Below, in pieces: positions 1-34,363 of a stretch of DNA of 34,363 nt. The DNA is from an uncultured Mycoplasma sp. (GTDB lineage Bacteria > Bacillota_I > Bacilli_A > RF39 > UBA660): contig CAMNSE010000012.1 of NCBI GenBank assembly GCA_946554525.1, positions 1 to 34,363 of the forward strand, read 5' to 3'. The translations under genes were made by a program, and so were the position numbers. The notes below the pieces were generated by a model. That model had not been told where the DNA came from. It ran no database searches and saw only the letters and a program-made list of their open reading frames with translations. How positions within the stretch are numbered: the stretch's first letter is position 1; the number at the start of each line of letters is the position of its first letter.

Positions 1-6
1 CGTGGT

Positions 7-36
7 ATAATATTAATATAAATTTAGTGTTGACAA
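7..36 (-). promoter_or_regulatory. Candidate leftward promoter at the window edge
   Basis: Reading leftwards, TTGTCA and TATTAT are 18 bases apart, which would drive a gene lying outside the window. The same DNA also carries a rightward extended -10 (TG-G-TATAAT at 3-11), so this may be a divergent promoter region whose rightward -35 is cut off. Motif match only. Confidence 0.35.
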
Positions 37-63
37 AACTTAGATAGTCAATTTAACGATTAG

Positions 64-94
64 AGCAGTATCGAATACGATGGTGCTTTTTTTT
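64..94 (+). terminator. Rho-independent terminator
   Basis: AGCAGTATCG and CGATGGTGCT pair around an AATA loop with one mismatch, followed by seven to eight T. It would end any transcript started from the TATAAT at 6-11. Confidence 0.65.
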
Positions 95-219
95 AAGAAA
101 GAAGATGAGAACATAGAAACGAGAAATATACGAAAATAGAATCCAGCGAAGGGAGGTGGTAAACTTCTTGTAGCAGTGACTCTCAAGGCAAGAAGGTAGG
201 GGAAATGTCCTACTTTTTG
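95..219 (+). other. Candidate small structured RNA element with its own terminator
   Basis: This stretch contains a strong ribosome-binding-site-like GGGAGGTGG (151-159), which no ORF of useful length follows. A perfect 7-bp stem comes next (CTTCTTG 164-170 with CAAGAAG 189-195). Then a terminator: GTAGG 196-200 with CCTAC 209-213, and five T. A 65-codon minus-strand ORF crosses it, but its start has no ribosome site and its composition does not look coding. The layout resembles the short structured mRNAs and antisense RNAs of type I toxin systems, but I see no toxin peptide here. It could be a remnant. The RNA nature is inferred from secondary structure only. Confidence 0.3.
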
Positions 220-280
220 CTTGGAAAAATAAATCATGACAAAAAAAGTTATAAATTTGTTAAAAAAATGTTAAAAAAGG

Positions 281-309
281 GTTCACAAACTCCAAAATTT
301 ATGATAAGA
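281..309 (+). promoter_or_regulatory. Candidate promoter upstream of a gene remnant
   Basis: TTCACA and TAAGAT are 17 bases apart. Downstream (322-367) lies a GC-richer stretch that can fold: CCC..GGG, GGTACC with GGTATC, and an outer GAGG with CCCTC. It looks like a structured leader or small RNA that I do not recognise. Confidence 0.35.
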
Positions 310-361
310 TTATACCTGTATTGAGGAAGCGGTACCCCTATAAACAGGGTTCGGTATCTAA

Positions 362-622
362 ACCCTCAAGGCACCATTGGAAAATCCGTTCTAAGTTTTT
401 AGAACTTTATATACAAAAGTATCAGAATTACAAAAAATAGTTGATTATTTTAAAGAGTTAAGGGAAAAGTTTATAGAATTTTTACAAAACAAATTCTTCT
501 CTAATGATAAATATGATAACTTCATAAATGATTTATATGATGAAGATATACTTGTTGACAATGATATTGATATTATACAAAATAATAAAAATATTGATAG
601 AAGTGATGATTTTGAAAGATAA
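362..622 (+). pseudogene. C-terminal remnant of a protein gene, possibly from a mobile element
   Basis: A clear coding frame runs to a TAA at 620-622 with normal residue composition (it contains ...SFRTLYTKVSELQKIVDYF... and ends ...RSDDFER). It has no ATG, GTG or TTG anywhere in frame after the stop at 359-361, and no ribosome site. So this is the tail of a longer protein whose front has been lost. The amphipathic helical region followed by an acidic tail reminds me of the C-terminal ends of plasmid mobilisation relaxases, but that is a recollection I cannot verify. The neighbouring orphan gene at 660 and the terminated RNAs before it fit a decayed mobile-element border. The other two frames are short and stop quickly. 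Confidence 0.5.
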
Positions 623-659
623 ATATGTTAAATAATAAGCAATTAAGGGAGGTTTAAAT

Positions 660-1970
660 ATGAATATAGAGAAATTTTTAAATATTTTTAATGATATAAT
701 ACCCTATAAATTCCAATTAAAGATTGGTGGTATAAAATCAAAGGCAATAATTTCTAGCAAAGAATTAATTTCATCACAGAATCGTAAAGGAAAAAGTTGT
801 CCATTTTATAGAAAAAATTTATTAGGGACAACTACTGATTATATTCCACTTGAAAAATTAGATGTTCCTATTGAATTAACAATACAATGCTCTCATCCAC
901 ATACTTTAAAGTGGGAAAAAGCAGCTAAATCAACTAATAAAGAAAGAACTTATTTTGAAGTAAGAATATTAAGCGAGGATGGCAGTAGACAATTAGGATA
1001 TTTGTCTATTGATTTGACACCGGCTGGTGACATTGATCATAAGTTTTGCAGTTTTTATAATGAAGACGGAACTCATGAAATTATGCAGTCAATTAACTAT
1101 AATTATGATGAACAGACAAAAAAGGTTACACCAATAGAATGTTTAAGTTTCATTTTTTTTAATTTAGAAGCAGGACTAGAAGAGAAAATTTCTTTTTATA
1201 AAGAGGATGGCGTTTTAAAGTGTATAACAATTAGTAAACAAGGTTTAAAAAATCATGCGTTTGATAGCATAGTTTGGTCAGATGATGAAGTAAAAGAAAT
1301 ACATGAATTTTTTTCTAGATTCTGTAATAATGCTAGAGTTGAACATGCAACACCTTTGGTTTGCGATATGACAAATTATATTATAAATAAAGATTTTACT
1401 AGTAAATTAGAAAGAATAAAGGAGCTACAAAGAATTTTATCATATGAACATGATTCTAGATGCAATTTTCATTATGATTATAATAAAATAAGAGAAGAAA
1501 TCGAATATTTAGCAGATCCTAGAAACGATATTTTTAGTGGCTTTTATGGAGAATATATTGGTAATACTGTTGTTAAATTAGATTCTAAGTTAATTTTAAT
1601 TATAGAAACACTAAGGGGTGATTATCATTATTTTACAAGTGTAGATATTACTAATACTGATGCTTTTGATGTTGATTTTTATCACGAAAGAAATGATGGT
1701 ACATCATATTATCAAGCAATAGAAAATTCAGATAAAAAACCAATGTTTAGAGTAAAAATCGAGAATGGTAATGAAGTATTAATTCCATTAGGCGAGCAAA
1801 TTACTGATGATGAAATAAGAAATTTTGAACTATTTAAATCATATTGCGTTGAAAATTTCGGCACTATTGAAAGTAAAAGAATGGCAACATTGTCTTTAGA
1901 CAGATACTCTGCTAGTGAAAGAGGACAACAATTAGTTAAAAATCTGAAAGGCGATAAATTTAAAAAGTAA
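660..1970 (+). CDS. Hypothetical soluble protein, 436 residues
   Basis: I do not recognise this family. The start is well supported by AAGGGAGG seven bases upstream of the ATG. The protein has no signal peptide or membrane segment and looks like a cytoplasmic multi-domain protein. The N-terminal half is rich in beta-type sequence, with a Cys/His cluster around residues 40-85 (SCPFY, QCSHPH). The middle (about 215-280) is helical. The C-terminal half (about 285-400) is again mixed, with many Asp and Tyr residues, and the tail is basic (NLKGDKFKK). It stands alone, with a terminator downstream at 2098 and a gene remnant upstream. Orphan status beside a remnant suggests accessory DNA. It could be a defence or mobile-element cargo gene, but nothing in the sequence proves this. 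Confidence 0.7.
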   Translation: MNIEKFLNIFNDIIPYKFQLKIGGIKSKAIISSKELISSQNRKGKSCPFYRKNLLGTTTDYIPLEKLDVPIELTIQCSHPHTLKWEKAAKSTNKERTYFEVRILSEDGSRQLGYLSIDLTPAGDIDHKFCSFYNEDGTHEIMQSINYNYDEQTKKVTPIECLSFIFFNLEAGLEEKISFYKEDGVLKCITISKQGLKNHAFDSIVWSDDEVKEIHEFFSRFCNNARVEHATPLVCDMTNYIINKDFTSKLERIKELQRILSYEHDSRCNFHYDYNKIREEIEYLADPRNDIFSGFYGEYIGNTVVKLDSKLILIIETLRGDYHYFTSVDITNTDAFDVDFYHERNDGTSYYQAIENSDKKPMFRVKIENGNEVLIPLGEQITDDEIRNFELFKSYCVENFGTIESKRMATLSLDRYSASERGQQLVKNLKGDKFKK

Positions 1971-2063
1971 TATAGAATTTATTGCTACTTTCTCTATTAT
2001 TTGCTAAAATGTCAATAGAAATTGATACAAATTAGTATTAATTCCTAATTTAGCGAAAAAGTT

Positions 2064-2075
2064 GTAGATATCTAC
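2064..2075. repeat. Perfect 12-bp palindrome GTAGATATCTAC
   Basis: A perfect inverted repeat in non-coding DNA between the 436-residue orphan and the terminator at 2098. It could be a protein-binding or recombination site; nothing here decides which. Confidence 0.35.
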
Positions 2076-2097
2076 GACACACGTACCTTTTTGTAAT

Positions 2098-2122
2098 TGA
2101 GCCCTAAAATATGGGCTTTTTG
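2098..2122 (+). terminator. Rho-independent terminator after the 436-residue gene
   Basis: The stem is GAGCCC with GGGCTT around TAAAATAT, followed by a short T run. Confidence 0.6.
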
Positions 2123-2177
2123 ATATCTAATTTTATTTTTGTTATTGAATTGTTTTTTGGAAGCATCAAAAGCGAAG

Positions 2178-2206
2178 TTGCATAATCTCACTTTTTGTGA
2201 TAATAT
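2178..2206 (+). promoter_or_regulatory. Promoter of the transglutaminase-like gene
   Basis: TTGCAT and TAATAT are exactly 17 bases apart, ending about 30 bases before the start codon. The spacer contains a small inverted repeat (TCAC-TTTTT-GTGA). Confidence 0.6.
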
Positions 2207-2236
2207 ATATAACAATTTTAAAGAGGGGTGTTTTGG

Positions 2237-2944
2237 ATGGTTACATTAAAAGAAAAAGCTAAATGGAATTTATACTGTATGAAAAGTTATTATTTAACAT
2301 GCTATGGACTTGCTAAAGGATTAATAAAACCATATACTACAGAGCCAGAAATAATGCATAGATTTAGAAATACTTATTATGGTGGTGTTCCTCTTTCAAT
2401 AATACTTTTATGTCTTAGTTGGACTCATGGAAAATGTTATGATAAAGCATTAATTCTCGCATCAGCTTTTCATGATTGCAAAGATGTTTGTATGGTGGAT
2501 GCAGATACACAAGCAATATCACTAAACCCTGCTAATTTAGAAGATTTTAGAAGGAAGCTAGGATATTTACCAGAACACTATGGTAATCATTGCTTTGTTG
2601 AGATTAAAGATAAAAATGGTGTTACATGGATATTTGATACAACAAAAGGATATGCCATTGAAAAAACTTTATATTATAAAATAGAAAAACCGATTATAAC
2701 TAAAATAAATGATAAGAATGCTATTCTTAGCAACCCAGAATATCAAGATATGCTTAATCAAAATTTAGAACATGATAAATATCTATTACATATGATTATG
2801 CCTAATATAGAAGCAATGGTCCAAAAAGAAAAAGAAAATGGCAGATTATATTCTGAACAATTAGAAAATGAAATAAGATTATTTAAAGAAAGAATTAATT
2901 ATGATGGTCTATGTCAAGAAATAGAAGATGATATGAGGATATAA
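2237..2944 (+). CDS. Transglutaminase-like (papain-fold) protein
   Basis: Probably a soluble cytoplasmic protein of 235 residues. I chose the ATG at 2237 over the GTG at 2228 because AAAGAGGGG then sits eight bases upstream. Three segments match, in order, the Cys-His-Asp arrangement of transglutaminase-like proteins: HGKCYDKA (Cys67), GNHCFVEI (His118) and WIFDTTKG (Asp134). The spacing between them (about 50 and 16 residues) is normal for that fold. Such proteins act as peptidases, amidases or cross-linking enzymes; the substrate cannot be read here. The last third (about 165-235) is helical and charged, without a known motif. There is no signal peptide, which argues against a wall-acting enzyme. 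The family assignment is a motif inference. Confidence 0.55.
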   Translation: MVTLKEKAKWNLYCMKSYYLTCYGLAKGLIKPYTTEPEIMHRFRNTYYGGVPLSIILLCLSWTHGKCYDKALILASAFHDCKDVCMVDADTQAISLNPANLEDFRRKLGYLPEHYGNHCFVEIKDKNGVTWIFDTTKGYAIEKTLYYKIEKPIITKINDKNAILSNPEYQDMLNQNLEHDKYLLHMIMPNIEAMVQKEKENGRLYSEQLENEIRLFKERINYDGLCQEIEDDMRI

Positions 2945-3003
2945 GAAATTAAAAAATAATATGTTTGATAATATTAAAAAAGATATAGATAGCTATTACT
3001 ATA

Positions 3004-3014
3004 TGTGATATAAT
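3004..3014 (+). promoter_or_regulatory. Extended -10 promoter of the DUF3137-lemA operon
   Basis: TG-A-TATAAT at 3006-3014 is an extended -10. No good -35 is visible. It lies about 50 bases before the DUF3137 start. Confidence 0.45.
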
Positions 3015-3065
3015 ACATTTAATAGATGATTTTATCTGATTAATTTGCAGGTCCGGAGTGAAATT

Positions 3066-3998
3066 ATGAATGTTGAAGAATTGAAATTATTACAATCAAA
3101 TATTATTAGAAAAAATAAAATTTGTAATTTGATTGGAACGGTACTTATAGGAATAGTAATGGGAATATCAATATTTAATGTTTTATCAAGCAGTAGAGAA
3201 TTATATTTTTCTATAATAATACTTTTTATTGAATTAATAATTTCTATTGTTATACTTGTTATGATTAAAAATGTAATCAATGGTAAAGATATAAAATTGT
3301 TTTATGAGGAATTTAAAAATATATTTGTTTTAAAATCGCTTCAACAATTTTTTGAAAATCTTGACTATAAATCTGAAAGTGGTTTTAGTGAAGAATATGT
3401 TGAAAAGGTAGGTATGCTTGATACAGGAGATAGATTTGAGTCCAATGATTATATTTCGGGAACTTATAAAAATATTAAATTTGAACAATCTGATATACAT
3501 ATAGAAGAAAGACATGTGGAAGATGTAGATGGTAATAAAGTAGTAGAGTGGGAAACAATTTTTATGGGAAGGCTAATGGTATTTGATTTTAATAAAAAAT
3601 TTAAAGCTAATGTGCAAGTTTCACGCCGCAATTTTGGTGCTAATACATTGCCTTGGAAGAAGAAGTTTTCTATTGTAAAAATGGAAGATATGGAATTTAA
3701 TAAATATTTTACCGTTTATGCAGAAAATGAACATGAAGCATTTTATATTTTGACACCACATTTTATGGAAAAAATAAAAGATATTACTAAAAAATTGAAT
3801 TGTGGCGTTATGTTTGGATTTGTAGATAGTAGATTACATATTGCAGTAGATAATAATAAAGATTCTTTTGAATATAATGTTTTTAAACCTATAAACGAAA
3901 ACGAAATAGAAGAAAATATAGTTAAAGATATAAGAGTAATTACAAATTTTGTAGATGAGTTAAATTTAGATAATGATTTGTTTGGAAAGGGGGTGTAG
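3066..3998 (+). CDS. DUF3137 family membrane protein
   Basis: A 310-residue protein with two adjacent hydrophobic segments near the N-terminus (about 22-45 and 50-70), then a long cytoplasmic part. That part has the DUF3137 signature: a GTYKNIKFEQSD-like strand pair, a paired-Glu turn, and FMGRLMVFDFNKKF. I chose the ATG at 3066 because GGAGTGA sits just upstream; a longer reading from a TTG at 3045 has no ribosome site. The gene ends one base before the lemA ATG, so the two are translationally coupled. DUF3137 proteins are repeatedly found beside LemA in Firmicutes, which supports the call. The biochemical function is not established. Confidence 0.8.
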   Translation: MNVEELKLLQSNIIRKNKICNLIGTVLIGIVMGISIFNVLSSSRELYFSIIILFIELIISIVILVMIKNVINGKDIKLFYEEFKNIFVLKSLQQFFENLDYKSESGFSEEYVEKVGMLDTGDRFESNDYISGTYKNIKFEQSDIHIEERHVEDVDGNKVVEWETIFMGRLMVFDFNKKFKANVQVSRRNFGANTLPWKKKFSIVKMEDMEFNKYFTVYAENEHEAFYILTPHFMEKIKDITKKLNCGVMFGFVDSRLHIAVDNNKDSFEYNVFKPINENEIEENIVKDIRVITNFVDELNLDNDLFGKGV

Positions 3999-3999
3999 T

Positions 4000-4545
4000 A
4001 TGCTCCTATACATATTAATAGCAGTATTGGCTATTGTATTAATTTTTATGATTTGGTATATATCAACTTCTAATAAATTAAATAGATGTGTTGTTAAGAT
4101 TGATGAGGCGCTTTCAGGGATTGATGTTGCTTTAACAAAAAGATATGATGTTTTAACAAAAATGATTGATGTTGTTAAATCTTATGCTAAACATGAAAAA
4201 GAAACTTTATTTGAAGTAATTGAACTTCGTAAAGATATGTCTATAAAGGAAAGAAATGATGCAACTCGTGCTATGGATGATAATTTAAGAAAAATTAATG
4301 TTGTAGTTGAAAGTTATCCAGAATTAAAATCAAGTGAAAACTATAAAACATTACAACAATCTATAGCAGATGTAGAAGAACATTTACAAGCATCAAGAAG
4401 ACTTTATAATTCAAATGTTTCATTATATAATCAATTATTAGTTTCATTTCCAACAAGTAGTATTGCCAAAAATAAAGGAATGACTAAAAAAGAATTTTTT
4501 GAAGCAGATGAAATAAAAAAAGAAGATGTAAAGATAGATTTATAA
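4000..4545 (+). CDS. lemA: LemA family protein
   Basis: A 181-residue protein with one N-terminal membrane helix (about 2-22) and a long helical cytoplasmic or surface domain typical of LemA. It has the characteristic N-terminal block with a KRYDVLTKMIDVVKSYAKHE-type helix, and the usual tail region NSNVSLYNQLLVSFPTS..AKNKG. The family is widespread and usually about 180-190 residues, as here; its molecular role is not settled. AAGGGGG six bases upstream supports the ATG at 4000, whereas an upstream in-frame ATG at 3973 lies inside the previous gene. Second gene of the DUF3137-lemA pair, followed by a perfect terminator hairpin. Confidence 0.9.
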   Translation: MLLYILIAVLAIVLIFMIWYISTSNKLNRCVVKIDEALSGIDVALTKRYDVLTKMIDVVKSYAKHEKETLFEVIELRKDMSIKERNDATRAMDDNLRKINVVVESYPELKSSENYKTLQQSIADVEEHLQASRRLYNSNVSLYNQLLVSFPTSSIAKNKGMTKKEFFEADEIKKEDVKIDL

Positions 4546-4565
4546 AAATAAAAGATAATTTAGAT

Positions 4566-4599
4566 AATGTACAATATTTTAAAAATATTGTACATTTTT
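4566..4599 (+). terminator. Terminator of the DUF3137-lemA operon
   Basis: A nearly perfect hairpin, AATGTACAATATTTT paired with AAATATTGTACATT, followed by five T. Confidence 0.75.
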
Positions 4600-4692
4600 G
4601 TTTGATTTTGTGGGAGTATATGCTAAAATTTTATTTAGAGATTAATTATGAATTATATGTTATTTTTTAAATAAAATTTTATAGGAGGACTT

Positions 4693-5286
4693 ATGCTATT
4701 AATTGTCTTTATTTGTTTTTTATTAATATTTTTTATTCATACATATTTTGTTTTAAAAGGATCATGGAAAAATATTGATATAAAGTTTTATAATAATATT
4801 AAAATTAATGATTTTATTACTAAAGTTTTAGTAATTATTACTAGCTTTGCTTCGTCTATTTATTTTATTATTTTATCTTGTTTCTTACTTATTTTAATAG
4901 ATAATAAAAAAATAGTTTTTACTATTATAATTGGATTAATTATTGATTCTTGTATTGTTTATACAGTAAAGCACATTATTAAAAGAAAGCGACCTAATAT
5001 AAAAAGGCTTATATATGAAAAAGGGTATAGTTATATTTCGGGACACTCTTTTACTTCAACATTTTTTTATGGATTAGTAGCGGTCTTAGTTATTTTAAGT
5101 AATATTTCAATTACTTTAAAAATAGGTTTATGTATTAGTCTCATTTTATTTGTATTGACAATTTTTTATAGTAGAATTTATTTAGGAGTGCATTACCTTA
5201 GTGATACAGTAGGTGGCTTTTTATTAGGCAGTTCTTATTTAGCCATATTTGTTTATTTTAGTCATATTATTCTAAAAGTCTTTTAA
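4693..5286 (+). CDS. PAP2-family membrane phosphatase
   Basis: A 197-residue integral membrane protein with about five to six hydrophobic segments and all three PAP2 phosphatase motifs: KRKRPN (97-102), SGHS (116-119) and SRIYLGVHYLSD (160-171). The catalytic His167 and the stabilising Arg and Asp are present. The family removes phosphate from lipid phosphates such as undecaprenyl pyrophosphate or phosphatidate, with the active site outside the membrane. The nearby LCP gene makes an undecaprenyl-linked wall-polymer role attractive, but this is inference. AGGAGG seven bases before the ATG fixes the start. A terminator overlaps the last codons. Confidence 0.9.
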   Translation: MLLIVFICFLLIFFIHTYFVLKGSWKNIDIKFYNNIKINDFITKVLVIITSFASSIYFIILSCFLLILIDNKKIVFTIIIGLIIDSCIVYTVKHIIKRKRPNIKRLIYEKGYSYISGHSFTSTFFYGLVAVLVILSNISITLKIGLCISLILFVLTIFYSRIYLGVHYLSDTVGGFLLGSSYLAIFVYFSHIILKVF

Positions 5287-5301
5287 TCAAGACTTTTTTT
5301 T
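5274..5301 (+). terminator. Terminator of the PAP2 gene
   Basis: AAAAGTCTT pairs with AAGACTTTT around TTAATC, followed by more T. The stem begins inside the last codons of the gene. Confidence 0.7.
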
Positions 5302-5309
5302 GTTATAAT
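5302..5309 (+). promoter_or_regulatory. Extended -10 of the LCP gene
   Basis: TG-T-TATAAT lies directly after the PAP2 terminator and 18 bases before the LCP start codon. The -35 is poor. Confidence 0.45.
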
Positions 5310-5326
5310 ATTAAATAGGTGATAAA

Positions 5327-6757
5327 ATGGCAAAGCAAAATATAAAACAATATCCTTTTTTTAAATATTTAGCAATTAGTATGTCAATTATAACAATTAT
5401 TATGTTAGTTTTAATTAAATTTATAAATGTTCTTCCTAATGAATACTTTATTGTCTTAACTATATTATTAGGAATTATAACAGTTGGCTTATCACTTCTT
5501 GTTATGGCTAAGAAAGGTCCTAAAAAAAGAATTGTGGGTTCAGTTATTTCAATAATTTATATGATTTTTTTGATTTTAGTTATTATATATGAGTTAAACA
5601 CAATTGGATTTTTAAAAAAATTAGGCTTTAAAGATTATAAAACAGAAAATTATAGTATTGTTGTATTAAATAGTAGTGAAGCTAAAGAATTAAAAGATCT
5701 AGATAAAAAAACAATGGGTAGTTTAGAGTTTTCTACAAATGGTCTAAAAGAAGCAAAAAGTAAAATAGAAAAAAGAATTACTCCAGTTTTTAAAACTTAT
5801 GAAGATGTAAATAAATTAAAGAATGAATTATTAAGTAAAGAAATAGAGTCTATGTTAATTGAAACATCTATTCTTTCTATTATTGAGGAGGAAGATGCGG
5901 AATTTGCGAAAAATTATAGAGTTATTTATGAGTTTTCTATAGATGTAGCGGTGGAAAATCTTAAAAATGAAGTTGATATTACAAACGCACCATTTAATAT
6001 TTATGTTAGTGGAATTGATACTTATGGGTCTGTTGCTAGTGTGTCTCGTAGTGATGTTAATATGGTCATTACTGTTAATCCTAAAACTAATAAAATCTTA
6101 ATTACATCTATTCCAAGAGATTATTATGTTCCTTTATATGGAAAAACCGGAAAAGATAAACTTACTCATGCAGGAATATATGGAATTGATACAAGTGTTA
6201 AAACAGTTGAGAATTTACTCGACACGCAAATTAACTATTTTGTAAAAGTTAACTTTTCTTCGTTAGTAAAACTTGTTGATGCCCTAGGCGGAGTAAATGT
6301 TAAATCAGAGTATGATTTTACTTCTAGAGATGGATATAACTATAAAAAAGGGTATAATGAAGTAAATGGAGCTAAGGCATTATCTTTTGTAAGAGAGAGA
6401 AAAGCATTTTTAACTGGAGATAGAGTTCGAGTACAAAATCAGGCTGCAATGATTGAAGCTATTATAAATAAAGCAATTAGTCCTTCTATAATTATAAAAT
6501 ATAATAGTATCCTAAATGCTTTAGAAGATCTATTCGTTACAAATCTAGAAATGGATGATATAACTAAATTTATTAAAAAACAAATTGATGATATGTCAGA
6601 ATGGAATGTTTTAAATATTAGTTTAGATGGTAGTGATGCTATGGATTATACTTATTCTTATGGTAGCCAAAAATTATATGTTATGAAGCCAAATGAGGAG
6701 ACTATCAATAATGCTAAAAGAAAGATTAATGAGATAGTAAATGAAGGAACGATGTAG
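5327..6757 (+). CDS. LCP-family wall-polymer ligase (LytR-CpsA-Psr)
   Basis: A 476-residue membrane protein with three N-terminal helices (about 13-34, 40-60, 68-90), an extracytoplasmic linker, and an LCP catalytic domain from about residue 225 to 395. Seen motifs are SRSD (240-243), the TSIPRDYYV strand, the DALGGV block and the FVRERK....GDRVRVQNQ segment that binds the lipid pyrophosphate. LCP enzymes move teichoic acid or other anionic polymers from undecaprenyl pyrophosphate onto peptidoglycan. The three-helix N-terminus with an extra domain before the LCP core is like the TagU/CpsA type. The start has AGGTGA upstream. Flanking terminators suggest a single-gene unit. Confidence 0.92.
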   Translation: MAKQNIKQYPFFKYLAISMSIITIIMLVLIKFINVLPNEYFIVLTILLGIITVGLSLLVMAKKGPKKRIVGSVISIIYMIFLILVIIYELNTIGFLKKLGFKDYKTENYSIVVLNSSEAKELKDLDKKTMGSLEFSTNGLKEAKSKIEKRITPVFKTYEDVNKLKNELLSKEIESMLIETSILSIIEEEDAEFAKNYRVIYEFSIDVAVENLKNEVDITNAPFNIYVSGIDTYGSVASVSRSDVNMVITVNPKTNKILITSIPRDYYVPLYGKTGKDKLTHAGIYGIDTSVKTVENLLDTQINYFVKVNFSSLVKLVDALGGVNVKSEYDFTSRDGYNYKKGYNEVNGAKALSFVRERKAFLTGDRVRVQNQAAMIEAIINKAISPSIIIKYNSILNALEDLFVTNLEMDDITKFIKKQIDDMSEWNVLNISLDGSDAMDYTYSYGSQKLYVMKPNEETINNAKRKINEIVNEGTM

Positions 6758-6774
6758 GTCGTTCTTTTAGTTTT
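6747..6774 (+). terminator. Terminator of the LCP gene
   Basis: GAACGA pairs with TCGTTC across the stop codon, followed by TTTTAGTTTT. Confidence 0.65.
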
Positions 6775-6794
6775 ATAGTCAATCCTAAAGGCTT

Positions 6795-6823
6795 TTGACA
6801 AAAATAATAAAATGTGCTATTAT
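6795..6823 (+). promoter_or_regulatory. Promoter of the antisense (antitoxin) RNA
   Basis: A consensus TTGACA is followed after 17 bases by TATTAT. Predicted transcription starts at about 6829, exactly where a 5' hairpin begins. Confidence 0.75.
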
Positions 6824-6828
6824 GAATA

Positions 6829-6945
6829 TGCGAGGAAAACTTGCATACAATAAAAAAGGAACATTCAATAATCGCATGTTGGATGTTGCCAAATTAATTT
6901 GGTTTCCACCTAAATCTATGCTAGAGTTAGGTGGATTTCTTTTAT
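6829..6945 (+). ncRNA. Candidate type I antitoxin RNA
   Basis: A compact non-coding transcript of about 117 bases. Near-consensus promoter elements lie just upstream. The 5' end can fold into TGCGAG-GAAAA-CTTGCA (6829-6845). The 3' end is a perfect 9-bp terminator stem (TCCACCTAA 6905-6913 with TTAGGTGGA 6927-6935) and a T-rich tail. It has no ribosome site followed by an ORF. It converges with the 27-residue hydrophobic peptide gene on the minus strand, and its 3' end touches that gene's stop codon, so it is complementary to the peptide mRNA's 3' end. This is the layout of Firmicutes type I systems such as txpA/RatA and bsrG/SR4. The antitoxin role is inferred. Confidence 0.6.
6852..6880 (-). 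terminator. Candidate terminator of the toxin-peptide mRNA
   Basis: On the minus strand AACAT pairs with ATGTT, followed by CC and six T. The stem is short, but it is well placed to give about 90 bases of overlap with the antisense RNA. Confidence 0.4.
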
Positions 6946-7025
6946 ATTAAAACTATAAATAGTAAGAATAGTAAAAGGAAGATAATTATTACTAAAGATA
7001 GAATTAAAAAATCCTTCTTGTTCAT
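6942..7025 (-). CDS. Small hydrophobic type I toxin-like peptide, 27 residues
   Basis: The peptide starts MNKKDFLILSLV and is otherwise a single run of Ile, Leu, Val and Phe: one predicted membrane helix with a charged N-terminus (residues 2-5). The start codon has an excellent ribosome site, GAAGGGAGG, seven bases upstream. A promoter (7089-7117) gives a 5' leader of about 57 bases, in which CTTCT and AGAAG can pair right next to the ribosome site and could mask it. Small hydrophobic helices of this kind are the toxins of type I systems, where they damage or depolarise the membrane. The opposing RNA at 6829-6945 would be the antitoxin. It is too short for ordinary gene finders. No sequence family is claimed. 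Confidence 0.6.
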   Translation of the reverse strand: MNKKDFLILSLVIIIFLLLFLLFIVLI

Positions 7026-7088
7026 ATTCTCGCCTCCCTTCTGTTAAGAAGATTGGCTCCACCCAACTTATTAAATGCTCCTAAAAAG

Positions 7089-7117
7089 ATTATATACTAA
7101 TAACTATTTTAAAACAA
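7089..7117 (-). promoter_or_regulatory. Promoter of the toxin-like peptide
   Basis: Reading leftwards, TTGTTT and a perfect TATAAT are exactly 17 bases apart. Transcription would start near 7082. Confidence 0.7.
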
Positions 7118-7163
7118 GCAAAACTAAATTTTACAATTAAAAAAGTTAGTAATATGTTTATTA

Positions 7164-7985
7164 CTAACTTTGATATAATCTATATAAAGAAATAGAAGGT
7201 TTATTAAATATTCTGAAACTAAATTTTTGAGTTCCTATTCCATTAGAAACATAAAGTTCACTGTTATTAACTTTATAATAACTATCAATATAAGTATTTG
7301 CGCCTTTTTGTTTTACTGCTCCACCTATAAAGGGAATTACAAGTTGACCACCTAGGGAATGACCAGCAAAAGCAATATTTGTTTTACTAATATTTTTGAT
7401 GGTATCAGGGTTATGAATAATTGTAATATTTAAGTTATCGTTATATAAATCATTTATTTCTTCTTGATAATCAGTAATTCCAATAAAATTAATAGGGGTT
7501 TTACTTTTAAAATATACTTCTTTTAATTCATTATCAAGTAAGATAAAACCACTAGCATTTAATATTTCTTTATAAGTATCAAGATACTTTTTATCATAAT
7601 CGCCAATGACGGCAAATTTAAATAATTTTGCAGTCATATTTTTTAGATTTTCTATCATAATATTTTTATTTTTGTCGCTAATACTTGAAAAATCAAATAA
7701 GTCACCAGTAAATATTATAATATCGGAATTTAAGTCATTTATTTCTTTTACAAGATGCTTTAGATCTTTTTCGTCTGTTGTTCTGCCATAGTGAACATCA
7801 GAGAAGTGAGCTATTTTAAATCCATTATAATCACTATTAATATGTTCACTATATATTGCATATTCTTTTACTTTTAAGCCAGATGTTCCTATGTATCTGG
7901 CATATAAAAATATGCATACCAATAAAATAAGTATTAGACTAAATATCTTAAAAAAATTACCTTTTCTTTTCTTTTCTTCTTTCAT
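7164..7985 (-). CDS. Membrane-anchored metallophosphoesterase with altered metal motifs
   Basis: A 273-residue protein with one N-terminal membrane helix (about 13-30) and a calcineurin-like phosphoesterase domain of the YkuE/YaeI type. Present: SDVHYG (Asp63, His65), GDLFD (Asp95) and HNPD (His191). Two motifs deviate. The usual GNH[DE] is GDYD (128-131), replacing the Asn ligand and the catalytic His. The usual GHTHGGQ is GHSLGGQ (208-214), losing the second His ligand. The fold seems intact and no frameshift is visible. Family relatives cleave lipid-linked or nucleotide phosphoesters at the membrane; here activity may be altered or lost. It lies eight bases after the CPBP gene, so they share an operon. 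AGGTGA precedes the ATG. Confidence 0.85.
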   Translation of the reverse strand: MKEEKKRKGNFFKIFSLILILLVCIFLYARYIGTSGLKVKEYAIYSEHINSDYNGFKIAHFSDVHYGRTTDEKDLKHLVKEINDLNSDIIIFTGDLFDFSSISDKNKNIMIENLKNMTAKLFKFAVIGDYDKKYLDTYKEILNASGFILLDNELKEVYFKSKTPINFIGITDYQEEINDLYNDNLNITIIHNPDTIKNISKTNIAFAGHSLGGQLVIPFIGGAVKQKGANTYIDSYYKVNNSELYVSNGIGTQKFSFRIFNKPSISLYRLYQS

Positions 7986-7993
7986 TTAATCAC

Positions 7994-8644
7994 CTATATT
8001 AGTAGCAATATAACACACATAGCATTATGTGTCATATGCATTAGAAGGGAAGTATAATAATTATCTGTTTCATACATAGCTTTGGCGAAGAAAAAGCCTA
8101 GGGAAGCATATGGTATTATGAATAATAATTCTAATAATTCAAATTCTGCAATATGAGCTAGTCCAAATAAAAGGGCTGTGGTTAAAGCAAATGTATACCA
8201 TTTACTAAAAGCTTTTTTAAAACTTAAACGGAATGTTATTTCTTCAATCATTGGTCCTAATATGATCATACTAATAATGTTACTAATAGGATAATTGTTT
8301 AAAAGCTCACGATTTAATGATTCATTTACGGCAATATCTTTGACAAAAGACATAATTAGTATATTAGTAGCCATCATAAGAATTAAACCAAATATCCAGT
8401 TTCTAAAAGCTACTCCAATATATTCTTTTTTAAACTTTTTAGCATCTTGAATTAATCTTTTACGATATATAATAGCTAGACCAGATAGCAAAATAAAATA
8501 TAAACCAATTTGAGACGTTGTAGCAACCATTTTATTTGCGCTATGAAAAAACTTACCTAATAAAAGTTGTCCTACTAAAACAAGTATAAAATATAAAAAA
8601 ATAGTTCCTAATCCTTTTGCAAATTCAATTATTTTTTGTTTCAT
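7994..8644 (-). CDS. CPBP-family intramembrane metalloprotease
   Basis: A 216-residue integral membrane protein with about six to seven hydrophobic segments and the complete CPBP (Abi) motif set: EEITFR (134-139), FGLAH (160-164) and HMTHN (203-207). The two Glu and two His residues are the proposed metal and catalytic ligands. Family members include CAAX-type prenyl proteases and bacteriocin-immunity proteins. Which of these this one is cannot be read from the sequence. First gene of a two-gene minus-strand operon with the metallophosphoesterase. The ribosome site (GAGTTGA) is weak. Confidence 0.88.
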   Translation of the reverse strand: MKQKIIEFAKGLGTIFLYFILVLVGQLLLGKFFHSANKMVATTSQIGLYFILLSGLAIIYRKRLIQDAKKFKKEYIGVAFRNWIFGLILMMATNILIMSFVKDIAVNESLNRELLNNYPISNIISMIILGPMIEEITFRLSFKKAFSKWYTFALTTALLFGLAHIAEFELLELLFIIPYASLGFFFAKAMYETDNYYTSLLMHMTHNAMCVILLLI

Positions 8645-8791
8645 GAAATCAACTCTATTTCTATAATTAAATATACCATAAATAAGTTAATTTATACAAC
8701 TTATTTTTATTTTGTTTTACAACAATTTATGTTTTAACTTTTAATTTTTTTAATCCTGTGATAATATTAATATAAATTATAAGGATGTATT

Positions 8792-11263
8792 ATGACGAAG
8801 AAGATTAAATATTTATTAAGTTTTATATTACCAATTAGTATATTTTTTATTATTTCTTGGATTTGTGGCTTTATTCCTTTTGGAGCATATTCTCATAATA
8901 TTTTTGATGCTTTTTTTGAATATCCTACCTTTATAATGGAACTTAGGAATATGCTTAGAGGTGCACAAAATATTTTTTATACTATGCATGGAGCTTTAGG
9001 AGTAAACTTTTTTAGTATACTAACTTTGTATGGTGGTAGTCCTCTTAATTTATTGTTTTATTTTTTTCCCCAAGATAAAATCTATTTATTTTATACCCTT
9101 TTAATCTATTTTAAAATAGGAGCATCTGGGTTTACAATGTATGTGTATTTAAATAGCTTAAGCACTAAATATAAAGATACATTCTGGAATATTGTCTTTG
9201 CTCTAATATATGCCTTGTCAGGATATGTTGTGGCTTTTAATATGCATGTTATGTGGATGGATGCATATTTATTATTACCGATTATCATTAAATATTTAGA
9301 TAGGCTTATTATTCATGAAGAAGGGACTATTTATGCATTTATGTTAGCTGCTGCTATAATTATAAATTATTATACAGGGTTCATGCTTTGTATATTTATG
9401 GTCATATATTTTATTTATAAGTCCCTTATAGTAAAAAAATTTACTAAAAATGTGATTAGGAAATTTTTGTTTTATTCGGTTATGGCTGGATTAATTTCTA
9501 CTGTCGTTTTAATTCCTAATCTAATTAATTTATTGCAGGGAAGATTTAGTAATTTAACAAAACCAAATTTATTTTCTGGAGACTTTTATACAATTTTTTC
9601 TTTAATATATAATATGTCAATTGGTTCCTTCGTTATAGGAGATAATTATAACTTTGGAAGTACAACAATTTACACAACTCTTTTCTCTTTAGTTTTGGTA
9701 ATTTATTTATTTTTTAATAAAAAGATAAGCAAAAGAGAAAAAATAATTACAGGCAGTGTTATCGCATTTTTTAATATATCTTTTAGCTTTAATCTTTTAG
9801 ATTTAGCCTGGAATATGTTTCAAAACCCTATATGGTGGAGTCATAGATATCAGTTTGTTTATATTTTCTTATTTATTGTGATTGCTTATGGATCTTTTGT
9901 AAGATTGGATGGAGTAAATATTGAGTCTAAAATAAAAAATATAATAATAATAGTATTTAGTATTTTTACGCTTCTATCTTTTTCTTATAAGGTTAAAGGA
10001 TTAGGTCTTTCAAATTTCTATATTTTCACATTGTTTGTAAGTTTAGTTTTATTTATTATTTATATGCATAAAATCAACAATAAAAAGATGTGGATAATTT
10101 TTATTTTATTAGAAATAGGACTAAATTCTTATATGCCTCTAACTATTCATAAAAAATTTAAATATGAAGAAATTACTCAGAGCTACAGGGATACTAAAAA
10201 AGTTATAGAGCAAATTGAAGATAGAGATAACTATCGGATTGTAAAGTGGGATTCTTATAGTGATGAAGGATTGCTTTTAGGATTTAATTCAGTTGAGCTT
10301 TTTAGTTCAAGCTATAATATGCAAAATGCTTTATTTATGGATAAAGTTAAAATTGAACGTTTATCGTTAAATAATCAAAGTATAAATAATGCTAATCCTC
10401 CAATGTTATCTTTGCTTGGAGTAAAGTATATGATTGGAGAAAGTGATTATTACTCTTGTAATGATGGAGTTTGTGAAAATAAATATGCTATGCCTTTTAT
10501 GTATCAAGTTTCCAAAAATGTTTTAAGTACGCAGTTGAATAGTAGTGATTATAAAGAAAATATTAATAGTATTTATAGCTCCCTCTTAAATAGAGAAGTT
10601 GATTTATTTGTTAAATTAAATTTGGAAGATATAGCTTATAATGATATGGAAGTAAATGAAGATGTAGTTGAAAATTATGGTGAAGATGCTAAATTTACTC
10701 TTATGTATAGATGTTTAGATGAAGCGTTACTGGTTTATAATACTCTTTACTATGAAGGCTTAAAACCAGAAATTTATATTAATGGAGAAAAGTTAGAAAA
10801 AGAGCTTGAATATGATAACTTAATTAGATTAAAGCCCCAAGATAAATTAGAGTTTGTATTTTTCTACAATAAAGAGGTAAATTATAAAAATATATCTAAA
10901 TCATTTTATATATTAAATATTAAAAAATATGAGGAGGCTATAAAAGAATTAAATAAAAATGTCAATTATATAAATTTAGAATCAGATAAAAGTATTTTAA
11001 AGGGTAGAATTAAGACTGAAGATGGGATTGTTCTTATCACATTGCCTTATGATAAAGGGATAAAAATAAAAGTTGATGGTAAAAATACAAATTATTTTAC
11101 AATATTTGATAATTTTCTAGGAATAAATGTTTCGCAAGGAGAACATATAATTGAAATAAATTATTTCCCTAGAGGATTAAAAATAGGTCTTATTATAAGC
11201 ATTTTATCATTGATTGGTCTTTGCTTGGTCGCCTTAATTCACAAAAAACGTAAAAAAAGTTAG
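8792..11263 (+). CDS. yfhO: YfhO-family polytopic membrane protein
   Basis: An 823-residue protein. The first 450 residues or so form about 12 membrane helices, a large extracytoplasmic domain follows (about 455-785), and a last helix is followed by the basic tail KKRKKS. The N-terminal region (helix, extracytoplasmic loop with ...DAFFEYPTFIMELRNMLRG..., then YGGSPLNLLFYFFPQ) is typical of YfhO. YfhO proteins are GT-C-fold transferases; in Bacillus and Listeria relatives they add sugars to teichoic acids outside the membrane, using lipid-linked sugars. This would match the LCP and PAP2 genes nearby, but the polymer is not known. The start has AAGGATG upstream and an extended -10 (TG-TGATAAT) at about 8757-8766. 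Confidence 0.85.
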   Translation: MTKKIKYLLSFILPISIFFIISWICGFIPFGAYSHNIFDAFFEYPTFIMELRNMLRGAQNIFYTMHGALGVNFFSILTLYGGSPLNLLFYFFPQDKIYLFYTLLIYFKIGASGFTMYVYLNSLSTKYKDTFWNIVFALIYALSGYVVAFNMHVMWMDAYLLLPIIIKYLDRLIIHEEGTIYAFMLAAAIIINYYTGFMLCIFMVIYFIYKSLIVKKFTKNVIRKFLFYSVMAGLISTVVLIPNLINLLQGRFSNLTKPNLFSGDFYTIFSLIYNMSIGSFVIGDNYNFGSTTIYTTLFSLVLVIYLFFNKKISKREKIITGSVIAFFNISFSFNLLDLAWNMFQNPIWWSHRYQFVYIFLFIVIAYGSFVRLDGVNIESKIKNIIIIVFSIFTLLSFSYKVKGLGLSNFYIFTLFVSLVLFIIYMHKINNKKMWIIFILLEIGLNSYMPLTIHKKFKYEEITQSYRDTKKVIEQIEDRDNYRIVKWDSYSDEGLLLGFNSVELFSSSYNMQNALFMDKVKIERLSLNNQSINNANPPMLSLLGVKYMIGESDYYSCNDGVCENKYAMPFMYQVSKNVLSTQLNSSDYKENINSIYSSLLNREVDLFVKLNLEDIAYNDMEVNEDVVENYGEDAKFTLMYRCLDEALLVYNTLYYEGLKPEIYINGEKLEKELEYDNLIRLKPQDKLEFVFFYNKEVNYKNISKSFYILNIKKYEEAIKELNKNVNYINLESDKSILKGRIKTEDGIVLITLPYDKGIKIKVDGKNTNYFTIFDNFLGINVSQGEHIIEINYFPRGLKIGLIISILSLIGLCLVALIHKKRKKS

Positions 11264-11279
11264 AAAAATAATATTGATG

Positions 11280-11308
11280 TTGATATTTTAATAAAAATCA
11301 GTTATAAT
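11280..11308 (+). promoter_or_regulatory. Promoter of the pilin-like operon
   Basis: TTGATA and a perfect TATAAT are 17 bases apart, 35 bases upstream of the first small pilin-like gene. It drives the unit 11343-13894. Confidence 0.7.
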
Positions 11309-11342
11309 AAAATATAGATAATAAAGGAGGATTTGATATTAA

Positions 11343-11570
11343 ATGAAAGAAGCGACAGGCGAACTTAATATGACTGTAATTACAGTAGTTGCTATTGCTG
11401 CTATAGGTGCATTCTTTTATGCATTTGTGTGGCCATCGTTAAAGACCAGTATTGATAATTCACAAAAATGTGCTAATGCAATTTGTACTAGTTGTTCAGG
11501 AAATAAATGTACTTGTACCTATATTAGTGGTAGTACGGAAAAAACCATAACATGTCCTAATAAGCAATAA
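11343..11570 (+). CDS. Small Cys-rich pilin-like protein 1
   Basis: A 75-residue protein with the N-terminal block MKEATGELN, a membrane helix (about 10-32, TVITVVAIAAIGAFFYAFVW) and a 40-residue outside domain with six Cys. It shares the N-terminal block and a WP turn after the helix with the next gene, so they are tandem duplicates. A short hydrophilic leader, one N-terminal helix and a small globular end are features of type IV-like pilins, but no standard prepilin site (G followed by Glu at +5) is present. The downstream TadZ-like gene supports a pilus role. AGGAGG lies 12 bases upstream, a rather long spacing. Confidence 0.65.
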   Translation: MKEATGELNMTVITVVAIAAIGAFFYAFVWPSLKTSIDNSQKCANAICTSCSGNKCTCTYISGSTEKTITCPNKQ

Positions 11571-11595
11571 TATAAATATAATTGGAGGTTAAAAA

Positions 11596-11835
11596 ATGAA
11601 AGAGGCAACAGGTGAGCTAAATACAACTGTAGTTGTAGTTTTATTGGTGGCTTTTTTGTCCTCTTTTTTCTTTGGAGTATTATGGCCTAATATTAGAGGT
11701 AATTTTTCAGCTAATACTAAATGTGATGAAGCTATTTGTGAGAAAGCTCCTAGAAGTGATGGTAAAACCGTTAATTGTACTTATAAAGAAAAAGATGGAA
11801 GTACTACTAATATAGTTTGCACTTGGAAGGGCTAG
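11596..11835 (+). CDS. Small Cys-rich pilin-like protein 2
   Basis: A 79-residue paralogue of the preceding gene: MKEATGELN, a helix (about 10-32) ending in VLWPNIRG, then a 45-residue domain with four Cys, the first two in the same KC...AIC spacing as in protein 1. A good GGAGG ribosome site lies upstream, 25 bases after the previous stop. Four Cys in an exported position suggest two disulfides. Probably a minor or major subunit of the same surface structure; function inferred from position and shape only. Confidence 0.65.
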   Translation: MKEATGELNTTVVVVLLVAFLSSFFFGVLWPNIRGNFSANTKCDEAICEKAPRSDGKTVNCTYKEKDGSTTNIVCTWKG

Positions 11836-11860
11836 ATGTAAAAGAAAAAGAGGTGGTTAA

Positions 11861-12394
11861 ATGAAAGAAGCTGTAGGTGGAATATCTTTATTTCAAATTG
11901 TTATGTTTTTTATCGTTTTATTTACAGGATATGTATGTCTTTCAATTAACTACTCAAAAGCTTATGGAATTAAAAATGAACTTTTAACGATTATAAAAAA
12001 TCAAGGTGGAGTTTGTACAGCAGATTCAGGAAACTGTTATAACTTTAAAGACATTGTAACTAGTTATCTATTAGATGTAGGATATCGTTCTACTGGCAAG
12101 TGTAATCGCGGTGGAGATAGTGATTGGGTTGGATATGATAGAAATGGTAACTTAACTAGCGATGATAAAGCCGCATTTTGTATTAAAGGTGTTCAAGACG
12201 GAACAAATAGTCAGTTATCACAAGCGGTTTATTATAAAGTTAAAGTATTCTATCAATTGGATCTACCTATTATTAATAGTATTTTCAATTTTACTGTATC
12301 AGGTGAAACTAGTAAGGTATATTCACCCAATGAATGCGACGATAATCCTCAAAGCTATTGTTGGTGTAATAATAGCTGTCAGGATGCAGGGTAA
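11861..12394 (+). CDS. Pilin-like protein 3, 177 residues
   Basis: It starts MKEAVGGIS, then a membrane helix (about 9-28) continuing into a charged helix (NYSKAYGIKNELLTIIKNQGG) as in TadE-like pseudopilins. The outside domain has about nine Cys, ending in a CWCNNSC cluster and a short tail. It pairs with the next gene in the shared segment (helix, LNYS/INYS, K-IKNE) and in the strand YYKVKVFYQLDLPIINSI..F.V.G.T before the tail. This points to a duplicated pseudopilin-like family. AGGTGG lies upstream. Confidence 0.65.
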   Translation: MKEAVGGISLFQIVMFFIVLFTGYVCLSINYSKAYGIKNELLTIIKNQGGVCTADSGNCYNFKDIVTSYLLDVGYRSTGKCNRGGDSDWVGYDRNGNLTSDDKAAFCIKGVQDGTNSQLSQAVYYKVKVFYQLDLPIINSIFNFTVSGETSKVYSPNECDDNPQSYCWCNNSCQDAG

Positions 12395-12403
12395 GGTGAT
12401 GAT

Positions 12404-12877
12404 ATGAGACAGACTGTTGGAGCTACATGGACTTTACAATTAGTAGTGGTATTTATTCTTTTATTTGTAGGGTACATTGTATTAACGTTAAATTATTCTA
12501 GAACAATAAAAATAAAAAATGAAATGATTAGTATTGTAGAAAAATATGATGGTATTACTGATCAATCAATTGGACTTTTAAATAACTTTCTTGTTTCATC
12601 AAACTATAATGCAAAAGGAAGCTGTGAAAATAAACAAGGAGTATATGGAGTAAAAATTTTAGAAGAAGGTAGAAATACAATAGAAGAAGCTGATGGAACT
12701 AATAGTTATTATTATTGTATAAGAAAGTACGAGGGTGCTAATAAAACTAATTATTATCAAATTACTTTATTTTACAAGTTTAATTTACCAGTTATAGGTG
12801 ATTTATCAAATTTTTCTGTAAAGGGATCAACAAGTAATTTTCAATCGCATGACAGACTACCATCAATTAGTAATTAG
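12404..12877 (+). CDS. Pilin-like protein 4, 157 residues
   Basis: Paralogue of protein 3: MRQTVGATW, a helix (about 10-29), LNYSRTIKIKNEMISIVEKYDG, then an outside domain with YYQITLFYKFNLPVIGDLSNFSVKGST near the end. It has only three Cys and lacks the Cys cluster of protein 3. It starts nine bases after the previous stop, with GGTGAT between. Likely a pseudopilin-like subunit assembled by the same machine. Confidence 0.65.
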   Translation: MRQTVGATWTLQLVVVFILLFVGYIVLTLNYSRTIKIKNEMISIVEKYDGITDQSIGLLNNFLVSSNYNAKGSCENKQGVYGVKILEEGRNTIEEADGTNSYYYCIRKYEGANKTNYYQITLFYKFNLPVIGDLSNFSVKGSTSNFQSHDRLPSISN

Positions 12878-12892
12878 AGAAGAGGAAGATGT

Positions 12893-13894
12893 ATGAACGT
12901 AATTGTATCAAATAAATATCAAAATATGTTAGCAACATTAGATATTGATGTTATTAAAAATATTAATGGAGAATATGAAGTAGAAGACTTAGTTGATATG
13001 TTTGCTAACTTTTATTTCAATAAAATAATTATTGATGTAACAGCTATTAGAAATTATCAAAATATTAAAACAATTCAAAAATTATCAGTTAATTTTGATC
13101 CTAATAAAATTATTTTACTATTAGATGATTCTGCAATGGTAAACAGTGGAGGATATTTATCTGGGCTTGTTTCTATGGGAATTTATAATTTTACAAGAAA
13201 TATTAATGCTGTAAAATTTTTAATCGATAATCCGAATTCTTATAAAGATGTGGCCCAATATCATAATTTAAATAATAGTGGTGAAGCTAATATAAATCCT
13301 GCAGCATTTGATACTTTTGCTGGTTCAGGGTCTGGAGGACTTAGAATTGTGGGATTTAAAAATGTAACAGACCATGCAGGTGCAACTACTCTTGTTTATA
13401 TGTTAAAAAGACATTTAGAAGTAGCATATAATGTTGTTGCAATTGAGGTGGATAAAGAAGATTTTAAATATTTAAATGATAAATCATTAAAATCTTGTTC
13501 TTCACTAGATTTGTCTTTTAATATTGCTAATAATCCTGAGGCTGAAGTTATACTTGTAGATTTAAATGAAGTTGATCAAGATAACTTATGCAATGATGTA
13601 GTTTATTTAATAGAACCAGGACTAATTAAATTAAATAAACTTATAAGAAGAGATAGAGAAGCATTCTCAAAATTAAAAGATAAAAAAATAGTACTTAATA
13701 AAAGCATTTTAAATAGTAAAGATATTTCTGATTTTGAACATGAGTCAGATAGTAAAGTATTCTTTAATATTCCATATTTAGATGATAAAAAAGAACATGA
13801 ACAAATTTTAGATGACTTTTTAGTAGCTTTAGGATTTTCTAGATTAAATAGTAGTAATGGTGGAAAAGCAAAATTATTTAATATCTTTAAATAA
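12893..13894 (+). CDS. TadZ/CpaE-like protein with degenerate P-loop
   Basis: A 333-residue cytoplasmic protein. Residues 1-115 look like a receiver-type or atypical N-terminal domain (KIIIDVTAI, KIILLLDDSA). Residues 150-330 have the strand order of a ParA/MinD-type ATPase. At the P-loop position (about 154-170) the sequence is GFKNVTDHAGATTLVYMLKR: the Thr-Thr pair and following helix are kept, but the signature Lys residues of KGGxGKT are gone. This is what TadZ proteins with poor ATP binding look like; TadZ marks the cell pole and recruits the Tad machine. Last gene of the pilin-like operon and followed by a terminator. A second, canonical TadZ lies at 17615. Confidence 0.7.
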   Translation: MNVIVSNKYQNMLATLDIDVIKNINGEYEVEDLVDMFANFYFNKIIIDVTAIRNYQNIKTIQKLSVNFDPNKIILLLDDSAMVNSGGYLSGLVSMGIYNFTRNINAVKFLIDNPNSYKDVAQYHNLNNSGEANINPAAFDTFAGSGSGGLRIVGFKNVTDHAGATTLVYMLKRHLEVAYNVVAIEVDKEDFKYLNDKSLKSCSSLDLSFNIANNPEAEVILVDLNEVDQDNLCNDVVYLIEPGLIKLNKLIRRDREAFSKLKDKKIVLNKSILNSKDISDFEHESDSKVFFNIPYLDDKKEHEQILDDFLVALGFSRLNSSNGGKAKLFNIFK

Positions 13895-13925
13895 AGAATT
13901 ATAACTTAGTTATAGTTCTTTTTTA
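13895..13925 (+). terminator. Terminator of the pilin-like operon
   Basis: AGAATTATAACT pairs with AGTTATAGTTCT (one G-T wobble), followed by six T. Confidence 0.7.
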
Positions 13926-14004
13926 AAAGTTCTTAAAATACAAATTATTTTTGTTTTAAATTGAATAGAAAGCTGATATAATAATAGCATGAAAGGGATT
14001 TATT

Positions 14005-14751
14005 ATGAAAAGAAAAGTGTGCTTTATTATTTTAGTTATTTTTGTTTTATTTATTGCTGGTATTACAACTTATACTTTAATGAATAGAGAAATTAAAGAT
14101 ACAGTTACAAAAGTAAATAAAAAAGAGATAGAATTAGTAAATGAGAGTGTTAATAAAGATGAAGCCAGTATTCTTTTTAATGTTTATTTAAACGATGTAA
14201 GACACAAGTTTAAAATAACTTATGATATTGAAAAAAAGGAGAAGAAAAACTCATTAAAAATAAGTATTTATTTTGATGGTAGAAATATTTTAAATAAAGT
14301 AGTAATTACTGATTTAAAAGTCATGGATTTAAATAAAATTTGGAGCGATAAAAATTATGAAGTACTTAAAAAAGGAGTTAATCAGTTAAAAAGAGTTGTA
14401 AGTGAATCAAATGAATTTTTATTATTTGAAATAAGTAGTATTAACTCAAGCACAACACTAGAATACTATGTTTTAAATAGTGAAGGAATTTTACTTGATA
14501 AAAAAGGAATTTTAGCAAGAGATAGCAAAAAGATTTACGAAAGCGAAAGTGGAGGAGCGTTAAATATTTTTTATGATGATGCTTATTTAATGGCTAAATT
14601 AGATGGTGATACTATTTTTGCTTTAGTTGAAAAAACAGAAAATAAAAAGTTAGTTATTGAAGAATATAAATATAAAATTAAACAAAATGCATTTGAAAAA
14701 GAACTTGTTATGACATATAATAATATTTTATTAAAGAATAATAAAAAATAA
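14005..14751 (+). CDS. Membrane-anchored extracytoplasmic protein, unknown
   Basis: I do not recognise this 248-residue protein. It has an uncleaved-looking N-terminal membrane helix (about 5-24, with no lipoprotein Cys in place) and then a mainly beta-type outside domain with no Cys, rich in Lys, Asp and Ser. A TATAAT at 13977-13982 and AAGGGA before the ATG mark the start of a new unit that continues into obg 13 bases later. Position beside the pilin genes could mean an accessory envelope role, but its operon partner is obg, so this is open. Confidence 0.65.
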   Translation: MKRKVCFIILVIFVLFIAGITTYTLMNREIKDTVTKVNKKEIELVNESVNKDEASILFNVYLNDVRHKFKITYDIEKKEKKNSLKISIYFDGRNILNKVVITDLKVMDLNKIWSDKNYEVLKKGVNQLKRVVSESNEFLLFEISSINSSTTLEYYVLNSEGILLDKKGILARDSKKIYESESGGALNIFYDDAYLMAKLDGDTIFALVEKTENKKLVIEEYKYKIKQNAFEKELVMTYNNILLKNNKK

Positions 14752-14764
14752 TGAAGGTGATAGT

Positions 14765-16042
14765 ATGTTTGTAGATGAAATAAAAATTAAAGTAATAGCG
14801 GGAAAAGGCGGGGACGGATGTACTTCTTTTCGACGTGAAAAATGTGAACCAATGGGTGGACCAAATGGAGGAAACGGTGGTAAGGGAGCTAGTATTATTT
14901 TCCGCGTGGATAAAGGGCTTAAAACATTAATCGATTTACGTTATATGAAAATTATTAAAGGACATAAAGGGGCTAATGGTGAAGGTCAAAACAGAAATGG
15001 TGCTAGTGCTGAAGACATTATTATAAGTGTTCCAGAAGGTACAACTGTAACTGATGCTGATACAAACTTGGTAATAGCTGATTTAGTAGGAGAAACAAAA
15101 GAAGTAGTTGTTGCTCATGGAGGACGCGGAGGAAGAGGAAATGTTGCTTTTAAAACGCAAACTGATACTGCTCCAAAATATAGCGAACTTGGAGAACCTG
15201 GTGAAGAGAGACTTTTAAAAGTTGAGTTGAAAATGCTTGCAGATGTAGGATTAGTTGGTCTTCCTAGTGTTGGGAAATCGACAATACTAGCTTGTATTAG
15301 TGCTGCAAGACCTAAAATTGCTAGCTATCATTTTACAACTTTATCTCCAAATTTAGGAGTCGTAAAATTAAAAGATGAGCGTTCATTTGTAATGGCGGAT
15401 CTTCCGGGTCTGATACTTGGAGCCAGTGAAGGCGTAGGTCTTGGATTTCAATTTTTAAGACATGCTATGCGTACCAAAATTCTTGGACATGTAGTAGATA
15501 TGGGAAGCGAAGAAGGAAGAGATCCAATCGAAGACTATAAAGTAATCCGTAATGAAATTGAAAAATATAGTGAAAAGCTTGCAAATAAAAAAGAGATTAT
15601 TATTGCAAGTAAAATGGATTTACCTGAAGCTTTAGAAAATTTAAAAAAATTTAAAAAAGCTTATCCTGATAAAGAAATTATTGAAATAAGTGCAGTAACA
15701 AATATTGGATTTGATAAACTTATGAATACACTTGCAAATACTTTAGATAACATTCAAAATGATGAGTTATACTCTGAAGAAGAACTAGAAAGTCATGTGA
15801 TTTATAAGTTTAAAAACGAACGACCATTTACTATTACAAAGTTAGATGAAGGATATTGGTTACTTGAAGGCAGGGAATTAGAAAAGTTATTTAAAATGAC
15901 AAGATTTACAGAAGATGACGCAGTCATTCGTTTTGGTAGAAAATTAAGAGGAATGGGTGTTGAAGAAGAACTAGAAAAGTTAGGAGCTAAAAGAGGAGAC
16001 GAAGTAGAAATTTGTGGATATGTCTTCGAATTTAAAGAATAA
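14765..16042 (+). CDS. obgE: GTPase Obg (CgtA)
   Basis: A 425-residue ribosome-associated GTPase with all three domains: the Gly-rich Obg fold (1-158, with GGKGASIIFRVDK and GGRGGRGN), the GTPase domain (about 160-330; GLPSVGKST at 165-173, switch FTTLSPNLG, DLPGL) and the C-terminal OCT domain (about 345-425, ending GYVFEFKE). Obg helps mature the 50S subunit and, in Bacillus, links to the stress response and sporulation. Two points differ from the usual sequence: the G4 motif reads SKMD instead of NKMD, and the G3 segment is LPGLILGAS instead of LPGLIEGA. AAGGTGA lies before the ATG. Confidence 0.95.
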   Translation: MFVDEIKIKVIAGKGGDGCTSFRREKCEPMGGPNGGNGGKGASIIFRVDKGLKTLIDLRYMKIIKGHKGANGEGQNRNGASAEDIIISVPEGTTVTDADTNLVIADLVGETKEVVVAHGGRGGRGNVAFKTQTDTAPKYSELGEPGEERLLKVELKMLADVGLVGLPSVGKSTILACISAARPKIASYHFTTLSPNLGVVKLKDERSFVMADLPGLILGASEGVGLGFQFLRHAMRTKILGHVVDMGSEEGRDPIEDYKVIRNEIEKYSEKLANKKEIIIASKMDLPEALENLKKFKKAYPDKEIIEISAVTNIGFDKLMNTLANTLDNIQNDELYSEEELESHVIYKFKNERPFTITKLDEGYWLLEGRELEKLFKMTRFTEDDAVIRFGRKLRGMGVEEELEKLGAKRGDEVEICGYVFEFKE

Positions 16043-16066
16043 AAAAATGAAGATTACTCTTCATTA
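16041..16066 (-). terminator. Terminator between obg and the DUF192 gene
   Basis: AATGAAGA pairs with TCTTCATT around TTAC. Read leftwards it is followed by seven T; read rightwards the T run is poor. Confidence 0.55.
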
Positions 16067-16383
16067 AATAATAAAATAGATCCTATTTTGATTTTTTTAC
16101 TAGCATATCTAGGTAATTCTAATATGCTAGTTTTTTTAGCTTCGTGATTAATTTTAATAACTTTGTTTTTTCCTAAATCTTCATATTTATATATAACTTC
16201 ATGATTTTCATCTAAGCCAACTATATCAATATTTTCTTTCATAAAATAAGTATGAACTGAATTACATTTGGGAAAAAGCATTCCATAATCAATATTTGTT
16301 TTACCAATTAATCCTGTAAGTCTTTTATAAAAGCTATTAGCAATTATTATTTCATATTTATTTTTATTTGTTTTTAAATACAT
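16054..16383 (-). CDS. DUF192 family protein
   Basis: A 109-residue protein. Its core segments fit DUF192: an R-x-x-GL turn (RLTGLIGKTN), GMLF, a His/Phe-Met pair where the family has F-W-M (VHTYFMKENIDIVGLD) and the end ILELPRYASKKIKIGS. The ATG at 16383 is chosen because AGGTGA lies five bases before it; a GTG nine bases further out lies within that site. The function of DUF192 is unknown. It has no signal peptide. It lies opposite to, and between, the two halves of the Tad region; DUF192 genes occur beside Tad genes in some bacteria, so a link is possible. Confidence 0.75.
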   Translation of the reverse strand: MYLKTNKNKYEIIIANSFYKRLTGLIGKTNIDYGMLFPKCNSVHTYFMKENIDIVGLDENHEVIYKYEDLGKNKVIKINHEAKKTSILELPRYASKKIKIGSILLFNEE

Positions 16384-16643
16384 ATTATTCACCTAATATA
16401 ATTGTAGCATAAAAATAAAAAAATATGACATAATTTTAATAAATATAAATAGCTAATGTCTTGATATTCACATAGATATAATATTGCGATAAATTGCTCT
16501 ACAATATCTGTTAAAAAATACATAATTGAAAAACAAATGGTTATAAAAAAGTAATAACATGTAGTTAAGTTATCAAGCTATACGTTATGCTTATATAGCT
16601 AATATGGTTATTAATTTTTATAGCACTTTTTTTCTGGATTAAA
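16384..16643. other. Intergenic stretch with possible small RNA
   Basis: No ORF with a ribosome site is seen here. A TATAAT at 16477-16482 (poor -35), an inverted repeat AGCTATA/TATAGCT (16576-16600) and a T run after TATAGCAC (16617-16633) could bound a rightward transcript of about 150 bases. None of these is strong alone. I would treat it as unassigned. Confidence 0.2.
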
Positions 16644-16672
16644 TTGACTTTTATAGGAAAATAGTATATCAT
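16644..16672 (+). promoter_or_regulatory. Promoter of the Tad pilus operon
   Basis: TTGACT and TATCAT are 17 bases apart. Transcription would start about 16679, leaving a leader of under 20 bases before the Flp pilin start codon. Confidence 0.55.
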
Positions 16673-16695
16673 TAAATATGATAAGGGTGATTGTG

Positions 16696-16899
16696 ATGGG
16701 TAAGCGTGGCCAAGCATTAGTTGAATATATTTTAATCATTGCCTTAATTAGTGTAATTGCTATTGCATTAGTCAATTATTTGGGAGGCTATTTAAAAGAT
16801 GCTATGGTCAAAGTCTCTTGTGGGATATCTGGAGAAGAATATGTAAAAGGTGATAAACCTGGTAATGCTTACTGTGAAGAAAAGAATAAAGAGGTGTAA
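16696..16899 (+). CDS. Flp-type pilin
   Basis: A 67-residue prepilin. The ATG at 16696 has AAGGGTGA five bases upstream and gives a five-residue leader MGKRG ending at a perfect Flp processing site (G, then QALVEY with Glu at +5 and Tyr at +6). The hydrophobic helix (about 10-32) and a short outside end with two Cys follow. This is the main building block of Tad pili; a TadV-type peptidase, not found in this window, would cut after Gly5. First gene of the operon 16696-21528. Confidence 0.88.
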   Translation: MGKRGQALVEYILIIALISVIAIALVNYLGGYLKDAMVKVSCGISGEEYVKGDKPGNAYCEEKNKEV

Positions 16900-16904
16900 A
16901 GGGA

Positions 16905-17246
16905 ATGAAGAAGGGGCAAGCACTAGTAGAATTTATCATTATATTGCCTGTTTTTTTAATACTCATGTTAGGTATTTTCGATATGGGTAGAATTCTTTAT
17001 ACTAAAATTTCTTTAGAAGGAAAGTTGACAGAGGCAATAACCTTATTTGATGGGGGAAAAACAGATACAGAGATTAGTGATAAGCTAGAGTTATCAAAAG
17101 AAAAATCAAAATTAGAAATTTCTGAAAAAGAAAGTGATGTCAAATTCACTTTAGAAAAAGATATCGATATTATTACACCGGGATTAAATCTTATTTTTGA
17201 TAATCCTTATTCAGTAAAAGTTAGTAGGAATATAGCACATGAATAA
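16905..17246 (+). CDS. TadE-like pseudopilin
   Basis: A 113-residue protein with the leader MKKG, then QALVEF (the same cut site as the pilin), a helix (about 9-29) and the TadE-typical stretch FDMGRILYTKISLEGKLTEA. The outside domain is short and has no Cys. TadE pseudopilins are minor components needed for pilus assembly. It starts five bases after the pilin stop, with GAGGTG upstream, and overlaps the next gene by eight bases. Confidence 0.82.
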   Translation: MKKGQALVEFIIILPVFLILMLGIFDMGRILYTKISLEGKLTEAITLFDGGKTDTEISDKLELSKEKSKLEISEKESDVKFTLEKDIDIITPGLNLIFDNPYSVKVSRNIAHE

Positions 17247-17598
17247 GCGAGGTCAGACATTGATTATTTTTGTAGTTTTAATTCCGTTATTTCTTGGGAT
17301 AATTGCGTTAGTTGTGGATACTGGTGTAATTATACATGAAAAAGTGCAAGGGACAGAAGTTGCTAAAACGATTATACAAGATAGTATGAATAAAAGTGAG
17401 GAAGATATTTTAGCATTATGTCGAAAAAACGATGTAAATGAAGAAAACTTAATAATCTTATCTAGAGAGAATGAAATTACAATCAAAAATGAATATGAAA
17501 TCGATAGTATTTTTGGCTCTGTTATTGGTATAAAAAAGTATAAAATAAAAATAGATGTTACAGGAATAAACACAGAAAATAAAATAAAATTTGAATAA
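17239..17598 (+). CDS. TadE/TadG-like pseudopilin
   Basis: A 119-residue protein with the leader MNKRG then QTLIIFVVLIPLFLGIIAL. It resembles the TadG/TadE N-terminus (Gln, Thr after Gly, and VDTG followed by a helix), but the +5 residue is Ile rather than Glu, as is common for TadG-type proteins. The outside part is short compared with full TadG proteins, which carry a large von Willebrand-like domain; here that domain is absent. It overlaps the TadE gene by eight bases, so they are coupled. Confidence 0.72.
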   Translation: MNKRGQTLIIFVVLIPLFLGIIALVVDTGVIIHEKVQGTEVAKTIIQDSMNKSEEDILALCRKNDVNEENLIILSRENEITIKNEYEIDSIFGSVIGIKKYKIKIDVTGINTENKIKFE

Positions 17599-17614
17599 AA
17601 AGTTGGTGAATAAA

Positions 17615-18382
17615 ATGAATAATAAGGGAGTATCAATTTGTATTACATCTGCTAAGGGTGGAGTAGGAAAAACAACAACAACGCTAAATCTAGCTGGTAT
17701 CTATGAAAAACTAAATAAAAAAGTTTTAATAATTGATTTAGATCTAGCTAGTGGGGGAATTAGTGCGGCACTTAATACTCCATCAAATAAAAGCGTTTAT
17801 ACTTTAGTTGATGATTATAATAATAATCGTTATCGTGATTTTAAAAACTATGTTGTTTCTTATGATTCTTTTATTGATATTTTATCCAGTCCTAAAGATC
17901 CTAGACAAGCAAGTAAGATCGATTCAAAATATATTGAGATTATTTTAGATAAAGCAGTATTCAATTATGATGTCGTTTTAATTGATACAACTCATAGTTT
18001 TAATGAATTTAATATTAATGCTATGGATTTAGTAGATAATATTATTCTTATCATGACAAATGATCCACTGGATTTAAAAAATATGCGTAGTATGATATCA
18101 GTTTTAAAAGATGTTAATTATGACCATTATAAAGTTATTCTAAATGAAAGCATTTTGCCATTTAAAAAATATTTTAGTATTTATGATATTAAAAATATTA
18201 TAAAAAATAATATTGATTATGTTTTATCTAGTGATTTTTATATTAAAAATATAGATAGTTTTGTTATGAACGGTAAAATAGTAACATTACAAGATAAAGT
18301 TGGTACTTTTTTTGCAAAAGATTATACTACGCTTATGGGACTTGCTACTGATTTATATATTAAGGAGGAGGACCATATATGA
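17615..18382 (+). CDS. tadZ: TadZ/CpaE-type ATPase (ParA/MinD family)
   Basis: A 255-residue cytoplasmic P-loop ATPase. The deviant Walker A KGGVGKTTT lies at 14-22, followed by VLIIDLDLASG (Walker A'-type Asp) and DVVLIDTTHS (Walker B). The ATG at 17615 follows GGTGAATAAA; a TTG 24 bases upstream lacks a ribosome site and overlaps the previous stop. TadZ places the Tad system in the cell and supports assembly. Its stop overlaps the ATG of cpaF by four bases. It has no N-terminal receiver domain, unlike the TadZ-like protein at 12893, so the two may split the job. Confidence 0.85.
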   Translation: MNNKGVSICITSAKGGVGKTTTTLNLAGIYEKLNKKVLIIDLDLASGGISAALNTPSNKSVYTLVDDYNNNRYRDFKNYVVSYDSFIDILSSPKDPRQASKIDSKYIEIILDKAVFNYDVVLIDTTHSFNEFNINAMDLVDNIILIMTNDPLDLKNMRSMISVLKDVNYDHYKVILNESILPFKKYFSIYDIKNIIKNNIDYVLSSDFYIKNIDSFVMNGKIVTLQDKVGTFFAKDYTTLMGLATDLYIKEEDHI

Positions 18383-19827
18383 GACAATCATTAAGAAATG
18401 CTTTTGATATAGCTGTAAAAACAAAGAAGCAAGAAATTTTAACAGATTATGAAATATTTCCCGATAAAGCTTTACTTGATAAATTAAGAACGGAAATTGT
18501 AGAAAATTTAATAGACCATGAAATGCCTAGCGATCTAACATTAAATGAATGGATTAATGATGTTGTAGATAAATCAATTGAAGGATATGATTTATCTAAT
18601 CTAGAAAGAAGTCATTTATTTAATTTAATTGATAATGAAATAAATGGATATGGGCCAATTAGTGAGCTTTTAGAGGATGATAATATTACCGAAATAATGG
18701 TCAATTCACCTAATGAAATATATATTGAAATTGATGGTGTGTTAACACGTGATGATAGCGTTTCTTTCATTAATGATGAGCATATTATAAGAACTATTCA
18801 GAGGCTTATTCAACCTATGGGAAGAACAATAGATGCTACAAATCCCATGGTTGATTCAAGACTAATAGACGGTTCTCGTATTAATGCTGTAATTCCACCA
18901 CTTTCTACTAAAGGTCCAGTTGTTACAATTCGTAAGTTTAAAGAATCAATGACTAATATTGATGAATTAATTAGAATTGGGTCACTTACTCCTTATATGG
19001 CCAGATTTTTAGATGCTGCGGTAAGAGGAAAAGCGAATATGATTATTTGTGGAGGTACTGGCTCAGGTAAATCTACTCTTTTAAATATCTTAAGCAGTTT
19101 TATAGGTGATAAAGAACGTATTATTACAATTGAAGATGCTGCGGAGCTTCGCTTAAATCAAAGCCATGTAATTTCACTTGAGACTAGAACAATGAATTAT
19201 GATGCAAGTGGAGAAATCACAATTCGTGATTTAGTAATTAATTCGCTTCGGATGAGGCCAGATAGAATAATTGTTGGAGAAGTTCGAGGAAAAGAAGCTT
19301 TTGATATGCTTCAAGCGATGAATACCGGACATGATGGATCACTTACAACACTTCATGCAAATGGACCTCAAGATGCCCTTAATAGATTAGAAACAATGGT
19401 TTTAATGTCGGGGCTTGAAATTCCAATAAAAGCTGTAAGAGAATACATTGTAAGTGCAGTAGATATTATTGTTAATATTGAACGTATGAGTGATGGAAGA
19501 AGAAAGGTTGCTAGTATTTCAGAATTAGAAAATTTTAACGGAGAAGAAATTAAATTAAAAGAAATATTCTCGTTTAAACAAATTGGATTAACTGATAAAG
19601 GCGAAGTTGATGGAGAATTCATACTTCATGATGGTGTCCCTAAAGTTTATAAAAAAATAAAAGCAAGAGGTATTAATGATATTGATGATATATTCTTTCC
19701 TGAGGTAGAAGTAGAAAAAGAAAAAATAAAAGAAGAAGATAAAAAGCAAGAGATAAAGGAAGAAAAAAAAGAGCCACCTGTATATTATTTTAAAGGAAAA
19801 TATGAAGATTTAACAGAAAAAGAATAG
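18379..19827 (+). CDS. cpaF: Tad pilus assembly ATPase CpaF/TadA
   Basis: A 482-residue hexameric secretion ATPase that powers pilus extension and, in Tad systems, retraction. The N-terminal domain (1-200) has the CpaF blocks EIMVNSPNEIYIE, MGRTIDATNPMVD and RLIDGSRINAVIPP. Walker A is GGTGSGKST (225-233), the Asp box ITIEDAAEL follows, Walker B is RPDRIIVGEVRG (about 293-304), and the His box is LTTLHANGP. After about residue 430 there is an unusual Lys/Glu-rich low-complexity stretch (VEKEKIKEEDKKQEIKEEKK), a likely flexible tail. AAGGAGGAGG precedes the ATG. Downstream tadB starts 10 bases later. Confidence 0.95.
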   Translation: MRQSLRNAFDIAVKTKKQEILTDYEIFPDKALLDKLRTEIVENLIDHEMPSDLTLNEWINDVVDKSIEGYDLSNLERSHLFNLIDNEINGYGPISELLEDDNITEIMVNSPNEIYIEIDGVLTRDDSVSFINDEHIIRTIQRLIQPMGRTIDATNPMVDSRLIDGSRINAVIPPLSTKGPVVTIRKFKESMTNIDELIRIGSLTPYMARFLDAAVRGKANMIICGGTGSGKSTLLNILSSFIGDKERIITIEDAAELRLNQSHVISLETRTMNYDASGEITIRDLVINSLRMRPDRIIVGEVRGKEAFDMLQAMNTGHDGSLTTLHANGPQDALNRLETMVLMSGLEIPIKAVREYIVSAVDIIVNIERMSDGRRKVASISELENFNGEEIKLKEIFSFKQIGLTDKGEVDGEFILHDGVPKVYKKIKARGINDIDDIFFPEVEVEKEKIKEEDKKQEIKEEKKEPPVYYFKGKYEDLTEKE

Positions 19828-19837
19828 AGAGGTTAAG

Positions 19838-20833
19838 ATGAATGGAGTAAAGTTTCTACAACTTTTATTTAGTGTAGTTACTGTAGGAGTAATTTTATTA
19901 TTACTCCGTCTTTCACGTACTTTAAGATATGAAAAAAGAATTGATGCCTTTTCTATTTCCTCTATAAGTGAAAAGGAAGTCTCGCTTTTTGATAGGATAA
20001 AAAGTATCATATGGTTGATTGTAAGAAAAAATTCTTATATTCTTAGTAAAAGTGCTGTATTAACAAAATATAGTCTAGGATATGAAAAATATATAAATTT
20101 TGAAGATAGAGAGAAAAAAGAAGGTATTGATTATGTATCATTTAAATTTTTTCTTACTTTTGTTGTACTTATTTTAAGTTTAATTACTTTTATTTTTCAT
20201 TTTAAAACATTTAATGTAGGCATATTACTTATTTTACTTTTAATCACGTTCTTTTTGCCAGATATATTCTTAAAAATAGAATTTACTAAAAAAAGAAAAA
20301 GAATAGAAGAAGATCTATTAAAAGCAATTATTATTATGAATAATGCTTTTCAAAGTGGTAGAAATATTATGCAAGCTATTGAAATTGTGAAGAAAGAATT
20401 AGATGGGCCAATAGAAGATGAATTTAAAAAGATTTATTTAGATATAACTTATGGACTTAGTTTAGATGTTGTATTTAATCGTTTTTATGAACGTGTTAAA
20501 ATAGAAGATGCTAAGTATATTACCACAAGTCTTACACTATTAAATCGAACTGGTGGAGATATTATAAAAATATTTTCAATGATAGAGAAATCTATTTTTG
20601 ATAAGAAGAATTTAAAAAATGAACTTAATAGTTTAACAGCATCTAGTAGATTTGTATTTAAGTTTTTAATAGGCTTGCCAATATTTTTTTCATTATTAAT
20701 ATTTATCTTAAATCCAAGTTATTTTAATCCATTTTTTACTACTGGTGTAGGCATAGCTATCTTTATTACAATTATTGCTTTATATGTTTTATATATATTA
20801 GCAATAAGAAAAATATTAGAGGTGAAGTTATAA
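19838..20833 (+). CDS. tadB: Tad inner membrane platform protein TadB
   Basis: A 331-residue membrane protein with one N-terminal helix (about 5-24), a charged stretch, two helices (about 104-145), a cytoplasmic T2SS-F domain (about 150-275; the segment EEDLLKAIIIMNNAFQSGRNIMQAIEIV is typical) and two C-terminal helices (about 278-300 and 305-325). With TadC it forms the platform on which CpaF acts. GAGGT lies upstream. It ends in TAATG, sharing one base with tadC. Confidence 0.88.
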   Translation: MNGVKFLQLLFSVVTVGVILLLLRLSRTLRYEKRIDAFSISSISEKEVSLFDRIKSIIWLIVRKNSYILSKSAVLTKYSLGYEKYINFEDREKKEGIDYVSFKFFLTFVVLILSLITFIFHFKTFNVGILLILLLITFFLPDIFLKIEFTKKRKRIEEDLLKAIIIMNNAFQSGRNIMQAIEIVKKELDGPIEDEFKKIYLDITYGLSLDVVFNRFYERVKIEDAKYITTSLTLLNRTGGDIIKIFSMIEKSIFDKKNLKNELNSLTASSRFVFKFLIGLPIFFSLLIFILNPSYFNPFFTTGVGIAIFITIIALYVLYILAIRKILEVKL

Positions 20834-21528
20834 TGAGTGGTTTAGCAAAAAAAATATATTCTAAAAAAACAATAGACCGTATGGATAAGAAAATAAAACT
20901 ATTAGGAGTTAATTCAGGATATAAAACTAATACATTCTTAAATATTAGATTGATTGTTTCAATTTTATTATTTGTAATTCTTTTATTTACTAGTGATATA
21001 GGATATATACTAGCTCCTTTATGTACTATTATTTTATATATTTTATCTGAACTTATTTTACTTGATTATCCAATAAAAAAACGTGAGAAAAAATTAGAAA
21101 AAGAGGCCTTGTTCTTTTTTGAAATATTAACATTAACACTAGAGAGTGGTAGAAATTTAAAACATTCACTTGATTTAACGGTAGAAAATGTTAATTCTGA
21201 AATATCGGATGAGTTTAAAAAAATGCTTGCAGAAGTAAAGTTAGGTAAAAGCTTAAACGAAGCAATGGAATCATTAAAAGAAAGAATTCCTAGTGAAAAT
21301 ATTAATAATGCCATTTTAAATATGATGGAGTCAAATACATTTGGAAATAGCATTATTGATTCTATGTATAATCAAATAGATTTTTTAAGAGAAAAACAAA
21401 TGCTAGAGGTAAAATCTACGATTGCGAAACTTCCAACAAAGGTAAGTATAATTAGTGTAATATTCTTTATTCCAATTATGATGTTACTAATATTAGCTCC
21501 AGTTTTGATTAATTATTTATTAAAATAA
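20833..21528 (+). CDS. tadC: Tad platform protein TadC
   Basis: A 231-residue partner of TadB with two N-terminal helices (about 36-75), one T2SS-F domain (ALFFFEILTLTLESGRNLKHSLDLTVENV), and a C-terminal helix (about 207-230). It is shorter than many TadC proteins but complete. The start codon overlaps the tadB stop. Last gene of the operon, followed by a terminator shared with the convergent rpmB. Confidence 0.86.
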   Translation: MSGLAKKIYSKKTIDRMDKKIKLLGVNSGYKTNTFLNIRLIVSILLFVILLFTSDIGYILAPLCTIILYILSELILLDYPIKKREKKLEKEALFFFEILTLTLESGRNLKHSLDLTVENVNSEISDEFKKMLAEVKLGKSLNEAMESLKERIPSENINNAILNMMESNTFGNSIIDSMYNQIDFLREKQMLEVKSTIAKLPTKVSIISVIFFIPIMMLLILAPVLINYLLK

Positions 21529-21530
21529 AA

Positions 21531-21563
21531 AATAGCACTTTTTATAAGTGTTATTTTATTTTT
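21531..21563. terminator. Bidirectional terminator between tadC and rpmB
   Basis: AATAGCACTT pairs with AAGTGTTATT (one G-T), followed rightwards by TTATTTTT. The A-rich stretch before it gives T in the leftward direction. Confidence 0.65.
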
Positions 21564-21717
21564 CTATTGTTCTAGCTTCTCTAGCGCTAATTCTAACTTT
21601 AGTACCATCAATAGTCTTTTTTTGAATATTAGGTTTTTGTTTCATTTTAGTTGCGTTTAGTGCGTGACTTCTTTTATTTCCTGATAAAGGTTTTTTAGTT
21701 GTAATTTTCTTAGCCAT
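21556..21717 (-). CDS. rpmB: Ribosomal protein L28
   Basis: A 53-residue protein of the large ribosomal subunit, MAKKITTKKPLSGNKRSHALNA..., with the L28 core: SGNKRSHALNATK, PNIQKK, and a basic end with VRISAREAR. It is about nine residues shorter than the Bacillus protein and lacks the Cys found near the start of zinc-binding forms (there CVVTGKK, here ITTKK). GGAGGTGG lies four bases before the ATG. It stands alone on the minus strand between the Tad operon and the spore genes. A perfect palindrome lies in its promoter region. Confidence 0.9.
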   Translation of the reverse strand: MAKKITTKKPLSGNKRSHALNATKMKQKPNIQKKTIDGTKVRISAREARTIEK

Positions 21718-21752
21718 TTTGCCACCTCCAAAATTTCATTTACTTATAAAAC

Positions 21753-21773
21753 TTTACCATATTATATGGTAAA
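21753..21773. promoter_or_regulatory. Perfect 21-bp palindrome upstream of rpmB
   Basis: TTTACCATAT, a central T, then ATATGGTAAA: two perfect 10-base arms. It lies 36 bases before rpmB, just downstream of a leftward TTGACT (21774-21779), which is where an operator would sit. I do not recognise the regulator. Confidence 0.5.
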
Positions 21774-21840
21774 AGTCAAATGATTAGATGTATTTTTAAA
21801 AAAATTTTCTTACTTTAAAAAATTAATATTATTTAAAGTA

Positions 21841-21869
21841 TCATTAAATAATTATCGCTTGCATACTAT
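21841..21869 (+). promoter_or_regulatory. Candidate sigma-E type sporulation promoter
   Basis: TATCATTA, a 15-base gap, and CATACTAT (21862-21869) resemble the mother-cell sigma-E consensus (-10 near CATACAAT), not the housekeeping one. It lies just before the SpoVID-like gene, which in Bacillus is under sigma-E. The leader would be very short, since the ribosome site begins at 21875. Confidence 0.45.
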
Positions 21870-21887
21870 TTTTTAGGAGATGATAAG

Positions 21888-22544
21888 ATGAATTGTAAAA
21901 TACCATTTACAAAAGACATTGACTTTGAAAAAAAGGTAAGTGAAATTACAAGTATAAGTTTGGAGCATGATTTTAAAGTTGACGGATTAACTTTAAACGG
22001 AAATTTTATTGTATCAGGTGATTTTAAAAGTCACGAAGTAAGCGTTAATAAAGAAGCTTTTTCTTATGTTTTGCCCTTTGAAATAGATTTAGCTGATGAT
22101 ATTGATACTAGTACTTTAGAGTTTATGATAGATGATTTTACTTATGAAATTTTAGATAATAGTATTTTGAGAGTTAATATCGACTTTAATGTTATTGCAG
22201 CTAAAAAAGAAATTTTAGAAGCAGAAGAGGAGCCTTTATTTCAAGATCCAAATTTAGCATTAGAAGAAGTTAGAGAAGATTCTAATATAGTAGAACCTAA
22301 TATAGTAGAGGATAACTCTAGAGAAGAAAATATAACAAAAGAAAGTGAAGATACTATTATTAATAGTATTAAATCTGATAAAAACGAATATGCAACATAT
22401 CATATTCATATGGTAAATGATGGTGAAACAATAGAAACTGTATGTACTATGTATAATTCCAATATAAGTATTTTAGGAGAATATAATGATTTAAGCAGTG
22501 TTAGTAGTGGGGATAAAATTATTGTTCCTGAGATAAATGAATGA
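21888..22544 (+). CDS. SpoVID/SipL-like spore coat morphogenetic protein
   Basis: A 218-residue protein. The N-terminal part (about 1-105) has the SPOCS (DUF3794) look: DFKVDGLTLNGNFIVSGDF and a later FEIDLADDID strand pair. Then an acidic, Glu/Asn-rich linker (about 113-165), then a LysM domain at the end (about 168-216: YHIHMVNDGETIETVC...SGDKIIVP). This layout is that of SpoVID (Bacillus) and SipL (Clostridium), which bind the SpoIVA shell and cause the coat to wrap the spore. The next gene matches the Bacillus spoVID-ysxE order. AGGAG is eight bases before the ATG. The gene overlaps its partner by eight bases. Confidence 0.8.
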   Translation: MNCKIPFTKDIDFEKKVSEITSISLEHDFKVDGLTLNGNFIVSGDFKSHEVSVNKEAFSYVLPFEIDLADDIDTSTLEFMIDDFTYEILDNSILRVNIDFNVIAAKKEILEAEEEPLFQDPNLALEEVREDSNIVEPNIVEDNSREENITKESEDTIINSIKSDKNEYATYHIHMVNDGETIETVCTMYNSNISILGEYNDLSSVSSGDKIIVPEINE

Positions 22545-23433
22545 TGCTTTAGAAACTTTAAAAAAAGAATATAAACCATATCGTTATACTAAAAAGAAAA
22601 AAGTTACAATTTTAGAAACTACCTCAGGAACATTTGTAGTAAAAGAAAAAGAAAATGATAAGGTAGCAAATGCTTATAAATATTTATTAAGTAGAAACTT
22701 TGATTATTTTCCTTCTTTAGTAAAAGAAGACAGAGATGATGTTAATATCTTTGAATATGTTGATGAAGTAGCAATGCCAAAAGAGCAAAAAGCTCTGGAT
22801 ATGATTGATTTAGTTGCATTATTACATAATAAAACTACATATTATAAAGAAGTTACAGAGGATAAATATAAAGAGATATATGAATCATTAAAAAATAATA
22901 TATTATATACAAAAGATTATTATGATAAGCTATATTTAGTATTAATTGAAGAAATATATCCATCTCCAAGTCATTATTTATTACTTCGCAATATGTATAA
23001 AATATTTAGTGCCTTAGATTTTTGTAGTGAAGAGTTAGATAATTGGTATGAAAATGTAAAAGAGGAGTTAAAAGAAAGAGTAGCTTTTGTTCATAACCAT
23101 TTACAGACCGAGCATTTTTTAAAAAATAATCGGGAATATTTAATTAGCTGGGAAAATTCTAAAATAGATTCTCCAATATTAGATTTAATTAATTTCTATC
23201 AAAATGAATATTTAAATTTAGATTTTGAAATATTACTAAGAAGATATAATAAAAATTATCCTTTAAATAACAATGAAAAAAAACTTCTCTTTATTGTTAT
23301 TAGTATTCCACCTATAATTAATATATATGGTTCGGAAATAGATATTATAAAAAAAGTTAGAAGCAAACTTGACTATATTTTTAAAACAGAAGGGCTAGTT
23401 AAAAGTTTATATGTCAACAATGAGGATATATAA
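22537..23433 (+). CDS. CotS/YsxE-like spore coat pseudokinase
   Basis: A 298-residue protein with the overall plan of CotS-family coat proteins, which share the aminoglycoside-phosphotransferase fold: an N-lobe with TFVVKEKEN (candidate Lys), a helical middle, and a C-lobe. At the catalytic loop, where active relatives have H-N/G-D-L-x-x-x-N, it reads HNHLQTEHFL (186-195), losing the catalytic Asp and the metal-binding Asn. The DFG-like position reads ISWENSKID. So it is probably an inactive structural kinase fold, as seen with several coat proteins. Overlaps the SpoVID-like gene by eight bases. Expressed in sporulation by inference. Confidence 0.7.
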   Translation: MNDALETLKKEYKPYRYTKKKKVTILETTSGTFVVKEKENDKVANAYKYLLSRNFDYFPSLVKEDRDDVNIFEYVDEVAMPKEQKALDMIDLVALLHNKTTYYKEVTEDKYKEIYESLKNNILYTKDYYDKLYLVLIEEIYPSPSHYLLLRNMYKIFSALDFCSEELDNWYENVKEELKERVAFVHNHLQTEHFLKNNREYLISWENSKIDSPILDLINFYQNEYLNLDFEILLRRYNKNYPLNNNEKKLLFIVISIPPIINIYGSEIDIIKKVRSKLDYIFKTEGLVKSLYVNNEDI

Positions 23434-23602
23434 TTCTAAAAAGTAAGAAAAATAATAAAAAAACTTCAATCATTAAAATAAAAATGTTAAACCGAATTGG
23501 TAAAATTAATGTAATAATAATTTGATAAAATATTAATATAGATAAAGCAAAAATTGCTAAGACTGTAAATAATCCTCCACCAAAGTTTCTATTTGGACAC
23601 AT
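23414..23602 (-). CDS. Small membrane protein, 62 residues
   Basis: Starts MCPNRNFGGG, followed by two hydrophobic helices (about 11-33 and 36-58) and the end YPHC. AGGTGA is five bases before the ATG, which makes it likely real. It converges on the CotS-like gene, overlapping its last 20 bases. Cys at both ends and a Gly-rich start give it the look of a small spore-associated membrane protein, but no family is recognised. Confidence 0.55.
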   Translation of the reverse strand: MCPNRNFGGGLFTVLAIFALSILIFYQIIITLILPIRFNIFILMIEVFLLFFLLFRIIYPHC

Positions 23603-23791
23603 AATATCACCTAATATAATTTATGAAATGCATTTTATTTTGTTTTGATATATGCCTATTTTAATGGTTTAGTCAAAATATTGGCTAAACTTTTTTAATT
23701 GCTATAATAGTTAAATTCATGTAAATAAATTGTCATTATTTGTAAATTGTAAAGAATAATCTTTTATGGTAAAATAAACAAGGTGGATCAT

Positions 23792-24628
23792 ATGAAAGAT
23801 ACGTTTTTTATAAATGAGGCATTTGATACTGGAATAAAATCTTTTTTAGAATGTGAAAATAAAAAAGATAGTCTTTTATATCATTCATTTTTAGTAGTAG
23901 TAATACGAGTTTTAGCATTTATTTATGGCAAGCTAGACATTGTAAATCCATATTATTTAAAAAATAATGTTGCACTTATTAATAATTTAAGTAAGTATGG
24001 AGTAAATAAAAGCGATATTCTAAATATGTTTGAAGAACTACTTCTTTATTACAAAATAGAAAGCGAAGATTATAATAAGAAGTTTAAACGAAAAAATCCC
24101 CATTTTACTAAAGTTCAAGAATATTTAGTTGATATGTTTATTATGAAAAAGAGAAACTCCCAAGTTAGCTATCAAGAAGAAGAGGCGTTTTTAGAACTTA
24201 TTTACACAACACACACTAAAAATGCTTATCAAATTTCTTATAATTATTTAGTAAGTAATGATCCAGGATTTATCGAAAAGTATTATTATTCTAAATTAAA
24301 TAACCAAGATGTTACAAGAGTTGATTTAGACAAGACAATCAGTAAAAATATTAACTTAGAAGCATTAAATTTTATGGGAATTAATTTAAGTAATATTCAT
24401 AATTTAAGTGAAAGTGAAATTATGGATGCTCAAGATGGGGCATATCGTTACTTTGATATTGACGTTGATAGTACTAACAGAGATGAAGAATTAAAAAAAG
24501 CAATGAATTATTATAAAACTTATGGAAGAAAAGTAACAACAGGAAATGGTTATGTAGACATTTTACTACTTATGAGCGTTATTGCGACATCTATTAGTAT
24601 TATTGTAATTATTTTATTACATATATAG
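23792..24628 (+). CDS. Tail-anchored protein of unknown function
   Basis: A 278-residue protein that I do not recognise. Nearly all of it is soluble and helical (YHSFLVVVIRVLAFIYG..., repeated short helices), with one membrane helix at the very end (about 254-276), so it is probably anchored by its tail with the main part in the cytoplasm. I chose the ATG at 23792 because AAGGTGG lies five bases upstream; the GTG at 23783 lies inside that site. A promoter TTGTAA, 17 bases, TAAAAT is visible just upstream. yutD follows eight bases later in the same operon. Confidence 0.65.
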   Translation: MKDTFFINEAFDTGIKSFLECENKKDSLLYHSFLVVVIRVLAFIYGKLDIVNPYYLKNNVALINNLSKYGVNKSDILNMFEELLLYYKIESEDYNKKFKRKNPHFTKVQEYLVDMFIMKKRNSQVSYQEEEAFLELIYTTHTKNAYQISYNYLVSNDPGFIEKYYYSKLNNQDVTRVDLDKTISKNINLEALNFMGINLSNIHNLSESEIMDAQDGAYRYFDIDVDSTNRDEELKKAMNYYKTYGRKVTTGNGYVDILLLMSVIATSISIIVIILLHI

Positions 24629-24636
24629 GAGGGTTT

Positions 24637-24918
24637 ATGGAAGTTATTACATTAAATGGCATAAAATATGAAGTTATAAAAAATGTTAAAGACGCTATTA
24701 ATATTGAAGAAATTGAATCCAAACTAACAGAATACTTTGATGATTTTGATTATATTGTAGGGGATATAGCGTATAGTAAATTAAGATTAAAAGGATTTAA
24801 TAATAATAGTAATAAAAATTTTAAACCAATAAATGATGTAGATACTGTAGAGGAATACATTAAAAATAATTGTGCTTATGGATGCCGTTGGTTTATGATA
24901 AGCAAAATAAAAGATTGA
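24637..24918 (+). CDS. yutD: YutD-like protein (DUF1027)
   Basis: A 93-residue protein with the YutD signature: KYEVIKNVKDAINIEEIESK, then DYIVGDIAYSKLRLKGF and the CAYGCRWFMISKI end with the two conserved Cys. Small cytoplasmic protein of unknown function conserved in Bacilli. AGGAGG seven bases upstream. In Bacillus the yut cluster also carries yutH (coat kinase-like), and a possible YutH-like gene follows here at 26110. Confidence 0.85.
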   Translation: MEVITLNGIKYEVIKNVKDAINIEEIESKLTEYFDDFDYIVGDIAYSKLRLKGFNNNSNKNFKPINDVDTVEEYIKNNCAYGCRWFMISKIKD

Positions 24919-24943
24919 AGTATCAAATAAATTTTGATATAAT
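24915..24943 (+). promoter_or_regulatory. Promoter of the proline-rich repeat protein
   Basis: TTGAAG (overlapping the yutD stop) and a perfect TATAAT, 17 bases apart, 26 bases before the next start codon. Confidence 0.65.
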
Positions 24944-24969
24944 GGATAGAAAGAATAGAGGGATTAAAT

Positions 24970-26073
24970 ATGGCAAAAATAAATATAACAAAGCCTACTA
25001 ATGAAATGGAGGCACTAGCGTTATTAAGCGCTTTTAAAGCAGATAGTAATACTTATATTATATTTGATAGTGAGCGTATTGGATCTATGGGCCTTCCAAT
25101 AATTTATATTAGTAAATACACTGACAAATTAGAAAAAATAACTGATGCAGATGAATGGCAAAATGTTAAGAATTATTTAAAAGGAATTATTAATGGAACA
25201 GCTTTTGAGTATGTTTTGGTGGATGAAAACTTATTAAGTGATGAAGTATATTATACACCGCTTACTCTTCCAACAACGTCTTTTGATGTTATTAAAAACA
25301 GATACGTAGTTGATGAAAGTAGCAATAACCCTGTATTAGAGCCTATTAATGAGGTTCCTGAAGCGCCAATTATGCCAGATAATAATGTTGCTAGTAATAT
25401 AGACGTTACTTCAACTCCAGTATCTATAGTTGCAGAAGGGGCTCCAAATATAGTGCCTGAGGCTGTGCCAGCTGCTCCAGCGGTTATGCCTTCAATTGAA
25501 GCAATACCTAGTCCTGCATTAGAACCTATTAATGAGATTCCTGAAGCGCCAATTATGCCAAATAATAATGTTGTTAGTAATACAGATGTTGCTTCAACTC
25601 CAGTATCTCCAATTGTAGAAGAAGTTCCAAATATAGTGCCTCCTTTTGTGCCTGTAGCTCCAGAGGTTGCACCTTCAACTGAAGTGACTGCTCAAATATC
25701 TTCTGTAGAGCCGGTAGCAGAACCTACTTTAGCTGTTGAACCAGCCTTAGCAGTAGATGAAAAGCCTATAGAAAAGGAAACAACAGTAAACTTTGATATG
25801 GATAAAGAAACATTTTTAAAAGCTTGTGAGAATATGTTTGATGCCTTAGTGTCAAAATATCAAAAAGAACTTATAGATATAGAAAGAAGAGAAAGAGAAC
25901 TTACTATTAAAGAACAAGAAATAAATAATAAAATGGCAAGTGCAAATGAAGCCTTAGCTAATGCTGAAGCTAAAGAACAAGTTGCAAATATTGCTCATGA
26001 TAATGCTCAAAAGATTATGGACTTATCAAGCATTATGCCTCATCCTACAGATACTCAAGCTGGTGTTATATAA
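24970..26073 (+). CDS. Protein with duplicated proline-rich segment and coiled-coil tail
   Basis: A 367-residue protein of unknown family. Residues 1-115 form a small globular domain (EALALLSAFKADSNTYIIFD). Residues 123-270 are low-complexity, rich in Pro, Ala, Val, Glu, with an imperfect direct duplication of 61 residues beginning LEPINE[VI]PEAPIMP; the DNA period is exactly 183 bases. Residues about 275-350 form a charged coiled coil (ERREREL...EQEINNKMASANEALANAEAKEQ). There is no signal peptide or membrane helix, so it is cytoplasmic, or in the mother cell if it is a spore protein. Its own promoter precedes it and a terminator begins within its last codons. Confidence 0.75.
   Translation: MAKINITKPTNEMEALALLSAFKADSNTYIIFDSERIGSMGLPIIYISKYTDKLEKITDADEWQNVKNYLKGIINGTAFEYVLVDENLLSDEVYYTPLTLPTTSFDVIKNRYVVDESSNNPVLEPINEVPEAPIMPDNNVASNIDVTSTPVSIVAEGAPNIVPEAVPAAPAVMPSIEAIPSPALEPINEIPEAPIMPNNNVVSNTDVASTPVSPIVEEVPNIVPPFVPVAPEVAPSTEVTAQISSVEPVAEPTLAVEPALAVDEKPIEKETTVNFDMDKETFLKACENMFDALVSKYQKELIDIERRERELTIKEQEINNKMASANEALANAEAKEQVANIAHDNAQKIMDLSSIMPHPTDTQAGVI
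25336..25701 (+). repeat. Two-copy 183-bp direct duplication
   Basis: Copies at 25336-25518 and 25519-25701 encode the two 61-residue proline-rich units and start with the same TTAGA[GA]CCTATTAATGAG sequence. They have diverged, so the duplication is not recent. Confidence 0.75.
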
Positions 26074-26086
26074 ACACCAGTTTTTT
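26060..26086 (+). terminator. Terminator overlapping the repeat-protein stop codon
   Basis: CTGGTGTT pairs with AACACCAG, followed by six T. The stop codon sits in the loop. Confidence 0.8.
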
Positions 26087-26109
26087 CATATATTTAATTA
26101 GTGATATTT

Positions 26110-27033
26110 ATGAAAGAAAGTATAAACTTTTACTATAATTTTAATGTTGATGAAGTAGAACAGTGGGGTAAAATATATGTGTTTTCATATTTAAATTATA
26201 CTTATTATTTTGTGCCTTTAACAAGGATAGATGCAGAGCTTGAAGATATAGTAGTTGTTAGTAGAGAATTAAAAGCAAGAGGCATAGAATGCCATGATAT
26301 TATTCTAAATAAATTTGGTAAAATTATTACAAATGTGGCAGCGGGAAATTATATTTTATTAAAACCTATTGGAGATATATATGAAGAATATGATTTACAT
26401 AAAATAGTAAGTATTAATAATAATTTAATATTAACTGAAAATAAAAGTAAGTTGTATCGTAATTCTTGGGCAAAATTATGGAGTGAAAAAGTTGATTATT
26501 TTGAATATCAAATTCATGAGATAGGAAAAGATAAAACTGTTATTTTAGATAGTGTAAGTTACTATATTGGACTTGCTGAAAACGCAATTAGTTATGTAGT
26601 TAGTACATCTAGTAAATATCAAATAAGTGATCTAGATAAAATATGTTTATCGCATAGAAGAATAAATTTCCCCAATTATAAATTAAATTATTTAAACCCT
26701 TTAAGTTTTATTTTTGATTTAGAAGTAAGAGATATAGCTTCTTTTATTAAAAGTGCTTTTTTTGCTCATGAAGATGCATTAAGTTACTTAAAAGAAGTAT
26801 TAAGAATTCATAATTTTACTGTTTATAGTTTGTCTTTATTATATTCAAGACTAATGTATCCATCATATTATTTTGATATATATGAAAAGATTATGAACGA
26901 TGAAGAAGATGAGGAAGCTCTAATTCCAATAATTGAAGAAACCAGTAATTATGAGAAATTTTTAAAAAGTGCTTATGAAGAAATAAGCAAGTATGCACCT
27001 ATTGAAAGAGTGGAATGGTTACTAAAAAAATAA
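26110..27033 (+). CDS. Unknown protein, possibly YutH/CotS-like
   Basis: A 307-residue soluble protein. The arrangement of an N-lobe-like beta region (1-95), a linker, and a C-terminal helical half is like kinase-fold coat proteins such as YutH and CotS. The segment LSHRRINFPNYKLNYLNPLSFIFDLEVRDIASFIK (about 180-214) lines up loosely with the catalytic loop and the Asp of that fold, but the HxD motif itself is not there. Neighbourhood (yutD nearby; yutD and yutH are close in Bacillus) supports YutH. I hold this as a weak call. The ATG at 26110 follows AGTGA; a GTG nine bases upstream is less likely. Confidence 0.4.
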   Translation: MKESINFYYNFNVDEVEQWGKIYVFSYLNYTYYFVPLTRIDAELEDIVVVSRELKARGIECHDIILNKFGKIITNVAAGNYILLKPIGDIYEEYDLHKIVSINNNLILTENKSKLYRNSWAKLWSEKVDYFEYQIHEIGKDKTVILDSVSYYIGLAENAISYVVSTSSKYQISDLDKICLSHRRINFPNYKLNYLNPLSFIFDLEVRDIASFIKSAFFAHEDALSYLKEVLRIHNFTVYSLSLLYSRLMYPSYYFDIYEKIMNDEEDEEALIPIIEETSNYEKFLKSAYEEISKYAPIERVEWLLKK

Positions 27034-27036
27034 GAG

Positions 27037-27261
27037 TTATAAACCTACATTTATAACTCCTTCTATTTCTGGGATTTGTTCTTTTAAATAAGATTCTATT
27101 CCGTAATTAATAGTCTCATCTTGATATCCACAGTGTGCACATGCACCAGATAATTTTATAAAAACATATCCATCTTCATATCTAATTAGTTCAATATCGC
27201 CACCATCTTGATTTAAAAGGGGACGAATATCTTCTAATAAATCTTTAATTTTTTCTTCCAT
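27037..27261 (-). CDS. NifU C-terminal-domain iron-sulfur protein
   Basis: A 74-residue protein consisting only of the NifU C-terminal (Nfu) domain: LLEDIRPLLNQDGGDIELI, then LSGACAHCGYQDETI with the C-x-x-C pair at Cys41 and Cys44. Such proteins carry an iron-sulfur cluster between two subunits and pass it to target proteins. I chose the ATG at 27261, preceded by GGTGTTAACT; an ATG 18 bases further out lies before that site. Convergent with the preceding gene, with three bases between. Confidence 0.88.
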   Translation of the reverse strand: MEEKIKDLLEDIRPLLNQDGGDIELIRYEDGYVFIKLSGACAHCGYQDETINYGIESYLKEQIPEIEGVINVGL

Positions 27262-27318
27262 AGTTAACACCAATAACATTATAGCCTAAAATATAGTTTA
27301 AAGTAAAGGAAAATATGT

Positions 27319-27324
27319 TATAAT
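27319..27324 (+). promoter_or_regulatory. -10 of the S1-domain gene
   Basis: TATAAT preceded by TG at the extended position, 17 bases before the start codon, in the divergent gap to the Nfu gene. Confidence 0.45.
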
Positions 27325-27341
27325 AAGTTCAGGTGATATAA

Positions 27342-27680
27342 ATGTATAAAATTGGTGATGTGATAAAATGCACCGTAACAGGATTTAAAGACTATGGAAT
27401 CTTTGTTAAAGTAGATAATGAATATAATGGATTAATCCATATTTCGGAAATTTCCGAAAGTTTTGTTAGAAATGTTACAGATTATAGCGAGATAGGGGAA
27501 TCTATTTATGCTAAAATTATAGAAATAGATGAAGATGCAAAACATTTTAAATTATCAATTAAAGATATTCATTATAAAAGTGATGGAATGGAAGCAGTTG
27601 AATCTGATAAAAATGGATTTAAACCCTTAAAAGATAACCTAAATATTTGGATTAATGAGAAATTAAAAGAAATAGAATAA
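27342..27680 (+). CDS. S1-domain RNA-binding protein (YugI/CvfD type)
   Basis: A 112-residue cytoplasmic protein with one S1 domain at 1-75 (GDVIKCTVTGFKDYGIFVKV, NGLIHISEIS, KIIEIDEDAKHFKLSIKD) and a short helical tail. The length and layout match YugI/GSP13 and CvfD, which associate with ribosomes or RNA and adjust translation in stress. AGGTGA lies five bases before the ATG. Single-gene unit. Confidence 0.85.
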   Translation: MYKIGDVIKCTVTGFKDYGIFVKVDNEYNGLIHISEISESFVRNVTDYSEIGESIYAKIIEIDEDAKHFKLSIKDIHYKSDGMEAVESDKNGFKPLKDNLNIWINEKLKEIE

Positions 27681-27757
27681 TTATAATTTGCTAGGATTTA
27701 AACACAGAACGGGGTGTAATTGAGTCAAATTCCTTTTTTAAATTTCATAATTATGTC

Positions 27758-27792
27758 AAAAAAATTCTGATATTATTTCAGAATTTTTTTAT
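27758..27792. terminator. Bidirectional terminator
   Basis: AAAAAAATTCTGA pairs with TTCAGAATTTTTTT. It serves the S1-domain gene rightwards and the gene at 27834 leftwards. Confidence 0.75.
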
Positions 27793-27833
27793 TAAGATTA
27801 GCCTCATGAAAAAGAATTACACCAACTTTTATA

Positions 27834-28403
27834 TTAGTAATGTGTTCTTAGTTCCCATATTATAATTCTCTCATTATTAATGCCTAAAGGCTTATCAAAT
27901 AATGAGAATTCAACTAAAACATCAAATAAATTATGTTTATATAAATAACTATATATATAATCAAACTCTGGAATCTTATTTAAAGTCTTATCATCAAAAA
28001 TATCAGTTTTTAATGATATATAAGCATCCTTAATATTATCTCTTATAACTGATTCGGCATTTTTGGAAATAGTAACATAAATATCTCCGTTTCTTTTTAT
28101 TTCTATATCTGCTTCCATTATTTGATTTTCAGCATAGTTAATTGAACTTACATTTATTGTATATAATTCATAATCTTTTATTTCCTTTAAAATATTACTT
28201 TTTTCGACCTTTAACTTAAAAGTTCCACAAAACCTACTTTTATCCCTTATCGCATAATAATCAGCTGGATACTTGTTTATAAATTCCAGCACTTTATCCT
28301 CTTCACCTTTTTTAAATAATTGCTCTGGAAATGTATTTAATTTAAGCTCTTTAATTTTTTTAATGCTTTCCAGTTTATTTTTAATAATTATTTTTTCTCT
28401 CAT
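27834..28403 (-). CDS. Hypothetical protein, 189 residues
   Basis: I do not recognise the family. A soluble protein with no membrane helix or Cys cluster (one Cys). The N-terminal 40 residues are helical and basic, then PADYYAIRDKSRF, then beta-rich segments (EADIEIKRNGDIYVTISK) and a C-terminal helical end ending IIWELRTHY. I chose the ATG at 28403, which has GGTGG upstream, over the GTG at 28412. It stands alone; downstream is the bidirectional terminator. Confidence 0.65.
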   Translation of the reverse strand: MREKIIIKNKLESIKKIKELKLNTFPEQLFKKGEEDKVLEFINKYPADYYAIRDKSRFCGTFKLKVEKSNILKEIKDYELYTINVSSINYAENQIMEADIEIKRNGDIYVTISKNAESVIRDNIKDAYISLKTDIFDDKTLNKIPEFDYIYSYLYKHNLFDVLVEFSLFDKPLGINNERIIIWELRTHY

Positions 28404-28518
28404 ACTTACCACCCATAGAATTTTTAAATTAATTAGTATATAATTACGCTAGTGTACATGTGTGTTTATTAAACAGACATCTTCGATTAAGTTTATATGA
28501 ATATTATATCATATTTTT

Positions 28519-28555
28519 AAACATATTAAAACTCGAAACATAAAGGTTCGAGTTT
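28519..28555 (-). terminator. Terminator of tRNA-Leu
   Basis: On the minus strand AACTCGAA pairs with TTTCGAGTT around CCTTTATG, followed by TTAATATG. It is an inverted near-copy of the terminator at 29227. Confidence 0.7.
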
Positions 28556-28565
28556 GGTATCAATC

Positions 28566-28654
28566 TGGTGCCCGAGGCCGGACTTGAACCGGCACGAGCT
28601 TTAACACTCGCAGGATTTTAAGTCCTGTGCGTCTACCTATTCCGCCACTCGGGC
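28566..28654 (-). tRNA. tRNA-Leu (UAA)
   Basis: An 89-base class II tRNA with encoded CCA. Acceptor GCCCGAG pairs with CTCGGGC; the anticodon loop is CTTAAAA (anticodon UAA); it has a long variable arm and a GGTTCAAGTCC T-arm. Confidence 0.97.
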
Positions 28655-28685
28655 AGGCACTGTCTTAAATATTTAAGACTTCTTA

Positions 28686-28714
28686 AGTATAATATGAATT
28701 TGTATGTTTTGCAA
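28686..28714 (-). promoter_or_regulatory. Promoter of tRNA-Leu
   Basis: Reading leftwards, TTGCAA and TATACT are 17 bases apart. An inverted repeat (GTCTTAAA/TTTAAGAC) lies between it and the tRNA. Confidence 0.7.
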
Positions 28715-28808
28715 GAGTTTTTTTATAAAAAGTGTATTTTTTCTTAAATTGTTGCATAATAAATAATAAAACTCATTATATAGGTAAATAAAAGTAGCAA
28801 AAATTAGT

Positions 28809-28838
28809 TGACACGATAAATTAAACTATGTTATAATT
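28809..28838 (+). promoter_or_regulatory. Promoter of the four-tRNA operon
   Basis: Consensus TTGACA and TATAAT with an 18-base spacer, 30 bases upstream of tRNA-Ser. Confidence 0.75.
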
Positions 28839-28868
28839 TGCTTGTTGACGAAAGAAAAGGTCAATCCT

Positions 28869-28961
28869 GGAGGAATACCCAAGTCTGGTTGAAGGGACCG
28901 GTCTTGAAAACCGGGAGGTCGCGCAAGCGGCGCAGGGGTTCGAATCCCTTTTCCTCCGCCA
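28869..28961 (+). tRNA. tRNA-Ser (UGA)
   Basis: A 93-base class II tRNA with encoded CCA. Acceptor GGAGGAA pairs with TTCCTCC; the anticodon loop is CTTGAAA (UGA); the variable arm is long. Confidence 0.97.
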
Positions 28962-28975
28962 CTTAATTTATATAT

Positions 28976-29052
<77 letters not shown>

Positions 29053-29057
29053 AATGT

Positions 29058-29134
29058 GGTTCGTTAGTCTAGAGGCCTATGACGTCTGCCTGTCACGCAG
29101 AAGATCACGGGTTCGAATCCCGTACGAACCGCCA
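29058..29134 (+). tRNA. tRNA-Asp (GUC)
   Basis: A 77-base tRNA with acceptor GGTTCGT/ACGAACC, anticodon loop CTGTCAC (GUC) and encoded CCA. Confidence 0.97.
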
Positions 29135-29141
29135 TTTTTTT

Positions 29142-29217
<76 letters not shown>

Positions 29218-29226
29218 GATTGATAG

Positions 29227-29262
29227 GAAACTCGAACATTTATGTTTCGAGTTTTAATATGC
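29227..29262 (+). terminator. Terminator of the four-tRNA operon
   Basis: AACTCGAA pairs with TTTCGAGTT around CATTTATG, then TTAATATG. Near-identical, in inverted orientation, to the tRNA-Leu terminator. Confidence 0.75.
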
Positions 29263-29386
29263 TAAAAATTAGTGTATAATGTTTATATAAATTAAATTGG
29301 TTTTATTAATTTAGTATACATACATAGAACGACACAATCATTATGTGTATGCTAAGCTAATATTTGAAAATTTTTCCATAAGTACC

Positions 29387-29415
29387 TTCAAATAAAACTT
29401 AAAATATTGTATAAT
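29387..29415 (+). promoter_or_regulatory. Promoter of the glycosyltransferase-HD operon
   Basis: TTCAAA and TATAAT are 17 bases apart, about 45 bases before the start codon. The 29263-29386 stretch before it shows only an imperfect hairpin (TATACATA / TATGTGTATGC) and no gene. Confidence 0.55.
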
Positions 29416-29460
29416 TATAATGATTTAAAAATAATTCTAATGGTTGAGGAGGATTACTTT

Positions 29461-30537
29461 ATGCAAAAAGATTTAACAATAATAATTCCCACTTATAATG
29501 ATACAACTGAGAAAATAAAATGCTCTTTAGATTCAATAGCTTTGCAAAGTGATTATGATTTGTCAAAAATTGAAGTAATAGTTGTTGATGATCATACTAC
29601 TAATAAATTGGTAGACTGGAATGAAATTTCAAAATCATATCCCCAATTAAATATCAAGTACATACGACTTTCGGAAAATAAAGGCCCAGGAAATGCTAGA
29701 CAAGTTGGACTAGATAATTCGGTTGGTGATTTTGTGTTTTTTTTGGACTGTGGAGATTCTTTATATGATTCTACAGTACTAACAGCTTTCAATAACAAAA
29801 AAACAGATGAATGTGATATTATATCTACTAAGCTTTATGATGAGGAAACCAAAAGTAAAAGAAGAAGTTTTTTATTTAATAATGCTTATATTTTTGGTAT
29901 TTTTATTAAAAGAAAATTTTTAATAGAAAATAATATAAGATTTAATGAAATTTTGAGATGGGAAGAAGATGCCTTTTTTGAAGAAAAGATTAGGTTTTAT
30001 TCCCCTAAGGTTGTTTCTACTGGTGGTACAATAGGTTATTCTTATAATACTGATCCTAATTCGATTACAAGAAGGAACAATCATGAATATCAAAATGATT
30101 TTACAGGATTTAGTGCTATGGTTGTAAAAAGCATATTATTATGTAGTTTCTATAAGGACGAAAAAGCTTATCAAGAAATGGTTGATGAAGCTATTCGAAT
30201 TTTATCGGTATGTTATTCAAGATTTTATCCGCATTTATTTCAAAACCATAACGCATCAGAACGTATATTAAAGATACTATATTTATTAAAAATCTTAATG
30301 GAAATAGTTCCTTTTAATATTAATTCTGAAGAGTTTAACTCATTATTTATTAAAAAAGTATATGCAAGAAATTTTCTTATTAAGAACCATCAAGTTCCGT
30401 GTGATAAAATAAATGATTTTATGAGCATGGTTTGCTCTTGTGAAAATTTATATGGCGATTATAATATAGAAGGTACTAATATAACAGTAAATAACTTAAT
30501 GGAAGAGATTGGCAGAAACAATAGAATTTCTAAATAG
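29461..30537 (+). CDS. Family 2 glycosyltransferase
   Basis: A 358-residue protein with a GT-A fold at the N-terminus: LTIIIPTYND (5-14), VIVVDDHTT (39-47), the KGPGNARQVGLDNS block, and the metal-binding FLDCGD (Asp96, Asp99). Then ILRWEEDAFFEEKIRFY, a typical acceptor-side ED segment (about 177-195). The rest (200-358) is helical. It transfers a sugar from a nucleotide-sugar to an unknown acceptor, in the cytoplasm; there are no membrane helices. I chose the ATG at 29461 because GAGGAGG precedes it; an in-frame ATG further upstream is not supported. The HD gene follows 15 bases later. Confidence 0.87.
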   Translation: MQKDLTIIIPTYNDTTEKIKCSLDSIALQSDYDLSKIEVIVVDDHTTNKLVDWNEISKSYPQLNIKYIRLSENKGPGNARQVGLDNSVGDFVFFLDCGDSLYDSTVLTAFNNKKTDECDIISTKLYDEETKSKRRSFLFNNAYIFGIFIKRKFLIENNIRFNEILRWEEDAFFEEKIRFYSPKVVSTGGTIGYSYNTDPNSITRRNNHEYQNDFTGFSAMVVKSILLCSFYKDEKAYQEMVDEAIRILSVCYSRFYPHLFQNHNASERILKILYLLKILMEIVPFNINSEEFNSLFIKKVYARNFLIKNHQVPCDKINDFMSMVCSCENLYGDYNIEGTNITVNNLMEEIGRNNRISK

Positions 30538-30552
30538 TGAGGGTGACAATAT

Positions 30553-31563
30553 ATGAATCAATATTTAAATATATTTATAGATAATAATTATCCTGATTTT
30601 ATAGATAAATATTTAACAACAAATACTTTAAATAGATTAAAACATATAACACAGTTTTGTGGGTGTGACTATACAAATTTGTATTCTCCATTATTTAAAT
30701 ACACAAGATTTGATCATAGTTTAGTTGTAGCACATATGACATGGCATTTTACTCATGACAAAAAAGAAACGATAATGGCTTTATTACATGATGTAGGCAC
30801 TCCATGTTTTGCTCATTGTATTGATTATGTTTTTGAAGATTATATCAATCAAGAATCTTCTGAAAAAAGTATTATAGAAATAATAAGCAAAGATAAGAAA
30901 ATACAGAATTTTTTAAAAAAAGATAATTTATCTATAAAAGATTTAGAAGATTATTCAAAATTTCATATTTTAGAAAATAAGTCACCTAAACTATGTACAG
31001 ATAGACTGGATGGAGTCTTACATACTTGTTATATTTGGCTACATACGCATTCCTTAGAACAAATTAAAGAAGTGTATGACAACATGGTAATTTTAATAAA
31101 TGAAGAGGGAAATCCTGAAATTGGTTTTAGTGATATTGAGATTGCAGAAAAGTTTGTTTCTATGGTTTATAATTATGCAAAAGAGCTTCAAGGAAATACT
31201 GATAAATTTGTAATGAAATATATATCAGAAGTTGTTAAATTGTCGGTTAAAAGAAAAATAATATCATTAGAAGATTTATACACGAAAAAGGAAGAAGAGC
31301 TTTGTGCTATTTTTAATAAAAGCTTTTTATCATGGAAAGTATTCAATGACACAAGTAAATTAATTAGAACTGATAATGAACCTAATAATAGATTTTATAT
31401 TTCGTTTGAAACAAAGAAAAGAAATACGATTCCATTGGTTTATACAGTGAGTGGTAATAAAAGAATAATTGAAATATCTAATGTTGCTCAAAATATATAT
31501 GGTGAATTAAAACAATATAAAGACAGTACTTATGCTTATATTGAAGAAATATATAATATTTAA
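30553..31563 (+). CDS. HD-domain phosphohydrolase (dNTPase-like)
   Basis: A 336-residue cytoplasmic protein. The metal ligands of the HD superfamily are seen as TRFDHS (His55), ALLHDVG (His79, Asp80) and a later Asp in LCTDRLDG (150-153). The R-x-D-H-S start and the HDVGTPCFAH segment are typical of dGTPase/SAMHD1-like enzymes that cut dNTPs, but the substrate cannot be assigned. GAGGGTGA precedes the ATG. Operon partner of the glycosyltransferase. Confidence 0.82.
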   Translation: MNQYLNIFIDNNYPDFIDKYLTTNTLNRLKHITQFCGCDYTNLYSPLFKYTRFDHSLVVAHMTWHFTHDKKETIMALLHDVGTPCFAHCIDYVFEDYINQESSEKSIIEIISKDKKIQNFLKKDNLSIKDLEDYSKFHILENKSPKLCTDRLDGVLHTCYIWLHTHSLEQIKEVYDNMVILINEEGNPEIGFSDIEIAEKFVSMVYNYAKELQGNTDKFVMKYISEVVKLSVKRKIISLEDLYTKKEEELCAIFNKSFLSWKVFNDTSKLIRTDNEPNNRFYISFETKKRNTIPLVYTVSGNKRIIEISNVAQNIYGELKQYKDSTYAYIEEIYNI

Positions 31564-31656
31564 TATAATGATGTTACAATTGTTAAAAAAATTGTTATAA
31601 AGAAGCTAAAATTTTGTTAATAAATGTTAATTACATTTTAAAAGGAGATTATGTAT

Positions 31657-31875
31657 ATGGAACCGTTTATAGCTGATTTAATAAAAAGTTCTAAAGTACC
31701 TAAAATTATTAGATATTTAATAGTAATCATAATAAGCATATTTATTATTTTCGTAGGGGTTATTTGTGCCTTTAAAAGTCCGTTCATATGGGGGAAAATA
31801 TTTGGAGCTATACTAGCAATATCATTTTTAGGTATAGGGATTTATTTATGTTTAAAAATATCTAAAAATAAGTGA
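31657..31875 (+). CDS. Small two-helix membrane protein
   Basis: A 72-residue protein with two membrane helices (about 19-38 and 46-66) and a basic end. I prefer the ATG at 31657 because AAAGGAG then lies nine bases upstream; from the ATG at 31651 the gap is only three. No family recognised. Gap from the HD gene is about 90 bases without a clear terminator. Confidence 0.55.
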   Translation: MEPFIADLIKSSKVPKIIRYLIVIIISIFIIFVGVICAFKSPFIWGKIFGAILAISFLGIGIYLCLKISKNK

Positions 31876-31908
31876 TTAATTAAAATTTGAAAGCGTGAGA
31901 AAAATAAA

Positions 31909-32121
31909 ATGTTTAATTTAAAAAAAGAAAAATTAAAAATGAAAATATTTATGATTTTAATGGTAATCTTTCTATTACTTACTTTTATTGGAGCAGGCTA
32001 TGTATTTTATAAAGATGGAGAAGCTAATCCAGGATTTGCTGCAGTACCTAGCTTATTTTGTATTTGTTTTTCTGCATTATATAGAAATAGTAAAAAAGCT
32101 ATAGAAGAAAATACAAAGTAA
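31909..32121 (+). CDS. Small membrane protein, 70 residues
   Basis: A basic N-terminus (KKEKLKMK), one clear helix (about 12-31), a short loop with DGEANPG, and a second weaker hydrophobic segment (about 42-56, PSLFCICFSALY). The ribosome site is weak (GAGAAAAA), so the start is uncertain and an internal ATG ten codons in could be used. No family recognised. Confidence 0.45.
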   Translation: MFNLKKEKLKMKIFMILMVIFLLLTFIGAGYVFYKDGEANPGFAAVPSLFCICFSALYRNSKKAIEENTK

Positions 32122-32201
32122 TTGTTAAATTAGAATTTCTATGAAATATTAAAATATTATCTTTATAAGTCGTTTATTAAAAGTAAAATTAATTAAGTAC
32201 A

Positions 32202-32230
32202 TTGCCTTTTAATTTTTTCCTTGTTATAAT
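32202..32230 (+). promoter_or_regulatory. Promoter of the FAD-dependent dehydrogenase gene
   Basis: TTGCCT and a perfect TATAAT 17 bases apart, 24 bases before the start codon. Confidence 0.7.
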
Positions 32231-32254
32231 GAGTTTATAAGGGAGTATTTTTTA

Positions 32255-33712
32255 ATGAAGAAGTATGATGTAATTGTAGTAGGAGCTGGACCTAGCGGAG
32301 TATTCTTAGCTTATGAAATGTTACAATTAGATAAAACTAAAAAAGTGTTATTAATTGAACAAGGTAAGGCTGTAGAAAAAAGGTGCTGTCCCATTGAAAA
32401 AGTCGGGAAATGTGTAAATTGTTCTATGTGTAACATTACTTGTGGATTTTCTGGAGCAGGGGCTTTTTCTGACGGAAAATTATCTTTATATAATAAAGAT
32501 GATGATAATCTTTATGTTGGTGGATATTTGCATGAATATGTTGGTGTTAAAAGAACAAAAGAATTAATTGACTATGTTGATAGTATTTATTTGCATTTTG
32601 GTGCAGATCCTAAACTTGAAGGAGTAGAATATAAATCTGAAGTAGACGAAATAGCTAAAAAAGCAAAAAAAGAAAATCTTAATTTAATTAATATTCCAAT
32701 TAGACATTTAGGAACTGAGAAAAGTCATGAAATATATACTCGTATTGAAAATTATTTATTAGAGCATGGTGTTGAAATTTTATTTGATACTTGTGTTAGT
32801 GATTTATATATTGATGATAATCAAGCTAGGGGAGTATACATTAGACCCGTTTCTAAGCTAAATAATGAAGAATATCAAGATGAATTAATTGAGGGTGAAA
32901 ATATTGTTTTAGCTGTAGGAAGAAAAGGAGCTAATTGGTTAGTTGATATGTGTGAGGCACATAACATTAAAAAATCCAGTGGTATTGTAGATATCGGCGT
33001 AAGATTTGAACTTCCCGATAAAGTAATGAGTGAAATAAACAAATATATGTATGAAGCAAAGTTTATTGGAAGACCAGGACCTTTTCATGATAAAGTAAGA
33101 ACATTTTGTCAAAATCCTAGCGGCTTTGTTTCTACTGAAGTGTACGATAATAAAATTACAATTGTAAATGGGCATTCGTATAAAGAGAGAAAAAGTACAA
33201 ATACCAATTTAGCAATTTTAGTATCTCATCATTTTAGTACTCCATTTAATAAGCCAATTGAATATGGAAGAAACGTGGCTAAAAATTTAAATGCATTGGG
33301 AAATGGCAGAATTGTTGTTCAAAGATTAGGAGATATTTATCGTGGAAAAAGAACTTGGGATGAAGAGTTAAAAAATAATTCTGTTAAGCCTACACTTACA
33401 AGCGCAGTTGCGGGAGATATAACATTCGCATTGGGATATCGTACAATGACAGATATTTTGGAGTTTATTCGCAGTGTAGATAAAGTAATTGAAGGATTTG
33501 CCCACCCAGATAATTTATTATATGGACCTGAAATTAAGTTTTATAGTAATAAATTAGAAATATCAGATAATTTCCAAACAAGTGTCAAATCGCTATATTC
33601 AATTGGAGATGGTGGTGGACTTACACATGGACTTATGATGGCATCAGCTTCTGGAGTAGAATTAGCTCGTAATTTAATAAAAAAAATTAAGCAAGAAAAA
33701 AATAGACTTTAA
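32255..33712 (+). CDS. FAD-dependent dehydrogenase (COG2509 type)
   Basis: A 485-residue protein with an N-terminal dinucleotide-binding fold (VVGAGPSG, 8-15) and a second FAD-binding segment at the end (SIGDGGGLTHGLMMASASGVELA). Residues about 44-70 have an unusual Cys cluster, RCCPIEKVGKCVNCSMCNITCGFSGAGAFSDGKL. This Cys block followed by GFSGAGAFSDGKL is characteristic of the COG2509 group of uncharacterised dehydrogenases and could hold an iron-sulfur cluster or disulfides. Cytoplasmic. The GGGAG ribosome site precedes the ATG. The substrate is unknown. Confidence 0.88.
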   Translation: MKKYDVIVVGAGPSGVFLAYEMLQLDKTKKVLLIEQGKAVEKRCCPIEKVGKCVNCSMCNITCGFSGAGAFSDGKLSLYNKDDDNLYVGGYLHEYVGVKRTKELIDYVDSIYLHFGADPKLEGVEYKSEVDEIAKKAKKENLNLINIPIRHLGTEKSHEIYTRIENYLLEHGVEILFDTCVSDLYIDDNQARGVYIRPVSKLNNEEYQDELIEGENIVLAVGRKGANWLVDMCEAHNIKKSSGIVDIGVRFELPDKVMSEINKYMYEAKFIGRPGPFHDKVRTFCQNPSGFVSTEVYDNKITIVNGHSYKERKSTNTNLAILVSHHFSTPFNKPIEYGRNVAKNLNALGNGRIVVQRLGDIYRGKRTWDEELKNNSVKPTLTSAVAGDITFALGYRTMTDILEFIRSVDKVIEGFAHPDNLLYGPEIKFYSNKLEISDNFQTSVKSLYSIGDGGGLTHGLMMASASGVELARNLIKKIKQEKNRL

Positions 33713-33735
33713 TGTCTACTTACTTGCTTTTTTCT
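33690..33735. terminator. Terminator between the dehydrogenase gene and the convergent small gene
   Basis: AAGCAAG pairs with CTTGCTT, with the inner stem TAGACTTTAATGTCTA, followed rightwards by more T. Leftwards the A-rich stretch gives T. It overlaps the 3' ends of both genes. Confidence 0.6.
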
Positions 33736-33835
33736 TTTTATCTACATTTTTATTAATAAATCTAACTTTAACACCTTTAACAAGTCCAAATTGTTTTTTT
33801 ACACCTTCAGGTAAGTTTTTCTTAATTGTTTTCAA
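33716..33835 (-). CDS. Small basic protein, 39 residues, TTG start
   Basis: A short protein, MKTIKKNLPEGVKKQFGLVK..., very rich in Lys (13 of 39) with no acidic stretch. AAGGAGGTG, near-perfect, lies six bases before a TTG codon, and the frame runs to a stop at 33716. Strong Shine-Dalgarno and clean frame support translation. It could bind nucleic acid or be a small acid-soluble spore-type protein, but it matches none that I know. Confidence 0.55.
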   Translation of the reverse strand: MKTIKKNLPEGVKKQFGLVKGVKVRFINKNVDKKKKASK

Positions 33836-33918
33836 AAAGGCACCTCCTTAAAACTCATCTATCTAATTATATCACTAATTATTTAAAAAATATACTTTTT
33901 TCTGTTAAGCTAAAAAAG

Positions 33919-33950
33919 AAACCCAAATTATTAATTTGGGTTTTAGCTAT
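33919..33950 (-). terminator. Terminator of the collagen-like gene
   Basis: On the minus strand AAACCCAAATTA pairs with TAATTTGGGTTT, followed by CTTTTTT. It is the first feature after the stop codon. Confidence 0.75.
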
Positions 33951-34363
33951 TTAGGCTCCTGCGGGTCCGGTAGGCCCTTGAGGTATTGTTAAATTTAGTA
34001 CAAAGTTTGGAGCAGTTCCAGTAATAGTAGCTGTAGCATTACTTCCTGGAGCCCCGGTTGTAACAGTTCCGATAATTAATGTTGGTGTAGCACCAGTAGG
34101 ACCGGTAGGTCCAGTAATACCTTGGATACCCTGAAGACCTTGAGGTCCAGTAGCACCAGTAGCGCCAGTAGGACCGGTAGGTCCAGTAATACCTTGAATA
34201 CCCTGAAGACCTTGAGGTCCAGTCGCACCAGTAGCACCAGTAGGACCGGTAGGTCCAGTAATACCTTGGATACCCTGAAGACCTTGAGGCCCAGTCGCAC
34301 CAGTAGCGCCAGTAGGACCGGTAGGTCCAGTAATACCTTGGATACCCTGAAGACCTTGAGGTC
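33951..34363 (-). CDS. Collagen-like repeat protein, C-terminal part (start outside window)
   Basis: At least 136 residues of the end of a surface-fibre protein; the start lies beyond 34363. The visible frame is an unbroken Gly-X-Y series: units of eight triplets ([24 protein letters not shown]) repeated with a 72-base period, then a short C-terminal cap beginning [16 protein letters not shown] and ending in GPTGPAGA. Such proteins form triple-helical fibres, as in BclA on the exosporium of Bacillus spores, and the cap may nucleate trimers. With SpoVID- and CotS-like genes in the window, a spore-surface role is attractive but not proven. Another frame of the same DNA also stays open because of the repeats; only the Gly-X-Y frame makes sense. 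Confidence 0.85.
34101..34363 (-). repeat. 72-bp tandem repeats in the collagen-like gene
   Basis: The marker ACCGGTAGG recurs at 34101, 34173, 34245 and 34317, exactly 72 bases apart. Copies differ at only a few third-position bases, so the array is recent or kept uniform and likely changes length between strains. Confidence 0.92.

Follow-up and report, generated by a model that had tools for sequence, protein, structure and literature searches.

A cassette of pilin-like genes with a TadZ-like partner probably belongs to a second Tad-like machine in the Candidatus Caccenecus group

The five genes at positions 11343–13894 of the window (the whole stretch of 34,363 nucleotides that was analyzed) probably encode the subunits and hub of a second machine of the Tad-like (type IV filament-like) kind, with a filament as its presumed product, that is distinct from the Flp-Tad machine encoded 3 kb downstream. 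They encode four proteins with a single membrane helix, p1 to p4, and a TadZ-like protein. A first-pass annotation of this DNA had proposed a pilin-like family with a different N-terminal signal, and our analyses support that proposal. We call new here a Tad-like machine with unrecognized subunits and an unusual N-terminal signal, the motor half of which resembles an operon predicted previously in Clostridia (PMC9523054).

All five open reading frames, which span positions 11343–13894 on the + strand, were confirmed, including the four one-helix proteins with an MKEA(T/V)G or MRQTVG block. The presumed major pilin-like subunit, p1 (11343–11570, 75 aa), has an MKEATGELN block, one helix, W30-P31 and six Cys; its paralog p2 (11596–11835, 79 aa) has 44% identity to p1 and four Cys. 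The presumed minor pilin-like subunits p3 (11861–12394, 177 aa, MKEAVGG block, nine Cys) and p4 (12404–12877, 157 aa, MRQTVGATW block, two Cys) are paralogs of each other based on a joint alignment. The N-termini read MKEATGEL in p1 and p2, MKEAVGGI in p3 and MRQTVGAT in p4, each followed directly by one hydrophobic helix. Common to p1 and p2 is M-K-E-A-T-G-E-L-N and then a helix ending in a conserved Trp-Pro, and common to p3 and p4 is M-[KR]-[EQ]-x-x-G and a larger head. Since an in-frame TAA immediately precedes the start codon of p1, this protein cannot have a longer leader. The last gene (12893–13894) encodes the TadZ-like protein of 333 aa, in which a receiver-like alpha/beta N-terminal domain is combined with a ParA/MinD-fold domain that lacks the P-loop lysine (HAG[A/S]TT).

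The five genes are probably a closed transcription unit, based on the elements that bound them on the same strand. A promoter, TTGATA-17 nt-TATAAT, is situated at 11280–11308, 63 nt 5′ of p1 (11/12 consensus matches), and is the only exact match to TTGATA-N17-TATAAT within the window. The same sequence is present 58–73 nt 5′ of p1 in 23 of the 25 other readable species of the genus, and a 24th has a TTGCTA variant. The promoter of the cassette is kept whichever gene lies upstream in these species (yfhO or a CPBP-type protein). At the other end, a terminator-like 13-bp hairpin followed by a U-run (13893–13926; -10.6 kcal/mol, z -4.5 vs shuffles) was missed by a GC-based scan, its stem being AT-rich, and recovered by folding. 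The conserved promoter and the terminator bear out the earlier description of an operon ending in a TadZ-like gene.

None of p1 to p4, nor the TadZ-like protein, had a match above chance in Pfam, NCBIfam or PHROGs. The only match to PF04964 (Flp) in the genome was the Flp pilin at 16714, and comparison of p1 with Flp gave 6% in hhalign. Similarly, PF07811 (TadE) was not found among 58 p3/p4 members, and p3/p4 compared with TadE gave 3% in hhalign. For p4, the AlphaFold2 model (pLDDT 90.8, pTM 0.80) has a helix at residues 4–47, a second at 53–65 and then four strands, and a pilin-like layout of a long N-terminal helix and a beta-sheet head is thus predicted with confidence. Type 4 pilins have been described as lollipops with an N-terminal helix of about 50 residues and an antiparallel beta-sheet head (PMC10191384). 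No solved structure in the PDB matched the p4 model (best Foldseek E 0.32, best VIA-align Z 4.5), and the weak PDB rows were mixed, including Clostridioides difficile PilW at Z 3.1, so that no known family was assigned to the head. The earlier suggestion of a pilin-like family agrees with the predicted layout of p4; the profile searches placed none of the four in a known family.

The number of Cys outside the helix is even in all homologs counted, namely 152/152 for p1/p2, 71/71 for p3 and 73/73 for p4, with counts of 2 to 8. Such counts are consistent with cysteines that are all paired in disulfides on the outer face, and hence with an N-in, C-out topology; ectodomain disulfides are likely, and the topology is suggested by the same pattern. 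The disulfide stabilization raised as a possibility in the first-pass annotation is likely for the family, given the even ectodomain Cys in 296/296 homologs; p4 itself has only two Cys.

In the model of the TadZ-like protein, an alpha/beta domain occupies residues 1–115, and the label receiver-like for it comes from the order of secondary structure elements only. Residues 150–317 are predicted to have a ParA/MinD fold (ParF Z 14.0, rmsd 3.0, 160 residues aligned). The motif HAG[A/S]T[T/S] takes the place of the P-loop Lys motif, with Lys absent from 80/80 loci and N in place of H in one; an atypical Walker A is a known trait of TadZ (PMC6668835). There was no match to the solved TadZ by profile, and comparison with the TadZ of the window's own Flp operon gave 0.2% in hhalign. 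Since there is no TadZ sequence match, we use "TadZ-like" for the fold, the context and the likely job of this protein, and do not imply descent from TadZ. The TadZ-like partner named in the first-pass annotation accordingly holds for layout (predicted fold and gene context) and not for family, as there was no match in Pfam or NCBIfam.

The genus of the window is the Candidatus Caccenecus group, which includes Candidatus Caccenecus avistercoris (L087), placed in Bacilli incertae sedis; a literature search under the genus name had no match. Within the genus, p1/p2 are present in 34 of 36 genomes and the TadZ-like gene in 33 of 36, and the conservation of the gene set is far beyond chance. The cassette is missing in G020 and G023, and the TadZ-like gene alone is missing in G022, which is 56% complete. 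We did not consider the first two cases to be real losses, based on the fact that the obgE region is missing from the G020 assembly and that the G023 contig begins 846 bp before obgE. A search of 84,980 reference genomes with the TadZ-like profile returned 398 related stretches, of which 80 were kept (30 loci from the window's genus and 50 from other genera). For p1 and for p3/p4, with about 395 genomes of the window's own phylum sampled for each, relatives were confined to the family. More distant matches of p1 or p3/p4 beyond the family (E 1e-5 to 4e-4) were marginal and resembled membrane-helix noise. The gene family belongs to the core gene set of a lineage of gut Bacilli with small genomes, and the appendage is probably central to how these bacteria attach to their environment or act on it.

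The gene neighborhoods in the other genera link the cassette to a motor. There the operon order is DUF5411, cpaB, a CpaF-type ATPase gene (tadA2), tadB2, tadC2, p1, p2, p3, p4, TadZ-like and VirB2-like, with genes for large secreted proteins preceding DUF5411. Among the 50 non-Caccenecus loci, this one-operon arrangement is seen, with few exceptions, in those with a sufficiently long contig. Sequence on the tadC2 side of the cassette is available for 43 non-Caccenecus loci. In 37 of them the cassette is immediately 3′ of tadC2, and four of the remaining six (L118, L123, L128, and L134) merely have a small extra or split ORF in between; a VirB2-like gene is directly 3′ of the cassette in 37/47. 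The identical gene order occurs in a sister-genus genome (G036, L035) and in a second cassette copy in G002 (L032).

The 30 loci of the window's genus are arranged differently, as a fast-evolving gene (duf248) follows the cassette in all 27 with a continuing contig, and obgE in many. The window's genome carries its motor half on a separate contig (G000:C3, about 57.8–71.9 kb), where a VirB2-like gene begins 91 bp after tadC2. The cassette of the window's genus has left its former position between these two genes, as though excised, and sits before obgE with its own promoter and terminator. Tad loci scattered within one genome have been described as very rare (PMC6668835), which counts against a second Tad-like machine with split genes.

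The motor genes at G000:C3 comprise PF17424 (DUF5411, 165–173 bits) beside cpaB, tadA2, tadB2, and tadC2. For tadA2, the nearest solved structure is the Tad motor CpaF (E 3e-20), with VirB11 almost as close. The cpaB of the sister genus scored 27.7 bits against PF16976 (RcpC/CpaB), just below the cut-off of 28.8; the copy in the window's genome had no PF16976 match and is 38% identical to the sister-genus copy. The products of tadB2 and tadC2 are two adjacent membrane proteins in the expected position. They had no match in Pfam and no support from hhalign, and they are called platform (GspF-type) proteins here by position, size and hydrophobicity.

The distribution of the two motors distinguishes between them. 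Among 51 other genomes of the family, tadA2 is present in 41/41 with the cassette vs 3/10 without it (Fisher p 1e-6), and DUF5411 in 40/41 vs 4/10 (p 7.5e-5). By contrast, Flp-type TadA is present in 19/41 vs 5/10 (p 1.0), indicating no association. These counts treat related genomes as independent, and 32 genera are included in the pattern. DUF5411 and the TadZ-like gene are on the same strand and no more than 12 kb apart in 34 of 40 genomes. No family genome was found to have the cassette without any Tad gene, an arrangement that the first-pass annotation would have taken, together with folds unlike pilins, as evidence against its reading. Since the cassette tracks tadA2 and not the Flp-Tad operon (absent from 22/41), the distribution indicates that it is part of the second machine, the Flp operon being a neighbor and not a partner.

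That p1 to p4 are instead accessory subunits built by the Flp-Tad machine at 16678–21528 would account for the proximity of the cassette to that operon, which is seen in the window and also in eight further species of the genus, but we regard this as highly improbable. In addition to the lack of statistical association with Flp-type TadA, the cassette of other genera lies within the tadA2 operon, and in some Caccenecus loci (L102, L081, and L087) the Flp operon does not adjoin the cassette. The first-pass annotation had named both the same and a second machine as options; synteny with a separate CpaF-type motor, the co-occurrence with tadA2 and the 22 genomes without Flp-type TadA support the second and contradict the same.

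In the second machine that we propose, p1 and p2 would be small major subunits, the counterparts of Flp, and p3 and p4 minor, initiating subunits, the counterparts of TadE/TadF. All four would insert N-in/C-out via their single helix with their heads locked by disulfides, and a CpaF-type hexamer, acting through TadB2/TadC2, would extract them from the membrane to build a filament or a short pseudopilus. The TadZ-like protein, with its ParA/MinD fold and no P-loop lysine, would position or assemble the machine in the cell.

A T4SS-like role is also conceivable, as tadA2 lies at about the same distance from VirB11 as from CpaF and the cassette is followed by a VirB2-like gene or, in some genera, by an entire T4SS-like set. 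The true pilin would then be the VirB2-like protein, and p1 to p4 would form a short pseudopilus or envelope conduit of a secretion or T4SS-like machine. We consider this unlikely, although it has several points in its favor. The VirB2-like gene is directly after the cassette in 37 loci and has remained with the motor half in Caccenecus, in many genera it is followed by genes resembling those of a T4SS, VirB6- and PrgI-like ones among them, and a related operon in Clostridia was labelled secretion-related by Miller and colleagues (PMC9523054). However, several genera (e.g., L121 and L131) have no T4SS-like block, although the cassette is retained with one or two VirB2-like genes, and the combination of CpaB, a TadZ-like protein, two tandem platform-like proteins, and two small and two larger single-helix proteins is the set of a Tad system and not of a T4SS. 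The last gene of the machine operon has a weak match to PF18895/VirB2-like T4SS pilins, and its VirB2-like product is a separate operon member unrelated to p1 to p4.

As had been pointed out in the first-pass annotation, the canonical site with Gly and +5 Glu is absent from p1 to p4 and present in the nearby Flp pilin at 16678 (MGKRG|QALVEY). In the family, position 11 is T/A in p1, F in p3 and L/T/M/F in p4. Glu or Gln is found at position 3 in all p1, all p3 and most p4 homologs. The leader of type 4 prepilins has been stated to end invariably in Gly or Ala, and their +5 Glu to be often, but not always, present (PMC10191384). The four proteins of the window do have a leader that ends in this way before the helix (G6); the family as a whole does not. 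Gly6 is kept in 143/152 p1/p2, 61/77 p3 and 76/78 p4 homologs and is replaced in 9/152 p1/p2 (by Ser, Gln or Lys) and in 16/77 p3, with Ser, Asn, Gln and Lys as the replacements across both groups, so that the cut after Gly that the first-pass annotation had put forward for checking cannot be a general rule. Moreover, 13 of the 77 p3 homologs have no Gly or Ala anywhere in residues 2–11, and on these sequences classical prepilin cleavage cannot be general in the family.

Based on the lack of conservation of Gly6 in p3 and the missing Gly/+5 Glu site, we think that p3 at least, and probably all four proteins, function without cleavage of the short M-[KR]-[EQ] N-terminus. Our tentative proposal, plausible although short of an even chance, is a filament-like machine that polymerizes never-cleaved subunits, in which M-[KR]-[EQ]-[AST] is retained and Glu/Gln3 replaces the +5 Glu; that the residue at position 3 may take over the role of the +5 Glu is speculative. 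It is possible, if somewhat doubtful, that p1 to p4 are ordinary class III prepilins that are cut after Gly6 by the single peptidase and merely miss the +5 Glu, with Ser6 members cut inefficiently or not at all. The prevalence of Gly6 and the non-obligatory nature of the +5 Glu agree with this, as does the peptidase itself. The window's genome has one PF01478 prepilin peptidase gene (G000:C2), with none in the operon, and a single such gene is found in nearly every genome, so that Gly6-bearing members could be cut; it is common for the peptidase gene to lie elsewhere and to serve more than one system (PMC6668835). The gene was missed in 5/48 genomes, which is expected from incomplete assemblies, and we do not take these genomes as proof of uncut pilins. 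Against cleavage after Gly6 are the 13 p3 homologs, which conflict with the invariable Gly/Ala, and the nine p1/p2 homologs with S, Q or K at position 6. Also, DUF5411 has a similar N-terminal block, M-[KR]-E-[ST]-Y-W-G, with Trp at position 6, and the conserved stretch extends from Met1 to position 9, unlike a variable leader. If the subunits are indeed never cleaved, this would contradict the textbook rule of a cleavable leader ending in Gly/Ala. The family also provides a natural test case for the question of whether type IV filaments can assemble only from subunits with a cleaved leader.

Compared with the Tad/Flp (type IVc) pilus of Aggregatibacter and Caulobacter, the machine has no Flp, TadE or TadZ family match, several of its subunits are without the class III site, and its operon is without a peptidase gene. 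DUF5411 and the VirB2-like gene are extra, and the window's genus splits the subunit genes from the motor genes. The machine also resembles the DUF5411 "secretion-related" operon predicted in the Clostridia Roseburia, Ruminococcus, and Eubacterium (Miller, Stern and Burstein, 2022, PMC9523054), which shares the CpaF ATPase, a PilC/GspF-type membrane protein and DUF5411, with a large surface-type protein nearby. The combination of CpaF ATPase, GspF-type protein (by position only) and DUF5411 in one operon is present at G000:C3. That report named neither a pilin-like MKEA family nor a TadZ-like partner. The cassette would supply subunits and a positioning protein for a widespread, undescribed machine of gut bacteria whose motor half was earlier only predicted to be secretion-related. 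The Com pilus (ComG) of monoderms, a minimal type IV filament, is present in these genomes too and, alongside Flp-Tad, probably accounts for most use of the single prepilin peptidase. It differs from the proposed machine in having canonical prepilins and a separate ATPase (G000:C3:87913), which is about 31% identical to tadA2 in the core.

In several genera, the Tad-like operon is continued without a break by a T4SS-like set comprising VirB2-like, VirB6-like, PrgI-like and probable VirB4-like genes (L035:51-4122, from a sister genus, and L108:11048-19878), which places both kinds of gene in one array. In other genera (L121 and L131) the Tad-like operon is followed by one or two VirB2-like genes only. 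Within the window's genus, one species (genome G002) holds both the split system and a second, divergent copy of the entire system arranged as one operon (G002:C18; L032:33-7703).

The motor locus of the second machine in the window's own genome (G000:C3:57768-71900, equivalent to L064:1769-15901) contains two DUF5411 genes. Each comes after a gene whose secreted-type product is very large, at 1299 aa in one case and 1232 aa in the other. Neither large protein had a match in Pfam, and we consider both to be candidate tip or surface proteins.

Upstream of the pilin-like cassette, just before the conserved promoter, is a gene for a yfhO-type membrane protein (window 8792-11263) that is found in some species of the genus only. 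Between the cassette and obgE, the position of duf248, encoding a one-helix protein (window 14005-14751), is kept across the genus, yet its identity there is only 26-36%, and it evolves far faster than its neighbors. An orphan 74-aa relative of p1, encoded apart from the cassette (L034:7021-7245 and L033:684-908), has kept the Cys-rich tail and lacks the MKEA block, its N-terminus being MKTVDLKSF.
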